Of a stretch of 64,000 nt of DNA, positions 1-64,000 are shown in pieces (the first letter of the stretch is position 1; the number at the start of each line of letters is the position of its first letter). The DNA comes from Bdellovibrio sp. BCCA. Lineage in GTDB: Bacteria; Bdellovibrionota; Bdellovibrionia; Bdellovibrionales; Bdellovibrionaceae. Location: assembly GCF_037996825.1 (NCBI RefSeq), contig NZ_JBBNAC010000002.1, forward strand, positions 1 through 64,000, given 5' to 3'. The translations under genes and the position numbers were made by a program. The notes under the pieces are model-generated. The model had not been told where the DNA came from. It did not search any database and was given only the letters and a program-made list of their open reading frames with translations.

Positions 1-2606
1 CGATGGTCCTTATCTTCATTTTTTCCGAGCGTAATCTCCTCGCGAAATGCCTGTTCGTACACCTGGGGTGGAATTTCCAGAATTTGGCGAAGTCTCTCCT
101 TCGTTGGTCCGGATGAAATCGATCCGATAAAGATGAACTCCGAGTTATCCAAAAGTGCTTGAATAAGGGTAGGGTTCTTGTCCATTAATTCCGGAATCTG
201 CTGCAAAATAAACCAAGTGGAAATTGTATTTTTACGCGCTGTTTTTACATCCTCTTCCATGTAAGAAGCTGCAATAGCACTTCTAATGAGTCTCCAGATT
301 TCGTCACGAATAATGTACTTTGCACGCCCGCGCGTAAAGTACAGATCTCGACTGAATCGTTCGTTAAAGAGTAGCATGTAAACGGCTGCAAGAGTTTCTT
401 CGGATTCAATACCTTTCATATCGACAACGACAATGTCGGCGTCAAGATTTACAGTGCATTCGCCTTCAAAGTATGGGAAAGCTCCTGAACCCGTCCAATT
501 TTTTACGGTCATAATAAGGTTTCTGTTGTCTTCATCGTCCTCGTCGAGAATATCAACCAAGAATGCATGAAGATCCGTCATGGTTGGCATTCTTCCGGTT
601 GTTCTTTCGAAAAGTTCAGAAACAAATCCTTCAATGATAGAGGACTGATATTTTTTTCCAGATGAAGTAAAGATAATGTCCAAAAGTCCCACGATGAATG
701 AAAGTGTCCTTTGGAACGGCTTACATTCTCCAGGTTTAAGAGTGAAAGAGTTTCGCGCCGTTGATGGGGCAGGGATGCCAAATGTCTCAACGAACTTATC
801 GTTAAACTGGCCATCCGTAATGTTTACAAGTCCTTCTTTGATAATCCAAAGGAAGAACGAAGTGATGGCACTTGGAGTTTTTTCGTTCGTCTTGACGCCA
901 TTGTCTTTCAACCAATTAACAAGTTGAGCCTGTTTCTTTGAAGTTGGAATGCACATTGTCGGCTCGACATCCATTAAAGGAAGGATCGGCCTTTCGGATC
1001 CAGAGAAATTAATTACGGTCCCATTAAATAACTTCGCTAAGGCGTAATAGGATCCGTTTTCACCAGAATTATCGATGATTCTAATCTTTGGAGGAACATC
1101 TCCATAAGCGCCACCCTGAGCCATCCCAATAATAGTATCCATTAGGACGGATTTACCCGAACCTGACCCGCCAGAAATGAGACCGTTGTAGTTCTCTTTG
1201 CCGTCGAATGGACTGAATGGATATATTGAACCGAAATCATCAATTAGGTGATTGAAGCCATTGTGTCTTTCGGTGTCGCCCGTAGCCCAAATTCCATGGA
1301 TATAAGCTACCTCTTCTTGGCGCATTAGGAATTTTTTGTGTTCAACAGCGGTAGCGTGACAAAGACCTGGTATTGATTTGTTGAATACAAACCATGAAGA
1401 CTCTCCTTCAGTTTTCCATACTGATCCAACAAATCTGTTTAAGTAGTTGTTGATGATGTCATGTTCTTTCTTGGCGATAATTTTCTCTTTAGATGATTTC
1501 TCTCGAGCCATTTCGTCAAGAATCTGCATTCGAGGGATCTTTACAAACATGGAAATAGTAACGTCGCAAACTGGAGTTGGGTTTTTTGACCACTCCATAA
1601 GAGCCTCTTGAGATGTTCGGTAACGCTCGTCTTTGATTAGGTCTCGATCAGCTCCAGTTACATCATCACCGTCAAGATCTTCTGCTTGCTTCTTGATAGA
1701 TCTTTTTAGCTTTGTATCTGTGTCTTCAAGTGAGTATTTGTTCGAAGACACTGTATATATGTATTCGAATGGCATATTGAGGAACACACCGATTTCACCG
1801 CCATAGACCTCTCTATTTTCTGGCATCACGTCGGCAACAAAAAGGAGATAAACATCACCATTTAATTCAAAGTGAGTAGGGTATGTTCCTACTGAACAGC
1901 CTTCTAGGATGTTTTTTCGATAGGTGTTTGATGATGACTCTTTTAAAGTGACCTTAGCTCCGGCGCTCTCTCCTGCGTAAAAGTGACGGAAAAGAGAAGT
2001 ATATTCTTCCTCTGAAGAAATGAGGTCATAAGGAATTTGAAGAGAAGCAAGCAAGGATCCTAGCTCAACCAGTTTTGTTTCAATGTATTCAGCGCGATCC
2101 ATAAGTCCCTCAAAGTCTGACTCAGACAGGGACTTTTTTATTTTACCGATGCCAGCAAAGAGATTCTTCAATGAGAAAGTATTTGCAGCCGCCTTAGTCT
2201 TTCTGTTTCGATAAAAAAGGGTGATGTAGAAATCACTTTGCTTTAAATTCATTGAATTAAAGTGATCAACACGGGCCTTCAGTAAAGGATGCTGTGGTTT
2301 CAGATTCTTCTTTGTAGCCGATCTGTTTACAGTTGTAACGCTAAGAGATAGATCCTCATTGCAGATATTTAGAGCACTTTTCCAAGAACCAAGAAAACTC
2401 TGGAATCTCTCAAACGTAAAAGGTGAGCAGTCCACGCCCTTAAATTTCAGGACGACTGATACATGGCCTCCGCGATGAATGATCATCGGAGTTTTGTTTT
2501 TGTATTTCTTGATTGTGGCAATACTGCATTCTTTGAAGATCGGTCCCTCTTCATCGAAAACGAATTCGCTTGCCTGCAATCTTTTTCCTGTATTCAGTTC
2601 GGACAT
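1..2606 (-). CDS. TraC/VirB4-like type IV secretion ATPase (C-terminus beyond window)
   Basis: The frame is open from the ATG at 2606 to the window edge, about 868 residues. It has a Walker A motif GGSGSGKS near residue 478 (1149-1172) and a Walker B-like IIRDEIW near residue 765 (about 300-315), followed by a QQIPE segment typical of the VirB4/TraC family. Known members are cytoplasmic-face ATPases that power pilus assembly and substrate transfer. The N-terminal 450 residues match the length of the usual VirB4 N-domain. It is the last gene seen of a minus-strand T4SS cluster. The family call is firm; the TraC (F-type) choice rests on gene order. The far end is missing. Confidence 0.88.
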   Translation of the reverse strand, partial: MSELNTGKRLQASEFVFDEEGPIFKECSIATIKKYKNKTPMIIHRGGHVSVVLKFKGVDCSPFTFERFQSFLGSWKSALNICNEDLSLSVTTVNRSATKKNLKPQHPLLKARVDHFNSMNLKQSDFYITLFYRNRKTKAAANTFSLKNLFAGIGKIKKSLSESDFEGLMDRAEYIETKLVELGSLLASLQIPYDLISSEEEYTSLFRHFYAGESAGAKVTLKESSSNTYRKNILEGCSVGTYPTHFELNGDVYLLFVADVMPENREVYGGEIGVFLNMPFEYIYTVSSNKYSLEDTDTKLKRSIKKQAEDLDGDDVTGADRDLIKDERYRTSQEALMEWSKNPTPVCDVTISMFVKIPRMQILDEMAREKSSKEKIIAKKEHDIINNYLNRFVGSVWKTEGESSWFVFNKSIPGLCHATAVEHKKFLMRQEEVAYIHGIWATGDTERHNGFNHLIDDFGSIYPFSPFDGKENYNGLISGGSGSGKSVLMDTIIGMAQGGAYGDVPPKIRIIDNSGENGSYYALAKLFNGTVINFSGSERPILPLMDVEPTMCIPTSKKQAQLVNWLKDNGVKTNEKTPSAITSFFLWIIKEGLVNITDGQFNDKFVETFGIPAPSTARNSFTLKPGECKPFQRTLSFIVGLLDIIFTSSGKKYQSSIIEGFVSELFERTTGRMPTMTDLHAFLVDILDEDDEDNRNLIMTVKNWTGSGAFPYFEGECTVNLDADIVVVDMKGIESEETLAAVYMLLFNERFSRDLYFTRGRAKYIIRDEIWRLIRSAIAASYMEEDVKTARKNTISTWFILQQIPELMDKNPTLIQALLDNSEFIFIGSISSGPTKERLRQILEIPPQVYEQAFREEITLGKNEDKDH

Positions 2607-2621
2607 TTGAAACTCCAAATA

Positions 2622-3050
2622 TTAGAATCCGTATAGTGATCGGCAGTATTTCATGTCGACCTTTTCCGCATTTGCGTCGATTACCTGACGAACACCACCC
2701 ATAGGAGAAGGTGTCGTTACTTCAGAAAGTTGCTTTGGCGCCTTTGAAAAGTCTTGGTTCTTAACAAAGTAGGTGTAGCTGCACTCGTTGTCGTCCCACA
2801 AGTACCTGATCACATGAATAACGTCGCCATCATCCCATTGATGAACATAGAGCATGTTCTCTTTAAATTTGGGAAACTGACCTTTGTGCTTTTGAATGAC
2901 GAGCCTTTGAATGTTCTGAGAAACACCACTTAGCATGTATCCTTTTTGGAGTTCCTCGCCATTTTCGATCTTCTTAAGGAACTCTTTCTTAGATGCAAAA
3001 GCGCTCAGTGAAGTGAATAAGATCAGGATAAGTACGATCATATTTTTCAT
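2622..3050 (-). CDS. secreted hypothetical protein in T4SS cluster
   Basis: 142 residues. The N-terminus MKNMIVLILILFTSLSAFA is a clear signal peptide ending in AFA, so the product should be periplasmic. Two cysteines lie in the mature part (ECSY and KYCRS). The gene sits 3 bases downstream of the glycine-zipper gene and 15 bases upstream of the TraC/VirB4 ATPase, so it is part of the T4SS operon. By place in the order it could be a TraV/TraW-type accessory, but no family motif is visible. Function unknown. Confidence 0.7.
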   Translation of the reverse strand: MKNMIVLILILFTSLSAFASKKEFLKKIENGEELQKGYMLSGVSQNIQRLVIQKHKGQFPKFKENMLYVHQWDDGDVIHVIRYLWDDNECSYTYFVKNQDFSKAPKQLSEVTTPSPMGGVRQVIDANAEKVDMKYCRSLYGF

Positions 3051-3053
3051 GGA

Positions 3054-3521
3054 TTATTCTCCAATAAAATCTGCATCTGAATTGTCAGGAGTAGTGTGTG
3101 TCTCAATAATATACGGGGATGATATTTGGCCGTTTCCAAGATCTTGGGCAGGAACAACTTCTTGCTTAATTACCCCGAATCGCGTCGTCATGTCTTTTGA
3201 AGCGGCTCTTTGGGCATCTCGAATACGATATTGCTGGATGGTTTTATCAAGCTTGTTCATTTCCGAGATATAGCGGGACTCGTACTTACTTTCATAGTAA
3301 GAGTTGATTCCCCAGCCAATGCCAAAACCCACTGCGGCGCCGATTCCGCCGACTTGCATTGGGTCGGAACCTTTAGGTGCAGCTGCGACTGCCAGAACTG
3401 AAGCTGCGACTGACAAAAGCACTGGCTCTGTCCACTTTGATTCAAAAATGAATCCAGCCTGAGCTTTCCCGGTGGTCATAATTACGGTGACTGACAATAG
3501 AGCAAGAAGGAGTTTTTTCAT
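3054..3521 (-). CDS. secreted glycine-zipper protein
   Basis: 155 residues from the ATG at 3521. A TTG start at 3542 is possible, but it adds seven residues before a clean signal peptide (MKKLLLALLSV), and a purine-rich GAGG site lies just before 3521. After the signal comes a hydrophobic stretch and a GGIGAAVGFGIGWGI segment, a glycine-zipper pattern seen in outer-membrane-associated lipoproteins and secretion accessories. The second half is a polar helical region. It has its own box-type promoter at 3546-3570 and heads the sub-operon that ends with the TraC/VirB4 gene. Exact role unknown. Confidence 0.7.
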   Translation of the reverse strand: MKKLLLALLSVTVIMTTGKAQAGFIFESKWTEPVLLSVAASVLAVAAAPKGSDPMQVGGIGAAVGFGIGWGINSYYESKYESRYISEMNKLDKTIQQYRIRDAQRAASKDMTTRFGVIKQEVVPAQDLGNGQISSPYIIETHTTPDNSDADFIGE

Positions 3522-3545
3522 GATAGCCTCGTCTTTCCTCAACAG

Positions 3546-3570
3546 TAAATGGATCGACTCTAAAAATGAG
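3546..3570 (-). promoter_or_regulatory. box-type promoter overlapped by an inverted repeat
   Basis: Read on the minus strand it gives CTCATTTTT, a spacer, then CCATTTA, matching the recurrent box of this window. It lies 25 bases before the ATG at 3521. The arms TCGACTC and GAGTCGA form a perfect 7-bp inverted repeat across the T-tract, so a repressor site may overlap the promoter. Confidence 0.6.
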
Positions 3571-3641
3571 TCGACCCTAATAAACCCTTAATGACGAAAG
3601 GCTATTTTCGGAGAATTTATTTTAGATGATGCTAAGATCTC

Positions 3642-4406
3642 TCAAAAATCGACTGATTTCGCTTCTTTGCGCTCCTGGATAAGCTTTTCAAGGACGGCCC
3701 GGTCTACGAATTGATCCACCGTCGAATACACGTAGTATCCATATGGATTTACAACTTCTCCAGTGACATCTTTTGAGATTTCGCCTTTTACGATAATCAT
3801 TTCGATAACTCTTCCGCCAAGGAATTCAGCTGGGAGTGGACTCTTTTGTTCGTCAAAGTAGTTCTCATACTGGCCGAATACGACCGCGCGAATTCCACCC
3901 ATCTCTGGAAGCCCATAAATTCCAATGAAGTGAATCAAAAAGTGGTTAGATACCTTTTTTTCAACGAGAAGTTTGTAGTCTTCATTTGACCTCTTGTAGA
4001 GATCGTTCACGTATAACCACTCAGGAGACCCTGGCGCAGTCATGTCGATACTTTTCAGAATATTTGTTGAGAAGCTCGTAGAGCTTGCATATCGAGTGTC
4101 AGTTGAAAGCGATTGGTAATTTGAGATGATTGAGCGGTCTCTTGTGTACTTCAGATATTGATACACAAAGTTTTTGATCTCGGAATCTTCGTTGATATTG
4201 CTTGAATAAGTATCAACATAGGTAAAAGGATATGGAAGATCCAAGTGGTTCGGAGAAACGGCGACAAAGTTTTTTCGACTTGCCCAGCGCTCTCCTAAGA
4301 TTGCTGTCACAAATGACGTAATTGAAGCCATGGCAGTCAAAACAACCACCAAAAACATCATAAAGAGACGCTTTCTGTTTTCCTTTGTTTGCGTTGATGT
4401 GATCAT
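3642..4406 (-). CDS. TraE/VirB8-like T4SS inner-membrane protein
   Basis: 254 residues with one N-terminal membrane helix (about residues 14-36) and a soluble periplasmic domain, the layout of TraE and VirB8 proteins that bridge inner membrane and core complex. The early VDTYSSNIN and late VNPYGYYVYSTV segments are compatible with the NTF2-like fold of that family, but similarity is weak by eye. It is 3 bases upstream of nothing recognisable and follows the 212-residue membrane gene with a 3-base gap, so it belongs to the same transcript as the pilin. A plain membrane-anchored unknown cannot be excluded. Confidence 0.55.
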   Translation of the reverse strand: MITSTQTKENRKRLFMMFLVVVLTAMASITSFVTAILGERWASRKNFVAVSPNHLDLPYPFTYVDTYSSNINEDSEIKNFVYQYLKYTRDRSIISNYQSLSTDTRYASSTSFSTNILKSIDMTAPGSPEWLYVNDLYKRSNEDYKLLVEKKVSNHFLIHFIGIYGLPEMGGIRAVVFGQYENYFDEQKSPLPAEFLGGRVIEMIIVKGEISKDVTGEVVNPYGYYVYSTVDQFVDRAVLEKLIQERKEAKSVDF

Positions 4407-4409
4407 AGA

Positions 4410-5048
4410 CTATTTTCCTTCCTTGGTCCTCTTAAAAGGGTTCAACCCTCGATAGGAGATTCCGAAGATGCGCCCATCATTTTTGATCTTTTGAGCGTCT
4501 GGATTTTTTCTGAACAATATGAACATAATGAATAAGCTAAAAAGGAACATAAGAGACAGTGGTCCGACACCCTTCTTTAAATGAGTCTTAGGGATCTCCA
4601 TCTTGAGAATTACCAGCGCACTCTGGTAGGAGCTACTTTCGCGATCATAATTCTTCGTGAGAAGATCATTTGCGGCGAAGTAAATTTGACGCAGATATTG
4701 ATTCTGAGGTTCGGCGTTTGTGTATTCGATTAAGAATTTCTTATCTGCTTCTGACAGGGTTGCCCAGGCGACAGAATGCTTCTGGCATTCTTTAATCTCG
4801 TTTACCGTATCTGTTGTCTTAATTGAGTCTTTCTTCAGGATGGAAAGATTTGATTTCTGAAGGGCTTCCGCGAAAGACAAACATTTCAAGTGTTTTTGAT
4901 AGTAAGCGTTTTTATTAAGCGAATTAATCACTTCAGGATTGATCGCACTTTTGTAGATGGTTCTTGCTTCATATGCGGCCATCATAAAAAATATTAAGAT
5001 TCCGAACGGAAGAAGGCCTAGAAGTAAGGTTTTGTTTTTCTTATTCAT
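4410..5048 (-). CDS. two-helix membrane protein in T4SS cluster
   Basis: 212 residues. One membrane helix sits at the N-terminus (LLLGLLPFGILIFFMMAAY) and one near residues 165-182 (LSLMFLFSLFIMFILF), with about 130 polar residues between them that should face the periplasm, and a basic C-terminus (RGLNPFKRTKEGK). The start overlaps the stop of the upstream 183-residue gene by 4 bases, so the two are translationally coupled. Only its place in the T4SS operon suggests a job, perhaps an inner-membrane assembly factor. No family recognised. Confidence 0.7.
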   Translation of the reverse strand: MNKKNKTLLLGLLPFGILIFFMMAAYEARTIYKSAINPEVINSLNKNAYYQKHLKCLSFAEALQKSNLSILKKDSIKTTDTVNEIKECQKHSVAWATLSEADKKFLIEYTNAEPQNQYLRQIYFAANDLLTKNYDRESSSYQSALVILKMEIPKTHLKKGVGPLSLMFLFSLFIMFILFRKNPDAQKIKNDGRIFGISYRGLNPFKRTKEGK

Positions 5049-5596
5049 GGCTTCACCTCAGTTCCTCCCTCAGGAGTGAAATATGTCTTCACTGCCCCAG
5101 ATTGGCGAGTTAGTGCATCAAGCTGAGGTGATTGCATTTTTGTGGAGCACAGGTCTCTTGAGAAAATGAAGACCGCGCCATCATTGAGCCTTTTTGCAGC
5201 AATAAAGAACTTGTTTAAGTTTAAGAGGCGGAAATTTGCATTGTTAAACTTGATGACGGCGTATTTACATTCAACTGAATAAATCGCATCCAGGAATTCG
5301 ATCCTGGCCACTTGCTCTTTTTGTCTTTGTTGAAGGTAGCAGTGGCGCAAGTCAACCTTGTATCGCTTGTCATTGACGTCGATAATAGCCTCGCCTGACT
5401 TCGAAGAAAACTTTCTGAGAATTGCATTCGTGAATGAACGAGATTGGTTTGCTTCATAGTTAGTAACGCAGAATGCGTCGTAAACTTTGTCCTTCGGAAC
5501 CCAGTCCATTTTTTTGTCGCCAAACATATCTTCGGCGAACTCTGCGCGAGCCGTGATTGAAAGTAGGATTGTGAAAATCATGAAAAAAGTCTTCAT
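5045..5596 (-). CDS. secreted hypothetical protein in T4SS cluster
   Basis: 183 residues with a signal peptide MKTFFMIFTILLSITARA. The mature part has four cysteines (FCVTNY, RHCYLQ, VECKYA, DLCSTK) that could form disulfides in the periplasm. It overlaps the downstream membrane gene by 4 bases. In F-like systems this position holds TraK/TraB-type envelope proteins, but I see no secretin-like motif, so the role stays open. Confidence 0.7.
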   Translation of the reverse strand: MKTFFMIFTILLSITARAEFAEDMFGDKKMDWVPKDKVYDAFCVTNYEANQSRSFTNAILRKFSSKSGEAIIDVNDKRYKVDLRHCYLQQRQKEQVARIEFLDAIYSVECKYAVIKFNNANFRLLNLNKFFIAAKRLNDGAVFIFSRDLCSTKMQSPQLDALTRQSGAVKTYFTPEGGTEVKP

Positions 5597-5655
5597 ACAA
5601 CCCCTTAGCGCATAAATGCTATTTTCCCTGAAGGAAAAGTGTGTCTCAAAACGAA

Positions 5656-6363
5656 TCAGAAAATGTACTTGTCTTCCAACTCGAATTTCTTTCTAAACAT
5701 TGCAATCTTTCGGTTTGTTGGATGTGAAAGGGTAGAATCGACAGATGCTGTAGTGCCAAGGGCGGCCCAGAGGGCTTTATTCTCTGCGACTTCGCGCTGA
5801 GTGTGGGTGGTCAGAAAAGCCACATAGCCACCAAAACAGTAGAACGACTTCGTTCCATTGTACTCGGTCGACTGTTTGTCGATTAGGAACTTTCGGAATT
5901 GTTTTGTTCTTTCGGCGTCACGGTCAAACTGAATAACGGCGACGTTTATTAAAATTCCACCAACCAATAATGCCAAGCCAAAATAGTTCATGCGAGTGTT
6001 CAGTTTCTTTGTGAGGTACTTCTTTGTTTTAGTTGAAGTTTGTTTCTTGTATTTCTGTTTTTCTAGAACCTTAATGATTGGCTCTTTCGATTCGCTGACG
6101 ACGGTAATCGCACCGCCAAAAATCAAGCTCATGGAAATGAAGGAATAGACGATAGCAGATGTTAAAAATTTACGCCGAAGGGTATTTGATTGTTTGATCA
6201 ACTCGCTGTTGCCTGATGAGGAAATACATTCGTCAGCAATTTTGTAGCGTCGATATCGAAGAAAGAGAGTGTAGGGGAGAATAATGTAGCTTAGAATTTT
6301 ACCGAGCGTATTCAAAGTCTGTTTAAGACGCTCAAGGCTGGTTTGATTTTGTGTTTCACTCAT
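5656..6363 (-). CDS. two-helix membrane protein in T4SS cluster
   Basis: 235 residues from the ATG at 6363. An upstream in-frame ATG at 6387 exists, but GGAGAT sits seven bases before 6363. Two membrane helices (SAIVYSFISMSLIFGGAITVV and YFGLALLVGGILINVAVIQF) are separated by a very basic stretch (KYKKQTSTKTKKYLTKK); the C-terminal 80 residues are soluble. The layout resembles the divergent 313-residue protein at 7299, and the two may be distant paralogues. No known family recognised. It lies in the pilin operon after the TraL/VirB3-like gene. Confidence 0.7.
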   Translation of the reverse strand: MSETQNQTSLERLKQTLNTLGKILSYIILPYTLFLRYRRYKIADECISSSGNSELIKQSNTLRRKFLTSAIVYSFISMSLIFGGAITVVSESKEPIIKVLEKQKYKKQTSTKTKKYLTKKLNTRMNYFGLALLVGGILINVAVIQFDRDAERTKQFRKFLIDKQSTEYNGTKSFYCFGGYVAFLTTHTQREVAENKALWAALGTTASVDSTLSHPTNRKIAMFRKKFELEDKYIF

Positions 6364-6484
6364 AAAATCTCCATCAAAGTAAGCCATCCTTGGCGGAATT
6401 CTAGGAAATTCATTAACCTAGTATAGGGTGGAATCGTCCTAATTTAGGAAGAGTCCAATCTGCCGATTAACGGCCAGAGGGATA

Positions 6485-6802
6485 TCATCCGTGATATTCC
6501 TCTTCCGGTTTTTCAAATTCGTCCATGAATTTTGATCTGAAATACAGCGGGTTTACGCTGTCTGAGTAGTTCGCTGTCAGCCTGGGAGCTGTGGCTCTAT
6601 AAAGCGTCTTTAAATAATTCACTCGTGGTTCCGCTGTATCCATAATACGGCAGATCATGAGGGTTATTCCGATGATAATGACCAAGAGATATCCGACTGG
6701 AATGAAAACCACTTCAATCAAAAGAAGAATACCGAACATGATATAGAACTGGTCGGTAACTTCGAAAAGACCTCTTTTGGTCTGAAGTGGTAGAAAAAAC
6801 AT
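6485..6802 (-). CDS. TraL/VirB3-like T4SS membrane protein
   Basis: 105 residues directly after the pilin gene, which is where traL or virB3 lies in conjugative operons. A hydrophobic hairpin of about 40 residues (MFGILLLIEVVFIPVGYLLVIIIGITLMIC) follows a short polar N-terminus (LQTKRGLFEVTDQ). The C-terminal part is polar. Length and layout match TraL/VirB3, inner-membrane partners of the VirB4/TraC ATPase. The call relies on size, topology and position more than on sequence. Confidence 0.6.
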   Translation of the reverse strand: MFFLPLQTKRGLFEVTDQFYIMFGILLLIEVVFIPVGYLLVIIIGITLMICRIMDTAEPRVNYLKTLYRATAPRLTANYSDSVNPLYFRSKFMDEFEKPEEEYHG

Positions 6803-6822
6803 TGATACCTCTTAGTTACGGA

Positions 6823-7149
6823 TTACAAACCGATTGAAGCAAAGAATCCGGCGACACCTTCCCAGAATGGAGTCCAAAGCATGTAACCAATGATTGCGAT
6901 CACAGTGGTCATTACGATTGTGCCCAAGCTGGAAACTTGATCTGTCATGCCCATTAGGTTGAACACGAAGATACCGATTTTGTAGATGATGAAGATACCA
7001 GCAGCTGCGGCAAAGATGAATTTGAAGATCCCTTGGCCGATGCCATCAGCAACGTCCGCCACTGGGCCAGCGTAAGCTACCATTGGCAAAAACGAGAATA
7101 CCATCATGGCGATGGTAAATTGAATTGTTAAGATAAGTAATTGTTTCAT
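6823..7149 (-). CDS. VirB2/TraA-like pilin
   Basis: 108 residues with a leader peptide ending in VAYA (about residue 26), then a mature part of about 80 residues with two hydrophobic segments (GIFKFIFAAAAGIFIIYKIGIFVF and IVMTTVIAIIGYMLWTPFW) joined by a short polar loop. This is the VirB2/TraA pilin layout. AAGGAGAACTCA precedes the ATG. It is the first gene of the minus-strand T4SS operon and is driven by the box promoter at 7191-7217. High expression would be expected for a pilin. Confidence 0.75.
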   Translation of the reverse strand: MKQLLILTIQFTIAMMVFSFLPMVAYAGPVADVADGIGQGIFKFIFAAAAGIFIIYKIGIFVFNLMGMTDQVSSLGTIVMTTVIAIIGYMLWTPFWEGVAGFFASIGL

Positions 7150-7190
7150 TGAGTTCTCCTTATTTTCTGTTTTTAGAAACCGTCAGAAAT

Positions 7191-7217
7191 CTCAATGGGG
7201 TCATGGTTAAAAATGAG
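7191..7217 (-). promoter_or_regulatory. box-type promoter of the T4SS/pilin operon
   Basis: On the minus strand it reads CTCATTTTTAACC, a short spacer, then CCCCATTGAG, one of the best matches to the window-wide box. It lies 42 bases before the pilin start. CTCA and TGAG at its ends give it partial dyad symmetry. Confidence 0.7.
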
Positions 7218-7267
7218 TGAAATAAATTTTGAGAGTCTCAAAATAATACGTTTTTGTGCCTGATTTG

Positions 7268-7292
7268 CTCGATTTTCTCCCCAAACCATTGA
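7268..7292 (+). promoter_or_regulatory. box-type promoter, leaderless start
   Basis: CTCGATTTTCTCC, spacer, CCATTGA, back to back with the divergent pilin promoter 50 bases away. The ATG at 7299 comes exactly six bases after the box, and no Shine-Dalgarno sequence lies between them, so transcription probably starts at the initiation codon. Confidence 0.65.
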
Positions 7293-7298
7293 ATAAAT

Positions 7299-8240
7299 AT
7301 GAAAAAGCAACAGTTTGAAGAAATGATTGAGAAACGCCGAAAGCGAAAAGAAGCTATTAAAGCGTTCTTTTTCTTTCCGAAGACTCTTGCGGCGAGATAC
7401 CGTTTTCTAATCAAGGGCTTTTCTGAGATCGAGAATCGCTGGGATGACACTAAAGAAAAAATGAATGCATATAAGTCATCATACAAAAAGCTCGTCGAGT
7501 TCATGGTGATGATCCCTCTCTACTTTGGCCTTCTATTTGGCGCGGTCAGTGTTGTTCAAGTTGGATATGCGGCCACCCAGATCAGCTGGAAAAATTATTA
7601 CAAGAAAGACGTTAAGAAGAAGGTCATTAGAGTAGGGAAAACCAAAGTGCCATTCCTAAATGTTGAACGGGCTGCAACTCGCTTGTATGAACGAGTTGAG
7701 AAGAAGGGTGGAAAGCCATGGTTACTATTTGGTATTCCGGTGTTCTTCGTGCTGTCGTTTGGAGGAGCCTTTATTCTTTCGTCAAACCCAATTTTCTCTC
7801 AATCAGAGAAGATAAAAAAGGCTCTAAAGGATTTCAAATTTACAGATGCTGAAGGTGAACCATGGGAGTTTGTCTACACTCCTGATCTTATTATGTTCAG
7901 AAGCTATGGCATAGTCGCTGATGAATTTGTTCGAAAGAAGAACTTTTGGACGACGATCAACTTTTCGCCACAGCCCGCGCGTGTTAGTTCGGATGATCAG
8001 AACGTGTTTCTAATTCGCCGAAAGACTCAAATGCCAACCGCAGTAATTTATGGGAACTTTTCTACATTACCATCTATTGATGAGCTTCTGGAGATGAGCG
8101 ATGAGGACGATCATTCAAGTCCAAATATCATGAAAGTGGATCCGGAGAATAAGAAAGTGACTCAAAAAGCAACGGAAACCGAAGTGGATTCCCAGGATTT
8201 ACCGCCGGAAAATGAAGAAATAGTTACGGAGAAAACTTAA
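7299..8240 (+). CDS. two-helix membrane protein, divergent from T4SS operon
   Basis: 313 residues. A basic N-terminal helix (about 1-60) is followed by a membrane segment near 66-92 and another near 141-161 (LFGIPVFFVLSFGGAFILS); a soluble domain then runs to about residue 255 and ends in an acidic, low-complexity tail (residues 260-313). It shares topology with the 235-residue protein at 5656-6363. It is divergently transcribed from the pilin operon from a shared 150-bp promoter region, so a T4SS link is likely. No known domain recognised. Start chosen because the box promoter lies six bases upstream. Confidence 0.75.
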   Translation: MKKQQFEEMIEKRRKRKEAIKAFFFFPKTLAARYRFLIKGFSEIENRWDDTKEKMNAYKSSYKKLVEFMVMIPLYFGLLFGAVSVVQVGYAATQISWKNYYKKDVKKKVIRVGKTKVPFLNVERAATRLYERVEKKGGKPWLLFGIPVFFVLSFGGAFILSSNPIFSQSEKIKKALKDFKFTDAEGEPWEFVYTPDLIMFRSYGIVADEFVRKKNFWTTINFSPQPARVSSDDQNVFLIRRKTQMPTAVIYGNFSTLPSIDELLEMSDEDDHSSPNIMKVDPENKKVTQKATETEVDSQDLPPENEEIVTEKT

Positions 8241-8242
8241 TA

Positions 8243-8416
8243 ATGTCGTCTTTTTGGCAGAAAAAAGTTTTTGATAAAGAATTTCGTAATGAAAATCCAC
8301 CATTCTTACTTAAGGTCATGAAAAGAGGGTCCTCAAAAAGGCTCTCGTTCCTATTTAACGTAGGTCGGAAAACAATTTTGAATAATGTGATCTTGTCACC
8401 GTATAAGAATCCGTAG
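8243..8416 (+). CDS. small basic hypothetical protein
   Basis: 57 residues, beginning MSSFWQKKVFDKEF and ending SPYKNP. The ATG lies two bases after the stop of the 313-residue membrane gene, which suggests translational coupling. It is rich in lysine and arginine with no membrane segment. The frame is intact and uses codons like its neighbours, but no family is recognisable. It is the last coding sequence before the structured noncoding block. Confidence 0.5.
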   Translation: MSSFWQKKVFDKEFRNENPPFLLKVMKRGSSKRLSFLFNVGRKTILNNVILSPYKNP

Positions 8417-8469
8417 TCGGTTGATGGTAGCGGAGAAGTGGACCAGGCAAGATCGCAGTATTGAGAATT

Positions 8470-8985
8470 GTTTTTGCAGATTTTCAAATCTGCGGCGTAG
8501 TGGAGGGTGCGAAATAGCCCTTTGTGAGTGCGCCTAAAAGAAAGCTCACAGCAAAATTCGACTTAGCACTACTCGCATCGTTAATGATGTGAGGGTAAGT
8601 GGCAGCGCCAGCCCTTAATGGCGTCGCTCTCCTGTGGCAAACATAAGCTGGCCACGCGTGGACGAGAGAAAGAAGACCGAAGGGTGACGCTGTGACGGCA
8701 GATTAAACGTCCCTTTGCGAGACAGGCGAAAATTTTTTGATTCGCCGATGCCTCTATTATATTTAGTGGCTATCTTAGCCGTATTCCGCCCTGAATTTAC
8801 TGCGAAGACACGGAAAAGAGCTTGATGCTCGTCCCGAAGCGGTAGCGATAGGGACAAGAGCATCGCATCCCACAATCCTACAGTCCAACCGGACTTCGAT
8901 CAGGATGGAGTCTATCAAAATTTACCCGAATACGCCGTTCGGGATTTCCGGCCCTTTCTATGCCCAAAATAAATCGGGCCAATCT
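8470..8985 (+). ncRNA. candidate large structured RNA (RNA A)
   Basis: The 613-base gap 8417-9029 holds no credible gene but a dense run of strong hairpins: 8476-8493, 8523-8550, 8572-8592, 8601-8628, 8725-8746, 8824-8864 (two stacked stems GATGCTC/GAGCATC and GTCCC/GGGAC), 8882-8895, 8925-8943 (CCCGAA/TTCGGG) and 8950-8980 (GGCCC/GGGCC) followed by a T-rich end. Stems 8572-8592 and 8601-8628 contain G-T pairs that work only if the plus strand is transcribed. Size and density recall ornate large RNAs such as the GOLLD and ROOL classes, but no class signature is identified. Ends are approximate and no promoter is obvious. Confidence 0.5.
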
Positions 8986-9029
8986 TCATTTTTTATGTTC
9001 AAAAATCTTCAATTGACCATTAAGAGGGA

Positions 9030-9938
9030 ATGGAACAACCAAAGCGCAAACTTCCAAAACATGCAAAAGAAGGTCAGGAACTAATTGAAGTGCCAGAATT
9101 CCCGACTTTCTTCGACCCTAAGAATTCGTTGAAACCTATTTCTCCATTAACTAAGGAAGAAATTGATTTCATTTTTAAAGCGAAGTTTGAAGACTGTTGT
9201 TCAGCTTATGCCAGTAGAATCAGAGGATCTGGTTTACTTGAGGTTGAAGACGGAGGAGATAAAAGATCTATTGATGGAAGTGCTTTCCTGTTCTTTTCAG
9301 CTCTCTGTAAGAAGTTCGATAAGGATAAATATAAAGGCGCTATTGGCTCGAAAAGCGTTGAAGGCGCGACTGGCACTAAAACTCTTGATTGGTTCTTTTA
9401 TAACTATTTCTGTGAAAAGCTGAATGAAATGTCTAAGGATATGAAAGAGAAAAAGAAAAAGTACCGGGATTTGTACGGTGACGACATTTCTCATGAGTGG
9501 GTATTGTTCGATGTTGTAGCAGAGAGAGGTAAACAGTACCGCGAAGTTTGCGATATGTTGCTGAACGATGCTGCGATGTTCCTCTCTCCCCAGGCGCTGG
9601 AACTGCTGAAAATCCGTTTTGCAGAGGGATATAAGTATTCTGAAGCTAAAGGTCTGGTCGGAAAATCATACTACGCTCATCGCACCGAAATGATGAATTA
9701 CATCAACATTTTTATGCTTCGAAAACGTGTGGCTTTGGCGGCACTTTTGGAAGTCAGTGAAGACACTTTCTATAAGCGAATCGAAAATCGTCTTCGCGGA
9801 AGAGATATGATGAAGATTCTCGGAATGGTGGATAGATACACCGAGCAGGGAAAAGAGCGTAGAGATGTTCGTCGCTATGTCCGTTTAAAGATCGAAGAAT
9901 CAGGTATTGAAGATTCTTCTGATGATGAGGCAGCTTAA
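9030..9938 (+). CDS. possible divergent sigma-70-family-like factor
   Basis: 302 residues, no known family at high confidence. Residues about 118-140 (TLDWFFYNYFCEKLNEM) recall the region 2 helix of sigma factors, and residues 188-225 (LSPQALELLKIRFAEGYKYSEAKGLVG) follow the region 4 pattern of ECF sigma factors: L-P-x-ELL-RF-EG-Y-E followed by a putative recognition helix. A long basic and helical C-terminal part and an acidic tail are extra. AGAGGGA precedes the ATG. It sits just before primase and resolvase genes. It could equally be another helical DNA-binding or replication protein; the sigma reading is inference. Confidence 0.35.
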   Translation: MEQPKRKLPKHAKEGQELIEVPEFPTFFDPKNSLKPISPLTKEEIDFIFKAKFEDCCSAYASRIRGSGLLEVEDGGDKRSIDGSAFLFFSALCKKFDKDKYKGAIGSKSVEGATGTKTLDWFFYNYFCEKLNEMSKDMKEKKKKYRDLYGDDISHEWVLFDVVAERGKQYREVCDMLLNDAAMFLSPQALELLKIRFAEGYKYSEAKGLVGKSYYAHRTEMMNYINIFMLRKRVALAALLEVSEDTFYKRIENRLRGRDMMKILGMVDRYTEQGKERRDVRRYVRLKIEESGIEDSSDDEAA

Positions 9939-9986
9939 TTTAATAATTCGGTTTGCGATTGAAGATCGCGATCCTGAAAGGACTTC

Positions 9987-10319
9987 ATGAAAAATCTAAT
10001 TTATGCATTTTTGGTCTTGCTCCACGCGGTGGTAGCCTTCGGTAATAAAGGTAGTGCGTACCGTCCGATGGTCACGGAAGGGGAGATAATCACTGTTTAT
10101 TCTGTTGATGACCCTAAGCGCCTTCCTTCCATTGAAGAAGTTCGAAATGACCTTAAGAGAAAGAAGAATGTGGTAAAAGAAGGTGTTGATGATTTGAAGT
10201 CAGATAAAGACTCCGAAACTGAGGGTGAGCATCCTGAAGATTCAGATGACCATTCGGATGACGCGGAAGAAAGTCCTGAAGAAGATGAACCTGAAGACGG
10301 CGACGAGGACGAGGAATAG
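9987..10319 (+). CDS. secreted protein with acidic tail
   Basis: 110 residues: signal peptide (MKNLIYAFLVLLHAVVAFG), a short folded part to about residue 60, then a very acidic tail of Glu/Asp/Ser repeats to the end. Such tails are seen in calcium-binding or solubilising proteins, but no motif is visible. It lies between the sigma-like gene and the primase gene on the same strand. Low complexity may make its length variable between relatives. Function unknown. Confidence 0.6.
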   Translation: MKNLIYAFLVLLHAVVAFGNKGSAYRPMVTEGEIITVYSVDDPKRLPSIEEVRNDLKRKKNVVKEGVDDLKSDKDSETEGEHPEDSDDHSDDAEESPEEDEPEDGDEDEE

Positions 10320-10337
10320 CGATAAGCGGCGGATTGA

Positions 10338-11528
10338 ATGTCGAAGTACTACGAAAAGATTATTCATGAAACTTTAAAGGAAACTGGAATCCCTTATCGC
10401 GTTAATGCACAGGGAACCCACGCTGTCTTGTTGGCGTGCCCGGTTTGCAGTCAGAAGAATAAGTTTTTCGCGGATCTTCGCGACGGTCGATTCATTTGTC
10501 ATAATTGCGTCGGCGATGGTAAAAATATTAAAGGCGGCCTGACATATTTCGTCTCGCTTTGTCGCGGAGAAACATATGAAGAAAGTCAGGCCCGGATCAA
10601 TTCGGGAAGAACCATCTCAAAACTCTTCTCAGACAGTAAAGGCGACGGTTCAGCACTGCTTGAAAAGGTTAAGAGTATCTATGCTCCAAATGTAGCAAAT
10701 GAAAACAATATGGATTGCTACGACTTTCCCGAGATTAAGCTTCCACCGCACGCGATTAAAATGGAAAAGGGGTCTCCAGCCTATCGTTACCTTCACAATG
10801 TTCGAAATATTTCTGAGGCTGAACTTGCAAAGCTTGACGCGTATGAAGTCCCGGCAAGCAGTACTGATGATTTGAGGCGACTAGCAGCTGGACTAAGTAA
10901 GGAAAAAATCAAAGAGATGTATGCGCACAGTGGGCGTGTCATCTTTGTTCAAAAGGTGCTTGGAAAAATTGTCGGATATATTTCTCGTGACTATACTGGT
11001 AAGCGAGATAAGAAGAATAAAGTCTTAAACAGCGTTGGATCCTGGAGACAGTATTGTTTATGGAATTGGGATCGCGTTAAGAACTCAGACAGACTGATCG
11101 TCACTGAAGGTATCATTTCAGCGATGTTTTGTGGTGAAGACGCTACAGCCACCTACGGAAACAATGTATCAAATCAACAGGTCTCCCTAATGCTCTCATC
11201 AAAAGCAAAAGAAGTTGTTATTATGGTGGAGGTAGGTGCTGAGATTAATGCCTACAAACTCGCTTTCGCTTTGATGGCCCATAAGATTGTTAAGATGGTA
11301 TTTCTACCGAAAGAGAAGACAGAAAAAGGTGATTGGAAAGATTGTGCCAACTACACCGTTCAAGAAAATCTCGATCTCATTGAAAGCACACCTTATGCTG
11401 ACGAATATGAGATCGCCAAAAAAATGAAAGAAATTGTTGAGCAGGGAAAGAAAAAACCCGAACAAAAGGGAAAGAAAGACAGAAAAAACTATCGCATGGA
11501 AAAAGCGATGAGACTGATGATGAAATAG
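10338..11528 (+). CDS. DnaG-like primase with CHC2-type zinc finger and Toprim-like domain
   Basis: 396 residues. The N-terminus carries a zinc-ribbon CPVC ... CHNC (about residues 32-55) as in DnaG and T7-type primases. A Toprim-like region follows (LIVTEGIISAMF, about 255, then VVIMVEVGAE, near 297, then LPKEK ... GDWKDCANY). The usual Asp-x-Asp of Toprim is replaced by Glu-Val-Gly-Ala-Glu, so catalysis may be altered. Compact size without a helicase domain fits plasmid/phage priming proteins that start lagging-strand synthesis on this element. Terminator directly after the stop. Confidence 0.75.
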   Translation: MSKYYEKIIHETLKETGIPYRVNAQGTHAVLLACPVCSQKNKFFADLRDGRFICHNCVGDGKNIKGGLTYFVSLCRGETYEESQARINSGRTISKLFSDSKGDGSALLEKVKSIYAPNVANENNMDCYDFPEIKLPPHAIKMEKGSPAYRYLHNVRNISEAELAKLDAYEVPASSTDDLRRLAAGLSKEKIKEMYAHSGRVIFVQKVLGKIVGYISRDYTGKRDKKNKVLNSVGSWRQYCLWNWDRVKNSDRLIVTEGIISAMFCGEDATATYGNNVSNQQVSLMLSSKAKEVVIMVEVGAEINAYKLAFALMAHKIVKMVFLPKEKTEKGDWKDCANYTVQENLDLIESTPYADEYEIAKKMKEIVEQGKKKPEQKGKKDRKNYRMEKAMRLMMK

Positions 11529-11547
11529 GGGCCCGAAAGCCCCTTTT
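11528..11547 (+). terminator. rho-independent terminator after primase gene
   Basis: GGGGC stem, CCGAAA loop, GCCCC stem, then TTTTCTTCGTTTTT. The stem starts at the last base of the stop codon. It separates the plus-strand replication genes from the convergent minus-strand gene. Confidence 0.8.
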
Positions 11548-11558
11548 CTTCGTTTTTA

Positions 11559-12011
11559 CTACAAATTACGAACCTTCTTTTCAGCTGCTTGAAAAGACTC
11601 ATCAATCATCATTTCAAGATTCTCTTCCATAGACTTTTCGTTGCTAATCGCGATGACCTGAAGTTTTTTGTAGGATGCAACACTTAGAGTAACCGTAGTT
11701 GATCCATTTACCAAAGAAAGGGATGATTTTGAACGAGGTCCGCGAGGGCGACCAGTTTCCAAAGGATGCTCTTTTAGATACATCACATCGTTATAAGATA
11801 ACTCGTAACCTCTTCCACCTTTTCTTGCCCTAATTGCACCCTTCAAAATATATCTGGAAATGCTAATTGGTGATTTCTTGAGAGTCTTTTGGGCGAACTT
11901 AGTATCAACTGATTTTCCGAATGGCTTCAATCTATAGTCGCCTGGCGGATATTTTATTGCTGAATTGTCTCCCATCATTCCTCCATGGAAAAAAGGGTTA
12001 TTGTGTTTCAT
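11559..12011 (-). CDS. putative ribbon-helix-helix DNA-binding regulator
   Basis: 150 residues. The C-terminal part (about 105-145) has a short beta-type stretch STTVTLSVASYKKL, then two helices (KLQVIAIS and SMEENLEMMIDESF), the pattern of MetJ/Arc-type ribbon-helix-helix (RHH) domains. The N-terminal 95 residues are basic (RARKGGRGYELS, GRPRGPRSKSS). A 9-bp repeat array begins 12 bases upstream of its start, so it may control its own expression and that of the divergent RuvC-like gene. Dimeric RHH proteins such as pSM19035 omega bind short phased repeats. The family call is from pattern only. Confidence 0.45.
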   Translation of the reverse strand: MKHNNPFFHGGMMGDNSAIKYPPGDYRLKPFGKSVDTKFAQKTLKKSPISISRYILKGAIRARKGGRGYELSYNDVMYLKEHPLETGRPRGPRSKSSLSLVNGSTTVTLSVASYKKLQVIAISNEKSMEENLEMMIDESFQAAEKKVRNL

Positions 12012-12023
12012 TTTGAGATAATC

Positions 12024-12077
12024 ATGGTAAACATGTTATTACAAGTCTTTTCGGTAAATATGGAAAATTCTATAGAC
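12024..12077 (+). promoter_or_regulatory. 9-bp phased repeat array with -10-like element
   Basis: Units in strict 9-base register: ATGGTAAAC, ATGTTATTA, CAAGTCTTT, TCGGTAAAT, ATGGAAAAT, then TCTATAGAC carrying a TATAGA -10-like sequence. The array lies between the divergent RHH-like gene (start 12011) and the RuvC-like gene (start 12133). Two middle units are poor matches. Confidence 0.55.
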
Positions 12078-12132
12078 GAACATTCAGGAAATTCTAAGTC
12101 AGAGAGTTAAGTCTTCATAAGGAAGACTTTGC

Positions 12133-12852
12133 ATGGCGACACTGTCCTACAGCGCAATTTTAACCAAACCAATTTTAACCATAATTGGTCTCGACGTGTC
12201 TCTTACTGGAACTGGACTTTCAGTCTTCACTCACAATCGAGAAACGGGTTCTATAGAGCTCAAGAATCTCTATTTGATATCAACTCCCCCGACCAAAGCC
12301 AGGCATCAACGAATTGGTCGCTTTTTGCGCATTGTTTCCGCAATTGAATCCCTCCTAGGAAAACATTCTCCGGATGCTATCGCAATCGAAGGGTATGCTC
12401 TTAAGTCGCAGGGGCGGGCAGCTTCTGATCTTCCTGAGATTGGAGGAATGATCCGCCTCATGATTATTAAGAGATGTATTCCATTTATAGAAATTGAACC
12501 TACATCTTTAAAGAAGCACATCACTGGAAAAGGCAATGTCGATAAGTCAATTATGATCAAAGTCATCAATGAACTACTGAACATTTCTGTTACCGATGAC
12601 AACGTATCGGATGCATCGGGTTTGGGTCTTATGCTCTCACATAAACTATCGAGTGTCGGTTATGACTTCGCTAAGCTCTTTGATGAATTGATGGAGAAGG
12701 CCGAGGACAAGAAAGAAGAAAAGCGCTTAAAAGATCTTCGAAAGAAATACGGCAAAATCATCCCGGAAGACAAACTATATCCGAAAAATAAGAATTCGAA
12801 TCGAAAAACTAAAGAGGTTCCGGAAATCACTGTTACCGAGCTCAGCTTTTAA
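12133..12852 (+). CDS. RuvC-like Holliday-junction resolvase
   Basis: 239 residues. IGLDVSLTGTG (about residues 18-28) is the first acidic strand of the RNase H-like resolvase fold, AIAIEGYAL (about 77-85) the second, and DDNVSDASGLGL (about 155-166) the third, giving the D-E-D set of the RuvC and phage/poxvirus resolvase families. The C-terminus from about 195 is a basic extension (KDLRKKYGK ... KNKNSNRKTK). It would cut four-way DNA junctions formed when the element replicates or recombines. It is transcribed from the 9-bp array region just upstream. Confidence 0.75.
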   Translation: MATLSYSAILTKPILTIIGLDVSLTGTGLSVFTHNRETGSIELKNLYLISTPPTKARHQRIGRFLRIVSAIESLLGKHSPDAIAIEGYALKSQGRAASDLPEIGGMIRLMIIKRCIPFIEIEPTSLKKHITGKGNVDKSIMIKVINELLNISVTDDNVSDASGLGLMLSHKLSSVGYDFAKLFDELMEKAEDKKEEKRLKDLRKKYGKIIPEDKLYPKNKNSNRKTKEVPEITVTELSF

Positions 12853-12878
12853 CTCAATTTTTAACCTCGCCCCATTTA
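12853..12878 (+). promoter_or_regulatory. box-type promoter
   Basis: CTCAATTTTTAACCTCG, then CCCCATTTA. The box starts at the stop of the RuvC-like gene; the NHL lipoprotein begins 20 bases after it with an AAGGGGAAG Shine-Dalgarno site. Confidence 0.7.
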
Positions 12879-12898
12879 GTTCAGGCAAGGGGAAGTTT

Positions 12899-14947
12899 AT
12901 GAAAACAGTCATTGCAAATAGAAAAAACCAAGCGAATAGACGAACATCTGTCCTGTGGTTCTGCCTTACCTGGATGGTTGTACTTTTCGTATGCTCCTGC
13001 ACCCCGACTGACGAGACCGCGAAGGAGATGCCTGACCGATTTGATCCGCGTATTCCAGCAGGCATCATTGGCACTGACCTTTTAATCAAACCGCCGACAA
13101 AAATGACCACATTGAATTCATTCTCAAACACGCTTCGTGTGTCTTGGAAAAGCCCTATGGGTTATGACTATGTCAATTTTACTGTCGGCCTCTATCGTAT
13201 GGAGTGTGATTTCGAGGTAGATCAAGGTTGTAAATTGAGCGATGTGTACTCTGAAACACCTGGTGTCATCATGGTTCAGAACTCGAAAGCAAACATGGTA
13301 GACGACGCCAATCTAGTTGATGGTCAGATTTATTCGTATTTTGCGTGCACTTACCTGGGAGATAAACAGGGGCCATGCAAAGCTTCTAAAGGAACAGCAC
13401 TCAACCAACTATCTGAAAACATTCTTCCAATTCCAGTCGATTTTTGGGAAAAGATCAGCATGATTACCGGACAGAGTGCTTCCGGATATGGAGGAGCCTA
13501 TGCAGCCACGTTGTTTACGTTGGATCCTGGGCAGTCGCGATTTGATACTGGTACTGGCAAATCTAAAGTAACCGGAAAACTCGTATTTGCCAAAAATGGG
13601 GCCGTTGCTTATCTCGCGGACACAGATAATAATCGGGTAATCATTTACGCTCGCGGTAATGGTATGTGCAACCGTGAGGCAATGGATGATGATGCCTTCA
13701 ACTTCTGTCTTCAGGTTCAGTCATCAATGCCGCTTCAACCTATAAACATTCTTGGTCAGCCTGATCAATATTCCAACAAATCGTGTCAAGATCACGATCT
13801 TGCGGGAACTAATTATCGGGGTGGAAAATTCGTTGAACATCAGGGTCCTTTGGTAGATTACCGTCGCTGCTTGACGAAGCCACAATCCGTAACTGTGGAT
13901 GAGATCGGAAATCGACTCATCATTGCAGATACAGGAAATGACCGCGTTCTCATTTATAATGGAATCCCGACAGATGCTGGATGCGATCCGTCTGTAAATC
14001 CAATGGTTTCAAATAAAGTCTTTTGTGATGCGACTACGGTCATCGGAAAAAAATCATTATATGACCTGTCAGCCTATTCATTCGCATCATATGGCGACAG
14101 AACACTCAATAATCCTATTGATGTTAAAGTGCGGTATGATGACTTATATATTCTTGATTCTGGAAATCACAGACTGTTGAAGGTGGGTAAGTACAACCAG
14201 GGGTTGTCATTCAATTGTACGGAAACAAACTGGCTCACGTCTTTTTGTAGATTCACTGCTGTTCTGGGGCAGCGTAACCTATTCTCGCGCGAGAGTATGT
14301 CAGATCTTCCATCATCAGGACTATTTGTTGGGACGCCAGGTAACGAAAGTGCGTTCGTTCCGCAATACAAGAATTTTCTAAAAAATCACTTTGGTAACCC
14401 AACGTCATTCAGATTCACTGATGATAATAAGTTGATCATTTCAGCCTTTGAAAACTACACCTATGTGGATGGTGGATATCACAACATCGTAAAGGGGAGG
14501 TTGGTTGTATTTGATGAAACTGCCATCGCCAAAGAGATTCCAAGCTGCACAACTTCCAACTTTGATGATGAGATTTTTGCAAGATGTTTTGCGATTGCGC
14601 ATTTGGGAATTGTAAACCCGGAAGTTCTTCCTCGCATGGGGGCTGGAGCTGATTATCTTCTCAGCGTGAGTTACGGGATGGACTATATTTCTGATTTTGA
14701 TGTTACCGACCAATCATTGGTTGCGATAAGTCCGTTTAATTCGGCGCTGTATGTTTTTGGCGCCTATCATAATACAACAGCATACTCCCGAAGAATTGAG
14801 GACCCATCTGGTCAACTATCTTCGAAAGGAACGGTTATGCCGGATCTAAAAGGTACGAGCTCAATTGTTATCGAGAAGGCCTCGGAGAAATTCTACATTG
14901 TCGATCCGATGGACTCCAAATTCTACGAGTTGAACACGAATCTTTAG
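12899..14947 (+). CDS. large NHL-repeat (beta-propeller) lipoprotein
   Basis: 682 residues. A basic N-terminus and hydrophobic stretch end in a lipobox-like VCSC (about residue 38), so the protein should be lipid-anchored. Residues about 68-160 resemble a fibronectin-III-like domain (NTLRVSWKSP). From about 220 several NHL-type blades follow (GAVAYLADTDNNRVIIYARG; IGNRLIIADTGNDRVLIYNG; DDLYILDSGNHRLLKVGKY), each with D-x-GN-R. NHL propellers mediate binding at cell surfaces. About 15 cysteines suggest disulfides outside the inner membrane. It could act in surface recognition or mating-pair stability. Starts from a box promoter. Confidence 0.7.
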   Translation: MKTVIANRKNQANRRTSVLWFCLTWMVVLFVCSCTPTDETAKEMPDRFDPRIPAGIIGTDLLIKPPTKMTTLNSFSNTLRVSWKSPMGYDYVNFTVGLYRMECDFEVDQGCKLSDVYSETPGVIMVQNSKANMVDDANLVDGQIYSYFACTYLGDKQGPCKASKGTALNQLSENILPIPVDFWEKISMITGQSASGYGGAYAATLFTLDPGQSRFDTGTGKSKVTGKLVFAKNGAVAYLADTDNNRVIIYARGNGMCNREAMDDDAFNFCLQVQSSMPLQPINILGQPDQYSNKSCQDHDLAGTNYRGGKFVEHQGPLVDYRRCLTKPQSVTVDEIGNRLIIADTGNDRVLIYNGIPTDAGCDPSVNPMVSNKVFCDATTVIGKKSLYDLSAYSFASYGDRTLNNPIDVKVRYDDLYILDSGNHRLLKVGKYNQGLSFNCTETNWLTSFCRFTAVLGQRNLFSRESMSDLPSSGLFVGTPGNESAFVPQYKNFLKNHFGNPTSFRFTDDNKLIISAFENYTYVDGGYHNIVKGRLVVFDETAIAKEIPSCTTSNFDDEIFARCFAIAHLGIVNPEVLPRMGAGADYLLSVSYGMDYISDFDVTDQSLVAISPFNSALYVFGAYHNTTAYSRRIEDPSGQLSSKGTVMPDLKGTSSIVIEKASEKFYIVDPMDSKFYELNTNL

Positions 14948-14979
14948 CAGTCCCAATACGATACGGCCACTTTAATATC

Positions 14980-15015
14980 ATGGTAAATAGGGATAATATG
15001 GTAAAAACGGGAAAG
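14980..15015 (+). promoter_or_regulatory. 9-bp phased repeat array
   Basis: ATGGTAAAT, AGGGATAAT, ATGGTAAAA, ACGGGAAAG in perfect 9-base phase, ending 8 bases before the ATG at 15024. The second unit contains GATAAT, a possible -10; the last doubles as a purine-rich ribosome site. Confidence 0.6.
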
Positions 15016-15023
15016 GTGGTCGC

Positions 15024-15821
15024 ATGAATTTTCCTGACAATGAGTCAAAAAGACTGTTGGTTCGTGAATTCTTTTTGATGAGCGGACAGTTGAGTGACCT
15101 AATTGTAGAAGCAAATTCCCCTTCCGCACTCGAAAATGGAATAAATGAGCTCCGCGACAAATATCCTCACTTTTTCAAAATTAATAAACTCCCCACTATC
15201 ACCGAAGATTTCAATAGGCTATTGAAAGATGAATCATGGAAATTTGAGCGCGAGAACCAGTGCTTAATTGCGGTAAGCTCTTATCTTGGCGCAATTGTCC
15301 TACCGTTTTCTTTAGATCCAGAGAGCCAGAGCTTTTCCAAAGTTAAGAGTGCCGCGATTTCACACGCAATGAACCTTCCTTCGAACTATCTGGGAATTCT
15401 GAAAGCAAATCTTTCAACAAGACTTGACCCTGTGGTTCCGATCTCATTTTTAGATCTTATCATCTCCGAAACATCTGATGCGGAGCCCCCTGAGCTGATG
15501 AATATTGATCAGCTAAAACACTACTACGATAAGGTGTTTCTTAGAGATTTCAGAGAGCCTCTAATTGAAGATGGTATGACTATCGATGAATTTAAAAGTC
15601 TTCGTGGGTATCCCACAGTTCGTCCGCGATCATTTGGTGATTTGCCTTGTATTGGAGTGAGCGTCCTAGGCGATGAAGTTTTGATTCGTCCCGATGGTAA
15701 GGTGTCATGGAAATACGGTCCGCCTATGTCTCCTCTTCTGTTCTCAGAAATGTACAGAGCATTCTTGCTTGGGCAAGATGACGTGCTAGAAGAAGACATT
15801 TCTACGGCGCCTCAAGAATAG
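15024..15821 (+). CDS. hypothetical protein
   Basis: 265 residues, soluble, no signal peptide or membrane helix. No family recognised. The C-terminal third (residues 190-250) has a compact motif PTVRPRSFGDLPCIGVSVLG followed by VLIRPDGKVSWKYG, which looks like a small beta-rich domain. It lies between two 9-bp repeat arrays and may be a single-gene transcript under the first. Function unknown. Confidence 0.65.
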   Translation: MNFPDNESKRLLVREFFLMSGQLSDLIVEANSPSALENGINELRDKYPHFFKINKLPTITEDFNRLLKDESWKFERENQCLIAVSSYLGAIVLPFSLDPESQSFSKVKSAAISHAMNLPSNYLGILKANLSTRLDPVVPISFLDLIISETSDAEPPELMNIDQLKHYYDKVFLRDFREPLIEDGMTIDEFKSLRGYPTVRPRSFGDLPCIGVSVLGDEVLIRPDGKVSWKYGPPMSPLLFSEMYRAFLLGQDDVLEEDISTAPQE

Positions 15822-15869
15822 ACACTTTCGGTTAAGCAATTTTGTTTACAAAAGAACTCAAGAAAAAAC

Positions 15870-15906
15870 ATGGTAAACCCGATAAACATGATAACCGTGG
15901 TATATT
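15870..15906 (+). promoter_or_regulatory. 9-bp phased repeat array leading into a -10 element
   Basis: ATGGTAAAC, CCGATAAAC, ATGATAACC, GTGGTATAT in perfect 9-base phase. The fourth unit continues as GGTATATTG, so the -10 hexamer TATATT occupies the position of GGTAAA. The gene start at 15925 follows a GAGGGAG site. Confidence 0.65.
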
Positions 15907-15924
15907 GATCAGAGGGAGTTTGTT

Positions 15925-16269
15925 ATGAGTAGAACTACACCGTTAAATAAGTCTGAAATTCTTGAAGTCGTCGAGAGAATCAGAGCGACATTAAAACCTC
16001 AAGTTGACTGCAAAGCTATGACTGGCGTTCCTACAAGCGAGATGATTGTTACGTTTTCCAAGCTTAAAGATAAGGCCACATTGGAAGTTATGAATGGCGG
16101 ATACAAAGCTACAGTTAAGAACGCAGCAAGGCGCCATCTTGGAAAATCCCCGGTTATCCTAGACTTCATTGGTGGATCCGCAGAAATTTCAATCAGCGTT
16201 GTTGTTGGTGTATCTTCTTCGGATTTACAAGCTTTTTTAGAACAGGTGGCCGAACCACTCAATTATTGA
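15925..16269 (+). CDS. hypothetical protein
   Basis: 114 residues, soluble, with a small alternating hydrophobic pattern that suggests an alpha/beta fold (VIVTFSKLKDKATLEVMNGG; EISISVVVGVSSSDLQAFLEQV). No known family. GAGGGAG lies 7 bases before the ATG. It is preceded by a four-unit 9-bp array with -10 and is followed directly by a box promoter for the next gene, so it may form its own transcript. Confidence 0.6.
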   Translation: MSRTTPLNKSEILEVVERIRATLKPQVDCKAMTGVPTSEMIVTFSKLKDKATLEVMNGGYKATVKNAARRHLGKSPVILDFIGGSAEISISVVVGVSSSDLQAFLEQVAEPLNY

Positions 16270-16290
16270 TATCTCCAGCTGTTAATTTCA

Positions 16291-16316
16291 CTCAATTTTA
16301 TAAGTGGCCCTATTTA
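16291..16316 (+). promoter_or_regulatory. box-type promoter
   Basis: CTCAATTTTATAAGTGG, then CCCTATTTA. It lies 46 bases before the ATG at 16362, inside what would be an N-terminal extension of the following frame, and so argues for the shorter start. Confidence 0.65.
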
Positions 16317-16361
16317 GATGTCAACGGAATGACGGCAAGTCTTTTCAGCGGAGGAGAGTTT

Positions 16362-16943
16362 ATGAACGAAAAGTCCTTTCAGCAAATAACAGATCGCTTG
16401 GTTGAGTTGTTCGAAGAAGAACATGGCGGATGCGAAAACAATACCTGCGCAATGACTGCGTGCATGTCTCATGGCTACTCATTGTGGGCCATTAAATTGT
16501 TCCATAACTGCGGTGTAGCCAGTGATGAATTTGACAGGTTAATCAAAAAATTACCCAAGGCTGAATTCGAAAGAAGAGCTGAGGCAGAAAGGGCTGAGTT
16601 TGTTGAGGAGATTCCTTCAGTAAGTTGCCCTCACTGCAATGCTGTGGTGTATGAACCTGAAGAGAGTGAGTATCACTGCTCTAGCTGCGCCAAAGGTGCA
16701 TATTTCGAAGTGGTGACAGATGCCTTGATGCCAGATGGTGTCAGTGGAGAAGATGATGGTTGGGTTGAGGACTTTAAGGTGATCAGCGCCAGACCTTATG
16801 GCGACGGAACAAAATTCAATGTCGCGATGAAGTACGGCAAAGAACCCGAGCAGCTTACTCGACAGATATTTGAAGCTTCGGTGGGCTCTGAAATGCCTCC
16901 CAACTCTTCTTTGCAACACATGAGCGGTAAAAAGGTCGCTTAA
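16362..16943 (+). CDS. zinc-ribbon hypothetical protein
   Basis: 193 residues from the ATG at 16362, which follows GGAGGAGAG. A longer frame begins at 16266 but runs through the box promoter. An N-terminal cysteine group (GGCENNTCAMTACMSHG) and a central zinc ribbon CPHC ... CSSC (about residues 88-107) are seen. Zinc ribbons often bind nucleic acid or form structural knobs. A similar arrangement is common in small phage and plasmid proteins. Function unknown. Confidence 0.65.
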   Translation: MNEKSFQQITDRLVELFEEEHGGCENNTCAMTACMSHGYSLWAIKLFHNCGVASDEFDRLIKKLPKAEFERRAEAERAEFVEEIPSVSCPHCNAVVYEPEESEYHCSSCAKGAYFEVVTDALMPDGVSGEDDGWVEDFKVISARPYGDGTKFNVAMKYGKEPEQLTRQIFEASVGSEMPPNSSLQHMSGKKVA

Positions 16944-16966
16944 TTACCAGTTGTCTTCCGATTTCG

Positions 16967-16992
16967 CTCATTTCCTGGCTTCTACCTATTTA
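16967..16992 (+). promoter_or_regulatory. box-type promoter
   Basis: CTCATTTCCTGGCTTC, then ACCTATTTA. An ATG occurs seven bases later at 17000, and a second at 17015 is preceded by GGGAG, so this gene could start either way. Confidence 0.6.
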
Positions 16993-17014
16993 CGCTCTGA
17001 TGGGAGAAACGGGG

Positions 17015-18841
17015 ATGGGTGCAATTAAAGTAAAAAAATCAAAAAAAGAACAATGCGGGGATCACAACGGAAAAGTTAAATGTTTGCGTTGTGGTAGAGG
17101 ATTTGATCCTTCGGCAGAGGGTGCAACTTCCGAATATGGTGCTACATGCGCAAAAAAGATGGGAATTGAAGTTTCTGTTAAATCTGGTCCCGCGCTAACT
17201 TTAGTCTCTTCCAGGCCTGAGATGACTTCACCAGTTCAGATGGATTTTTTCAATGACGTTGATCCCAACAAAATTAAGGAAATGGAAAAGGAAGCTTATC
17301 GTTCAGAGGCAACGTCTAACTTAAAAGACGCAACTGGGGTTGAAATTAACCCTGAAGAAGCAGTAGAAATTGATATTGAAAAGAGAGATGCCGGAACAGG
17401 TAACGACTATTACGAAACGGACTCAAACTTTACTTGGGCCCGCAAATCTAAATTCCAAAACTTTGGTGAAGAGACTCGTGGTGCCGCTCGCCACAAACGT
17501 AATGCACATCGCGAATGGGGAGACGTTGTTAATAATGCTCACGAGGCAGCTTTAGATGAGAACGTCCTTTACCCTGAAGTGATCAAAAATGTTCAACGTG
17601 GAATGGCTGGTGTTGTTGATGAGACAAACGAGATGGATTCACTCATTCTTGGTTTGATATTAAATAAATTTCCGAAGAAGCTCCCTGAAATGAAGGACGT
17701 TGGTGACTATCACAAGCAGGCAAAACTTCTTATCTCTGACATTCTTGCGTTAAAACTACAGTCTACTAACCCATTGGATTATTTTAATCGGGCCAAGGAC
17801 ATGTTTAAGAGTGCACACGCTAAGGCAGAGCGTGGTTTGTACAGGAACCTTTGTCGTCATCTTTACAATAGCTTGGACTATAAACAGACGTCAGCAAAAC
17901 GAGAATTTTTGCAAATGATCGATTTTGTTAATGGTGAAAAAAGCGATTGGTACTACTTGAAGCCAGAAGAAGCAGCGGAGCGTTTGAATCGAGTTAAAGG
18001 AAAATTGAAAGACTATTCTATTCGTTATTTGAAAGGTGAAGGTATTAAAAAACTCACTGGTAAAACGGTGTCTCGTGAAAGCTCAGGACCAAAAAGAGCA
18101 ACATTCAAACATTCTGACTTTTATAAGGGCATGATTCCTGAAGTGAAGAAAATTCGTTTCAAAGGATATGATGACTCATACGAGTTCTTTACTAAAAAGA
18201 TGAAAGTAAAGGGATTTGAATTCGGAAACGGGATTTCGGATTCAAAAAGACCTGACTATATCCGAACAGCTGCCCAATCTTTTGAGGATCTATCTAAAAT
18301 TACAGGTCTTACCCCAGAGCAACTCACGGGGAGAGGAAATCTAGGCGTTCTTATTGGAGTCAAGGGTGTCGCTGGTTCCCTCGCGACGTATTGGCCAAGC
18401 ACAACTGACATCAATATTAATGCGAACTCGGTGGGGTCAATTGCGCATGAAATGGGACATTTTTTTGATCATCATCTTGGCAAGAAGCTTAAAAAGAAAT
18501 TTTTGAGCGAAACAAAACTAAATTCAGAATCTTACTCTTCTGAGCCTGAAAAAGCATATGCAGATCTGGGCTTGTCTATGCAGGAATATGGAAAGCGAAT
18601 CAGATCAACAAAAAGCTTCGGATTGTTGTCTCCAAAATCGCAAAAGACCTTTGTTTCTCCTGAAGAAACATTCGCACGTTGTTTTGAGGCATACGTGAAC
18701 AAAAAGGCTAAGGCTAACGGAATCAGCAACAATGTACTTGTTGCGAATGTAGAAAGCGAACTCTATCCAACTGAGGAGGAGTTAACAGAGATTTCAGTTA
18801 AAATGGAAAGTCTTCTCGGTGTGATGAAAAAAACGATCTAA
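17015..18841 (+). CDS. polyvalent protein with HEMGH metallopeptidase-like (LPD1-type) domain
   Basis: 608 residues (613 if started at 17000). The N-terminus has a small cysteine knot (CLRCGRG ... YGATCAKKM). The C-terminal 170 residues hold IAHEMGHFFDH followed about 80 residues later by PEETFARCFEAYV, the HExGH and E-FAR-FE-Y signature of the large polyvalent protein-associated domain 1. Polyvalent proteins are delivered with conjugative or phage DNA and are thought to protect it or act on the host. The middle part is helical and unknown. I chose 17015 for its GGGAG site. Confidence 0.65.
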   Translation: MGAIKVKKSKKEQCGDHNGKVKCLRCGRGFDPSAEGATSEYGATCAKKMGIEVSVKSGPALTLVSSRPEMTSPVQMDFFNDVDPNKIKEMEKEAYRSEATSNLKDATGVEINPEEAVEIDIEKRDAGTGNDYYETDSNFTWARKSKFQNFGEETRGAARHKRNAHREWGDVVNNAHEAALDENVLYPEVIKNVQRGMAGVVDETNEMDSLILGLILNKFPKKLPEMKDVGDYHKQAKLLISDILALKLQSTNPLDYFNRAKDMFKSAHAKAERGLYRNLCRHLYNSLDYKQTSAKREFLQMIDFVNGEKSDWYYLKPEEAAERLNRVKGKLKDYSIRYLKGEGIKKLTGKTVSRESSGPKRATFKHSDFYKGMIPEVKKIRFKGYDDSYEFFTKKMKVKGFEFGNGISDSKRPDYIRTAAQSFEDLSKITGLTPEQLTGRGNLGVLIGVKGVAGSLATYWPSTTDININANSVGSIAHEMGHFFDHHLGKKLKKKFLSETKLNSESYSSEPEKAYADLGLSMQEYGKRIRSTKSFGLLSPKSQKTFVSPEETFARCFEAYVNKKAKANGISNNVLVANVESELYPTEEELTEISVKMESLLGVMKKTI

Positions 18842-18848
18842 GGGGGAT

Positions 18849-19325
18849 ATGGAAATGCGAAGAGAGCTTGAAACCATCACTTTTCCAGGAGGCGCATCTT
18901 TTGATGTGCCGAAGAAATTCTTCGATAAAGTCGTTTCAGATTTAATTGCAGAGAACAAGATAGAGATGTCAGCCGCTCAGAAAGTCGCTCATGCTAAGTT
19001 CCTGCACTTCTATAGAGAAATGATTCGAATCATGTCAATTGAGCATCAAGAATTGTTATGCAGAGTGCGAGACTTGATCACAACTGGCATTCGAGATGGA
19101 ATTCATCTTCAACCAACAATGAGTAGATTGATGAATTTAATTGGCGGAATCGGTGATTGCGAAGATGTCAATATGGTTTCTATGTTTCTATCCAGAGTTG
19201 TCGAAGAAAGAACTTTCATTGACGTGCCAGATTTAGAACAAGTGATAAATGATAACCGCGTGATGGGGGAATATCTTTTACGACCGTATACGATGTGTGA
19301 TTTCAATTGGAGGAGGATAGAATAG
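18849..19325 (+). CDS. hypothetical helical protein
   Basis: 158 residues, largely helical by pattern, no membrane segment or cysteines of note. AAGGGGG lies upstream of the ATG and the gene begins 7 bases after the polyvalent protein gene, so they are co-transcribed. The last base of its stop overlaps the GTG start of the next small gene. No family recognised. Confidence 0.65.
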   Translation: MEMRRELETITFPGGASFDVPKKFFDKVVSDLIAENKIEMSAAQKVAHAKFLHFYREMIRIMSIEHQELLCRVRDLITTGIRDGIHLQPTMSRLMNLIGGIGDCEDVNMVSMFLSRVVEERTFIDVPDLEQVINDNRVMGEYLLRPYTMCDFNWRRIE

Positions 19326-19543
19326 TGGCAAACAATAATAAAACTATAGCTATACAGCGCCATCTTGAAGAATTGACAAATGCTGAGCAAATTATCTCTG
19401 ACTCATTTTCCAGAATGGAGAAAGATAGTAGATTCAATTTGGATTTTGAAACTAGGTCCGCGTTGGAAGAGTCGCGCTATAACATTCGAAAAGTCCTCTC
19501 TCAGTTAAGAAATATGCAAATCAATTTGAAAGACAAGGAGTAA
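19325..19543 (+). CDS. small coiled-coil-type hypothetical protein
   Basis: 72 residues from a GTG start that overlaps the stop of the upstream gene by one base; GGAGGATAG precedes it. An alternative start six codons upstream would lie within that ribosome site. The sequence is almost wholly helical (QRHLEELTNAEQIISDSFSR and ESRYNIRKVLSQLRNMQ) and could form a coiled coil. Its tight coupling with neighbours on both sides suggests a partner role. Unknown function. Confidence 0.6.
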   Translation: MANNNKTIAIQRHLEELTNAEQIISDSFSRMEKDSRFNLDFETRSALEESRYNIRKVLSQLRNMQINLKDKE

Positions 19544-19545
19544 TA

Positions 19546-20166
19546 ATGAAAGCGAAGCTATTAAATCTTATTGCAGTCTTCAAGGAAGCGTTTGATCAAG
19601 TTATTGAGCATCAAGACATCAGACTGGAAGATTCTGAAATCGATGGAGGTATCAATATCCACGCTGAAGGTACAATTCAACTTGCGCTACGATATGCAAC
19701 ACCGGGTGAGTTCGTTGTTGAAAACGGAGGGCGTCTGGGTGAGGACTTCTTTGATCCACAGTCTGGTAAAGACGTGTCGATGTATTGCATTGACGACGAG
19801 AGTGCAGCCTTTTCGATAGATGGAGCAAAGACCCTTTCTTTAGAACTCTCTGAAGAAGAAGCAAAAAGTTCCGGGCAAGATCTTGCGAACCAAGTGAACA
19901 AAATTATCAAAAGGGTGATTGATTTTTCAAGAGAGAGGGGCGCAAGGAATGATCATATTAGAGTTCGTTTAAATGAGATGGAGTCACAGATTAAATCGCG
20001 AATTCAAGGTGATGATGTTCCAGAAATCGAAAAGAGAATTTTTGATATTGCTTACAAGGCAGTTCACTCTAAAGAATTCTCTCATTTGGTTTCGGAAACG
20101 AATCTCAGAAGCATCCAAGATTATCTAATTCTCAAATTGAATTTCTTTAAAAATAAGGGGTTGTGA
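19546..20166 (+). CDS. hypothetical protein
   Basis: 206 residues. The first 100 residues look like a small beta-rich domain with EGTIQLALRYATPGEFVVENGGRL; the second half is helical. It starts 3 bases after the previous stop with AGGAG upstream, so it belongs to the run from 17.0 kb to 20.2 kb. No recognised family, no signal, no membrane helix. Confidence 0.65.
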   Translation: MKAKLLNLIAVFKEAFDQVIEHQDIRLEDSEIDGGINIHAEGTIQLALRYATPGEFVVENGGRLGEDFFDPQSGKDVSMYCIDDESAAFSIDGAKTLSLELSEEEAKSSGQDLANQVNKIIKRVIDFSRERGARNDHIRVRLNEMESQIKSRIQGDDVPEIEKRIFDIAYKAVHSKEFSHLVSETNLRSIQDYLILKLNFFKNKGL

Positions 20167-20225
20167 AATTCTGGATGTAAATCATTTTGTGAAAGGTCGT
20201 TTTGGAGAGACGAAAGGAATTATTC

Positions 20226-20777
20226 ATGGTTGAGGTCATTATCGAAAGTTTTAATTACAATACAGGCATCGGGGAGGGAAGGACGAAGAACTCGGGACGT
20301 TCTGTAATTTTGCTTTTAAACAACTACAAAACTGGAAATGAAACACCGAAATCCAATCCTGGCGATTCAGTTTGGTGTGTTCTATCGGGGTCTGATGGCA
20401 ACAAGTTGACGGCGAGCGAGATTTACAATCGCCCAGACGAACGCATGGAGCGTTTCCTTGCTGAATTTAGAGAACACTTTGCTAATCTCAAGGGTGGCCC
20501 AATGAACGGTGAGATGTTGATAAGGTCTGATGGTAAAGTTTGCCGAATCACTGAAGTTCATTGTGACAAACTCCAGCCCTGTGGGAACGACTTCTTTGCT
20601 GGGCGTGATTTCAGTGTGGGGTATTCCGGAAGTTTAGAACAATCAATTCCCATCTCGACATTGGAACTCACTGGCGAGCTACGAGAAGCGAGATTCTGGA
20701 CGTGGAGAAACTTCTCGCCGGAAGCTCACAATGGTTTCACATTCGAGGCAAAAGTTCGCGTGTGGCGCGAAACCTAA
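20226..20777 (+). CDS. hypothetical protein
   Basis: 183 residues from the ATG at 20226 (a GAAAGGAA site lies upstream; a TTG-initiated version at 20202 would add eight residues). The N-terminal 60 residues have a short beta-barrel-like pattern (VIIESFNYNTGIGEGRT, SVILLLNNYKTGN, PGDSVWCVLSG) that recalls an OB-type or cold-shock-like fold, and the rest is unassigned. A strong terminator follows. Confidence 0.6.
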   Translation: MVEVIIESFNYNTGIGEGRTKNSGRSVILLLNNYKTGNETPKSNPGDSVWCVLSGSDGNKLTASEIYNRPDERMERFLAEFREHFANLKGGPMNGEMLIRSDGKVCRITEVHCDKLQPCGNDFFAGRDFSVGYSGSLEQSIPISTLELTGELREARFWTWRNFSPEAHNGFTFEAKVRVWRET

Positions 20778-20818
20778 CGAAGTGGCCTGCTGGACACCTT
20801 TCTCAAATTGAGATTTAG

Positions 20819-20860
20819 ACCACGATATTTGCCGCTAGAAAGGCAACTTCGTGGTTTTTT
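20819..20860 (+). terminator. rho-independent terminator whose T-run is shared with the next promoter
   Basis: CCACGA and TCGTGG form the outer stem with an inner TGCC/GGCA stem, followed by TTTTTT. The T-run is also the upstream T-tract of the box promoter at 20855-20875. Confidence 0.75.
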
Positions 20861-20875
20861 GCCTCTCCCCATTGA
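20855..20875 (+). promoter_or_regulatory. box-type promoter, leaderless start
   Basis: TTTTTTGCCTCTCC, then CCATTGA. The ATG at 20882 lies exactly six bases beyond with no Shine-Dalgarno sequence in between. Confidence 0.7.
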
Positions 20876-20881
20876 ATACAT

Positions 20882-21466
20882 ATGGGAAGCATAAAACACC
20901 TTTTAATCACTCTGGTTATCATTTTCTCGGTAATTCTCGGCGGATGTGCTCAGGAAGAGAAAATGTCGGACGAAGGACTTCTTTCAGAAATCTTTGGGTA
21001 CGCATATGAAGTCGTTTCAACACGAAATGACCCTAATCACTCTTGGTCAGGCACCACTGGGATCTTAAATCTCCTTCTTACAGGAGAGAAAGACAGTGAT
21101 GGCGAGGAAGGTAAGATCACGCGCGTATGGAGTGAATTCACCGAAGGATCCTGTCCGGTAGGGCAAACTTGTTTCTGCTCGGGTAAAATCGTTCAGGAAT
21201 TTAAACAGGTCAGCAAACAGGAAATTAAAAAGGGTGATACTCCATACTCCATTTTTGATGTGATTAACGAAGATGACGGAACAAACCTCACCGAAGGCAC
21301 CACTGAAAAACTCAAAGTGTATTACGTTCAACTGACTGTCGTAGAGCGTGTTACTTCTGAATATTGTCGCACAGAACCTGATCGAACCATCGCTATCTAC
21401 AGATTCAGTAATAACGACATCATTATCGTTGACGGTAACTATCAAGTAGCAATGAGGAAAAGATGA
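20882..21466 (+). CDS. lipoprotein of unknown function
   Basis: 194 residues. The N-terminus has a hydrophobic stretch (LLITLVIIFSVILGGC) ending in a canonical lipobox L-G-G-C at about residue 21, so the protein should be lipid-anchored. The mature part has a CPVGQTCFCSG cysteine cluster. No domain recognised. Its stop overlaps the next start by 4 bases, which implies co-translation with the GNAT-like gene. It appears to be translated from a leaderless mRNA. Confidence 0.7.
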   Translation: MGSIKHLLITLVIIFSVILGGCAQEEKMSDEGLLSEIFGYAYEVVSTRNDPNHSWSGTTGILNLLLTGEKDSDGEEGKITRVWSEFTEGSCPVGQTCFCSGKIVQEFKQVSKQEIKKGDTPYSIFDVINEDDGTNLTEGTTEKLKVYYVQLTVVERVTSEYCRTEPDRTIAIYRFSNNDIIIVDGNYQVAMRKR

Positions 21467-22104
21467 AAAACCACTATGACTTCGTAACAGGTGAAGAGTA
21501 CGGCGAACTTCCGCTCCTTGGTGCTATCAACTTGGCAGTTGAAACATATCGTGGTGAACACGTTTTTTCTCACTCAAAGCACATTGAAATTTTCAAAGCA
21601 AATCCTAATTCTTTCTTTTTTGCGATGGATACTCTGACAAAAAAGGTCGTAGGATGCATCGTCGCCATTCCAGTTAAAGATGACTTTTTCAACAGAACTA
21701 TCTCGCCTGACTTTAATGAAGACGAGTTGAGTAAAGATGTAATTGCATCCAGTAAGAGCCCAGGAGTAAGAAAGTTGTACTTTTGCTCTATTACTTGCGA
21801 TCAGAAAAGTTCAGATCGAGTCCGCATTCTATCCGGTCTAATGAGGAAGTTTATATCCTTTTACGGGGAACGCCTATTAGAAGGCTGTAAAGTCACAGAG
21901 GTGAGTGCAATGGCCGTAAGTGCTGCTGGCGCACATCTTTGCGAAATGATGGGCTTGACGAAGATCTCAGAGCACCAGGATGGCCATTCTGTTTACAAGC
22001 TTTCGAACTTATCAAAGAAAATTTACGACAATCACCTCACGAATGTGCAGAAAAACGTCGTTCTCAGAGATGTTATTCGACGAACTCGCACAGGGGCCGC
22101 CTGA
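21463..22104 (+). CDS. GNAT-like N-acetyltransferase
   Basis: 213 residues with a GNAT-like layout: an N-terminal helix region, SFFFAMDTLTKKVVGCIVAIPV as a beta-strand pair with an internal G-C, VRKLYFCSITCDQKSSDRVRIL as the central cofactor strand and following loop, and a late AMAVSAAGAHLCEMMGLTK element typical of acyltransferase domains (species-like A-x-LY-G/F). Typical members transfer acetyl groups to small molecules or proteins; the substrate is unknown. It is the second gene of the lipoprotein operon. Confidence 0.5.
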   Translation: MKNHYDFVTGEEYGELPLLGAINLAVETYRGEHVFSHSKHIEIFKANPNSFFFAMDTLTKKVVGCIVAIPVKDDFFNRTISPDFNEDELSKDVIASSKSPGVRKLYFCSITCDQKSSDRVRILSGLMRKFISFYGERLLEGCKVTEVSAMAVSAAGAHLCEMMGLTKISEHQDGHSVYKLSNLSKKIYDNHLTNVQKNVVLRDVIRRTRTGAA

Positions 22105-22252
22105 GGACAAAACTCAACAAAAACTAAACAAAGATTGTGTTACCTTGCGCGAAGCATCTTTTTTTCAGTAATTGATCGCAGTAACTTGCGATTCGACAAA
22201 ACCTGAAGGATGCTCTGTTCACAGGGGGACATCTGTGAGGAGTTTCTGTTCA

Positions 22253-22507
22253 ATGAGTGACGCCGCTATCCAAGAGGCCTTTAGGCAGCGGTTTAACATA
22301 AACGTAAATATCGAGGAACTGATCTTCAGCCGCAGTTCGCTCGAAGAAATTTTGGCATCTCAGAATCTATACTCCGAGACAGGAACTGTCACTAAGCAAG
22401 GCGATCAAGCTATTGAAATCATTGGAATTAAGGCGATTCAAGATGGTCCCAGGCATGACTTGCGATGCATCTTCTGTGAGGATGTAGCCGTGGTCTTGAT
22501 TTCTTAA
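22253..22507 (+). CDS. small hypothetical protein
   Basis: 84 residues from the ATG at 22253, which follows a GAGGAG site; a longer frame to 22172 lacks one. Two cysteines near the end (LRCIFCED) could form a metal site. No family recognised. It is about 150 bases after the GNAT-like gene and ends just before a box promoter. Confidence 0.5.
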   Translation: MSDAAIQEAFRQRFNINVNIEELIFSRSSLEEILASQNLYSETGTVTKQGDQAIEIIGIKAIQDGPRHDLRCIFCEDVAVVLIS

Positions 22508-22511
22508 TTTC

Positions 22512-22537
22512 GTCAATTTTCCACCTCAACCCATTTA
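22512..22537 (+). promoter_or_regulatory. box-type promoter
   Basis: GTCAATTTTCCACCTCAA, then CCCATTTA. The gene starts at 22558 after GGTTGGGAGGA. An ATG at 22537 overlaps the box itself and is not a likely start. Confidence 0.7.
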
Positions 22538-22557
22538 TGAACTCGAGGTTGGGAGGA

Positions 22558-23976
22558 ATGATGAAAAAACACGATTTTGCACGAGTTGCGCGGGGCGCCG
22601 GAGGTCTATCTCAGGACGACCTAAACACACTGGCAAAGGATTTGGCACAAAGTCAAACAGAGGGGCCAGATGCCATTGAGGCTGCCAGAAATATCCTTTT
22701 GAACATTGAGGATATTAAGTACGGGTTCTTTCTCGCTGCCTCAAAGAACAAGCAACTTTCTGAATTCGCAACTCAGTTCATCATTTCCAATCGCGGTAAA
22801 GATCTCGAATCAATCATTCAGTCATTTGAGAAACATGAAAATGAGATCTTCGACATCGGATCCTTTGATGGGTATGATCAAGTGATCCATGAAATCCTGG
22901 CAAGAAACAACCCTGTCGTTTCAAATCAGTTCCTGAATTCTAAGTCAGTTGTCGCATCCACAATCGCCGAAAGACAGATCGCCCATGCACTAAAACTTTC
23001 TTCCAACTCTTATGATGAAGGTTTTGTTGAAGCCGTTTTTAACGGCATCTCAATCATGAAAGTTCCAACAAGTAAATCAATTTACTTCATCCGCGAGCGC
23101 GATGTTGAATGTCACGCCAAAATGAAACCTTACGTGAAGACTTTCCTGGATTCAGTCACGGAAGATGTTAAGGGAATCAAGGTTGTTGGAAACTATTCAG
23201 TGAAAGATCGCACTTTCAAAGTCGTGAAGTCTCTGAATGGAAACCAACTTGCAGAGATCCTTCTTGGTAGCGAAGTGATTGTAGGTCATGATTCTTTGAT
23301 CTCAGATAAGGTGCAAGGTTTCCTTGACACCATCTTCGAAGACTCGGGAATGATCCCTAAAGAGTTGATTCTGAAAAAGAGTGTGAACGGTGTTCGATAC
23401 TCACTAAACAACTCAACTCTACTTGATGGCATTTCTGAAAAAGCCGAGCAACACAAAGCAAAGATTGCATCACTAGCACTGCTTGCAACTCTTTCGGTTG
23501 GCTTTTCTCCAGACGCAAGAGCTGAGATCAGTGAACATGAACGATATGCATCGACAATCGCTGACGTTTCAAGAATTGACGGCTCTGGAAATGGAAGTGC
23601 TCTTGCTGATCTGATCGACGGCGAGATAAGGGAATTGCGTAAATCACTCAGCACTCTAGTAGATCCAAATGGAAATCTTAAAAGAGTCCTCGCCGACGAC
23701 AAGAACCGTGAGCTTAGAACATATTTTCAAGTTCTCGAAAACCGAATGAGTGAGCTCAGAGGTTTTAGTAACGATGAATCCATTACGAAGCTGCGTGGTA
23801 TCCTTGCAAACGTAGAGAGGGTCTCACGAACTCTTAAGTCAAAGCTAAGTCTTGAGCAGGAAAAAAGTGGTGTTCTTTTGGATATCCACTTGGTGGCAGA
23901 GAGGGCGAAAGACATGACAGAACTTCTCTCGAATAAGCGCGTATTCGGATCTTACACAAGAGCAGTAAAGCAATAA
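22558..23976 (+). CDS. hypothetical protein with internal signal-peptide-like segment
   Basis: 472 residues from the ATG at 22558 (GGGAGGA upstream). Residues about 1-300 are soluble. At about 303-323 a stretch AKIASLALLATLSVGFSPDARA follows a basic patch and ends in an A-R-A type cleavage signal, so the last 150 residues could be exported if the protein is cut internally or made from an internal start. The tail is helical. It is followed by a 155-residue gene 10 bases downstream. No known family. Confidence 0.65.
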   Translation: MMKKHDFARVARGAGGLSQDDLNTLAKDLAQSQTEGPDAIEAARNILLNIEDIKYGFFLAASKNKQLSEFATQFIISNRGKDLESIIQSFEKHENEIFDIGSFDGYDQVIHEILARNNPVVSNQFLNSKSVVASTIAERQIAHALKLSSNSYDEGFVEAVFNGISIMKVPTSKSIYFIRERDVECHAKMKPYVKTFLDSVTEDVKGIKVVGNYSVKDRTFKVVKSLNGNQLAEILLGSEVIVGHDSLISDKVQGFLDTIFEDSGMIPKELILKKSVNGVRYSLNNSTLLDGISEKAEQHKAKIASLALLATLSVGFSPDARAEISEHERYASTIADVSRIDGSGNGSALADLIDGEIRELRKSLSTLVDPNGNLKRVLADDKNRELRTYFQVLENRMSELRGFSNDESITKLRGILANVERVSRTLKSKLSLEQEKSGVLLDIHLVAERAKDMTELLSNKRVFGSYTRAVKQ

Positions 23977-23986
23977 GGAGCATTAG

Positions 23987-24454
23987 ATGCAGACCGTAAG
24001 TAAACTTTCCCTAAAGAAACTTTCGCACAACCTGAAATTGATTGATGGCAAAATCTCCTCGAAGAATACTTCTATCGATGATGCTACCGCATTGATGGAA
24101 GTTAAAACTCAGCTTATCTCGAGCGACTCTGACAAGGTAACAAGGCTCATGAGAGTTGTAGGCGTTACCAAGGTAATTGAAAACATCGGAGCTCGTCTCG
24201 AGAAAATGAAGGCTTCGCTTACGTTGGATCGGGGAATGATTGCAGTTGTGGTTCAAAGGGGTGACCGTGAGTTCCGTCAGTATGCACGTCCTGTTATGAT
24301 CGATGATGTTTTGAATAAATCAGGCCTTACCCCGGCCAATAAAAGCTATTCTATCGCCAAAGCTTACCTTGAGCATCAAGACATCGTGACAGTTTTAGCT
24401 GCCGGGTCGGCATTGGAAAGCATCGAAAGAACAATTAAAGAATTCAGTCTATAG
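23987..24454 (+). CDS. hypothetical protein
   Basis: 155 residues, soluble and helical; AAGGAG lies 9 bases before the ATG. It begins 10 bases after the 472-residue gene, so they are likely one operon. A strong terminator follows its stop. No family or motif recognised. Confidence 0.65.
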   Translation: MQTVSKLSLKKLSHNLKLIDGKISSKNTSIDDATALMEVKTQLISSDSDKVTRLMRVVGVTKVIENIGARLEKMKASLTLDRGMIAVVVQRGDREFRQYARPVMIDDVLNKSGLTPANKSYSIAKAYLEHQDIVTVLAAGSALESIERTIKEFSL

Positions 24455-24455
24455 G

Positions 24456-24478
24456 AAGGCGGGAGTAACCCCGCCTTT
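24456..24478 (+). terminator. rho-independent terminator
   Basis: AAGGCGGG stem, AGTAA loop, CCCCGCCTT stem with T-rich end. It closes the plus-strand gene run before the convergent minus-strand gene. Confidence 0.75.
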
Positions 24479-24538
24479 AATCAATCTGTCTCTCATTCTG
24501 CACAAATTAAACTATTTGCATATTATGAGATACAATAA

Positions 24539-25168
24539 TCAGCCTTCGTCTCCATCCATAATATCTTCACTTTCCCCGCTTTCGTTGTATTTGGCATTCT
24601 CCAGTAGCTTCTGGTCGCCAGCATTCTTTTTGGCGGCCTTCTTTTCAAGAGACTGAGTCTGACGTTGCTTGATGATTTCCGTGATGGTACTTACACCGTG
24701 GTCACGTAAGTGTTTTTCAACCAACATTGCATCACTATTTTTAAGAAAGCGCATGAAAACACCTTTTTTGTGTGATTCATCTTTTGGGCATGACACATGG
24801 ACTGATGACATTCCCAGTATGCTCAAAATCGGATTCGTTTTAACGGAAATATCCGTCACTTTCACCATTTCCACTGGATCTCGTGTCCGCTCAATAATTC
24901 CATGATTCACGATTAAATTTGATGGATCAAGTTCATACGTGTTAGTAAGCCGACGAACAATGAAGTATCCAGTATAACTGCCGATCAATATCAAAATTAC
25001 TTCGTGAGGTTTGAATGATTTCTTCTTTTTGAAATACTTCTTAACTGACTTTGGAACATTCTTCTCTTTGATCACATAGCGGTCGATATCTTTTTGATAA
25101 AACCAAACGCCTACCATCATGAAGGTAAAAAGAATGCTTAATCTAGTACACTCTCTAACTTTGATCAT
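24539..25168 (-). CDS. PH-like domain membrane protein (bPH2/DUF304 type)
   Basis: 209 residues. Two membrane segments (about residues 10-23 and 60-75) are followed by NTYELDPSNLIVNHGIIERTRDPVEMVKVTDISV, the strand-loop pattern of bacterial PH domains that often attach to membranes. The tail is basic then acidic (EDIMDGDEG). A weak box-type promoter (25191-25215) lies 23 bases upstream. It may be a membrane-linked scaffold; function unknown. Confidence 0.6.
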   Translation of the reverse strand: MIKVRECTRLSILFTFMMVGVWFYQKDIDRYVIKEKNVPKSVKKYFKKKKSFKPHEVILILIGSYTGYFIVRRLTNTYELDPSNLIVNHGIIERTRDPVEMVKVTDISVKTNPILSILGMSSVHVSCPKDESHKKGVFMRFLKNSDAMLVEKHLRDHGVSTITEIIKQRQTQSLEKKAAKKNAGDQKLLENAKYNESGESEDIMDGDEG

Positions 25169-25190
25169 TGGATTAGTCTCCTTATGATCT

Positions 25191-25215
25191 TAAATGGGTC
25201 GACAAGGGAACTGAC
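25191..25215 (-). promoter_or_regulatory. box-type promoter (weaker T-tract)
   Basis: On the minus strand it reads GTCAGTTCCC, spacer, then GTCGACCCATTTA. The downstream half matches well but the T-tract is degraded. It precedes the PH-domain gene at 25168. Confidence 0.45.
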
Positions 25216-25218
25216 CAA

Positions 25219-25332
25219 CTACGGGATGGATCGCGCGATCATGATGGCGATAGTGATGCAGAAAACTCCTAGCCCACAAATGACTTCAAATTGGTAGACG
25301 ATACGGCGGATCTTTCTGTTTCTTATCTTCAT
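25219..25332 (-). CDS. small single-helix membrane protein
   Basis: 37 residues, beginning MKIRNRKIRRIVYQFEVICG. A basic N-terminus precedes one hydrophobic helix (about residues 17-32) and a short tail ARSIP. GAGGACGTT precedes the ATG. It starts 18 bases after the lytic transglycosylase stop, so it looks like part of that operon. Small membrane partners are often overlooked. Confidence 0.5.
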   Translation of the reverse strand: MKIRNRKIRRIVYQFEVICGLGVFCITIAIMIARSIP

Positions 25333-25349
25333 AACGTCCTCGCGGGTAA

Positions 25350-25907
25350 TTACAGAGCAGTCAAAGACATTGCTTTGGAAGCTGAAAGTTTGGCGTACTT
25401 TTTTGATACTTTCACAACATATGGGAACTTTGATGGGTCTTTGATTTTCTTAACTGCGCTGTGGCCAAGGTTATAAGCAGCCAGGTAGGAGAGGTCTCCA
25501 TCATGCTTCTGAAACTTCTCTTGAGTCTCTTTTAAATAGGCAATTGCGGTACGGATGTTAGTTTCTGGATCAAACAATTCTTGACCACAAATCAGTGTTT
25601 TGCGTTTCTTGTACTTGTAATAGATGATCGAATCGATACCAGGATCGACGGTACGTTTCGAGAAAGAGAATTTTAAAGCTTCCTCAATAGAAGGCATTTG
25701 TTGATCTTGCTCGACATAGGCTTTAGAGATGCCCGTACAAGATTTAGCAAAGTATTCAGGGCGCAACTGGAACAATCCCACTTCGCCAATTGTGCCAATG
25801 GCGTTAGGGTTTAATGTTGACTCAGTCATGGCAACACTTAAAGCAACATTTGGGTCGAAACCCATACTGATAGAGATCGTTACGATCATTGTTGCTACTG
25901 TGCTCAT
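25350..25907 (-). CDS. lytic transglycosylase (SLT type)
   Basis: 185 residues from the ATG at 25907; AGGAGGTATCC is a strong ribosome site and the longer frame to 25961 has none. SLT motifs appear in order: TESTLNP (catalytic Glu, about residue 28), GEVGLFQLRPEYF (about 40-52), and LAAYNLGHSAVKK (about 158-170). The N-terminus is hydrophobic (VATMIVTISISMGF), so it may be exported. These enzymes cut peptidoglycan to open a path for secretion machines such as T4SS. It is preceded by a 9-bp array and a shared TACTGATAG element. Confidence 0.75.
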   Translation of the reverse strand: MSTVATMIVTISISMGFDPNVALSVAMTESTLNPNAIGTIGEVGLFQLRPEYFAKSCTGISKAYVEQDQQMPSIEEALKFSFSKRTVDPGIDSIIYYKYKKRKTLICGQELFDPETNIRTAIAYLKETQEKFQKHDGDLSYLAAYNLGHSAVKKIKDPSKFPYVVKVSKKYAKLSASKAMSLTAL

Positions 25908-25924
25908 GGATACCTCCTGCGTTA

Positions 25925-25935
25925 CGCTATCAGTA
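25925..25935 (-). promoter_or_regulatory. shared -10/start element TACTGATAGCG
   Basis: On the minus strand GGTATACTGATAGCG carries a TATACT -10. The 11-mer TACTGATAG(C/T)G recurs before 32139 and 49032 on the same strand (32153-32163, 49044-49054), always followed by a GGAG-type site. Confidence 0.5.
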
Positions 25936-25950
25936 TACCAACCCAAAAAC

Positions 25951-25995
25951 ATGGTTAACATGATAAAGAAGGTAAAGACGGTAAACGCGATAAGG
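25951..25995 (-). promoter_or_regulatory. 9-bp phased repeat array
   Basis: Five units on the plus strand in 9-base register: ATGGTTAAC, ATGATAAAG, AAGGTAAAG, ACGGTAAAC, GCGATAAGG. It lies just upstream (minus direction) of the TATACT element and the lytic transglycosylase gene, so relative to the gene the units read GTTTACC. Confidence 0.6.
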
Positions 25996-26074
25996 TGGAT
26001 TAGGTAGATACTTTTTGAGACAGGAATTTAAACGATACAATATTGAGACGACGCGAGGATTCAGAGTGAGACAA

Positions 26075-26389
26075 TTAATTTTTGGGAGGCATTAAATTTT
26101 GCAGGGCTGGTGTTCTCTCCCATTCGTCAAGTTGACGTTCTAATTCGCTGCGTGATTTCCCGCTTGAGCCATAAGAACTTGATGAGGGGTGTTGCGCCGT
26201 ACCAGTAATAATTCCACACATAAGGATCCGAGCCGCGCCTTTCGTGTCGCCCTCTTCTTTGACTAAAACGTCAGCCACGATTACTCCTGCGGCACATGGA
26301 ATAATCACTTCATTGAATAGTTTGGGCCAATCTGTTTTTGCTTGAACTGGAAGCGATAACAGAAGAATGATTGGAAAAATAGCTTTCAT
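26075..26389 (-). CDS. secreted hypothetical protein
   Basis: 104 residues. A signal peptide (MKAIFPIILLLSLPVQA) is followed by a segment with cysteines (IPCAAG; LMCGI) and a small-residue core (AAGVIVADVLV), then a Ser-rich linker and a short charged helix. AGGTAATATG-type leader with GGAGG-like purines precedes the start. No family recognised. It lies upstream of the lytic transglycosylase on the same strand. Confidence 0.6.
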   Translation of the reverse strand: MKAIFPIILLLSLPVQAKTDWPKLFNEVIIPCAAGVIVADVLVKEEGDTKGAARILMCGIITGTAQHPSSSSYGSSGKSRSELERQLDEWERTPALQNLMPPKN

Positions 26390-26422
26390 ATTACCTCCAT
26401 GTACAAAAAACGAAGACTTTTG

Positions 26423-26611
26423 CTATTCGACTGTTCTAAGGGATCCTCTGGCGAACTGGGAGAATCCACCAATCCAATCGGGGATCGATAGAGAGTGGCC
26501 TGCGCAAAGCTTCTTCCCGTGTTGACGTGCCCGCTTCTTCGACTCACGACCGTGATCGTTGCCTTTGCCGTTGTCGTTCACTTGTTTTCTAAAAAGTCCA
26601 TATGCACGCAT
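26423..26611 (-). CDS. small basic hypothetical protein
   Basis: 62 residues, rich in Lys/Arg/His in the first 45 residues (NDNGKGNDHGRESKKRARQHGKK). GGGGAGATGCC precedes the ATG. It lies on the same strand, 34 bases before the 104-residue gene. No family is recognised and the frame might be fortuitous, but the ribosome site and codon use support it. Confidence 0.4.
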   Translation of the reverse strand: MRAYGLFRKQVNDNGKGNDHGRESKKRARQHGKKLCAGHSLSIPDWIGGFSQFARGSLRTVE

Positions 26612-26671
26612 GGCATCTCCCCTTTTTCAAAGTGACTGTGGATAGGATAACTCCTCAATGCCACCTTTCTC

Positions 26672-26726
26672 TAGGTAAACATGATAAACGTGCTATATTG
26701 GGACAAAGATGGTAAAAATGGTAACA
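26672..26726 (+). promoter_or_regulatory. 9-bp repeat array with -10 element
   Basis: TAGGTAAAC, ATGATAAAC, GTGCTATAT (with TATATT -10), then after one extra base ATGGTAAAA, ATGGTAACA. The phase breaks by one base between the two groups. It is upstream of the 1299-residue gene, which also has a box promoter at 26769. Confidence 0.55.
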
Positions 26727-26768
26727 ACCCCTTCAGCCTTCATCCAGGTGAACCGATACATTATTCGA

Positions 26769-26793
26769 TCAATTTTTGTCGTGGACCTATTTA
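26769..26793 (+). promoter_or_regulatory. box-type promoter
   Basis: ATCAATTTTTGTCGTGG, then ACCTATTTA. The gene starts at 26823 after TAGGGGGATT. Together with the repeat array just upstream it gives two promoter types for one gene. Confidence 0.6.
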
Positions 26794-26822
26794 CCGTCTC
26801 AGGAAGAATTTTAGGGGGATTA

Positions 26823-29800
26823 ATGAAAATCAAAGATTTAAAGGCGCTATCAACCGAAGAGTTAAAGGAAAAAGTGGCCCAAGAAGGGGTTGAATTCCTT
26901 CGGACTCTAGATTTATCCGAAGTGATCGACTTGCTGGCGAATAAGAAAGTTTGGAGTCCTGTAATTGAAAAATCCCTGGTTAAGACCACCAAGGATGCTG
27001 AGATCACCGCAAATGTGATGCTTGAGCAAAAGTTTGTCCCGAGCGTGTCTATCGCTCAAAAGCTTTTAGATGAATCTAAAGATGAAGCTTTACTTGTTAA
27101 AGTCGTGAAAGCCTTAAACAACTATCAATTCCCAAAAGAATCCCTGATTCAGGCAAGCAATAACAAGCAACATGAGTTGTTTCTGACGTTATGGATGACT
27201 TGTGTTAAGTCTCGCGATTCCCGCCTATTGGCTCCCTATGCCCACAGGACTGACGGGGAATTTGAAAGAGTTGTGGCGGAAGCTCTAATTGCTGACGGAA
27301 GTCCCGACTCGGAACTGGCGCAGGCCGTAAAGCGCACTTTACAGTACCGAGATTCGTTCTCAGCGCTTCTAATTGATGCCTGTAGTAAGGCTGAAGTCAC
27401 CCTGAACTCGGGTCGTCAGGGTCCTCCTAGGAAGTCATATTACGACAGAGACAATGCTCCAAAGAAGTTTGAAGGAACAATTGTCGACGCATTCAATCTT
27501 GGCATTGTTAACAGATTCCCTGATGGTTCAATGAGTTATGTAGAAGGCATTGAGAATGTGGTTAGATATGCACACTATGCCATCCATTTCATTTCACTTC
27601 TGAACCCAAAAACAATCCCAAAGGGGAGTTCTCTTTACGAACTTTTCAATCCGCCAAATGGATCGCATAAGTTCCATGACTCGACAATCTACGTTGCTGA
27701 GAACCTTGCTTACAACGGTATGCTGAAGGATAAGGTTCAGGCTTATCTAATGTCTATCCTTAAATTCGGGAAGGCCGAGGGAGCATTTCCTCGTGCAATG
27801 GAGTGCCTTTCTAAGAAATACATTTCAGGACAACGTGGACTTGTTCTTGAGGTGTCTGAAGTGCTTGATTTGGATGAGAAGATCGAATCCATGAAAAAGC
27901 ACAAAGAATGTGGGCCGTTGGTAACAAGACTTCTTCCGAAGAGAGAAAAGGGCTCGAATCCAGCCGCAAAAAGAGTTTTTTTCACAGAAATGCTTCAGGC
28001 GTTATACAGCGGTGGATATGCTGCAATGGAAGCAATTGAAAAGGATACTGGCTACAGCATTGATCAATTTGTTACGGACTCCAGACAGAAATCGAAAAAC
28101 GTCGACACTCTCTATCGAAATAGCCTACAAAAAGCTATTCCGGTCGAAAAGTTGCCAGTGTTTGAAGATGCAAACGAACACCTTAAAAAAGACATCGCTC
28201 ACAAAATTTCTGAAAGATCAGAAATCAGCGATTCAGTGTATAAGAAGGCTCAGACCCTCATTAAGAACGCTTATGGAAGTACAGTCGCTCGCGTCTTGAG
28301 TGAAAAATCACTTATTGACTATTGTGATGGGGACCTGGATGAGCTCGTTAATATCATAACTATTCGTAAGAAAGTTGGTCTGTCGGTAGAGGATTTAACT
28401 AAAGAGATTCTGAAACTAATAAAGAATCCACGCTCATTCCGCAATGATCGTTACTCCTCATCAAGCTTAGAGGATTACGAAAAAGCGGGAATCCTAGAGC
28501 TCTTGTCTTCGAAGGACATTAAAACCTTACTTAAGAACTTGGGTGATAGTGGTTCTAAGGCTCTTGTGACGGCTACTGACAAAGACGGCAATCTTGCGTT
28601 CTCGGATGAGGAGCTTTGCGAAAGATTGACGGGGTCGACTGGGCGCATAAATCAATACATGCTTGAGCAGGTGAAAAAGAGCAGAAAGAAACTTTTCGGC
28701 CTAGTAAAAGCGGCATATGTGGAGAAGGATAAAAAATTCTTTGGCGGTAGACTTGTTCAGGAAAAAGACGTTCTTGAGTCGTGCTTCAATGTAAAAGTTG
28801 AAGTTAAAGAAAAGAAAGTCTCTAGTAATCCTGAACGAACTGCATTGATGGCTCGAATCAGAAACGAAAAATGGCTTTCCATGTCTGACTTTCCTTTGCT
28901 AAAGCAGATCTATGAGGAGAAACCACAGTACTTTGAGGATAAAGTCCTAAGACTCAATGACGAATTAAAGGATTCTTTCAGGAAGCTTACGAAACCACAA
29001 GAAATTACAATTTCTAGGATTCAAACGGTGGAGGATGTACAGCATTTCAAGAGTAAATACTACGACCTAAGAAACGTCGACAAGATCAAATGTATTGAAC
29101 TTGGACTTAATGTTCCATTTGAGAGCTTGTACTTCGATCTTGAGATGCTGAAGTCACAAAAAATGATCGACCTGATGGTTTCGCGTGGCTCTCTAAAAAT
29201 CACTAGTATTGGTAATCGAGAAATCGAGAATATGAATGAAAACCATCTGACCCTTCTGGCAGTCAATCTTAATAAGATTCCACTCGGAAGAATTTCTATC
29301 GAGGAGAGGAGTTATGGCCTAATACCAGTTACGGAAAGAATGATCGAAATCTACAAAAAGGGAGTTGAATTCAAGGTTAAACTTGATCACCCAATGATTC
29401 AAAGAATTGAATTCATTCACAAGGCTTCTGGAGTTGATTTAGCAGTTCTCAAAAACTTTATTGATGATTGTGGCCTAGAGGGAATTGTTCTTAAAGGTGG
29501 AATTATTAAAGATATCAAGGTCCCTGGAAGAAATCTTCGGTCAGAGTTCGTTACACTCGTGGAAGTAGTTGATCCTAGGTTTAAAGCAATCAATCTCAGA
29601 AAAATGAACCTAGACAACATTGAAAGTGTCGGCTCATATGAAGACTTTGTTGAAAGTTCTGGTATGACTCTGGATACGTTGGCAAAAGTCATAGAAGTTC
29701 CGGAATCTGTAAAGTCCAACCCTAAGACTTTCAAATCCATCAACTCGATTATCGCAATGGATGGTAACACTATCCTTAGAAAGAGCCGTGCTCTGAGTGA

Positions 29801-30722
29801 AATTCTTGGTACGAAACTTGAGATGTCGGAAGTATTCGACACAGATATTAGCGGGGAGTTGAGTTTCACTGAATGGTTTAAGGGGGTCGAAATCTCAGGA
29901 GTCTCTTTACTTGTGTCTTCTTCTGGAGATTTTGTCCAGCAACTAAGAAAGCACTTAAAACGCAGTCACTTGCTTAAGCTCTTGGGTTCCCTTGGCGGTG
30001 AAAGCCAGATTCGCGATACGGTAGCTCTGTATTTGAAGGCATCTGCTAAAATTGTTGATTTGGGACGAAGTCTTCAAAATGAGACTAACGACGAAGCTAA
30101 AAAGCCCCTTTCTCAACTTTTGGTAAGCTTGAGTAAGAAGATGGAAATCACTCTTGGTAAGGCAGATATCTATGATCTTCATGATGGACTATATGATATT
30201 GCGGGCTCGTTGTCCGGCGATCCTTTAGACCCAACTGGCTTAGAGAAGTACAGCGACCTCACTAAGAAGGAGAAGGTCTCGATCCTTAATTTCGACGGTA
30301 AGTCCGAAGAGTGCGAGACTCTCAAGCTAACAGAGGCAGGCAAACGGTTCATAAACGAACCAAAGAGACTTTCTCTGTTCTTCCCTAAGAATAAAGCTGA
30401 TCTTATTGCTTTAGGAAGTGAACACGGCTGGTGTGTTGACACCGTCGGTTCATATTACGATGAATCATTCTTGGGAAAAACCGTCCTGGTTGCCTTGTGT
30501 GAAGATTCACCTTCCATTGAAAATGCGAGAATTTTAGTTGAGCTCGCGGTCAAGAAGGAGGAGAAGCCGGACATTGAACAGGTACGAATCTCTTCGAAAC
30601 TTGGATCTAAGCACGTCGAAGCTAAGGAATTGATCGATACGTCGACATTGATCAGAGTAATTGAAGAGGCTCATCTTGAGATCTTAAAGAACGAGACTAA
30701 AGACGACAAGAAGGCTTCATAA
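26823..30722 (+). CDS. giant protein with PcfJ-like C-terminal domain
   Basis: 1299 residues from the ATG at 26823 (AGGGGG upstream); the longer frame from 26709 runs through both promoters. Most is helical and lysine-rich with no signal or membrane segment. The C-terminal 130 residues (FFPKNKADLIALGSEHGWC, then VDTVGSYYDESFLGKTVLVA, then ILVELAVKK and IEQVRISSKLGSK) follow the pattern of PcfJ-like domains: a P-x-x-x-x-D-L-x-x-G, W-C-V and Y-Y core near residue 1200. PcfJ family proteins occur in conjugative elements. The long N-terminal part has no known homology by eye. Confidence 0.5.
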   Translation: MKIKDLKALSTEELKEKVAQEGVEFLRTLDLSEVIDLLANKKVWSPVIEKSLVKTTKDAEITANVMLEQKFVPSVSIAQKLLDESKDEALLVKVVKALNNYQFPKESLIQASNNKQHELFLTLWMTCVKSRDSRLLAPYAHRTDGEFERVVAEALIADGSPDSELAQAVKRTLQYRDSFSALLIDACSKAEVTLNSGRQGPPRKSYYDRDNAPKKFEGTIVDAFNLGIVNRFPDGSMSYVEGIENVVRYAHYAIHFISLLNPKTIPKGSSLYELFNPPNGSHKFHDSTIYVAENLAYNGMLKDKVQAYLMSILKFGKAEGAFPRAMECLSKKYISGQRGLVLEVSEVLDLDEKIESMKKHKECGPLVTRLLPKREKGSNPAAKRVFFTEMLQALYSGGYAAMEAIEKDTGYSIDQFVTDSRQKSKNVDTLYRNSLQKAIPVEKLPVFEDANEHLKKDIAHKISERSEISDSVYKKAQTLIKNAYGSTVARVLSEKSLIDYCDGDLDELVNIITIRKKVGLSVEDLTKEILKLIKNPRSFRNDRYSSSSLEDYEKAGILELLSSKDIKTLLKNLGDSGSKALVTATDKDGNLAFSDEELCERLTGSTGRINQYMLEQVKKSRKKLFGLVKAAYVEKDKKFFGGRLVQEKDVLESCFNVKVEVKEKKVSSNPERTALMARIRNEKWLSMSDFPLLKQIYEEKPQYFEDKVLRLNDELKDSFRKLTKPQEITISRIQTVEDVQHFKSKYYDLRNVDKIKCIELGLNVPFESLYFDLEMLKSQKMIDLMVSRGSLKITSIGNREIENMNENHLTLLAVNLNKIPLGRISIEERSYGLIPVTERMIEIYKKGVEFKVKLDHPMIQRIEFIHKASGVDLAVLKNFIDDCGLEGIVLKGGIIKDIKVPGRNLRSEFVTLVEVVDPRFKAINLRKMNLDNIESVGSYEDFVESSGMTLDTLAKVIEVPESVKSNPKTFKSINSIIAMDGNTILRKSRALSEILGTKLEMSEVFDTDISGELSFTEWFKGVEISGVSLLVSSSGDFVQQLRKHLKRSHLLKLLGSLGGESQIRDTVALYLKASAKIVDLGRSLQNETNDEAKKPLSQLLVSLSKKMEITLGKADIYDLHDGLYDIAGSLSGDPLDPTGLEKYSDLTKKEKVSILNFDGKSEECETLKLTEAGKRFINEPKRLSLFFPKNKADLIALGSEHGWCVDTVGSYYDESFLGKTVLVALCEDSPSIENARILVELAVKKEEKPDIEQVRISSKLGSKHVEAKELIDTSTLIRVIEEAHLEILKNETKDDKKAS

Positions 30723-30732
30723 TCTCCAAAGA

Positions 30733-30754
30733 GGGGGGATGATCTCCCCCTTTT
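30733..30754 (+). terminator. rho-independent terminator
   Basis: GGGGGGA, short loop, TCCCCC, then TTTT. It directly follows the stop of the 1299-residue gene and is followed at once by a box promoter. Confidence 0.8.
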
Positions 30755-30757
30755 GTA

Positions 30758-30783
30758 CTCATTTTTCAGCTCGTAGCCATTTA
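30758..30783 (+). promoter_or_regulatory. box-type promoter
   Basis: CTCATTTTTCAGCTCGT, then AGCCATTTA. It lies 40 bases before the ATG at 30824, which has a GAGGGAA site. Confidence 0.7.
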
Positions 30784-30823
30784 GGTTCCTGTAGGCCAGG
30801 AAGGCCAGAAAAAGAGGGAATTC

Positions 30824-31438
30824 ATGTTAAAGAATCTCGGAGTTAATACTAAGGACCTTCGTGCATCAATTGAGTTACTCACCTTAGATGTGAACAAAAG
30901 AGTCATATGTAGGGGTCGTGATGTATCTATTAAAGAAATTCTTGCAGAGGCGCACGAGCGCATTGAAGAAATGGCAAAGAAGAAAGATCGAGCTATATCA
31001 AATTTCTCGATGATTGAAAAGATTGCCAACAAGTCTAATGATGTCGAAGTAAAGCAGGTTTCTGATCGAATTTCATCGGGTGTTCAAAAGGTACTTAATG
31101 CAACTAATGAAATCATTAAGCGATACATGGATAGCGCTCGAAAACACGTTGCAGAGATTTCGGTCCTGAGTGGAGATGATGAAATTCAAGGATTAAAAAC
31201 TTATGCAGATATGCTCACCAATCATCTACCCGGCGTCTTTAATTGTTTTGGTGAAGGTCAGACGCACATTACGAATCAGTTTTCAGATCCAATTGCTAGG
31301 AATATTTCTCATGCTCTATTGTCAGATTTAGCTGAATATTCAGTCGCTTTGGAAATGTTTTTGGACTGTAAAATTGCCCTTGATGTTGAAGTTGTTCGGT
31401 CAGCGACCGAAAAGCGCAAACAGCGGGAAGCAGGGTAG
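30824..31438 (+). CDS. hypothetical protein
   Basis: 204 residues, almost wholly helical and highly charged with no signal or membrane segment. AAAGAGGGAATTC precedes the ATG. It is followed after 8 bases by a 129-residue gene with a strong AGGAGG site, so the two form an operon under the box promoter. No family recognised. Confidence 0.65.
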   Translation: MLKNLGVNTKDLRASIELLTLDVNKRVICRGRDVSIKEILAEAHERIEEMAKKKDRAISNFSMIEKIANKSNDVEVKQVSDRISSGVQKVLNATNEIIKRYMDSARKHVAEISVLSGDDEIQGLKTYADMLTNHLPGVFNCFGEGQTHITNQFSDPIARNISHALLSDLAEYSVALEMFLDCKIALDVEVVRSATEKRKQREAG

Positions 31439-31446
31439 GAGGTTTT

Positions 31447-31836
31447 ATGCAAGATACAGTACTTCAAAGAATTCGATTGGAAAGTATTTTAGCGGCAGCA
31501 ATTGTTTCCATTGTCGCAGTTCCAGATGTAGGTCAGGAACTTAATGAAGAGTCTGAACAATCATTAATCCTGAAGGACGTGCAAATTGGTCTACAACTAA
31601 AGAAGACGCCAGATATGGAGTTTGACACAATAGAGCAGCGGCTTAGAAAGCAGCTTATTCCGTATTTCTCAACAGAATCCAGAAAGAGAATTGAGGTCCT
31701 TCAACATGGTGGTGCTAAAACTATTCTCATTCAGGCAAAACAAAAGTTGAAGCAAAAGGAAAATCTTTCAATCTACGAGAAAGCAGCCCTTGACCTCTTC
31801 ATGCTAGAAAGAAGTAATTCAATTAGCTCTGCGTAG
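31447..31836 (+). CDS. hypothetical protein
   Basis: 129 residues, soluble and mostly helical, with a strong AGGAGG site 5 bases before the ATG. Its 3' end overlaps the convergent 106-residue membrane gene by 18 bases. No motif recognised. Confidence 0.6.
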   Translation: MQDTVLQRIRLESILAAAIVSIVAVPDVGQELNEESEQSLILKDVQIGLQLKKTPDMEFDTIEQRLRKQLIPYFSTESRKRIEVLQHGGAKTILIQAKQKLKQKENLSIYEKAALDLFMLERSNSISSA

Positions 31837-32139
31837 AGCATCCAGTTCAATGTGTGCTTTTCGAAAGCGGTTCATGATATTCTCTTGGGCCGCTTTCTTT
31901 TTCATAAAGGACATTGAAATCATGAGCATAAGTGCTCCAGAAGCCACGTAGGAGGAGATCTCCCCAGCAATCTGTCCAACGATCATTTTATGCAGCATCG
32001 GTGTGGATAGTGTAAAGACAAGGGCGCAGCAGGCCATTACTTTTAGGTTTTTCGCGTCAGAACCATGACGGAAATAATAAAGACTGAACAGAACCAGAGA
32101 GATAGCTACTTGGATCATTGTGGCGAAAACAAGTTCCAT
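31819..32139 (-). CDS. small membrane protein, three to four helices
   Basis: 106 residues, made mostly of membrane segments: FATMIQVAISLVLFSLYYF, VMACCALVFTLSTPM, then a loop and SYVASGALMLMISMSF, and a charged C-terminal tail (KKKAAQENIMNRFRKA). TGGAGGTCATA precedes the ATG. Upstream lie a 9-bp array and the TACTGATAG element. No family recognised. Confidence 0.65.
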   Translation of the reverse strand: MELVFATMIQVAISLVLFSLYYFRHGSDAKNLKVMACCALVFTLSTPMLHKMIVGQIAGEISSYVASGALMLMISMSFMKKKAAQENIMNRFRKAHIELDALRRAN

Positions 32140-32171
32140 TATGACCTCCAGACACTATCAGTATATGGCGA

Positions 32172-32198
32172 ATATACCATGTTTACCACGATTACCAT
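32172..32198 (-). promoter_or_regulatory. 9-bp phased repeat array with -10 element
   Basis: On the minus strand: ATGGTAATC, GTGGTAAAC, ATGGTATAT, the last running into TATATTCG. A second -10-like TATACT lies 7 bases further toward the gene inside the TACTGATAG element (32153-32163). Confidence 0.6.
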
Positions 32199-32273
32199 GA
32201 TATCGTGAAAATCTGATACGCTCAATTTTGAGATAAGCGCCAAAACCGTCATTATTTGAGATATCATGACCTG

Positions 32274-32296
32274 GGTTTTTAGGCCGCACCTATTTA
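32274..32296 (+). promoter_or_regulatory. box-type promoter
   Basis: GGTTTTTAGGCCGC, then ACCTATTTA, 54 bases before the ATG at 32350. Confidence 0.6.
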
Positions 32297-32349
32297 CAAA
32301 CTTGTGAGCTCAAATAGAAGAGTTCGGAGTGAATAGAGCGGGAGAGAAT

Positions 32350-33999
32350 ATGTTGAAAAAATCAAATGTGATCGCGGAATCTGTAACTGAAACCAAAGAT
32401 GGGGTTACGAAAGCCATGACGATTTGGGCTTACCTCGATCAACTCCCGCGCGTAGAAGAAAAAATTTCCGATTTAAACAAATTAATTAAAAAGAACAAGC
32501 TTGAACTAGATCCAATTGTTATCGAGGCAATTTCTCCTGTGTACATGAAGCGACACACGTTCGTGGTTGATGGGGTAAATAAAGATCGCGAATTCCGGGC
32601 AGTCGATATTGTCATAAAAGGAACAATGCCTGCAATTCCAGACTACGAGATGGTTGCAATGATCACGCGACCGGAGGACAAGATTTCACAAGGGCTATAT
32701 GTCACTCATGTGGACGGAAAGTATTCTTATGATCCGAAGTGGGAATCTCACGATTTTAAATGTGACCACTGTGGAACTAAGAGAAGGCGTGATGAGATCT
32801 TCATTTTATACCATAAGCCTAACTCGAAGCTGATCTCGGTTGGCAAGAGTTGCCTTGAAGAATTCCTCCCAAAGAAAACACTGAAATCCATCCTTCAATT
32901 CTGCTCTGACTTCGACGTTCTAAAATCCTCTTTTTCAATGGATCTGGAGTTCGACTATGTTCCGCAGCTAGTTCAAACGGCTGAAGCATTGGCTGCTGCC
33001 ATTTCATTCATTGAGCAACACGGCTACATCTCACAAAAATCGGCGGAAATTTCTTTAGCTGGTATTTCTACCGTGAATATGGTTCGCCATGCGCTATTTG
33101 AGGCCCCCGACGCCAATCAGCCAGCGATTAATATCGAGCCCAGACACAGGAATATCGCCCACAAAGCGCACTCTCAGGTGTCTAAATACCTTGAGAAAGT
33201 AAGTGATCCATCATATGCGAATAACATCAGGGTTGCTGTTGGCTCAGAGTACATTGGTGGAAGTAAAATTGGGTATCTATGTGCTTTTGCTTTAGAGGTT
33301 TGCAAGGCGGAGATGATCAAGATTGAATTTCAACTTAAAAATGCCTCCGGAGAAACCAAGCCTTCAGAGTTCCAAGGCTCAAAGGGAGAAAGGATAGTTC
33401 GCCGAGTAACCATCCTAGATCGAAGAACCTTTGGTGGATATAATAGATGGACAGCTGACGGCATGACGACCGTCTATGTTATGGCTGACGCTGATGGAAA
33501 CCAGTATGTAGCATTCCCATCAAATTTTGACCATGAGATTGGATATGAATTCATCTTCAAAGCAACGGTCAAAGATCATCAAGTCGATAAAGTGAAAGGT
33601 ACAAAACAGACGATCATAAATCGAATTGTAATTGAAAATGATGCTGAGATCGACAAGGCGGTCAAACAATTGGATGGTTTAAAGTTATCATCGGTATCTT
33701 TGCGAGAGGAGGGTAATAGAAACAATGGTTACACTGGACTTATAGATGATCTTCTTCACGGAACCAATTGGGCTACGGCCTCCATGTTTTGGTATAAAAT
33801 TGTTCTATCGGTTGAAAAGTTTCGTAAAGAAGGAAAAGAAATCAATGAAGAGTTAAAACAGGATCTCGACATTGTCTTCAGTGGTAGGAAACTCACCCTT
33901 TCTGTTACAACTAAATTGGAGACTTCCCAGGATCTTCAAAGCATGAATATCTCCCAAGTAGTTAAGGTACGAGGAGCCGACAATTTGCCAAAGTGGTAA
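32350..33999 (+). CDS. zinc-binding phage/plasmid family protein
   Basis: 549 residues from the ATG at 32350, which follows GGGAGAGA (a GTG at 32329 is an alternative). Residues about 140-180 contain KCDHCGTKRRRDEIFI, then VGKSCLEEFL, a zinc-binding signature that I associate with a large family of phage and plasmid proteins of unknown function (CDHC-x-x-xRRR ... VG-x-x-CL-xx-FL). The C-terminal half is alpha/beta. No enzymatic motif is clear. It has a single-gene layout behind a box promoter. Confidence 0.6.
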   Translation: MLKKSNVIAESVTETKDGVTKAMTIWAYLDQLPRVEEKISDLNKLIKKNKLELDPIVIEAISPVYMKRHTFVVDGVNKDREFRAVDIVIKGTMPAIPDYEMVAMITRPEDKISQGLYVTHVDGKYSYDPKWESHDFKCDHCGTKRRRDEIFILYHKPNSKLISVGKSCLEEFLPKKTLKSILQFCSDFDVLKSSFSMDLEFDYVPQLVQTAEALAAAISFIEQHGYISQKSAEISLAGISTVNMVRHALFEAPDANQPAINIEPRHRNIAHKAHSQVSKYLEKVSDPSYANNIRVAVGSEYIGGSKIGYLCAFALEVCKAEMIKIEFQLKNASGETKPSEFQGSKGERIVRRVTILDRRTFGGYNRWTADGMTTVYVMADADGNQYVAFPSNFDHEIGYEFIFKATVKDHQVDKVKGTKQTIINRIVIENDAEIDKAVKQLDGLKLSSVSLREEGNRNNGYTGLIDDLLHGTNWATASMFWYKIVLSVEKFRKEGKEINEELKQDLDIVFSGRKLTLSVTTKLETSQDLQSMNISQVVKVRGADNLPKW

Positions 34000-34051
34000 T
34001 ACTAAAGAAATCATTACTGAAATTTCCCCTTTCACGATTAAGACCATGAAT

Positions 34052-34067
34052 GGCCGCTTTTGCGGCC
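34052..34067 (+). other. hairpin immediately before the ribosome-binding site
   Basis: GGCCGC, TTTT loop, GCGGCC: a perfect 6-bp stem that ends 1 base before TGGAGG, the ribosome site of the gene at 34080. It could affect translation or be a weak attenuator. Confidence 0.5.
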
Positions 34068-34079
34068 TGGAGGCTTTTT

Positions 34080-34583
34080 ATGAATCGTGTAATTTCATCT
34101 TTGGCATTAACGGCAATCCTCGTATGGCTTGCCACCTACAATGTGTTCCCCGAGGGCTCCATAGGCAGTAGCGAGAAACTAAAGCAATTCAAACAATCAG
34201 CATACTGTGCAAGCATTCGGAACAGTGCCGTTCTCGATATAAGAGTCAGGCTATTTTTGAACGTAGGGGTCAAAAAAGGAAATGTGGTTACGGTAGTAGA
34301 TCAAAATGTCACAGTTGAATGCCAGAATGGCAAAATTCATCTCTTAACGGGCCTGGGCAGGCTTGAAGTGCCAATTGATACCATGAGTGATCAGGCCGCG
34401 TTAAAAAGGCTCCTTATGGATGAGATCAACAATCAGGCGCTAAGACTCATATTAAACAATCCAGAAGGGAGTATGGCCTCTCTGGATGGGGATAATCGCA
34501 CGGTTTGGTTAAGGGATACGATTGAGGCCGATCTTGCTGTCACCTTCTTCGGTGACAAAGAAACCATAAAAGTTCTCAGATAA
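34080..34583 (+). CDS. secreted or membrane-anchored hypothetical protein
   Basis: 167 residues from the ATG at 34080 (TGGAGG upstream). A hydrophobic N-terminal helix (VISSLALTAILVWLATYNVF) is followed by a soluble domain with two cysteines (AYCASI and VECQNG). DIRVRLFLNVGVKKGNVVTVVDQNVTV suggests a beta-rich fold. No family recognised. A perfect hairpin follows its stop. Confidence 0.6.
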   Translation: MNRVISSLALTAILVWLATYNVFPEGSIGSSEKLKQFKQSAYCASIRNSAVLDIRVRLFLNVGVKKGNVVTVVDQNVTVECQNGKIHLLTGLGRLEVPIDTMSDQAALKRLLMDEINNQALRLILNNPEGSMASLDGDNRTVWLRDTIEADLAVTFFGDKETIKVLR

Positions 34584-34595
34584 ATCTAACAGAAA

Positions 34596-34616
34596 GGCCA
34601 CATTATATATGTGGCC
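34596..34616. terminator. palindromic hairpin between convergent genes
   Basis: GGCCACAT, TATAT loop, ATGTGGCC. It lies between the convergent genes at 34583 and 34628 and could stop transcription in both directions, though the T-runs are short. Confidence 0.5.
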
Positions 34617-34627
34617 GATTTGACAGA

Positions 34628-34867
34628 TTACCTTGCCATTCTGGATGTTTTCTCATCCACTCGTGCCTTCAAATGATCAATCATGGAGTCAACAGTTTCA
34701 TCACTATCTTCGAAACTGCTTGCACACTCAGTGCCTGTTTTATTTCTAAAGATAGACCAAAAGATCATTTCTATGCCTCCAAGACTTTTTTCTCGCAACA
34801 CATTGATTTGATAGTTCCGGTAGTTTATCGTTCTCGAGTTCTTCGATTTGGAATTTTGTTTGGTCAT
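34628..34867 (-). CDS. small hypothetical protein
   Basis: 79 residues, no signal peptide. A short beta-like core (QINVLREKSLGGIEMIFWSIF) and a charged helix at the end (DSMIDHLKARVDEKT). It begins 10 bases after the MazG-like gene stop with little ribosome-site signal, so it probably depends on coupling. Unknown function. Confidence 0.5.
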   Translation of the reverse strand: MTKQNSKSKNSRTINYRNYQINVLREKSLGGIEMIFWSIFRNKTGTECASSFEDSDETVDSMIDHLKARVDEKTSRMAR

Positions 34868-34877
34868 ATTTGTACTT

Positions 34878-35828
34878 TCATGCCGCCTTAGGGTTGCCTG
34901 CTAACCAGCTCGCATCGTGAGATACTTTGGTATCATAAATTGAAAATTCTATAATTTTTTCTCCTAACTCATATCCCTTGGATTGCAATTGATTGTACAG
35001 ATCATCAATTTTATTCTGGAACGGCTCAGAAAAGGTGTTGTTGTCTCGAACGGTGATCATCAATTTATTCCGACCACATTCCAATACTTTTCTGGAGTTG
35101 CGAGAAAGGTGCCCATGAAATGGATCGATGATTTTAATAAGTTTTTGTCTTTCTTCATCAGTGTCGTTCAAGATTACTTCGATATGACTCTCGAAATAGC
35201 CATCTTTTCTGATCTTGGAGTTACCACCTTCTGTTGATGGTGCAGCTGGATGCCACGGCACTGTTTCTATTTTTTTACGCACAACCGAATATCCCATGAG
35301 AGTTAAATCTCTTGCGATACGCTCGGTCTCCATATATGCACCGTGATTATCGCCCACAAACTTTGATGATGTTTGCGCATCTTTAAGAACCAGTTTTCCA
35401 GATTTGTCTTGAAGATCCAAAGTAATTGCTTTTACACCAATCTTTTCACAAGCATCCGTGAAAGATGTGGCTTCAACATTCTCGACCGTAATGTGAATCT
35501 CATACGGTAGCGGAAATGCATTCTTATACTCTCTTTTTTGTAGTGCTCCCCAATATTCCGCTTTCTTCCACAACATTTCTTCGAGTTCAGAGTCTTTCGC
35601 TCCTATGTCGTGGCCGATTGAAAGCAGACATAACATAGTGTCGGCGATCTCTTCGAGTATCTTTTCCTTTGACGTAAAACGATGATTGGTTGAGTGAGCA
35701 TTTTCATACGGCAGAATTGCCTTAGCAAGCTCACCAAGTTCTTCTGTTGCTTTCAATGTCTTTTGACTCAAACTCTTGCTGTCTTTTTTAGATAAGCTCT
35801 TAATAAATTTAGAAAGTTGGCTATTCAT
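34878..35828 (-). CDS. MazG-like NTP pyrophosphohydrolase fused to a repeated domain
   Basis: 316 residues. The N-terminus (about 20-90) has KATEELGELAKAILPYE and EEIADTMLCLLSI, the E-E-x-x-E and E-x-x-D helix pairs of all-alpha MazG-type pyrophosphohydrolases that hydrolyse NTPs. From about 100 a second domain follows with IHITVENVE ... VVRKKIETVPWHPAAP and then ESHIEVILND, which looks like two copies of one alpha/beta unit. I recall the KIET-P-HPAAP pattern from uncharacterised phage proteins. The last 8 bases of the upstream gene overlap its start. Function inferred as nucleotide-pool cleaning; the fused part is unknown. Confidence 0.65.
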   Translation of the reverse strand: MNSQLSKFIKSLSKKDSKSLSQKTLKATEELGELAKAILPYENAHSTNHRFTSKEKILEEIADTMLCLLSIGHDIGAKDSELEEMLWKKAEYWGALQKREYKNAFPLPYEIHITVENVEATSFTDACEKIGVKAITLDLQDKSGKLVLKDAQTSSKFVGDNHGAYMETERIARDLTLMGYSVVRKKIETVPWHPAAPSTEGGNSKIRKDGYFESHIEVILNDTDEERQKLIKIIDPFHGHLSRNSRKVLECGRNKLMITVRDNNTFSEPFQNKIDDLYNQLQSKGYELGEKIIEFSIYDTKVSHDASWLAGNPKAA

Positions 35829-36021
35829 CCTTCCTCTCTTCTTTTAGCTCCAGCTCTAGTTCGAGGTTTATAACTTCTTCCGGTGAATAGAGCTTAACAT
35901 TCGGATCAACGGCATCGATAATTTCATGGGGATTCATTTCATCTTCGATGGCTGCAATAAATTCTAAGTTCAAATCATTTTCAACGGTCCAATTGGTATC
36001 AATATTCCCATTGTGCGCCAC
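35821..36021 (-). CDS. small acidic hypothetical protein
   Basis: 66 residues from a GTG start. Highly acidic (IEDEMNPHEIIDAVD; ELELELKEERKDE) with no membrane segment. It overlaps the MazG-like gene by 8 bases and starts 9 bases after the 48-residue gene, so it is part of the minus-strand operon from 37.2 kb. Acidic mimicry of DNA is possible but unproven. Confidence 0.5.
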   Translation of the reverse strand: MAHNGNIDTNWTVENDLNLEFIAAIEDEMNPHEIIDAVDPNVKLYSPEEVINLELELELKEERKDE

Positions 36022-36030
36022 TGTGTAGGT

Positions 36031-36177
36031 TTAAAAACTAATGACTGAATTAGGTTTGTATGGATGTTCTGCCATCTGAAGTTGCCTATTTGAAAGGATA
36101 AGAATCGCCCCAAGTTCGTCGCAAGAATATATACCTTCAGGTCCATCGAATTTGCTTCCGTCATGTGTTACATCCAT
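36031..36177 (-). CDS. small hypothetical protein
   Basis: 48 residues beginning MDVTHDGSKFDGPEGIYSCD and ending PNSVISF. AAGGAGCCCAAT is a strong ribosome site. A 64-residue frame in a different phase across the same bases has no such site and is a shadow. It is next in the operon after the 70-residue gene. No family recognised. Confidence 0.55.
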   Translation of the reverse strand: MDVTHDGSKFDGPEGIYSCDELGAILILSNRQLQMAEHPYKPNSVISF

Positions 36178-36197
36178 ATTGGGCTCCTTATAGACAG

Positions 36198-36410
36198 TTA
36201 AGGTTTCTGTGTCGTTTTCGTTTTGCGAACTTCCTGACAGTATCCGATCACTTTAACGTCAGTGGCTTTAAGGGAGTTTTCAAATCGCCGTTTCATAACT
36301 GTCAGGGAATTTTCACACTGGGTTTTATCAGAAAACTCATACTGAAATGTTCCAAGTCCCCCGGAATGAATTTCGTCGAACATAACCATTACAAATAGAA
36401 CGTAAATCAC
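36198..36410 (-). CDS. small signal-anchored hypothetical protein
   Basis: 70 residues with a short hydrophobic N-terminus (IYVLFVMVMFDEIHS), so it may be exported or membrane-anchored. Two cysteines (QCENSL and GYCQEV) could pair. Its start overlaps the stop of the 248-residue gene by 4 bases, showing coupling. Unknown function. Confidence 0.5.
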   Translation of the reverse strand: MIYVLFVMVMFDEIHSGGLGTFQYEFSDKTQCENSLTVMKRRFENSLKATDVKVIGYCQEVRKTKTTQKP

Positions 36411-37153
36411 TTATTGCCACCTTTAAGATATCTGCCAAGTTCAGCCCTGATATCGCCCCAAGATTTCAAGGTGCCGAAAGGGCGTTCAGATGTTGGTCTT
36501 TCTTTCCAGTACCAATCTGGGTCTTGAGTTAATTTTAAAGCCTGTGTCAATTTCCAGATCTTGGCCGTATCAATTTCTTCCTTAAGAGTCTTTTTCATGA
36601 GGGCTTCATTGATTAGTTCTATGGTTCTTTCTAATCCTTTAATAAGCCTCTCATTTGACTCCTGGCGTACTTCCATCATGACGGAATCCAAGTCTTCCTG
36701 TGGGTTGCCTAGTTGACTTACTTCTTTGGGCCTTCCGAAAAACCAAATAAGAAATCCGGTGACGTAGTCAATTTCAGGCCTCCAGCAGGCCATTGGATCT
36801 TCTTCAGTTTGATGAACATGCTTCCAATATTCCGCCGATATCATTTTGAAATCGCTCGATTGAGATTTAGATGCTTTATCTAGTTCATCTGTAAAGATTT
36901 CTTTATTAACTTTTGCTTTTCTGCTCTCTTCTAGGATTGAGTTAAGAACTTTGAATCTTGCATCTTGGTATTTTTTAAGGCGGCAAATTTCTTTTTCAAC
37001 ATATGCAAGTGGATCCTTAGTGACTTCACTAAGTTCAGCGCACTTTCGGGATGAATTTACAAGAGCTGATGTTAGGATCTGATTTACAGCTCGTTGACTT
37101 CGCAGTTCTGCTTCAAGTTCTGAGCGTGAAAGTTTCTTGTCAGAGTTCTTCAA
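36407..37153 (-). CDS. hypothetical coiled-coil protein under a structured leader
   Basis: 248 residues from a TTG start preceded by GGAGGATCA. The first half is helical, the second has GFLIWFFGRPKEV and a WKERPTSERPFG segment. No family recognised. It is the first gene of the minus-strand operon (36407 down to 34628) and directly follows the structured leader RNA B and its box promoter, so its translation may be regulated by that leader. Confidence 0.6.
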   Translation of the reverse strand: MKNSDKKLSRSELEAELRSQRAVNQILTSALVNSSRKCAELSEVTKDPLAYVEKEICRLKKYQDARFKVLNSILEESRKAKVNKEIFTDELDKASKSQSSDFKMISAEYWKHVHQTEEDPMACWRPEIDYVTGFLIWFFGRPKEVSQLGNPQEDLDSVMMEVRQESNERLIKGLERTIELINEALMKKTLKEEIDTAKIWKLTQALKLTQDPDWYWKERPTSERPFGTLKSWGDIRAELGRYLKGGNK

Positions 37154-37362
37154 TGATCCTCCAATAATGGGGGAGCCACAAAAGACTTTCCCCCTTTCCT
37201 GTGCTGTCAGACGTGTGGCTCAAGCGTTTCCCGTCGGATTGGAGCCGTCGCTCCACGCTTTGTCATCGTCTCAAGACCCTTGAATTGCTGCGTCCTTTGC
37301 TTTTCGCCGGAAGGTTAGCTTTTAACTACGCATTGGCTCATGAGTCGCGCTCTCTCCGTTAC
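37154..37362 (-). ncRNA. structured 5' leader or small RNA (RNA B), possible cis-regulator
   Basis: About 209 bases between the box promoter and the TTG start at 37153 hold no gene but fold strongly on the minus strand: GUUA/UAAC, UCAAG/CUUGA, TGGAGC-GACG-GCTCCA inside an AAGCGT/ACGCTT stem, and near the end GAGCCACA with TGTGGCTC (8 bp). The last pair competes with GGGGG/CCCCC, which would lie next to the ribosome site, so two alternative folds are possible. No known riboswitch motif recognised. Confidence 0.5.
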
Positions 37363-37367
37363 TTCTG

Positions 37368-37394
37368 CTCAATGGGGATGTCCCCGAAATTGAG
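37368..37394 (-). promoter_or_regulatory. box-type promoter of RNA B and its operon
   Basis: On the minus strand CTCAATTTCGGGGACATCC, then CCATTGAGC. The outer arms GCTCAAT and ATTGAGC form a perfect 7-bp inverted repeat, and the predicted start near 37362 marks the 5' end of the structured leader. Confidence 0.6.
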
Positions 37395-37399
37395 CTAAA

Positions 37400-37909
37400 T
37401 TAATTCTTTCTAAATAATCGATGTGCTATCAGTAAGTACATTTTGCTACCAACGTAGTATTGAAGTTTTACAATCTGATATCCAATGACAATACCTATCA
37501 CCATGGTTGGTATTACAATCGAATTTGATAGAGTCATGTTTGGCAGAGTGAAGGCCAAGAAGATGCTCAGTGTAACCATAAAAGTAATCAGCACGATGAA
37601 GCAGTTATAAATATCGATAGCTGTGACAAGTGTTGCTTTAATAGCGAATCTAAATAGTCCATGTGCCTCGATATTTAGACGATTGTACATAAGAAGTTCC
37701 AAGCAGACCCTCGTCATAAATGCAAAGCACTTAATTAGTGATGGAACAATGGAGGAAGCAAAAATCACGAACAAAAGCAATTCGTAAGTTAGGCTATGGA
37801 TCAATTGACTACTAAATCCCACAGTTAAAATACTCAAGGCAGCAACCTGTGCGAGCCAAAATTGGAGAGCTTTGATGTATGGAATTTTGAGTTTTGAAAG
37901 TAATTCCAT
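37400..37909 (-). CDS. multi-helix membrane protein
   Basis: 169 residues from the ATG at 37909 (AAGG upstream, 1 base after the upstream stop). About four membrane segments: FWLAQVAALSILTVGFSSQL, LLLFVIFASSIVPSLIKC, CFIVLITFMVTLSIFLAF and IVIPTMVIGIVIGYQIV. No family recognised. It ends the minus-strand membrane-gene operon (39199 to 37400) just before RNA B's promoter. Confidence 0.6.
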   Translation of the reverse strand: MELLSKLKIPYIKALQFWLAQVAALSILTVGFSSQLIHSLTYELLLFVIFASSIVPSLIKCFAFMTRVCLELLMYNRLNIEAHGLFRFAIKATLVTAIDIYNCFIVLITFMVTLSIFLAFTLPNMTLSNSIVIPTMVIGIVIGYQIVKLQYYVGSKMYLLIAHRLFRKN

Positions 37910-37910
37910 G

Positions 37911-38198
37911 CTAAACCTTAATGAGGATCTCACTCAGTTCATAAAGAGCCATGCGCCCTTCGTATGTTAGAACAAGTTTGTGGTCACGATCAGGATCCTC
38001 AGCATATCCCAGCTCCATTAAGATACTGTGGAGGGTTGAACCATTTCCGTATCCGCACGCAACTTTCAATAGGCCTTTGTAGACGATAACCGGATAGTTT
38101 TTTGATCCAAAATCAGTGTTTCGGAAGGCGTATTCAAAATTGAACTTAGTTGGTATTTCGACGGATTTACTTGCGGGTTGTTGTGTCGTCTCACTCAT
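37911..38198 (-). CDS. small hypothetical protein
   Basis: 95 residues, soluble. STLHSILMELGYAEDPDRDH and YEGRMALYELSEILI form a small helical unit at the C-terminus. It overlaps the upstream 145-residue gene by 4 bases and is followed 1 base later by the next gene, so translation is coupled. No family recognised. Confidence 0.55.
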   Translation of the reverse strand: MSETTQQPASKSVEIPTKFNFEYAFRNTDFGSKNYPVIVYKGLLKVACGYGNGSTLHSILMELGYAEDPDRDHKLVLTYEGRMALYELSEILIKV

Positions 38199-38632
38199 GC
38201 AACTTTCCTTTTCTTCCCTGGATACTTCCGGTACTTACGTATCAATCGGCCATAGGTGATTTCTTCGTAGGTCCCTCTGTCTTGACGGTAAAGGGTGACA
38301 AGCTGCTCGTTCTTGTCAACATCAACAATCACATAGTCCGTTACTGTTTTAAGTTGGTAGTCGATAAGGCAGACAACATCAGTTGGTTTTACCGACAGTA
38401 CTTTTCTCTGACTCAGATAAATTGCACCAAGAAGGACCAGCGGATAAGTCCAAGCTACGATTGCGAGAATGATCGTTAATTCTGGGCTCTGTGGATGTGA
38501 GTCGTTGTACATCTTGAAACAACAGACTGCATAGGTAACGAAAAGCAGATTGAGGATTGTTAAAGGACTAATGTCTTTGCCAACCTTACCGTAGGTGATG
38601 AGGATTGATCCTTCTTCGGCAGACTTAATCAT
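38195..38632 (-). CDS. two-helix membrane protein
   Basis: 145 residues. Two membrane helices lie at about residues 25-45 (LLFVTYAVCCFKMY) and 52-72 (LTIILAIVAWTYPLVLLGAIYLS), followed by a small soluble domain (PTDVVCLIDYQLKTVTDYVIVDVDKNEQLVTLYR). Its overall plan matches the neighbouring 144-residue protein, and the soluble part may be a related beta domain. Overlaps its neighbours by 4 bases. Unknown function. Confidence 0.6.
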   Translation of the reverse strand: MIKSAEEGSILITYGKVGKDISPLTILNLLFVTYAVCCFKMYNDSHPQSPELTIILAIVAWTYPLVLLGAIYLSQRKVLSVKPTDVVCLIDYQLKTVTDYVIVDVDKNEQLVTLYRQDRGTYEEITYGRLIRKYRKYPGKKRKVA

Positions 38633-39063
38633 GCGGACTCCTTCAAGAAATGTTGCTCTGCTCTGTCAAAGGACAACCTGGTTGTAATAAGAAAATTTTG
38701 AACGGTGATTCCTTGGCTTTCGATATCAATTTCTTTTACGCGGAAACGTGTGTGTTCTTCGTCGGTGGTAATGGTGCCTGCGTATTTGGACTTGATGAAG
38801 TCGCCGATCTTTACCGTTGGAACACGCACGTACTGCGTTTTTGTCACGTATCCACTGATCGAAATAGCGCTCATGTAGCTTACCGAAGTCAAAACAGCCA
38901 GCGTAATTGGTACGATGTTGGAGGTGTCGCTTACTAGCAAGGACACGAGAATCAGGTGAAAACCAAAAACTACAGAAGAGGCAAACATAGCATTTGAAGT
39001 TCGAATGAGCTCTTCGCCTTCCTGAGATAGTTCGTAATCGAAGATGGATAGTTTATTTCGCAC
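38629..39063 (-). CDS. two-helix membrane protein
   Basis: 144 residues from a GTG at 39063 preceded by GCGAGG; a longer TTG-started frame to 39117 overlaps the upstream small gene and lacks a ribosome site. Two membrane segments (ASSVVFGFHLILVSLLVSD; ITLAVLTSVSYMSAISISGYV) precede a soluble beta-rich domain (VRVPTVKIGDFIKSKYAGTI). It overlaps the 48-residue gene by 11 bases. Function unknown. Confidence 0.55.
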   Translation of the reverse strand: MRNKLSIFDYELSQEGEELIRTSNAMFASSVVFGFHLILVSLLVSDTSNIVPITLAVLTSVSYMSAISISGYVTKTQYVRVPTVKIGDFIKSKYAGTITTDEEHTRFRVKEIDIESQGITVQNFLITTRLSFDRAEQHFLKESA

Positions 39064-39199
39064 AGAAAGCCTCGCCTTTGTTCGTTGATGTACGGGCGTA
39101 TCCTTCTTCAAAAGCAAATTTTAGAGAAATCGCAAGCGCGACCATCATAAGAACAGAAATGGTGTTCATGAACCAAAATATGACTTGAGTGCGCTTCAT
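39053..39199 (-). CDS. small single-helix membrane protein
   Basis: 48 residues. MKRTQVIFWFMNTISVLMMV leads into one membrane helix (to about residue 28) and a short polar tail ending GEAFCAK. GAGGGAATC precedes the ATG. It starts 18 bases after the tRNA 3' end and overlaps the next membrane gene, so it heads that operon. No family recognised. Confidence 0.55.
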   Translation of the reverse strand: MKRTQVIFWFMNTISVLMMVALAISLKFAFEEGYARTSTNKGEAFCAK

Positions 39200-39216
39200 G
39201 ATTCCCTCATTAAATT

Positions 39217-39292
39217 TGGTGCGACCATCCGGACTTGAACCGGAATCTGCGGTTTAGGAAACCGAAGCTCTATCCTGTTGAGCTATGGTCGC
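39217..39292 (-). tRNA. tRNA-Arg (anticodon CCU)
   Basis: A complete cloverleaf on the minus strand: acceptor stem GCGACCA/TGGTCGC, T8, D-arm GCTC ... GAGC, anticodon loop TTCCTAA giving anticodon CCU for the AGG codon, T-arm TCCGG-TTCAAGT-CCGGA, discriminator A and encoded CCA. The anticodon stem has one mismatch (27-43). A 9-bp repeat array and TATAAT (39299-39304) lie upstream, with the -10 six bases from the mature 5' end. Confidence 0.9.
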
Positions 39293-39306
39293 ATCCTAAT
39301 TATAAC

Positions 39307-39342
39307 ATGGTAAACATGAAAAATACGGTAAAGATGTAAATT
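39307..39342 (-). promoter_or_regulatory. 9-bp phased repeat array of the tRNA promoter
   Basis: On the plus strand ATGGTAAAC, ATGAAAAAT, ACGGTAAAG, ATGTAAATT in 9-base phase. In the direction of the tRNA they read CTTTACCGT, ATTTTTCAT, GTTTACCAT and lead into GTTATAATT. Confidence 0.6.
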
Positions 39343-39411
39343 TGAATCACTTTGAGCCATTACAAGCGATGCTGATATGGCACTTTTTAGGAATGTTTTT
39401 ACGATAAGGAC

Positions 39412-40023
39412 TTAGTAGGTAAATCTGGCAGCGAGTGTATCAATATCACTCTCTTTGGCGTGCTTTAAGGACTGTTCAGCGCTCATGCCCATTAACTTTC
39501 CGGCAGTCAGAGCGTCAAAGCTTTTCACTGACACTAAATATCTCATTCCGGACTCTCTAAAGCTCATTGTCTTCACTCCTTCGATGTTGAAGTAAAGATC
39601 CAGGAAAGAATTTGTTGTTCTTCGTGTCCATTTGAGTGGGCGCTTGCCAACCAGTTGATTCAACGTATCCCAAATGAAATCTTGAACTACTGGATTAACA
39701 ATTCCAGTACGTTGATTGGCCCCTTTTCCAATCGTTACAATCAGGGACTTTGTATTGCCTGATTCAGTCCATTTTAGACTACTTTTCGATACCATTTGAA
39801 TTTCTTCAAGAGTAGGGCCGACACATGCTAAAAGAATAAAGAAGGCTCTTCGAGCTTTTGGGATATCTTCTGATAAAGAGAGAACGACAAGAAAATCCTC
39901 AAATTTTGCCGGGATAATGGTCGCCAAAGTGGTCTCGCCACTTCCGCGCGGCAGCTCCTCGAAAAATTCAGCAAAGGGGCTTGATGTGTTTCTACTTGCT
40001 GATTTTTTGTTGATCTGTTTCAT
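39412..40023 (-). CDS. degenerate tyrosine-recombinase-like protein
   Basis: 203 residues from the ATG at 40023 (GGGGGAGAAA upstream). Residues about 70-195 resemble the catalytic core of phage integrases: DFLVVLSLSEDIPKARRAFFILLACVGPTLEEIQMVSKSSL at the first helices, and SFRESGMRYLVSVKSFDALTAGKLMGMS in the box II region. The usual H-x-L-R-H is replaced (S-F-R-E-S) and the terminal Tyr is not evident, so it may be inactive in recombination. It lies 120 bases from tRNA-Arg. An integrase relic or a DNA-binding derivative is possible. Confidence 0.4.
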   Translation of the reverse strand: MKQINKKSASRNTSSPFAEFFEELPRGSGETTLATIIPAKFEDFLVVLSLSEDIPKARRAFFILLACVGPTLEEIQMVSKSSLKWTESGNTKSLIVTIGKGANQRTGIVNPVVQDFIWDTLNQLVGKRPLKWTRRTTNSFLDLYFNIEGVKTMSFRESGMRYLVSVKSFDALTAGKLMGMSAEQSLKHAKESDIDTLAARFTY

Positions 40024-40270
40024 TTTCTCCCCCGACCAAATATCCCTTTTGCGTCGCGATTTCACGACACTTCTTGCAATACGATGATGGTACATTACCC
40101 TTCAATCCCCAAGATGACAATGGAATGTGCGTGTCCCATCCAAGACTTCTTCCGCACAAAGAATTCCCAGCTCCACCTGAATACCTCTCTTCGCCGGGTT
40201 TAATTTCTCGTAAATGATAGTTCCACTGAGAAGTGTTCGTTTCGGCGATAATTAGCTTTTTGTCATTCAT
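39992..40270 (-). CDS. small zinc-binding protein
   Basis: 92 residues from the ATG at 40270. The C-terminal half has NSLCGRSLGW, then PSSYCKKCREI, giving C-x(n)-C-x-x-C, as in the small proteins at 42035 and 56450. It overlaps the recombinase-like gene by 32 bases. Small zinc proteins of this pattern occur in phages and plasmids and are uncharacterised. Confidence 0.5.
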   Translation of the reverse strand: MNDKKLIIAETNTSQWNYHLREIKPGEERYSGGAGNSLCGRSLGWDTHIPLSSWGLKGNVPSSYCKKCREIATQKGYLVGGENETDQQKISK

Positions 40271-40280
40271 GGCCCTGCTC

Positions 40281-41051
40281 CTATTTTTCAACCTTAAAGA
40301 AAGCAACCTCAATATTCTCTAAAGATCCGCCATCAATCGTTGACCCATCAGTAAATTGAAATACCTTGTTAAGTTCATGAAGGTTTGGAGTCCACGGATT
40401 ATGAAGTAGACGGTCTGTTTTTACTCGATACAGAGTGACATACTGAGGATCTTTTATTTTTGCAGAAATCCAATTACTGATTTCATCGTGTTCTAAGCCC
40501 TCTGGTGGCTTAATCACTGACTTAAAACCAGCGGACCGGGTGTCAACGCCTTCAAGAAGTGTCGGCGCCTTATAGTCTCCAACAAGCATTTGCGGGGGCT
40601 GGAAAAAGTAAACGTCTTGCTCATTGAAACTAATCTTATCTTTGCGCATCCATAGAAAAAGAGCGTGGGTTTTAACTTCGTTCGATACATCCTCTTGAAA
40701 GAAAGCCATACTTTGTTCAGGAAGATTCTTAACGAAACTTCTACTAATATCTCTAGAGTGAAGTCGAACACCAAACTGTTCAAGTTTTTGAACCATCTCC
40801 GGAGCGACCCAAAGATGAATACTTTTGTCTGTCAAATCTTTTGCAATCTCTGATGAAATTACTCCGGAGTCCACGGCATTTTGCAGCTTAGACCTATTTG
40901 CATCGTCATGATACTCAGCAAGCTCTCTGTATTTGATGATAAACGCATTATGATGAGCAAAATAAGTCTTGCTTGCTCGGTTATAATTATCAATGAGTTC
41001 TTTCAGTTTTGGATCTGGTTTTTTAAGATCATTTGGCTTTGACATGGTCAT
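40281..41051 (-). CDS. hypothetical protein paired with a DUF262 protein
   Basis: 256 residues from the ATG at 41051, whose first A is the last base of the upstream TGA stop. No family recognised. Helices lie in the first 110 residues; later YVTLYRVKTDRLLHNPWTPN and QFTDGSTIDGGSLENIEVAFF look like an alpha/beta domain and could recall an ADP-ribosyl-transferase-type fold, which is only a guess. Direct coupling to the DUF262 gene suggests a two-protein system. Confidence 0.55.
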   Translation of the reverse strand: MTMSKPNDLKKPDPKLKELIDNYNRASKTYFAHHNAFIIKYRELAEYHDDANRSKLQNAVDSGVISSEIAKDLTDKSIHLWVAPEMVQKLEQFGVRLHSRDISRSFVKNLPEQSMAFFQEDVSNEVKTHALFLWMRKDKISFNEQDVYFFQPPQMLVGDYKAPTLLEGVDTRSAGFKSVIKPPEGLEHDEISNWISAKIKDPQYVTLYRVKTDRLLHNPWTPNLHELNKVFQFTDGSTIDGGSLENIEVAFFKVEK

Positions 41052-41560
41052 CAATCCATCTCTTCAACCATTTTACGAACCATATTCAGGTGCTCTCTTG
41101 ATTGAGGCACACCTGTGTCGTTAGTTGCAAGAAAAGCTTGAGCTCGTTCTTTTTTGGTTGAATCTTCTGGGAGAACACCGACGCGAACAGTGCTTCTTCG
41201 CAAGAAGATTTGGTCTTGGCGAGAAAGTTCGGAAAATTTATAGCCACGGTACTCGAATTGATCTTTCAAATAGTCTTGAATCGTTGAAAGGCGCTGCTTT
41301 CCGTCTACTACCTCGTAATCTATCCCAGTTTTAACTGAAACTTCGGCAGGGATTTCAGCAAGCAGCACCGACCCGGTATCAATCTCAGCAAAAATGGCAT
41401 CAAGAAATTTCACGCGATTTTCCATGTCCCACACATCGCCTCGCTGATATGAGGCATTGAAATCAAGACCTGAGTTGCAAATATCAGAAAAGCTTCTAAC
41501 TCCCATAGAAACACGGCGAGACTCATCGGGCCGGAAATTTGATTCTTTATTCTTGCTCAT
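41051..41560 (-). CDS. DUF262-like (GmrS/ParB-like) protein
   Basis: 169 residues. YQRGDVWDMENRVKFLDAIF and then YEVVDGKQRLSTIQDYL (about residues 37-90) match the DUF262 signature Y-QR-x-x-W and D-G-x-Q-R. DUF262 domains hydrolyse nucleotides and, fused with DUF1524, form the GmrSD enzymes that cut modified DNA; this one is much shorter and alone. AGGAGAAGTC precedes the ATG. It leads a minus-strand operon with a 256-residue partner, a zinc protein and a recombinase-like protein. Confidence 0.65.
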   Translation of the reverse strand: MSKNKESNFRPDESRRVSMGVRSFSDICNSGLDFNASYQRGDVWDMENRVKFLDAIFAEIDTGSVLLAEIPAEVSVKTGIDYEVVDGKQRLSTIQDYLKDQFEYRGYKFSELSRQDQIFLRRSTVRVGVLPEDSTKKERAQAFLATNDTGVPQSREHLNMVRKMVEEMD

Positions 41561-41590
41561 GACTTCTCCTGGTAAAAGAGGTGTGAGTTT

Positions 41591-41839
41591 TTAAGCGGCT
41601 GAGTCGATGTATTCTTGAGGAACGACAACGAGGTCTTGAATTCCGGGAACCTCTCGTGCCAATAGCCCCACGGCCTTGGTTCCAAGTTTGGCTTGCAGGC
41701 CAAGTAGCGCATATCGAACAACCTGGTGAGCATAATCCCCAGTGAGATTTCTAGAGCACTTCACTTTGGCATCAGTATAGGCTTTATGCTTTTTGATCTG
41801 AGATACCGAGTATTCGGTCGAGGACTTTGTCCCGTTCAT
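41591..41839 (-). CDS. small hypothetical protein
   Basis: 82 residues, soluble. A basic N-terminus (VSQIKKHKAYTDAKVKCSR) is followed by a small helical segment (YAHQVVRYALLGLQAKLG). AAGGAGAACAT precedes the ATG. It is 31 bases upstream of the DUF262 operon on the same strand. Upstream lies a 195-bp AT-rich region with TTACATAATGT-type repeats. No family recognised. Confidence 0.5.
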   Translation of the reverse strand: MNGTKSSTEYSVSQIKKHKAYTDAKVKCSRNLTGDYAHQVVRYALLGLQAKLGTKAVGLLAREVPGIQDLVVVPQEYIDSAA

Positions 41840-42034
41840 ATGTTCTCCTTGGTTACGGACATAGTAACAAAATATTACATAATGTCGTAGTATTATAGTT
41901 AATTATGTCATTTCGAAACAAAATGCTATAAAAATGTTTCATTATACTGAAAAACGTCGCTATAACAGACATTTAAATTGAAAGATATACGAATATTTCG
42001 TATCCTGTCTTAGAAATTAAACAAAGGACGCTTC

Positions 42035-42265
42035 ATGAGTGGCGAGTCGAGACCAGAGATCAAATTTCGACGCCTCACTGGCAGATGCCTGTCTGGCACT
42101 GAAGGTGATAGGGGAACACTGGTTCATGCGGTGATCGGCGGAACTTTTGGAAAGGCTTTATGTGGCAAAAAGCCTGGTCAGCGCTCAAATGGATTCTCGT
42201 CATACGAAGAGTCGGCGGTTGACTGCCCGAAATGTTTAAAGGCCATTCAAAAGATGAAAGATTAA
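42035..42265 (+). CDS. small zinc-binding protein
   Basis: 76 residues. KALCGKKPGQR ... VDCPKCLKAI gives the C-x(n)-C-x-x-C pattern shared with the proteins at 39992 and 56450. AAGGACGCTTC lies before the ATG. No enzymatic motif. Likely a small DNA- or RNA-binding or structural zinc protein of phage/plasmid type. Confidence 0.5.
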   Translation: MSGESRPEIKFRRLTGRCLSGTEGDRGTLVHAVIGGTFGKALCGKKPGQRSNGFSSYEESAVDCPKCLKAIQKMKD

Positions 42266-42373
42266 GGGTAAAATACATCTTCTTTGGCTTCAAGATTAGT
42301 CGATCTTATTCAGAAAGAACATCAATAGTAAATACACCTGCGTATCGCATTGAAACGAAATACCAGTTTTACC

Positions 42374-42416
42374 ATAATAAACCAAATTAACATGGTAGAG
42401 TGGAAGGGATATAAAT
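42374..42416 (+). promoter_or_regulatory. weak 9-bp repeat array with -10
   Basis: ATAATAAAC, CAAATTAAC, ATGGTAGAG, TGGAAGGGA, then TATAAATCT (-10 TATAAA) in 9-base phase. Only one unit is close to consensus. It lies before the triple LuxR-HTH gene. Confidence 0.35.
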
Positions 42417-42430
42417 CTCACGGAGAGTGT

Positions 42431-43726
42431 ATGAGCGACAACAATGAATCAAGTAAGTCAAACATCCTTGATAATGACCTTATGGAAAAAGCAAATCGGG
42501 CTAATTATGAAATTTCACTTGAGCTTTCCGTTCGTGCTGAAAGGATTCTTGCTTTAGAGAGACAACTTTTAGAAAAAGATGGAATTATCGCCGATCTCCG
42601 TCAACGAGTTGAAAATCCCACTGCAATGACCGCGATTAAAAAATCGGTGGAACTAGCAGCAAAGAATCTAAACGAAATTGCGATAGTCCTTGGTTTGAAT
42701 TTAAGCCAAATCAATTCAATTCCCGAAAGAGGTCCAATTTCGTCTCTATCATCAGAACTTATCAAAGTGGATGCTATTGAGGTTATTGAAACAGCAAAAC
42801 TGACAAACAGAGATTTGAAAATTTGCTTCGGCTACTTCTCAAATATGAGAAAGAATGAGCTTGCTTCAACAATGAATATTGGTTTAGCGACACTTTATGT
42901 CTATGAATGTGCGTTGATGAAAAGGTTGAATATAAAGGGAAGGTCTTCGTTTGAAGAATTCTTCCGTATGCCTATAGATCTTAAGAGACTTTCTGATCTT
43001 TTGAATGAATCGGAAAAGAAGGTAGCAGCGAAGGTTCAATATAAAGTAAGCCCCGCGACGCAAAGCTCGGAGAACTCCAATAGCTCCGACCTATCCACAC
43101 GGGAATCTGAAGTGATGGAGCGTTTACAGAGAGGGCAGACAATCAACCAAATTTCCAATTCTTTGTATATTTCAGAGAAGACCGTAAAATTTCACATTGC
43201 GAATATCTACAAAAAATTAAATGTACAGGGCCGCGCTGAGTTTCTTGGTAAATTTGCTGAGCCGCCAGAATATCCAGCCGATGAGATTCTTGAGATTAAA
43301 AGGAAATTCATGTCGCTAGGCCATGGAAAGCGGGAAGTATTTAAATTAGCCATTCTGGGGCTTGAATACAAGGAAATCGCTGAAAAGGCTGGATTGTCCG
43401 TTGCGACAGCAAAAATCTACATTTCTGAGCTCGCAAGATTATTTGGATCTAACGGGAAGCATGATCTTGTTTGGAAATTTAGAAATCTTCCATTGTCACA
43501 ATGGGGATCAGAAATCCCTAGGGAGTCAGTGGTAAGCGAAGCGAAAGTGGATATAACAGAGCGGAGCGCGAAGGAAATGGCCGCCAAGCCTCGTCTTTCA
43601 AATGCTATGGACATGAGATATCCGTCTCAAGAATACAGAGAGCCAACACCTACAGTGGAAATATTAACTGAAACGCTGCCCCAATTGCCACTCGGTAGTC
43701 AGGTTATGAATAAAAAAGCGTCTTAG
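42431..43726 (+). CDS. protein with three tandem LuxR-type HTH domains
   Basis: 431 residues from the ATG at 42431 (GGAGAG upstream; the longer frame to 42350 passes through the repeat array). A coiled coil lies near residues 35-55. Three GerE/LuxR-like HTH units follow at about 122-178 (LTNRDLKICFGYFSNMR), 220-272 (LSTRESEVMERLQRG; the best match, with SEKTVKFHIANIYKKL) and 292-345 (REVFKLAILGLEYKEI). LuxR proteins usually have one. It is followed 9 bases later by a HerA-like ATPase, so it may recruit that ATPase to DNA or regulate it. Confidence 0.65.
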   Translation: MSDNNESSKSNILDNDLMEKANRANYEISLELSVRAERILALERQLLEKDGIIADLRQRVENPTAMTAIKKSVELAAKNLNEIAIVLGLNLSQINSIPERGPISSLSSELIKVDAIEVIETAKLTNRDLKICFGYFSNMRKNELASTMNIGLATLYVYECALMKRLNIKGRSSFEEFFRMPIDLKRLSDLLNESEKKVAAKVQYKVSPATQSSENSNSSDLSTRESEVMERLQRGQTINQISNSLYISEKTVKFHIANIYKKLNVQGRAEFLGKFAEPPEYPADEILEIKRKFMSLGHGKREVFKLAILGLEYKEIAEKAGLSVATAKIYISELARLFGSNGKHDLVWKFRNLPLSQWGSEIPRESVVSEAKVDITERSAKEMAAKPRLSNAMDMRYPSQEYREPTPTVEILTETLPQLPLGSQVMNKKAS

Positions 43727-43735
43727 GAGAATTGA

Positions 43736-45466
43736 ATGAAAGCTAAAATTGGAATGAACGTCGAAACGGGAAAAGAGTATGCAGTTGATCTACAGAAGCT
43801 GATCACTTCAAAACTGGTCATTCAGGCTGTTTCCGGCGGAGGAAAGTCATACACCATTCGGCGCTTAGTTGAAGTAGCATCTGATTATAAGTACCAGGTA
43901 ATTGCATTTGACCGCGAGGGCGAATTCGGAACTCTTCGTGAGAAATATGACTTTGTTTTATCTGGACCAGATGGCGATATCCCTGCCGATATCAAGTCTG
44001 CTGAGATTTTAGCAAAGAAGGCTCTTGAACACGGGTTCTCATTGATAATCGATTTATCTGAGTTCAAAAAGCCGGAAAAGATGCAATACATCTATCATTT
44101 TCTTAACTCAATGATCTCTTCAAAGAAAGATCTTTGGCGAGATGTTATTGTCGTCATTGATGAGGCTCATGAATTTGCCCCAGAGGCCAAAGTTGGCAAA
44201 GAGGCGTTATTGTGCAAGGAGGCAGTTGAAGAACTCGCCTCACTTGGTCGCAAAAGAGGATTCTGTGGCGTATTTGGCACGCAAAGAATTTCTAAACTAT
44301 CGAAAAACGTAGTTGCAGAATGCCAGAATAAACTTATCGGAAGAACAGTTCTGGATATCGATAGAAAAAGAGCTTCCGACGAACTTGGTTTCAATTCAAG
44401 AGAAAAAGAAATAAGTCTTCGTAACTTGAAAGATGGGGAGTTTTTTGCTTATGGAACTGCCCTTACAGATGACATCATGAAAGTTAAAATTGATCCGGTA
44501 GTGACCAGACACGGAAAACAGGCGAAAAGATCTTCTGTTGTAGCAAAACCTACTGCTAAGGTTAAGGAAATGCTTTCCAGACTCGCAAATCTGCCAGCTG
44601 AAGCGACGAAAGATCTTCGCGATAAAGAAGCTATGACTGCGGAAATACAATCTTTGAAACAAAAGATTCGCGAGCTTGAAAAATCACCACAGACAATTCA
44701 GAAACAAGCTTCAGTTTCAAAAGAAGAGTTTCAGAAAATTCAGGACACCATCGAACAAAGGGTTCGCAAAGAGTTCGATAAAGCATATTCGGAGAAATAT
44801 AAGAAAGAGTTCTCAAAATTGAAAACTGATCTCGCTAAGGTGCTTGGTGGGTTCACTGGGAATGTTTCAGTAGACGTTAATGCAACAAAGCAGCTGGGAA
44901 GTATTGAAATCGGATCCGTCGTCCCCAGAAGTGCAATAGGATATGATATCCCTAAAAATAAGAAGAATTCTAAGGTGGTCGTCGGTGACAGAAAATTCGG
45001 TAAGGCACCTCGTGACATCTTAGCGTTCCTTGCAATGAGACCAGACAAATCTTTCGCAAAGGATAAAGTTGGCGCTCTTACGAACTACGCCCATAAAGGC
45101 GGAGGTTTTGCTACAGCGGTCAGCGAGTTAAGAACTGCTGGATATTTACAGGGTGGGCCGAATGCTCTGCAAATCACCGAGGAAGGTTTGCAATACTGTA
45201 CTGACAATAACCTTTCAATAAAGACCGGAAGGGCAGCGCTTGAAGGGTGGCTCGAAAGACTTGATAGGGCTCCGCGCGTAATTTACGAGTTCTTACTAAA
45301 TAATCCCGATCAGGCATACACCAAAGAAGATTTGGGCACAGAGACTGGTTACGAATCAAAAGGCGGAGGTTTTGCCACAGCTATTTCAAAGCTCAACACG
45401 CTTGGTTTGATCGTCAAGACAAGGGACAACAAGATTCAATTAAATGAGGAATTGCTGACTCTATAA
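43736..45466 (+). CDS. HerA/FtsK-superfamily ATPase with duplicated C-terminal domain
   Basis: 576 residues. SGGGKSYTIRRL (residues 35-46) is the Walker A, DVIVVIDEAHEFAP (about 137-150) the Walker B, and GVFGTQRISKL with a sensor-type Q follows, as in HerA/DUF87 ATPases that pump or process DNA. Residues about 300-385 are coiled coil. The C-terminus has two copies of a winged-helix-like unit (ILAFLAMRPDKSFAKD ... GGGFATAVSELRTAGYL; YEFLLNNPDQAYTKED ... GGGFATAISKLNTLGLI). No membrane helix, so it is not a usual coupling protein. Confidence 0.65.
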   Translation: MKAKIGMNVETGKEYAVDLQKLITSKLVIQAVSGGGKSYTIRRLVEVASDYKYQVIAFDREGEFGTLREKYDFVLSGPDGDIPADIKSAEILAKKALEHGFSLIIDLSEFKKPEKMQYIYHFLNSMISSKKDLWRDVIVVIDEAHEFAPEAKVGKEALLCKEAVEELASLGRKRGFCGVFGTQRISKLSKNVVAECQNKLIGRTVLDIDRKRASDELGFNSREKEISLRNLKDGEFFAYGTALTDDIMKVKIDPVVTRHGKQAKRSSVVAKPTAKVKEMLSRLANLPAEATKDLRDKEAMTAEIQSLKQKIRELEKSPQTIQKQASVSKEEFQKIQDTIEQRVRKEFDKAYSEKYKKEFSKLKTDLAKVLGGFTGNVSVDVNATKQLGSIEIGSVVPRSAIGYDIPKNKKNSKVVVGDRKFGKAPRDILAFLAMRPDKSFAKDKVGALTNYAHKGGGFATAVSELRTAGYLQGGPNALQITEEGLQYCTDNNLSIKTGRAALEGWLERLDRAPRVIYEFLLNNPDQAYTKEDLGTETGYESKGGGFATAISKLNTLGLIVKTRDNKIQLNEELLTL

Positions 45467-45537
45467 CTTAACAGCGGAACTCATATCAGATTATTAGGTG
45501 TTTGCTTTAAGTTAAGCGAAATCAAATAGGAGATTTG

Positions 45538-46137
45538 ATGGATTTTTTTAATAGAGCATCTGAGGTTTTTGAAATTTATGGTTTTCAGTATGCGATCTTG
45601 GGATATTTTGCTTTGGGGTTGGGCCTATCGTATTTGTTATCAAAGATGGTGTCGGTGAAGTTCAAAAACGCGAAGTATGATTACTCTGATACCTTAATTC
45701 ACAAAAAGGTTTCTCCTCTCCTGGTCGTTTTGATTGCACATCCAATTGAATTGTTAATCGCGTATGTAATGCTTATCCAGGAAATGGTTGCCCCTCTATT
45801 CGAAAGACCCTTTGAGGCTATAAAAGAACTTAGTCTCATGGTGGTTCAATTGATCGGATGGCCACTGGCAGTTCCGATCTCGATTTTTAAAATGTATGAC
45901 AACGAAGCTATTGAAGTCATACTCAACGACATAAAACGGCGAAATGCCATTGATAAGTATGTCGATGTTAGTTCTATCATCGAAAAGTATGGCGCGAAGA
46001 AGCGTAGAATCTTAATTGCGCTGAAGGTTGCCTCATTAGATCAACTTCATCGAAATGAATTGGTTTTGGTTGCTGGAAATCATGAAATGGCCGCTGATCT
46101 CATCAAAGAAACTCACCAATTCATGGAAGAAAGATAG
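45538..46137 (+). CDS. membrane protein, two to three helices
   Basis: 199 residues from the ATG at 45538 (AGGAGATTTG upstream). Membrane segments at about 14-34 (FQYAILGYFALGLGLSYLLS) and about 60-85 (LLVVLIAHPIELLIAYVMLI), perhaps a third near 105-122. The C-terminal 60 residues are soluble (RRILIALKVASLDQLHRN). It starts 3 bases before the next gene, in the ATPase cluster. No family recognised. Confidence 0.6.
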   Translation: MDFFNRASEVFEIYGFQYAILGYFALGLGLSYLLSKMVSVKFKNAKYDYSDTLIHKKVSPLLVVLIAHPIELLIAYVMLIQEMVAPLFERPFEAIKELSLMVVQLIGWPLAVPISIFKMYDNEAIEVILNDIKRRNAIDKYVDVSSIIEKYGAKKRRILIALKVASLDQLHRNELVLVAGNHEMAADLIKETHQFMEER

Positions 46138-46139
46138 TT

Positions 46140-46496
46140 ATGGAGTTTAATGAATTGGTGACTAAGTTCTTAGATGAAGTCTGTGCAAAAGATACATCTA
46201 CAAGTAAATGCCTCTCAGGAAGCGAAGTGCTTGTTCATGAACTTGCGCAGGTTTGTAGGAATACTGAAGCCTTCAAGTCCCGAACAAAAGAATTTGAAGA
46301 AATGCGAGATGTCTTTTCTCTAAATGTTTCAGGAAAAAACTTCGCCAAAAACGCTGAAGTAAAGCTAGAACTAGCTTGGAAGCACTTTGTTGATCGACTT
46401 AATGGAGCTCCGACATCAGTTCACGCCAGAATGGTTGTTATTCTGGTAATGCCTATAATTTCAGATTTTTTACGTGAATCAAAGGAGATCGCATGA
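46140..46496 (+). CDS. hypothetical helical protein
   Basis: 118 residues, soluble and helical. It begins 2 bases after the stop of the membrane gene and overlaps the next ATPase gene by 4 bases, so it is translated with both. No recognised family; likely an accessory of the second ATPase. Confidence 0.6.
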   Translation: MEFNELVTKFLDEVCAKDTSTSKCLSGSEVLVHELAQVCRNTEAFKSRTKEFEEMRDVFSLNVSGKNFAKNAEVKLELAWKHFVDRLNGAPTSVHARMVVILVMPIISDFLRESKEIA

Positions 46497-47533
46497 AACA
46501 TCTTTCAGACGCCAATGTCACAACAGCACTTCAGGTATTAATCCAAGAAAAGGTGCTTCTTGTTCATGGAAAACCCGGATCTGGCAAGTCTCGTTTTAGC
46601 GCAAGCTTGGTTGGAGAATTTATTAGATTGATGAAGTCACAAGTAGTGATAGTGGACCTTTATAAGGGAGCAGGAGAGTATAGAGGCATTCAGGGGGAAA
46701 TGAAATTTCTGACTGGCCGTGAGTTCCTGAAAGAAGACATGGATCCAGCTTCCGTACTTGAAATGATCATTTCCGACATAGAACAAAAACTGTCTAAAAC
46801 GTGCACTCTATATGTTCTTGAAGAATCTCAATTGTTCTGTGGAGACACGGGCACAGAAAGATCTTTGAGGCTTTTGATAGAACTTGTAAAGCAGACCAAT
46901 TCCTGTCTCCTATTGGTGGCCCAAAGAGCAGAATTGATAATCAAAGACCTTGATATAACCCAGTACAGCCGAAACCCAAAGGACCATTTTGAAATTATGG
47001 AAATTGTTGGATCTCCATTTGGTGACCACAAGAAATCATCTGAAGTTAAGGGCCAGCTCTTTTATCTTCAGGACACAAGGGATACTGTAGGGAACTCTCT
47101 GCTTTGGTGGGCGAATAACGACTCCGGGTACACATGTGACATTCGTTGTGCGAGAGTGTGGACTATGGATGAGCTGAATGATCGATTTTCACTAAAGGAC
47201 ACCGCACTTCCTTCAAAATACAAAATTCATCAGAAAGACCGAATTGATCGATTGATTCAGTGTCATATTGATGCCCAGGACATCGGGAAGGATGGTCCGC
47301 ATACTTTGAAGCATTGGGGGAGCAACATTTCAGATCCCGAATTCTCTAAGGATGTTCAGATTGAAAGATTGCGACGCGCCCTTGATCATTCTCATAGAAT
47401 GTATTCTCTGCACATTAGTACGACAGCTGGAAATCATATTTCGATGGTGTCAAAGCTGAAAGGCGAATGTGAAGAAATAATTAATGAGGTAAAGACGGAA
47501 GAGTCGCTAAGCAAAGGAGGGAAGTTTGAGTAG
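46493..47533 (+). CDS. P-loop ATPase (HerA/FtsK-like)
   Basis: 346 residues. VLLVHGKPGSGKSRF (residues about 22-36) is a Walker A and TLYVLEESQLF (about 105-115) a Walker B, with LLLVAQRAELI (about 140) as a sensor strand. The overall layout matches additional-strand P-loop ATPases such as HerA/FtsK rather than AAA helicases. There is no membrane segment. It overlaps the upstream gene and the downstream 58-residue gene, so the cluster 45.5-47.7 kb is one unit. DNA movement or plasmid maintenance is plausible. Confidence 0.6.
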   Translation: MKHLSDANVTTALQVLIQEKVLLVHGKPGSGKSRFSASLVGEFIRLMKSQVVIVDLYKGAGEYRGIQGEMKFLTGREFLKEDMDPASVLEMIISDIEQKLSKTCTLYVLEESQLFCGDTGTERSLRLLIELVKQTNSCLLLVAQRAELIIKDLDITQYSRNPKDHFEIMEIVGSPFGDHKKSSEVKGQLFYLQDTRDTVGNSLLWWANNDSGYTCDIRCARVWTMDELNDRFSLKDTALPSKYKIHQKDRIDRLIQCHIDAQDIGKDGPHTLKHWGSNISDPEFSKDVQIERLRRALDHSHRMYSLHISTTAGNHISMVSKLKGECEEIINEVKTEESLSKGGKFE

Positions 47534-47702
47534 TTCAGAAAAAGAAATCATTAAGCATTTTCTCGAAAAAACAAAAAAACGCCTCGCAGTCCTTGAAGCT
47601 AAACAGACGCTTACTCGCGCTGAAGTATTTGAGAAAGACGCGTGCAAGGGAGATATAAAAAGGGCCGAAAAGGCCCTTTCCGAAGATAAAAAACTCCCTT
47701 AA
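47526..47702 (+). CDS. small basic helical protein
   Basis: 58 residues from a TTG start overlapping the ATPase stop; GGAGGG precedes it. MSSSEKEIIKHFLEKTKKRL, then VLEAKQTLTRAEVFEKDACK, ending EDKKLP. It is helical and charged, ends four bases into the convergent phosphatase gene, and contains a GGGCC/GGCCC hairpin near its 3' end that may act as the terminator. Unknown function. Confidence 0.45.
   Translation: MSSSEKEIIKHFLEKTKKRLAVLEAKQTLTRAEVFEKDACKGDIKRAEKALSEDKKLP
47657..47679 (+). terminator. hairpin terminator inside the 3' end of a small gene
   Basis: GGGCC, GAAAA loop, GGCCC flanked by AAAAA before and TTT after. It lies inside the 58-residue frame and could terminate in both directions between the convergent genes. 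Confidence 0.5.
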
Positions 47703-48517
47703 GCTTCTTCCTCTTGGTTGGCTTCAGGAATCTTGTCCAAGAAGCCCTGCACTTTCGCTGTTTCGGCAAGTAAATCACTTGGTGTCATTTTCTCCTTTGG
47801 AATGCCTATCTCCCCATGATCTATTCCATAGAAGAAGTTGCGAGAGTGGATCTTTTTAGCCTTGCCACCTTCCGAGAGAACGGTGATCACCTGGCAGTTC
47901 TTTATGTCTCCAACCTGTGAGTCATGGAAGAACTCTTTAAATTTCTCAGTCCTCATCTTACAAATCTCAGAAATGAAAGATTCAATAAACTCTCCATGGG
48001 AAACTATCAATACGTTCTCGTATCCGCCCCTAACAAGTCTCTCAATGAGGGTTCTAGCGCGAAGCTTAGTGATCAGAATGTGTTCGCCATTTGGCATACA
48101 TGAGTTATATGGATCGATTTTTCTCATTTTCTTAACATGAGCCCGCTGTTCGCTTGATAGCTCAAGAACGTCGCCCCAATTACGCTCGCCAATCAGTGGA
48201 TCTATTGATACTTCTGCTGACGTCATTCCCGCTTCAATAAGGATGTGCCCCATCGTTTCCTTAGCTCTTGTATGATCTGAGCAAACAATGTAATCAAAAG
48301 ATAGACGGTCAATGTCTGCTTGCTGATCACGTTTAAGCGCAAGGCCCGTTTCTTTGGCCTGTTTGACTCCTACCGGGGTTAATTTAACCTCTCGATCTGG
48401 AGTTCTTTTTACGAAGTCCGGAGCCGATTTGATCTTTCCTGAATCCAACAACCTATTAAAGATATTTGCTTCAGATTCACCGTGACGGATCAGTGTGATT
48501 TTTGAAGGTAGGCCCAT
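47699..48517 (-). CDS. histidine phosphatase (phosphoglycerate mutase-like)
   Basis: 272 residues. LIRHGESEANIFNR (residues about 8-21) carries the catalytic R-H-G-E, and VLIVSHGEFIESF (about 170-182) the second His, as in the histidine phosphatase superfamily. Known members remove phosphate from metabolites or proteins; the substrate here is unknown. AAGGAGATCCT precedes the ATG. It is single, on the minus strand between plus-strand clusters. Confidence 0.75.
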   Translation of the reverse strand: MGLPSKITLIRHGESEANIFNRLLDSGKIKSAPDFVKRTPDREVKLTPVGVKQAKETGLALKRDQQADIDRLSFDYIVCSDHTRAKETMGHILIEAGMTSAEVSIDPLIGERNWGDVLELSSEQRAHVKKMRKIDPYNSCMPNGEHILITKLRARTLIERLVRGGYENVLIVSHGEFIESFISEICKMRTEKFKEFFHDSQVGDIKNCQVITVLSEGGKAKKIHSRNFFYGIDHGEIGIPKEKMTPSDLLAETAKVQGFLDKIPEANQEEEA

Positions 48518-48552
48518 AGGATCTCCTTAGAATTGTTGATTGGAGTTACTCA

Positions 48553-49032
48553 TTAAGATTTCGTGGCATTGACATCTGATATGGCAATTGTTGAGTTTGA
48601 AATTTGTTGATTTTGACCAATCCACAATTCAACCATCCAAGGACGATTACCACTTCCTCCGGATCCGCATTCAACTACAAATACGCCTACCTGACCTGCG
48701 GGAGCTCGCTGTCCCTCAGAGAGTTGTTCCGCCTGGTGCCAGAGGACTGTGTCTGAACTTCCACAATAAACTCTTTCTGTTGATACAGAGAGGGCACCAA
48801 GTTTCTTTAGGGCGAATCCATAAAGAAGATCCCCATCGCTCAAGGCGAAGCTTGGTTTTTCATAATGACATTTGATCGACATGGGGTACTTTTTGAGTGT
48901 TCTACTATTCTTTGAATAGGCCATGATCGCGTCAAGAACGGCGCCCTTGAGCTCATCAGGAACCATCGCGATTCTTTCCCAAATTTGTGAAGTAGCCTCG
49001 AGCTTGTTTTTGGCTTTAAAGAAGCTATTCAT
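48553..49032 (-). CDS. hypothetical protein
   Basis: 159 residues, soluble. LKKYPMSIKCHYEKPSFALSDGDLLYGF and TVLWHQAEQLSEGQRAPAGQVGVFVVECG suggest a beta-rich core. GAGGAGAACTAT precedes the ATG. Upstream are the TACTGATAG element and a weak box-type promoter (49083-49110). No family recognised. Confidence 0.55.
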   Translation of the reverse strand: MNSFFKAKNKLEATSQIWERIAMVPDELKGAVLDAIMAYSKNSRTLKKYPMSIKCHYEKPSFALSDGDLLYGFALKKLGALSVSTERVYCGSSDTVLWHQAEQLSEGQRAPAGQVGVFVVECGSGGSGNRPWMVELWIGQNQQISNSTIAISDVNATKS

Positions 49033-49043
49033 ATAGTTCTCCT

Positions 49044-49054
49044 CGCTATCAGTA
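49044..49054 (-). promoter_or_regulatory. shared start-region element TACTGATAGCG
   Basis: On the minus strand AATTACTGATAGCGAGGAG; the same 11-mer occurs at 25925-25935 and, with one change, 32153-32163. Confidence 0.4.
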
Positions 49055-49226
49055 ATTTATATCAACAATGACGCCGTATGTAAATGATAAGACATTAAAA
49101 TGCCTCATTTGGTAACAAATTTTTGTAAAATGTATACTTTTGGTAAAAAACGACGCAAAAACAGTAAGTTAATACATTTTAATGAAGCTTTGTGTTATTC
49201 TGAGGTCTCTAGCGAAAGAGGTGCCT

Positions 49227-50141
49227 ATGAGATTCGGAATCAGAAACAAACAGACGAAAGTCGTTATGGTTTTGAACTACGAACTTGAAACCTTTGGTCC
49301 CGCATACATGACTTATGAGCGACCTGTTTTTTTCGTTGAAGAAATGACTGATGTGACATCAGGAATGCCAGTTTGGACAACGGACTCCGCTGAGGTGGCG
49401 CAAAAGGTGATTTACGAATGTTACAAAGGCCAAGAAACCGTCGCATATCCAAAAATAGAAAAATCCTGGGGCGAAGAGGGTAAAGCTGAATACGAAGTTT
49501 TTGTTATCGGTATGGAACAAAAAGGGCAAAACAACATTCTTGCACTTTCAGTCGCGAGACTCGGAAAAGCTAAGTTGTATCTTCAAAAGCTTTCTCCAGG
49601 TAAGCCTGTAACTGTCAGCGCTGTTGCTAAAGAAGTTGGGTTTAAAGCATCCGCTGTCTTGGAATTTATTGAGAATAAACCAGGGCATTTTGAAACTGAG
49701 GCTGTGCAAGTAGGAAGAACTAAGAGTCTTGCAATTAAAAATGTATATGATCTTGTGAGAGATAATCCGAAAACACAGGAGTATTTGGATTTTAAAATCA
49801 AGATCAATCAAAAATCTATCACTATCAGCTACTACGACAACTACGGTTTTGTTTCCGGATACTACATACAACCTTCCAAGGATAAGTTGGAAATCCAGTA
49901 CATGAATACCCCAGAGAAGGTTTCGGAAATCAGCAAGGCTTTGTCATTAAAGCAAGCGAGTTACACCATTGGAGGCTTTGGAGATTCCAGCACTTATCAA
50001 CCAAAAGATGCATACGAAATTTCATATTCACAGCTTAAGCAGTTGATGGATGAAGGTTGGACGGTTATTGGGGAGTTTTTGGAGAAACCAGATTCAAAGA
50101 ACATGAATAGTGACAACACTTACAAGTTGAATAAGAAGTAG
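49227..50141 (+). CDS. hypothetical protein
   Basis: 304 residues from the ATG at 49227 (GAGGTG upstream). A central unit KLSPGKPVTVSAVAKEVGFKASAVLEF looks like a small helical DNA-binding or winged-helix motif. The C-terminus has alternating strands (ITISYYDNYGFVSGYYIQ). No family recognised and no signal peptide. Confidence 0.55.
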   Translation: MRFGIRNKQTKVVMVLNYELETFGPAYMTYERPVFFVEEMTDVTSGMPVWTTDSAEVAQKVIYECYKGQETVAYPKIEKSWGEEGKAEYEVFVIGMEQKGQNNILALSVARLGKAKLYLQKLSPGKPVTVSAVAKEVGFKASAVLEFIENKPGHFETEAVQVGRTKSLAIKNVYDLVRDNPKTQEYLDFKIKINQKSITISYYDNYGFVSGYYIQPSKDKLEIQYMNTPEKVSEISKALSLKQASYTIGGFGDSSTYQPKDAYEISYSQLKQLMDEGWTVIGEFLEKPDSKNMNSDNTYKLNKK

Positions 50142-50182
50142 TTTCGTAAATTTTCAGACAAGGTTTACAGATTGGAGTTCAT

Positions 50183-51022
50183 GTGTCGGATAGTAAAATG
50201 ATTTATGCTCAGACATTCAATCCACTTCGTTCGCCGTTTAAGCAAAGCAAGAACGCAAAATCAGTCCACACCGAGGTCTATTGCACTAATTCTGAGAATT
50301 GCGAAGTTTTCAAAAGTGGTGAGTGTATTCTTAGATGCCCTTCTTTGAATGGAAAACATTGTCCATACGGACGCGAGAAAAAAGAATACGGATACACCTC
50401 CAGATCAAAAGACTTTTATTCATGGATAAATAAAAAAGAGGAAATATCTGCGAAATTCAAAGAATCACTCAAGGGCGCAAGGCCCAGAATGGTTATCGTG
50501 GGTGACTGGGTTTACATGCCATACTCTCTTTTTAATGCATTCTCGAACACCGTGGAATTTATCCATCGTGACGAATTCATTCACAAAGACAACTTCACGG
50601 CGAAAAATCTTCTTTTCCTTCTGAAGAGAAGGCCAGAAGCGCTTTTTGGTGGTGAAATAGCTTCCTACCAGAAGGAGGAAGTTCCTAAGATTGTGACGCA
50701 CTTGAAGGAAGTCTTCCCAGACATCTATGGCGAAGTGATCAAACTTGATCCCGATCTTGCTAGGCACATACCCAAAAGCAACATTGGCAGAAAAGCCCTT
50801 CTTAAGACTTTAAAGCCAAATGTCGGTCATTACGTCAAGAAGGACTATCCTGAAAAGTGGTTCTGGGACGGGGAGTACCTATCTTCAAATGAAGACAAGA
50901 TTCTCTTCCCGATCTGTCGTGGTGATGAATACATCATCAAGATCAAGCCGCGCGATGATGCGAGCGTCGTGGTAACAGATGACGATCAAGTAATCCCAGG
51001 AACAACAGTCTTTGTTGAATAG
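50183..51022 (+). CDS. cysteine-rich phage/plasmid family protein
   Basis: 279 residues from a GTG start (GGAG upstream). The N-terminal 65 residues have CTNSENCEVFKSGECILRC ... GKHCPYGREKKEYGYTSRS, a cysteine array that I associate with uncharacterised phage/plasmid proteins. The rest is mixed alpha/beta (MVIVGDWVYMPYSLF). It is 15 bases upstream of the HTH protein, so the two likely form an operon. Confidence 0.5.
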   Translation: MSDSKMIYAQTFNPLRSPFKQSKNAKSVHTEVYCTNSENCEVFKSGECILRCPSLNGKHCPYGREKKEYGYTSRSKDFYSWINKKEEISAKFKESLKGARPRMVIVGDWVYMPYSLFNAFSNTVEFIHRDEFIHKDNFTAKNLLFLLKRRPEALFGGEIASYQKEEVPKIVTHLKEVFPDIYGEVIKLDPDLARHIPKSNIGRKALLKTLKPNVGHYVKKDYPEKWFWDGEYLSSNEDKILFPICRGDEYIIKIKPRDDASVVVTDDDQVIPGTTVFVE

Positions 51023-51037
51023 TTGAGGAGTGATTGT

Positions 51038-51640
51038 ATGTCTAAATGCTCAAAAAGAAATGAAGATATAGTCGCAAAGTTTCGAAGTGGCATGACCCTT
51101 GAGGCTATCGGCCAAGAGTACGGAGTGTCTCGCCAAAGGGTACAACAGATTATTCAGATGTACGGTCTATCAAGAGACAGCGGAGGGGTTAGCGCGAACA
51201 GATCCAATAAACTTGAGATGATCGCTGACCTATGTAGGAAAGGCCGTACAGTCACTGAGATCGCGCAGGAAACGGCTTGTAAGCATACTTTTGTTACCAA
51301 ATCTTTGAAGCAACTCGGATTAAAAGCTAGGACTCCTGCTCAAAGAAAGTATGGAGATGAGAGCGCGATCATTTCATTTGCAAGTAGATCACAGAGCCTT
51401 CGCGATATGGCAAAATTAATGGGTGTAAACGAGCACTCACTTGGCAGGTATTTGAATCGGCACTATCCAGAAATCCTTAAGAGGATCAGTAAGCGACCAA
51501 CGAGCGAAGAGTCTGAACAGAGAAAATTGATGGTGAAGCAGATGCTCGCCGAAGGTAAAGCGCCAAAAGAGATTGCTCAAGATTTGAAGTTGAATCTCCC
51601 GACGCTCAAGGCGTGGATGAAATACAACCACGTTTCTTAA
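51038..51640 (+). CDS. protein with four tandem HTH units
   Basis: 200 residues from the ATG at 51038 (GAGGAG upstream). Four helix-turn-helix units of about 45 residues: GMTLEAIGQEYGVSRQRVQQIIQ (best, like sigma region 4), GRTVTEIAQETACKHTFVTK, SQSLRDMAKLMGVNEHSLGR and GKAPKEIAQDLKLNLPTLKAW. Such arrays could bind a long DNA site. It is coupled to a cysteine-rich phage-type gene. A regulator role is inferred. Confidence 0.6.
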   Translation: MSKCSKRNEDIVAKFRSGMTLEAIGQEYGVSRQRVQQIIQMYGLSRDSGGVSANRSNKLEMIADLCRKGRTVTEIAQETACKHTFVTKSLKQLGLKARTPAQRKYGDESAIISFASRSQSLRDMAKLMGVNEHSLGRYLNRHYPEILKRISKRPTSEESEQRKLMVKQMLAEGKAPKEIAQDLKLNLPTLKAWMKYNHVS

Positions 51641-51859
51641 GATCTTTCTAAAAAAATCTCTCCGAGAATCTTTCATAATATTCTGTCAATTTGAATACAT
51701 TATGAATGCGATCATTTTGACAGAATAAATTTTCTCCTTTGGATTGCCGCATACGAATGGATAACACTCCCGATGGTTGGCAATGTCTCGAAAAATAGCC
51801 TCCACAAGTCTATGGAGGTCCATGTAGATCACAGAAATGTCTCATCTTGATCGGCTACC

Positions 51860-51896
51860 AAGGTAAACATGGGAAACACGGTAAATGCGGTATAAA
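51860..51896 (+). promoter_or_regulatory. 9-bp phased repeat array leading into a -10 element
   Basis: AAGGTAAAC, ATGGGAAAC, ACGGTAAAT, GCGGTATAA in perfect 9-base phase, continuing as GGTATAAAATT with -10 TATAAA. It encodes the false N-terminus (GKHGKHGKCG) of the frame that begins at 51847. Confidence 0.7.
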
Positions 51897-51921
51897 ATTA
51901 AATAGTCAACAAGGAGTATGT

Positions 51922-52209
51922 GTGGAATTTCTTTATAAGAATGAAGTGGTCGTTCAGGCAGCTCAGTTCGTTGATGAAATTTCATGTATGTACATGGAAG
52001 ACGATTGGGGCCTTCCGTATTGTGAAGCCGTTACCTTTCTTGGTCGCCAGGGTAGACACATGCAAACGCCAGAGGGTCTAGTAAAGGTCAATCCCGGCGA
52101 TTGGATAGTTAAGTTTCCGGACGATACTTTCCGCAGCGTCTCAGAAGACAATTTTCAGAAAGACTATCGAAGCGTTTCAAAGATTTCCAAGACCGGAGTT
52201 TCCTTGTGA
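51922..52209 (+). CDS. small hypothetical protein
   Basis: 95 residues from the GTG at 51922, preceded by AAGGAGTATGT; an upstream TTG at 51847 would translate the repeat array. Starts VEFLYKNEVVVQAAQFV; one conserved-looking W-G-L-P-Y-C-E segment. It may be cytoplasmic. Its stop overlaps the start of the matrixin-like gene. Similar short genes are known in phages. Unknown function. Confidence 0.55.
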   Translation: MEFLYKNEVVVQAAQFVDEISCMYMEDDWGLPYCEAVTFLGRQGRHMQTPEGLVKVNPGDWIVKFPDDTFRSVSEDNFQKDYRSVSKISKTGVSL

Positions 52210-52835
52210 AGTTCTTGATCTTGTTGCTTATTTCAATGCTTGTTCAGGCTTGTATGCCGACACATCAGCGAGAAGAGCCTTGCGGGTATAGACAGAATGT
52301 CTATGGCGAAAGAATATCTTGGAAAGGAAACTCTCCAGTTAAGATATTCCTTCATTCTTCGGTTCCTGAAGAAATGATTCCTGCCATTAAGGCTGCCGCT
52401 GAAAGTTGGAATGTGGCCGCTGGCCGCCAAGTCATTCAGATTGTTGAGTCTCCCAGATATGGCGGTGTAAATAACTACAACCGAGACATGGTCAATGTGA
52501 TCTATTATAAAACAGATTGGCCAGAAAGTAAGATGATAATTCAAGGCGAAACGCGACTATCTTGGGTCGGAGATGCAATGAACGAAACGGACATTGCAAT
52601 TAACGGTTCACACTACGGGTTTTATTGGAAATTCAATGAGATCACTCGTCCAGCAACACCAGGAATTTGGAGCATGGTCAACATCGAAGCCCTGATGCTT
52701 CATGAACTTGGCCACGTTCTCGGTCTTGACCACAGCGCCGCCTCGACCTCGGTGATGAACAGTCGTCTAAGTAGTGGAAGCAACAGGGTCGTTCTGGATT
52801 CCATCTCCACTCAATCTTTGAAGTGTGAATATTAA
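52206..52835 (+). CDS. matrixin-like zinc metalloprotease lipoprotein
   Basis: 209 residues from a GTG overlapping the previous stop. A hydrophobic N-terminus ends in LVQAC (about residue 16), a lipobox, so the protein is lipid-anchored. LMLHELGHVLGLDHS (about residues 165-180) is the HExxHxxGxxH zinc site of matrixin and related metzincins. Such enzymes cut surface proteins, possibly of a partner or prey cell. It sits under the 9-bp array at 51860 with the small gene before it and the secreted gene after. Confidence 0.75.
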   Translation: MKFLILLLISMLVQACMPTHQREEPCGYRQNVYGERISWKGNSPVKIFLHSSVPEEMIPAIKAAAESWNVAAGRQVIQIVESPRYGGVNNYNRDMVNVIYYKTDWPESKMIIQGETRLSWVGDAMNETDIAINGSHYGFYWKFNEITRPATPGIWSMVNIEALMLHELGHVLGLDHSAASTSVMNSRLSSGSNRVVLDSISTQSLKCEY

Positions 52836-52849
52836 CAAAGGAGTCTAAT

Positions 52850-53233
52850 ATGAAAATGTTTGCCGTAATTTTTGCAATGGTTTCTTCAGCTGTGAGTTAT
52901 GCAAGCCTAACTTACACTTTCGGTCGCCATGATGTCGGGATCCACTCCGACAGCGAGAGAGCAATACAAGATCAAATCATGCTTTTCCTTCCTGAAGCCG
53001 ACCATGCTCTCGTAAAGGTTAAATCGTCGTTATTTGGAACGATGTCCGCGTCAGTGGAACTGTGTTCGTTTGAGGAAGGGCAAGAATTTTGTTCAGTCTT
53101 TCCAGATTTGGATGTAGTCGGGGGAATGGCTCTGCGACAAGCAGACATCGACGTAATGAGAAATGCGATTTCTGGACCTAAAGTGGTCTTTATACCTACC
53201 CCTGCGAGCAGGTACTTCAAGCAGCAAATGTAG
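52850..53233 (+). CDS. secreted hypothetical protein
   Basis: 127 residues with a signal peptide (MKMFAVIFAMVSSAVSYA). The mature part has a short beta region and a C-C pair (ELCSFEEGQEFCSVF). AAAGGAGTCTAAT precedes the ATG. It follows the matrixin-like gene by 14 bases, so it could be a substrate, inhibitor or partner. No family recognised. Confidence 0.55.
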   Translation: MKMFAVIFAMVSSAVSYASLTYTFGRHDVGIHSDSERAIQDQIMLFLPEADHALVKVKSSLFGTMSASVELCSFEEGQEFCSVFPDLDVVGGMALRQADIDVMRNAISGPKVVFIPTPASRYFKQQM

Positions 53234-53256
53234 ATTGTATCAAATTGACCAATAAA

Positions 53257-53295
53257 CTGGTAAAGATGGTAAAATAGGTAATCGTGAGATAGAAT
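53257..53295 (+). promoter_or_regulatory. 9-bp phased repeat array before RNA C
   Basis: CTGGTAAAG, ATGGTAAAA, TAGGTAATC, then GTGAGATAGAATTT with -10-like TAGAAT. The predicted transcription start near 53301 coincides with the beginning of the strongly paired region. Confidence 0.65.
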
Positions 53296-53300
53296 TTAAA

Positions 53301-53800
53301 TTACGAGTGTCGGAAAAGATCACCCGACCGTAGCGCATCCAATGCTGTGCGCTTTCTACGAGGTTGCCATGCGGAAAGTTGGCAAGACTCTGGTTCTCGC
53401 GGGAAATAGCCAGCAACTGGATGCTGAGCTCAGAATCGGACCATGCAACGTGCGCTCCGAATGCCTATGCGAGAGCAGAATGCCGGAGTCGGTAGAGTGG
53501 GCTATTGACCCTCTATACCCACTTCAGGGGTTCCGCAAAAGGCTCCTGAAAAACTCAAGTACGCGTCGTGAGACGCTTTAGCTTTGAGTGGATAGCGGTG
53601 TGGTACTCACCGGACCTCAGTTGCTCGAGATAGCGACTGGGTAGGCCTAGATAGCCTGGGCCCTGTACGGTGATAGCGTGGGTGACTCCCCTCCCAAGGG
53701 CAGAAAACCCAACAGACACACAGGGATGATCGGAGAATTGATTGTCCCTAATCTTGTAAGGCGCGGCAAGCGTCCACTCAAGGCAACTATAAACTAGGAG
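53301..53800 (+). ncRNA. candidate large structured RNA (RNA C)
   Basis: About 500 bases with no credible gene and a dense set of stems in plus-strand order: GTCGG/CCGAC (53309-53328), CGTAG and GCGCA pairs (53329-53360), TTGCCA/TGGCAA (53364-53385), AGTGGG/CCCACT (53496-53523), CAGGGG/CTCCTG with a G-T pair (53525-53548), GCGTC-GTGA-GACGC (53563-53576, a GNRA loop), CAGTTGCT/AGCGACTG (53618-53639). The G-T pairs support plus-strand transcription. A 9-bp-array promoter lies at its 5' end. No match to tmRNA, RNase P, SRP or group I/II introns was found by eye. Confidence 0.55.
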
Positions 53801-53805
53801 CATCC

Positions 53806-54204
53806 ATGATTGATTGTTTACGAATGATAACTAGAGTCGGTTTCGTCTTACTTCTTCTTTCTTTGATTGTGATCTATTCAAAGGAAATAAGTCTTATCTA
53901 TACAGAAAATCATCGCCAAAACCTTTTGCTGTCTGAAGCTGAAAAGGTTGCCGAGGAAACATTTGGTGTAAAAACGAGCATTTCCGAAGGGCAAATGATT
54001 CTATACCAAATCGAATCAACTCCGTGTGTGAAAATCGGAGGTGGAGAATGTCCGAAAAAAAAGAAAATTCTTTTAAGAGTAGCGGTCGATTCTTCTAAAG
54101 AAAACATTTTAAATTTATCTGAGCAGATCCGAGCGTCGAAGGCAGAAATTCTTTCTGAATTATCTAGAAACAAAAACAATACTGAGAGCCCGCTATCGAG
54201 GTGA
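53806..54204 (+). CDS. small membrane-anchored protein (paralogue 1)
   Basis: 132 residues: an N-terminal hydrophobic helix (MITRVGFVLLLLSLIVIYS), then a soluble part with TFGVKTSISEGQMILYQIES, a C-V-K-I-G-G-G-E-C cysteine pair and LRVAVDSSKENILNLSEQI. This matches the next protein (paralogue 2) in order and spacing. It begins right after RNA C, so they could be one transcription unit. Unknown function. Confidence 0.55.
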   Translation: MIDCLRMITRVGFVLLLLSLIVIYSKEISLIYTENHRQNLLLSEAEKVAEETFGVKTSISEGQMILYQIESTPCVKIGGGECPKKKKILLRVAVDSSKENILNLSEQIRASKAEILSELSRNKNNTESPLSR

Positions 54205-54206
54205 TT

Positions 54207-54605
54207 ATGCGAAATTTAACCATTTCACAAATTTTAAGTGTGTGTTTTATCGCAACAATAGTTGCGGTTTCTTTATATAAAGAATTTGTTCACGATCCGT
54301 ATCAAAAACAGATGGCGATTTCTACCCTCTCAGTAGAACAAGCTTTCGGCGTAAAAGCGCGTATCACTGACGGTAAACTATTTCTCTATGAGGAGATGAC
54401 AGAAGAATGCCCAGTAACTCCTCCGCCGTGCACGACATACGAACAAATTCTTCTCGTGGTGCCCGTTGATACTTCGAGAAAGAATGCATCCCATCTTGCA
54501 GATCAGATCCTTGAGCAGCAACATGGAATTAGACAGGCGCTAGCGCGAGCGAAGGAAAGTGTCAAGTTCCTATATAAGTCTAAACAACAGACACCAAAAG
54601 AGTAA
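54207..54605 (+). CDS. small membrane-anchored protein (paralogue 2)
   Basis: 132 residues from the ATG at 54207 (GAGGTG upstream). Same plan as the upstream protein: an N-terminal helix (ILSVCFIATIVAVSLYK), AFGVKARITDGKLFLYEE, a C-x(6)-C pair (CPVTPPPC) and LLVVPVDTSRKNASHLADQIL. So this pair arose by tandem duplication. Upstream gene overlap is 0-4 bases depending on start. Unknown function. Confidence 0.55.
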   Translation: MRNLTISQILSVCFIATIVAVSLYKEFVHDPYQKQMAISTLSVEQAFGVKARITDGKLFLYEEMTEECPVTPPPCTTYEQILLVVPVDTSRKNASHLADQILEQQHGIRQALARAKESVKFLYKSKQQTPKE

Positions 54606-54609
54606 TAAT

Positions 54610-55230
54610 ATGAAAATCACCCCCTCTTTTATCGCAATGATCGTGAAAATTCATGACTTCTTTAAGGGGAGTGAGAAGACAGCGTCTTTCTTTAACACTG
54701 CAAATTCTAATCTAGGTGGAGCAACACCTCTTGAACTTATTCTAAACGGGCGACAGGAGAAGCTTGAGAAGTGGGTTCACGAAAATTTGACGGAAGCAGT
54801 AGAATCAAAGTTTTCTGATTTTGCGAACTCTTACATGGTGATTCCACCAAATGAATATTTATCCTTCCAAGGACTTTGGATCGAAAAGCGCTATCAAGAA
54901 GACGACACATTTTTATGGGCGGCTTTCATGGGTCGCAGAAACTCCTTATCAAAGAAGCACAAAGTGTTTCTTATGGAGGGGAGTCATATCGTAAATGAAC
55001 AAGACATCAGTGATCGCAGATACTCATCATTTGATGAGGTGGTTGATTATCTGTCCGCATTTATTCAGAACGAAAGAAACAAAGAGTATTATTTTCCGGA
55101 ACTTCTGAAGTACTTAAATGATAATTACCCGAAAGCATTTCTGAGAGGGAAAAAAGATGTTCCTACCCGTTCAGGAAGCGCTTACTGTCCTATGTGCGAT
55201 TCATTCGACTGCAAATGTAGCGGTTGTTAG
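54610..55230 (+). CDS. MbcA/ParS/Xre-type antitoxin-domain-like protein with cysteine tail
   Basis: 206 residues from the ATG at 54610. Residues about 24-50 (SFFNTANSNLGGATPLELIL) follow the toxin-binding domain of MbcA/ParS/Xre antitoxins: W/F-x-x-x-N-x-x-L-G-G-x-x-P-L-x-L-L. The C-terminus ends in CPMCDSFDCKCSGC, a likely zinc cluster. No RES-domain toxin is seen next to it. It is followed by 119- and 142-residue unknown genes. The family call is by pattern only. Confidence 0.45.
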   Translation: MKITPSFIAMIVKIHDFFKGSEKTASFFNTANSNLGGATPLELILNGRQEKLEKWVHENLTEAVESKFSDFANSYMVIPPNEYLSFQGLWIEKRYQEDDTFLWAAFMGRRNSLSKKHKVFLMEGSHIVNEQDISDRRYSSFDEVVDYLSAFIQNERNKEYYFPELLKYLNDNYPKAFLRGKKDVPTRSGSAYCPMCDSFDCKCSGC

Positions 55231-55241
55231 AGAAGGATAAT

Positions 55242-55601
55242 ATGATTAAATCAAACGCTATGGTTACGACTGAAAATCCAGATCCTATTACATTTCATGA
55301 AATTCAAAAGGCGATAAATTTACCTGTAAAATACCTGGAAGCTCGACATTTGGACGTTGTTGCAGATCCAGATCTTTATGCTTTTCAAGCAAAATTGGAG
55401 GGTAAAAGCCTCCTCGTATTTGCCGATATGAATGACCTGAAATACGACTCGCGGACAAAAGCTATCGATATGTTGGAGGTTAGTGATCTCAAGGGTGGTA
55501 TAGGTTCTGTTAGAGTTGCATTGAGATTCGAAATTCGTATTGACGGAAAGATTAAAGTTCTAAAAGGGCAACACTGGAACGATGCTAAGGGGGAGTTTTA
55601 A
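55242..55601 (+). CDS. hypothetical protein
   Basis: 119 residues from the ATG at 55242 (GAAGGATAAT upstream). Soluble; the alternating pattern YAFQAKLEGKSLLVFADMNDL and RVALRFEIRIDGKIKVLKG suggests a small beta sheet. Its stop overlaps the next start. No family recognised. Confidence 0.55.
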   Translation: MIKSNAMVTTENPDPITFHEIQKAINLPVKYLEARHLDVVADPDLYAFQAKLEGKSLLVFADMNDLKYDSRTKAIDMLEVSDLKGGIGSVRVALRFEIRIDGKIKVLKGQHWNDAKGEF

Positions 55602-56029
55602 TGAAAGGAATGATGTACTTTAGTGATCGTTTTATCGAATGTAACGGTTCGGGTAATCCTAGATTCATGGAATTCTTTGATATCGACAAGGATTTAGTGA
55701 GATCAAACCCTCCACGTACAAAGCAGGAATTCCCATACAGTTTTGATCCGTTCACAATTTGGGGAGGCCCTTCGCCAAAATGCAATGCTACTGACTGGAC
55801 GGACTGTCTTCACAGTTTTGATTCACAAAAGTATTCCAGCGCGGGTAAAGAAGTTTTTGGCGATGGTCGATGGTTTGGAGAAGGTTTAAATGGCAAAAAA
55901 GTTCAACAATTCCTAAACGCCTATTATGGAAGAAATGATCTTATCCTTACTCGCGTAATTGAATACTGCAATATGTCCACCCAGTACATTACCTATCGTA
56001 TTGATTATCACGATCCAAGAAAGAAATAG
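55601..56029 (+). CDS. hypothetical protein
   Basis: 142 residues overlapping the previous stop by one base; GGGGGAG lies upstream of the ATG. Aromatic-rich, with SFDPFTIWGGPSPKCNATDWTDC and GRWFGEGLNGKKV. No family recognised. Codon use is like its neighbours. Confidence 0.55.
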   Translation: MKGMMYFSDRFIECNGSGNPRFMEFFDIDKDLVRSNPPRTKQEFPYSFDPFTIWGGPSPKCNATDWTDCLHSFDSQKYSSAGKEVFGDGRWFGEGLNGKKVQQFLNAYYGRNDLILTRVIEYCNMSTQYITYRIDYHDPRKK

Positions 56030-56033
56030 AATT

Positions 56034-56453
56034 ATGAGTACTTTAACATTTGTCCCACAAAAGAAACACAGTGACGTTCTTCAACGAATTGTAACAGATC
56101 ACATTTTAGCCGTTCGCTTGATGAGGATAGGCCAACAGATATCTGAAGACGATTTCCTGGTCGATCTTGGGCCGTACAACAGAAACTTCTCAGTGATTCT
56201 TCCGAGCATCAGATCGGTAAAGAGATGGGCCGATATTATTGAAAATATTCCTGGTCTCTTGTCGTCTGGCGCGTCGATCAATTTCGAAATTATTCTTGGA
56301 GAGCTCGAAAGTCTATTTAATCCATCCGTTGATTCGAGTGAATATTGCCTGTATGTGCAAAGACTTGCGAGCGCACTTGAAATAGAACTTCCGCCTCGCA
56401 ATAAAATTCATACGAGATTCGATTGTGCCTTCAATATGACCAGGCATTTATGA
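56034..56453 (+). CDS. hypothetical protein
   Basis: 139 residues from the ATG at 56034, which follows the previous stop by 4 bases. Mostly helical (PGLLSSGASINFEIILGELESLF). Overlaps the next start by 4 bases. No family recognised. Confidence 0.5.
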   Translation: MSTLTFVPQKKHSDVLQRIVTDHILAVRLMRIGQQISEDDFLVDLGPYNRNFSVILPSIRSVKRWADIIENIPGLLSSGASINFEIILGELESLFNPSVDSSEYCLYVQRLASALEIELPPRNKIHTRFDCAFNMTRHL

Positions 56454-56722
56454 GTGAGTATAATCCAAGCGTTCAGACTATCGGGCGAGCAGACCTGAAT
56501 GAAGGCGAAGTGTGGGCTTACTATGTCGACGGATTTCGTCGCTATATCGGAACTGTGAAATTCCACCGCTACTTGGATTGCAAATACCTCGTTCATCATA
56601 AGCTAGGTCGCGGCGAAAGCGATTGCATTCTTCGAACCACTCATAATGCGAATGATCTCAAAGCTTCAAATATGTGTAAGGTGTGCATAAAACGCGCAGA
56701 GAAAGAGAAGGAGACAAAATGA
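56450..56722 (+). CDS. small zinc-binding protein
   Basis: 90 residues from the ATG at 56450 overlapping the previous stop. The C-terminal half has SDCILRTTHNA ... NMCKVCIKRA, a C-x(n)-C-x-x-C pattern like the proteins at 39992 and 42035, so the window holds at least three members of this kind. It overlaps the next gene by 4 bases. Function unknown. Confidence 0.5.
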   Translation: MSEYNPSVQTIGRADLNEGEVWAYYVDGFRRYIGTVKFHRYLDCKYLVHHKLGRGESDCILRTTHNANDLKASNMCKVCIKRAEKEKETK

Positions 56723-56907
56723 AGTTGATCTATATCGACCCACACTGTTCAGGCCTCCAGGTGACTAATTGCCCATCAAAAGACAAAGTGGAGCAGGTAC
56801 TTTCCTCAAAAGGCATGAATGAAGATGAGTGCGGTGGGGAAGTTGTTCACTACGTCTTTATTGATTCAAAAGGCAATGAAACTAAGGGGAGCCTGGATTT
56901 CACTTAA
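56719..56907 (+). CDS. small hypothetical protein
   Basis: 62 residues from the ATG at 56719, overlapping the previous stop by 4 bases. Starts MKLIYIDPHCSGLQVTNCPS and contains several cysteines (HCSGL, NCPS, ECGGE), so a metal site is possible. Last gene of the plus-strand run 54.6-56.9 kb. Confidence 0.5.
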   Translation: MKLIYIDPHCSGLQVTNCPSKDKVEQVLSSKGMNEDECGGEVVHYVFIDSKGNETKGSLDFT

Positions 56908-56931
56908 TCTTTTCAAGGGTGGTATTTCAAA

Positions 56932-56954
56932 GGTTCCGGAAAATTTCCGGAACC
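56932..56954. terminator. perfect palindromic hairpin
   Basis: GGTTCCGGAAA, one base, TTTCCGGAACC: 11-bp arms. It lies between convergent gene sets and may end transcription from either side or act as a binding site. Confidence 0.55.
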
Positions 56955-57083
56955 ACCTGTAATAGCAGGCTCTCACCAGAATTTCACTAGGTATTTCAAA
57001 TATATAAGAAAACACAAGGTTGCTATTTTTAACTCTTTTGAAGTGAATGTCCTGAGGAGTATTTAAGAAGAAGGTTCAGCAGC

Positions 57084-57281
57084 CTATTCCTTGATCTTTT
57101 TTGTCGAGAGGTTGGGATCAAAATTGAGGGCCGCTGTGCGAATCCATTGTGATATGTTCCCATTACAATATTTCTTGGCCTGAGCTTCAATGTGCTGAAG
57201 TTCCTTTGCGCTCAATCTTACAGGCTGTACTTTCCCTTTCAAATCCTTTTCAAAAACGGACGCTTTTTCTTTCTTAGCCAT
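57084..57281 (-). CDS. ribbon-helix-helix/MobC-like small protein
   Basis: 65 residues. VQPVRLSAKELQHIEAQAKKYCNGNISQWIRTAAL has the beta-strand and two-helix pattern of RHH proteins, similar to MobC-type relaxosome accessory or antitoxin proteins. It lies 12 bases downstream of the HEPN gene on the same strand. It could be the third part of the toxin-antitoxin unit or a mobilisation accessory. The choice is not settled. Confidence 0.45.
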   Translation of the reverse strand: MAKKEKASVFEKDLKGKVQPVRLSAKELQHIEAQAKKYCNGNISQWIRTAALNFDPNLSTKKIKE

Positions 57282-57293
57282 TTTCTCACCAAC

Positions 57294-57692
57294 CTACTTC
57301 TTATCCTTGTACACTTTCAGTACTTCTTTCATGAAACCTTGATTAAGGCCGTAATACTTATTTAAATTCACACGCTCAGAATCCATCACGTAGTCGTATC
57401 GGCTCCCAGAATCGTAAACATCAAGTCTGATCAACTCCAGATAGTCATCAATAAAGCCAAACTTATTGGAGTCGCGAACAATACTGAATAATAGATCGAG
57501 CATGTGGCCGTTCTTGCCATTCTTCGGATATGTGAGATCTTCAAGTTCACACAGAGCTTTAAGGAACTTCTCCGTGGTTTGCGCTAAGTGATTTCCACAG
57601 TTGTCATGCTGGCGCTCATCCGAAACGAGCTTTTCCACCAGAGCTAGATCATCCATAGCCTTAGTTATCAGGGTTTTTGCTTGCTCTTTCAT
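57294..57692 (-). CDS. HEPN-domain protein of a HEPN-MNT toxin-antitoxin module
   Basis: 132 residues. An all-helical HEPN layout: LITKAMDDLALVEKLVSDER, then CGNHLAQTTEKFLKALCELE and a long helix with DYLELIRLDVYDSGSRYDYV. Directly coupled to an MNT gene upstream (32-base overlap), the usual HEPN-MNT order. HEPN members are typically RNases or the partner that MNT inactivates by adenylylation. The Rx4-6H motif is not clear in this sequence. Confidence 0.65.
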   Translation of the reverse strand: MKEQAKTLITKAMDDLALVEKLVSDERQHDNCGNHLAQTTEKFLKALCELEDLTYPKNGKNGHMLDLLFSIVRDSNKFGFIDDYLELIRLDVYDSGSRYDYVMDSERVNLNKYYGLNQGFMKEVLKVYKDKK

Positions 57693-58005
57693 AAAGTACT
57701 ACTCCTTCTTTCTTAGCTTTCGCCAAGAGGTGATTGGAGGAGTTTTGGTACTTTTCGATCTCTGCTGAAGTCGTTTTAATGGCTTCGTAGATCAGTTTTA
57801 TTCTTGCTTTCACTGTGGCGATTTTAAGGTCGCCAATGTGATTTGGCTTTGCAGAATCGACAATCAACAAGTCGAAGTCAGAGTCTTCTCTGTAGTCGCC
57901 CCTGGCTTGAGAGCCAAAGAGGATGATTTTTTCTGGATCAAAGATCTCAATAATCATCAGGAGCACTTTATTTAACTCTGAGGTTTTTGATTGATCGTAG
58001 TTCAT
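57661..58005 (-). CDS. MNT nucleotidyltransferase antitoxin
   Basis: 114 residues. LFGSQARGDYREDSDFDLLIV (about residues 26-46) is the GS-x-x-R-G-x(5)-S-D-x-D-L motif of minimal nucleotidyltransferases. It overlaps the HEPN gene. Upstream is a tandem operator-like repeat (58012-58034), so autoregulation is likely. It adenylylates HEPN toxins in characterised systems. Confidence 0.8.
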   Translation of the reverse strand: MNYDQSKTSELNKVLLMIIEIFDPEKIILFGSQARGDYREDSDFDLLIVDSAKPNHIGDLKIATVKARIKLIYEAIKTTSAEIEKYQNSSNHLLAKAKKEGVVLYERASKNPDN

Positions 58006-58011
58006 GCTAAT

Positions 58012-58034
58012 AATGTATTACAAAATGTATTACA
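58012..58034 (-). repeat. tandem direct repeat upstream of the HEPN-MNT operon
   Basis: AATGTATTACA occurs twice with 12-base spacing (58012-58022 and 58024-58034), 7 bases from the MNT start. Probable operator for autoregulation. Confidence 0.6.
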
Positions 58035-58052
58035 TTGCAAGAAAAAACTATC

Positions 58053-58073
58053 GGAATTACCTCTCCCCATTGG
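58053..58073 (+). promoter_or_regulatory. box-type promoter (weaker)
   Basis: GGAATTACCTCTCC, then CCATTGG. CCCCATT and AATGGGG (58065-58084) form an inverted repeat over the downstream half. It precedes a 7-codon leader reading frame and the 58.2 kb operon. Confidence 0.45.
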
Positions 58074-58096
58074 TTTAAATGGGGCTGGGGAGAAAA

Positions 58097-58120
58097 ATGA
58101 TCGTATTCAGCGCCTCATAG
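58097..58120 (+). CDS. possible leader peptide (MIVFSAS)
   Basis: A 7-codon frame begins MIVFSAS with GGGGAG five bases upstream. It may be a leader peptide for the downstream operon or a chance frame; the 9-bp array begins 13 bases after it. Confidence 0.3.
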   Translation: MIVFSAS

Positions 58121-58132
58121 TGAAACAAATTC

Positions 58133-58159
58133 CCAGTTAACATGGTAAACATGGTAAAA
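58133..58159 (+). promoter_or_regulatory. 9-bp phased repeat array
   Basis: CCAGTTAAC, ATGGTAAAC, ATGGTAAAA in 9-base phase, about 50 bases before the GTG at 58208. The apparent ATG at 58142 falls inside a unit and is not a likely start. Confidence 0.6.
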
Positions 58160-58207
58160 TCAATTTATTATGGTACTAACGTCATATTTCATTGCTACGG
58201 AGGACGA

Positions 58208-58477
58208 GTGGCGCTTATTCCTAAAAGAATTTATGTGGAACGCTCTCAGATTACGAAAGCTGCATTTGTTGCATTTTTTATTGGCCTTGTGTTCTGTTCG
58301 TTGGCTATCTATTTTGAGATGCCCGAACCTTCCTTAGTAGTTACTCTCTTTTCGTTGGGTTTAACTTCATTTTACCTCGGCAGTGCCCTGGCTTCATATA
58401 TTTTTTCTAGGTCCGGAGTTTTTAAGGTAACAGTTGATGATTCTGAAATTGTGAACTCTACCGAAGGTGATAAATAA
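58208..58477 (+). CDS. small membrane protein
   Basis: 89 residues from the GTG at 58208 (GGAGGA upstream). Two membrane segments (AAFVAFFIGLVFCSLAIYFEM and LVVTLFSLGLTSFYLGSALASYIF) with a basic N-terminus. Its stop overlaps the next start by one base. It may anchor or assist the kinase-like protein. No family recognised. Confidence 0.55.
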   Translation: MALIPKRIYVERSQITKAAFVAFFIGLVFCSLAIYFEMPEPSLVVTLFSLGLTSFYLGSALASYIFSRSGVFKVTVDDSEIVNSTEGDK

Positions 58478-59136
58478 TGATTAACGTCGATTCTAGAAGT
58501 CAAAAACTAGAATCAGTCACCATTGGGAAATACCCTTTCTATTTCCTTTTTGACAAAAATTCTCCGAATGGATCTTCCGGCCATTATTTTAAGCACCCAT
58601 ACAATCGCAAGATCGGAGTGAAGGTATTCGCAGATACAAAACTGACTAAAGAGCAGGATGCCAGAAATCTCTATCTCCGAGCTCAGGGCGCCCATGAAGA
58701 CATAGTTTGGGAAGCTGCTTTGATTAATTGCTTCTATAAGAAGAGAGTGGCAGTTGTTCGATTTTGTATCGATACGTCTACCCAAGATAAGTATCTTGGA
58801 ATTGTTATGCCTCACTTCTCTGGTAAACACCCTCAGAACATGTTGGGAACATTTTATTGCTCAAGGAAGGATAAGTGCTATCTGCGAAGTGGCAGAGGGC
58901 GCGTTCCACTGGCCACGGCTATAAATATGCGGGCATTTGAGATCGGTTTCCATCTCAGTGATCTGCATGAGCAGAATGTAATCGTGGACAGCAATGGGCG
59001 GCCTTGGCCTATTGATTTTGGTAGCCACTCAATACAAGCCTTCAAGAATTTTGGTGGGCTGGCAAAAGAGTATTCCTGGGCAATGGAGAATTTTAAAAAG
59101 CACTATCACCAAACCGTAAAAGGAAAGGTGTATTAG
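58477..59136 (+). CDS. protein-kinase-like (APH-type) protein
   Basis: 219 residues. An early KIGVKVF (VAIK-like lysine, residues about 44-50) and, near 165-182, HLSDLHEQNVIVDSNGRPW, then PIDFGSH match the H-x-D-L-H-x-x-N and D-F-G elements of aminoglycoside-phosphotransferase-like kinases (H-L-S-D-L-H with a displaced catalytic D). The lobe is short, so it may be a pseudokinase. It is coupled with a C39-like peptidase gene 2 bases downstream. Confidence 0.55.
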   Translation: MINVDSRSQKLESVTIGKYPFYFLFDKNSPNGSSGHYFKHPYNRKIGVKVFADTKLTKEQDARNLYLRAQGAHEDIVWEAALINCFYKKRVAVVRFCIDTSTQDKYLGIVMPHFSGKHPQNMLGTFYCSRKDKCYLRSGRGRVPLATAINMRAFEIGFHLSDLHEQNVIVDSNGRPWPIDFGSHSIQAFKNFGGLAKEYSWAMENFKKHYHQTVKGKVY

Positions 59137-59138
59137 AT

Positions 59139-59570
59139 ATGAAAGAATCTAGAAAAAATAGTCTAAAACCAATTTCCCAGCAAGATGGATGGAGTTGTGT
59201 TCCCGTCGCTCTCTACAATCTATTGATTCTCCTTGGGAGGCCTGTTCCGCTAAAAGTTTTAAAACGCCAGTGCCGACTCAGTAAACGCTTTGGTACATTC
59301 AGAAACTATTTCTTTGAGGCCGCTGAAAAGAACAACATTCTTTTAAAAGAAACTAAATTTACTGAAGACACAAAGAACACATACTTCATCAGCGTGCCCA
59401 TCAAAGGTAAAGGCAAAATTGGCGGGCATATGATCCTTGTTCACAAAGGTTTTGTCTACAACGTGAACGGCAGAGGATGGCCGACAAAGCACAAGACTGA
59501 TTGGGTTCTTCGTAGCCTAATCAAAGCCTCGTTTCGAAATCGAAAAACTCAAGTATGGAGGGTTGTATGA
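59139..59570 (+). CDS. C39-peptidase-like protein
   Basis: 143 residues. ISQQDGWSCVPVALYNLLILL (about residues 12-32) carries the Gln and Cys of papain-like C39 peptidases, and IGGHMILVHKGFVYNVNGRGW (about 92-112) the His and Asn. C39 enzymes cut leader peptides at double-Gly sites or process bacteriocins; here no ABC transporter is nearby. Kinase plus peptidase suggests a small two-step signalling or processing pair. Confidence 0.6.
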   Translation: MKESRKNSLKPISQQDGWSCVPVALYNLLILLGRPVPLKVLKRQCRLSKRFGTFRNYFFEAAEKNNILLKETKFTEDTKNTYFISVPIKGKGKIGGHMILVHKGFVYNVNGRGWPTKHKTDWVLRSLIKASFRNRKTQVWRVV

Positions 59571-60052
59571 CCTTAAAGAAAGCCACCATTAAAAACAAGA
59601 TTTACAAAGATCTCAACGTCCTGATTGCAAAAGAGTTGATGGGTTGGAAAGAAATTCAAGCTCCTCAATATGATTTTGATGGTCCACTCCCAGAACAAGG
59701 AAAAGTTCTTGTGCCGCCAGGATTCGATGAAGAAACGTATCAATGGCCAAATCGCGGAGTGGTCCCATATTCGTTCTTTGTCACTCAGGAATATTCTAAG
59801 GATATGAATATGGCGATGCAGGTGGTAGCAGCAATGAAATCAAGCGGGTTTGAATTCATGCTCATCACCGGGACATGTGAGAAGCGTGGGTTAATTTACA
59901 CGGCTTCGTTTCTGAAGAATCAAAGGGGAGGAAAGGTAACGAAGACTGGAACTTCCACGCAGGCTTCGGTGGCAATTTGCTTGGCTGCGGTTGGCCTAAG
60001 AACTCTCTTAAAACGACAAAGTCAAAGGTTCAACGAAGAGCTCAGCAAGTAG
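59567..60052 (+). CDS. phage ABA-sandwich-like domain protein
   Basis: 161 residues from the ATG at 59567, overlapping the previous stop. LNVLIAKELMGWKEI, then YSKDMNMAMQVVAAMKSSGFEFMLI and TSTQASVAICLAAVGL match the layout of the phage ABA-sandwich domain found in small phage proteins, where L-x-x-E-V-M-G-W and S-T-x-x-x-A-W are conserved. Function of the family is unknown. Confidence 0.5.
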   Translation: MTLKKATIKNKIYKDLNVLIAKELMGWKEIQAPQYDFDGPLPEQGKVLVPPGFDEETYQWPNRGVVPYSFFVTQEYSKDMNMAMQVVAAMKSSGFEFMLITGTCEKRGLIYTASFLKNQRGGKVTKTGTSTQASVAICLAAVGLRTLLKRQSQRFNEELSK

Positions 60053-60132
60053 GGTTCAATATAAAGAATCATATCATTTGATATGAAAAAGTATATTAGC
60101 ACTGTTCACAAGGAAAAGCGAAGTGAGGAAGA

Positions 60133-60429
60133 ATGAACAAAAAGCAGCTGATCAAAAAAGTATCTGAGGAAACTGGCCTGTCGGTAAAGGACGTGACAAA
60201 GATGCTTGATAAGACACTACAGATTATCACCACGGCAGTTCGCAAGGGGGATGATCCTACCATCACTAACTTTGGAAGATTCACCAAGGTGAAGCGCGGA
60301 GCTCGCACTGTGGTGAATCCGAAGACTAAAAAAGCGATGAAGATCCCCGCGAGATGGTATCTCCGGTTCCAATCCGCAAAGAGCCTGAAGAATTCAATCG
60401 ATAAGAGAATTGATTGGAATCACTGGTAA
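60133..60429 (+). CDS. HU/IHF-family DNA-binding protein
   Basis: 98 residues. MNKKQLIKKVSEETGLSVKD, then ITNFGRFTKVKRGARTVVNP, KTKKAMKIPARWYLRFQSAK match the HU fold: two helices, a beta arm with R-x(n)-N-P and I-P-A. HU/IHF bend DNA and organise chromosomes or plasmids. GAGGAAGA precedes the ATG. The basic C-terminal tail (KRIDWNHW) is unusual. Confidence 0.85.
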   Translation: MNKKQLIKKVSEETGLSVKDVTKMLDKTLQIITTAVRKGDDPTITNFGRFTKVKRGARTVVNPKTKKAMKIPARWYLRFQSAKSLKNSIDKRIDWNHW

Positions 60430-60436
60430 GGACTTA

Positions 60437-60799
60437 ATGAATAAATCAGAACTGATCACCATTATTTGTTCAAAGCTTGGAGTGGAAACACTCCAAGAAT
60501 CACCATTGGAGATCAGAGATTCTTTCGGTAACCATGCCAGTGGCCCTTTTGCAGAAATGGTTAAAGAGAGATTTATCTCCGGCGCTATGCGGGCGTTCCT
60601 TGTTTACAAAGAGACGGAACGACAGAGAGCCATGTATCGAGACACTCAATGGGGCCACGTTGATCTGACCGAGTCAGAGTATCAACAGTGGGTATCAAAT
60701 CCCTCCACATTTAGGCACCCATCAATTCTCGAAGCTATCGCAAAAGTGGAGAATCCCGATTTCTGGGAAATGACCATTCAGTTAATGGCGGCTGAATAA
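60437..60799 (+). CDS. hypothetical protein
   Basis: 120 residues from the ATG at 60437, 7 bases after the HU stop. Helical, with YQQWVSNPSTFRHPSILEAIAKV near the C-terminus. No signal, no family recognised. Last gene before the decayed chemoreceptor fragment and the AT-rich gap. Confidence 0.5.
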   Translation: MNKSELITIICSKLGVETLQESPLEIRDSFGNHASGPFAEMVKERFISGAMRAFLVYKETERQRAMYRDTQWGHVDLTESEYQQWVSNPSTFRHPSILEAIAKVENPDFWEMTIQLMAAE

Positions 60800-60802
60800 A
60801 AG

Positions 60803-60971
60803 GATTTGATTTACGGGCAGACCTCTCAAAAGAAATCGCGAAACTCATTGAAGTGGGGGAGATTTCTCAGTCATGAACCAACTAAATCAGGTCGTTAAAA
60901 GCAATGTCGCTATATCGGAAACGGTAGCTTCAGCTTCCAAAAGTGTGGCCGAAGAAGGCCGAGAACCTTAA
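60803..60971 (+). pseudogene. decayed methyl-accepting chemotaxis protein fragment
   Basis: Two adjoining frames, shifted by one base near 60890, give DLRADLSKEIAKLIEVGEIS and then NQLNQVVKSNVAISETVASA, ending SKSVAEEGREP. Both parts resemble the cytoplasmic domain of chemoreceptors (S-x-K-E-I-x-x-L-I; NQ-V-x-x-NA-x-S-E-x-V-A-x-AS). An internal deletion and a frameshift explain the pieces. No complete receptor gene is near. A chance match over such short stretches is possible. Confidence 0.45.
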
Positions 60972-61809
60972 GGACTATCCGAAAAGTTGAAGATTTTGAT
61001 CAACAAAAAGTGACAAGATTCGATAAAAATAAAGGGGTCGTTTCGCTGAAAGAGGCGCATTTTGTGGTTCGAAAAAACGATACTTAGGCTTCAAAATAAG
61101 TTACATTTCTTCATCTTCAACTCGAATTACATGTTTGATTATACCTGGCGGAAACAGAGTTTCCGAAAAAACATCTCGAGTTTATATCCTGCTTTTTGAA
61201 TTAGGGCGGAAAATTAGGAAAGTCCCCATACCCAATTCCACCCTCAAAGTACCTTTTTGGAATATGAAGTGCCTATGTGTATAGTGAGATTACTGCTCAT
61301 ATATTGGCGACGTTTGCCAATAATATGTCCGGCGATTTTTCGCGGAAATTTCGCGGATTTTTTGTAAGAATTTTGGGATCGAAAATGGGTGCGCAGGAGA
61401 GCCGCCTTGAGTGGCGGATAGGGGTGAAAATTATTAGATTTTGGTATCTTGTATTCGATCAATATGTAGCGGGATTGGTTAATTTTGGTATTCAATTTTT
61501 TAAGGTCACTGTGGGTGTTTGATGGTGATTATGTATATGTTTTGGTAGATTTTTGATAAAATGTTGTAGTTTTGGCTGATTTTATGGGTTGTTGATATTG
61601 CACGTTCTGGGTGATTTTTAAGTCGCTTAAAACGCACTTAATAACCACAAATAATCGATAATGATCGATATCAATTCGATATCGGTTTGTCATTCAAGCT
61701 GGCTTAATATTCTTCCGTGAAATTCACGCGTCCCATTTAATAAATGAATGTGCTTCAGTAAGGTAAAAATGTTTTTCGTGAGCTTGAAATTAGAACCATC
61801 TGGCCCCTT
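60972..61809. other. AT-rich gene-free stretch
   Basis: About 840 bases without a credible gene. It holds a CCGCC/GGCGG hairpin near 61410, two tandem TTTCGCGGA units near 61340, and an inverted repeat CGATATC/GATATCG near 61668-61687. It may be an origin, a regulatory region or decayed sequence. I see no tRNA, RNA class or iteron array in it. Confidence 0.4.
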
Positions 61810-61835
61810 CTCATTTACCGTGGTCGACCCATTTA
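61810..61835 (+). promoter_or_regulatory. box-type promoter, leaderless start
   Basis: CTCATTTACCGTGGTCGA, then CCCATTTA. The ATG at 61842 lies exactly six bases after the box with no Shine-Dalgarno sequence. Confidence 0.65.
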
Positions 61836-61841
61836 TAGATC

Positions 61842-63407
61842 ATGGCAAACAAAAAGACCCTCAAAAAAATCAAAGAACTTACCCACGAATTCATTCCTAC
61901 GGCATGGAGTCACCTAACCAATATGACCACCAAGGAACTGGCAAGCCTGTCGTTCATGAAGTGGACAGCGACCTCACTTAAACAGTTCGACAGTAAAATC
62001 AAGCTTGCCATGTTGAGCGAAGACTACCAAGAAAAGGTGTCCGTGGCTGTTGAAGTGACCATGGATAATGGGGCATCAATCAACTACCTTTTCGTTCCGG
62101 AAGAACACTCCCTGTTCTCCCTAGCAGAAGACTTACGGATTAGTTGGGGTCCTAAGCTTCGTACTTCCAAGAACACAGAGTTCTCAATCTCCCATATTGA
62201 AGACATGCCTTGGACCCAAGAACAGTTGGTGGACCTTCTGGCAAGTCTCGTCGATCTATCCAGGTGGACCCAACCAGAATTCAAAAAGATCAAGTCATCC
62301 GGAGTTGTCCCGGCTTCCGCTTCTTATTCATTCAACGCGGACCTCCCCGCTGATGTCATAAATTCGATTATGGCAAAAGCATCGCACAAGGCCGTGGCTC
62401 AAAATTATGCCAGAAGACTTTCAAGTCTCCCATACAGTCACTTGAATTCAGCGGACCTGGTAAACGAAGCGATCAAAGCCACCTCCGACATCCCTGGTTG
62501 TGAAGTTACCCACTACACGGTCGACATGCTCAAAGATCTGGGTGCTGGGGCTTTCTGCGCGGTCGTACAAGGAACGAAAGATCCTCAAGGTGGGATTGTT
62601 GTGGTCAAACGCCGCACGAACAAAACTAAACCCATTGTGTTGGTAGGGAAGGGCATCACCTTCGATACTGGTGGCCTTAACTTAAAGACGGACGGAGGAC
62701 TTACCGGAATGCACCGAGATATGACGGGCGCAGCGGTAACACTCGGTTTATTCAAAGAGTTATGTTACGCACGTCCCGATCTCGATCTTTCCCTATATTT
62801 AGCCATCGGGGAGAACATGATCAGTGAAAAATCCTTCCTCCCCGGAGATGTCGTGGAGGCCATGAATGGCAAAACCATTGAGATTGACGATACGGACGCG
62901 GAGGGAAGACTCGTTCTTTACGACACACTTTTACTTGCGGAACGCGAAATCTTATCCAAGAAAGCGGTTGTAATCACCGTGGCTACCCTTACGGGATCGT
63001 GCGTGGATGTGGCGGGGCCGAGGCGGGCGGTTGTGGCCACGAATCGCGAAAAACTTTGGGAAGTCCTTTATGCCGTCGGAAAGAAGAGTGCTGAGCGTGT
63101 AGTTCCAGTTCCTATTGATGATGAATTCGAGGACGAACTTAAAACAAGTCTCATCGCTGATAGTACACAGAATACCGGACACTCAGCTGAGCACTGTTAC
63201 GCAGCTGCCTTCTTAGCTTCGGCGGTTAATGAGGAAAAGACATTCATCCACCTGGATATTGGTGGCACGGAGTTCGCGGCGGACGGACTTGGCCTTGTTA
63301 ATACGGCGGTTACTGGGTTTGGTTGTAGGTTCCTTTATCAACTTATTGATGAAGAGCTGTCTCCCTTGACAGTAAAGAAATTAAAAAAGGATCACCATGA
63401 AAAATAA
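61842..63407 (+). CDS. M17 leucyl aminopeptidase family protein
   Basis: 521 residues. GKGITFDTGGLNLKTDGG (near residue 269) and IDDTDAEGRLVLYDTL (near 348) are the two metal-binding and catalytic signatures of M17 leucyl aminopeptidases, which remove N-terminal residues from peptides in the cytoplasm. The N-terminal domain is longer than average but typical in plan. Leaderless start from the box promoter. A 34-residue frame overlaps its 3' end. Confidence 0.85.
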   Translation: MANKKTLKKIKELTHEFIPTAWSHLTNMTTKELASLSFMKWTATSLKQFDSKIKLAMLSEDYQEKVSVAVEVTMDNGASINYLFVPEEHSLFSLAEDLRISWGPKLRTSKNTEFSISHIEDMPWTQEQLVDLLASLVDLSRWTQPEFKKIKSSGVVPASASYSFNADLPADVINSIMAKASHKAVAQNYARRLSSLPYSHLNSADLVNEAIKATSDIPGCEVTHYTVDMLKDLGAGAFCAVVQGTKDPQGGIVVVKRRTNKTKPIVLVGKGITFDTGGLNLKTDGGLTGMHRDMTGAAVTLGLFKELCYARPDLDLSLYLAIGENMISEKSFLPGDVVEAMNGKTIEIDDTDAEGRLVLYDTLLLAEREILSKKAVVITVATLTGSCVDVAGPRRAVVATNREKLWEVLYAVGKKSAERVVPVPIDDEFEDELKTSLIADSTQNTGHSAEHCYAAAFLASAVNEEKTFIHLDIGGTEFAADGLGLVNTAVTGFGCRFLYQLIDEELSPLTVKKLKKDHHEK

Positions 63408-63501
63408 TGCATTCGGTGTGATTGGACCAAATCCAAGCTTCTTTGATATGTGCTCCAGTGCAATCATTCTCGCTAAGGGTGAAAACAGATATGAATTATA
63501 A
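63397..63501 (+). CDS. small hypothetical protein
   Basis: 34 residues beginning MKNNAFGVIGPNPSFFDMCS and ending LAKGENRYEL. It overlaps the aminopeptidase gene by 11 bases and has AAAAGG upstream. Intact frame but too short to judge; could be translated by coupling. No family recognised. Confidence 0.4.
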   Translation: MKNNAFGVIGPNPSFFDMCSSAIILAKGENRYEL

Positions 63502-63535
63502 CTTTTTGTGAAGCATTGGGACTTCCTGTAATTAC

Positions 63536-63559
63536 TGTTTTCTAGACTCCTCCCATTTA
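63536..63559 (+). promoter_or_regulatory. box-type promoter, leaderless start
   Basis: TGTTTTCTAGACTCC, then TCCCATTTA. The ATG at 63566 is exactly six bases downstream with no Shine-Dalgarno sequence. Confidence 0.7.
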
Positions 63560-63565
63560 TATCGA

Positions 63566-64000
63566 ATGAAAATCATTCTGTTAAATGACCAACATTACGG
63601 CTGCTCTGGTACTCGAAGCGTGAAAATCCACGAACAATTCATTAGTCTTCTCGCGGATAAAATTGTGTTCCACGGTGTTGAGTTGATTTTGGTTGCAGGG
63701 GATACCGGAACAACCAAGCAAGATGACTTGGAGAAGTTCTTTAAGCTCCTTAGATCAAAGGTCTCCATTCCCGTACTTATAGTGTTTGGAAACCATTGTT
63801 ATTGGGACGAAAATCCTCCACATCCATTGAAAGCACCTCGAACATACCATCAACTCAGGGAACTTCATGATGAACTATGCCGAGAATTCGATCTTCACTA
63901 CCTGGAAAATGGCCCATTTAAGCTGCGAAATATCCAGTTCAGTGGCTATGATGGATGGTATCGATCAATCAATCCTGTAACAAACGATGTCGACTCCCCA
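63566..64000 (+). CDS. calcineurin-like metallophosphoesterase (3' end beyond window)
   Basis: 145 residues visible, open to the window edge. LLNDQHYG (residues 5-12; D-x-H), LVAGDTG (about 42-48; GD) and VFGNHCYWD (about 72-80; GNH) are the first three metal-binding motifs of calcineurin-like phosphoesterases. These hydrolyse phosphoesters such as nucleotides or nucleic acids. The remaining H-x-H is beyond the edge. Likely an intact single gene with a leaderless start. Confidence 0.8.
   Translation, partial: MKIILLNDQHYGCSGTRSVKIHEQFISLLADKIVFHGVELILVAGDTGTTKQDDLEKFFKLLRSKVSIPVLIVFGNHCYWDENPPHPLKAPRTYHQLRELHDELCREFDLHYLENGPFKLRNIQFSGYDGWYRSINPVTNDVDSP

Follow-up and report, generated by a model that had tools for sequence, protein, structure and literature searches.

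The window analysed is a stretch of 64 kb corresponding to the start of contig C2, the second replicon (209,039 bp) of a genome of 4.01 Mb. On its plus strand a block of about 500 nt (53301-53800), named RNA C, lies between an array of 9-bp units and a run of same-strand genes. The features of the locus are as follows.

53250-53258, plus strand: weak half unit preceding the array
53259-53285, plus strand: 9-bp array, units GGTAAAGAT-GGTAAAATA-GGTAATCGT, matching the register of the replicon-wide consensus GGTAAACATGGTAAACATGGTAnT
53290-53295, plus strand: TAGAAT, a possible -10 element, read directly from the sequence
53300/53342-53581, plus strand: ORF of 79-93 aa, codon-usage score -0.05/-0.04
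53305-53556, plus strand: predicted 5' domain, containing a long branched stem (53386-53403/53464-53490)
53309-53328, 53332-53353, 53364-53385 and 53523-53550, plus strand: predicted hairpins of the 5' domain
53541-53550, plus strand: GGCUCCUGAA, with alternative predicted pairings, either with 53523-53532 or, via GCUCCU, with the AGGAG of gene 53806
53555-53803, minus strand: ORF of 82 aa, codon-usage score -0.14
53563-53576, plus strand: hairpin GCGUC-GUGA-GACGC with a GUGA cap, lying between both domains (pairing probability P 0.83)
53581-53784, plus strand: predicted 3' domain, multibranched, with a 13-bp closing helix (53581-53593/53772-53784, P 0.96)
53796-53800, plus strand: AGGAG, ribosome-binding site of gene 53806
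53806-54204, plus strand: first downstream gene, 132 aa, hydrophobic stretch at the N-terminus; its product is 27% identical to that of the next gene
54207-56907, plus strand: remaining same-strand gene run (54207, 54610, 55242, 55601, 56034, 56450 and about 56683), without an array of its own

C2 encodes ParA, a TrbI-like conjugation protein, FtsK-like and HerA-like ATPases and a tyrosine recombinase, and thus looks like a conjugative-type megaplasmid. It further has genes of its own for a Pol III alpha-like protein (L014 15314-17758), an NAD-dependent DNA ligase (L012 3779-5776) and a ribonucleotide reductase (L012 14538-16910), which are uncommon in plasmids. A region near parA (L016 2600-3350, i.e., 202.6-203.35 kb of C2) is iteron-rich, with many direct and inverted CCATCTTGTGCACACC-like repeats; it is the probable replication or partition origin. 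Neither the 1337-aa protein, the HerA-like protein nor the 53806/54207 pair has relatives in 141 genomes of the order. The other backbone or neighbouring proteins tested have none in plasmids, phages or viral contigs, each in the collections searched, some of which may omit records close to the source genome. The literature search returned nothing usable on a described plasmid of such kind or on an orphan RNA.

The GC content of 53301-53800 is 0.54 vs. 0.42 for C2. The codon-usage scores of the two ORFs listed above are those of wrong frames, which average -0.05 (for true genes the median is close to 0.14 and the 1st percentile close to 0), and neither ORF matches Pfam or PHROG. The block is therefore non-coding, in agreement with the first-pass annotation, which had seen no gene there.

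The MFE of the plus strand of 53301-53800 is -196.6 kcal/mol vs. -166.6 +/- 6.4 for dinucleotide shuffles, i.e., z = -4.68 with none of 100 shuffles as good, and z is -2.46 for the minus strand; this fold support is that of a single sequence. A second, independent shuffle set gives z = -3.9 for the whole block, -3.4 for 53301-53556 and -4.5 for 53581-53790; with the same set, a neighbouring gene has z = -2.4 and the downstream gene z = -0.9. RNA C ranks third among the 838 windows of 500 nt of C2 and is also found among the best-folding 240-nt windows. The only better-folding windows are both strands of the repeat-rich region near parA (202.5-203.3 kb). About 30 helices are predicted, many of them with a pairing probability >0.8, and the base-pair probabilities draw a confident architecture in two domains. 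According to these models, the plus strand of the block has a stable, strand-biased fold divided into two domains; the large structured block of the first-pass annotation is thus recovered, together with the GTGA-capped hairpin that it had pointed out. The start of the 3' domain has four copies of GAUAGC in about 90 nt; in 4 of 500 shuffles some 6-mer, whatever its sequence, reaches four or more copies in 110 nt. The search for pseudoknots in RNA C yields 4-bp candidates only, one of which joins the GUGA loop to UCAC at 53320-53323.

Two other regions of the window may be mentioned here. About 700 bases without plus-strand gene (25990-26670) follow the array at 25953 and are possibly the region called RNA A in the first-pass annotation; they fold no better than their shuffles (z from +1.0 to +1.7). 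On the minus strand, 37150-37402 is a gap without genes (GC 0.52) with several stems; its fold is mildly better than that of shuffles (z = -1.8) and it has no Rfam match.

The array consensus GGTAAACATGGTAAACATGGTAnT covers 24 bp with a 9-bp period and a fixed register, with weaker preferences 5' of it, and is present in about 28-35 copies on C2 (28 confident sites were aligned; 44 sites exceed 11 bits if overlapping reverse matches are included). With the reversed-sequence control, 0-1 sites exceed 11 bits. All 12 two-mismatch matches of the genome are on C2, and by the same two-mismatch search the site is absent from the chromosome and from 140 other genomes of the order. The copies are often located within about 120 bp 5' of a gene and are mostly oriented with that gene; examples in the window are those at 14982, 25953, 32196 (minus strand), 39309, 51862, 53259 and 58135. 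The copy preceding RNA C is a weak match (25.6 bits with the 36-bp profile of C2 arrays, the best sites reaching 41). When the array pattern was searched in public genomes and viral contigs, most of the dense matches inspected turned out to be coding repeats of the GKD collagen-like type and not promoters. The number of copies on C2 (about 30) and their absence elsewhere in the order hint at a plasmid-encoded transcription programme.

The array and TAGAAT ahead of the block, noticed at first pass, are thus real, and the array is replicon-specific. It had also been taken for the own promoter of RNA C. Of this claim the genuine replicon-specific site ahead of the RNA is kept; since the aligned C2 arrays have no -10 box at a constant spacing, we only infer that the array acts as a promoter, and a regulator or operator site beside a promoter is equally possible. 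Gene 51035-51637 encodes a protein of about 201 aa with 3-4 helix-turn-helix matches (residues 12-43, 62-85, 118-144 and 161-196) spaced by about 50 residues. Its product is a candidate binder of the 9-bp array, with one unit per domain.

The covariance-model search suggested with the first-pass annotation was run against Rfam 15, whose families include ROOL, GOLLD, OLE, HEARO, group I/II introns, RNase P, tmRNA and riboswitches. RNA C has no match at the gathering threshold, and up to E = 10 only three chance matches are obtained (10.7-15.9 bits); it thus matches no known RNA family. RNA C is single-copy in the genome, without paralogue on C2. By blastn, no homologue is found in phages, plasmids and 60 relatives, and the search of 369 genomes of the phylum gives only short matches at chance level, all within open frames. 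One-sequence covariance models find only the query in the case of the 3' domain (R1), besides one chance-level match of 23 bits in an open frame, and only the query, with no credible relative, in that of the 5' domain (R2). RNA C probably represents a new structured RNA. With no Rfam match obtained, the readings as group I/II intron, RNase P, tmRNA or known riboswitch were dropped. A retron ncRNA is excluded, since the RVT_1 reverse transcriptases are found on the chromosome contig C1 only and none adjoins RNA C.

The last helix of RNA C ends at 53784, about 10 nt before the AGGAG of gene 53806, whose ATG is at 53806. No convincing terminator is found between RNA C and this gene; only the GUGA hairpin, within the block itself, is picked up as terminator-like, as a weak hit from a set no richer than shuffles. 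There is no further array site between RNA C and 58135. The operon therefore probably shares the transcript of RNA C, i.e., RNA C is probably the first ~500 nt of the 53806 operon transcript, either as a cis-acting leader or as an embedded RNA freed by processing. On the same grounds, the independence from neighbouring genes claimed by the first-pass annotation is not retained.

That RNA C is a functional structured RNA, the leader and the stand-alone readings being taken jointly, is likely. Between the two, the reading of RNA C as a large structured leader acting in cis on the expression of a small membrane-protein operon is slightly preferred because of its placement before gene 53806, whose product matches no PHROG family and, at cut-off, no Pfam family. 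We hold it tentatively, at somewhat less than an even chance. The transcript would start at the array site (about 53283-53302) and run through the ~500 nt of RNA C into the 53806 operon; RNA C would then act in cis and set the expression of the membrane proteins. A speculative means would be to expose or hide the ribosome-binding site of gene 53806. With the downstream sequence included, GCUCCU (53543-53548) is predicted to pair with this site at P of about 0.7, in competition with the hairpin 53523-53550. Such a hiding switch is nevertheless not significantly above chance, since 12-26% of shuffled leaders are as strong, and the pairing is lost when the fold is cut at 53815 or 53830. Other points weigh against a leader: (i) a two-domain fold of 480 nt exceeds known riboswitches in size; (ii) no relative was found, hence no conserved link to the operon; (iii) a processed stable RNA can adjoin a gene on C2, as seen for tRNA-Arg (CCT). 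The preference is weak because this tRNA (39217-39292, minus strand) sits similarly close to an ORF: its 3' end is about 18 nt before a small same-strand ORF, which suggests that the tRNA is processed from an mRNA. The array at 39309 points the opposite way. This tRNA is the only one in the window, another being located at about 80 kb.

The same structural data may be read otherwise. RNA C may be a stand-alone RNA of a new class, trans-acting or structural, functioning as a separate RNA or RNP like the large RNAs of mobile elements and released from the transcript by processing or by Rho-dependent termination. Its size, the stability of each of its two domains taken separately and the strength of the fold over 500 nt are in favour of this possibility, to which we give roughly one chance in three; so are the four GAUAGC copies, as in modular RNAs, and the fact that other array-driven transcripts without a following gene are not so structured. 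It is weakened by the lack of a terminator, by the direct abutment of the RNA on the ribosome-binding site of the gene, and by the single copy without homologue in the order or the phylum. A bolder form, in which RNA C would found a new class among the large ornate RNAs (ribozyme, RNP scaffold or self-assembling RNA) made from the private array-type promoters of the megaplasmid, is improbable on present data.

It is also unlikely that the block has no function as RNA, i.e., that it is a foreign or decaying GC-rich insertion, or a site of recombination or transfer at the DNA level, that folds by chance. Its GC content in a replicon at 0.42 would fit such an origin, as would z-scores drawn from one sequence. 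Nevertheless, the fold is strand-biased, a promoter-like array lies directly ahead of the block, Rfam, Pfam and PHROG identify no remnant of gene, intron or transposon in it, and the TrbI-like conjugation gene is far from RNA C (near 154 kb). Finally, a protein made from either ORF (79-93 aa on the plus strand or 82 aa on the minus strand) is very improbable: the ORFs are present and the 5' end reads GKDHPTVAH, which we take to resemble the DnaA domain IV signature, in a stretch giving short matches to coding DNA in relatives, but these matches are of ~25 nt with chance E-values within long open frames, and the codon usage and family searches described above are against it.

Few large structured RNAs without known function have been described in bacteria, and phages or chromosomes are the source of most of them. 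An unrelated large RNA on a megaplasmid, with a replicon-private promoter site, would be a new family. Like long 5' leaders and riboswitches, RNA C is structured, has no ORF and is located directly before a ribosome-binding site. However, known riboswitches are 2-3 times shorter, RNA C matches no known class and its switch pairing is not significantly above chance. OLE RNA is produced as part of an operon, which also seems to hold for RNA C, and the two are alike in being large, multi-domain and structured. OLE (Ornate Large Extremophilic) RNA is a class of large structured RNA of about 600 nt (PMC12286853), from which RNA C differs by the absence of an Rfam match at E = 10, by an unrelated host group and by having no demonstrated conserved neighbours. 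In Bdellovibrio bacteriovorus, merRNA is a structured, riboswitch-containing RNA that seems to stand alone (PMC3627812); RNA C differs from it in having no match to the c-di-GMP riboswitch and resembles it as a structured RNA possibly acting alone. ROOL and GOLLD are large ornate RNAs of mobile elements whose function is unknown (PMC12286853). Unlike RNA C, they are represented in Rfam; they often lie near tRNA islands of phages or prophages, whereas RNA C belongs to a plasmid of conjugative type and has a single tRNA at a distance of 14 kb. For ROOL, GOLLD and OLE a further class feature is an RNA-only multimer, in the first two a multimeric cage. What RNA C has in common with them is to be a large structured RNA on a mobile element, and with it one could examine whether RNAs of this type act alone or as giant leaders.
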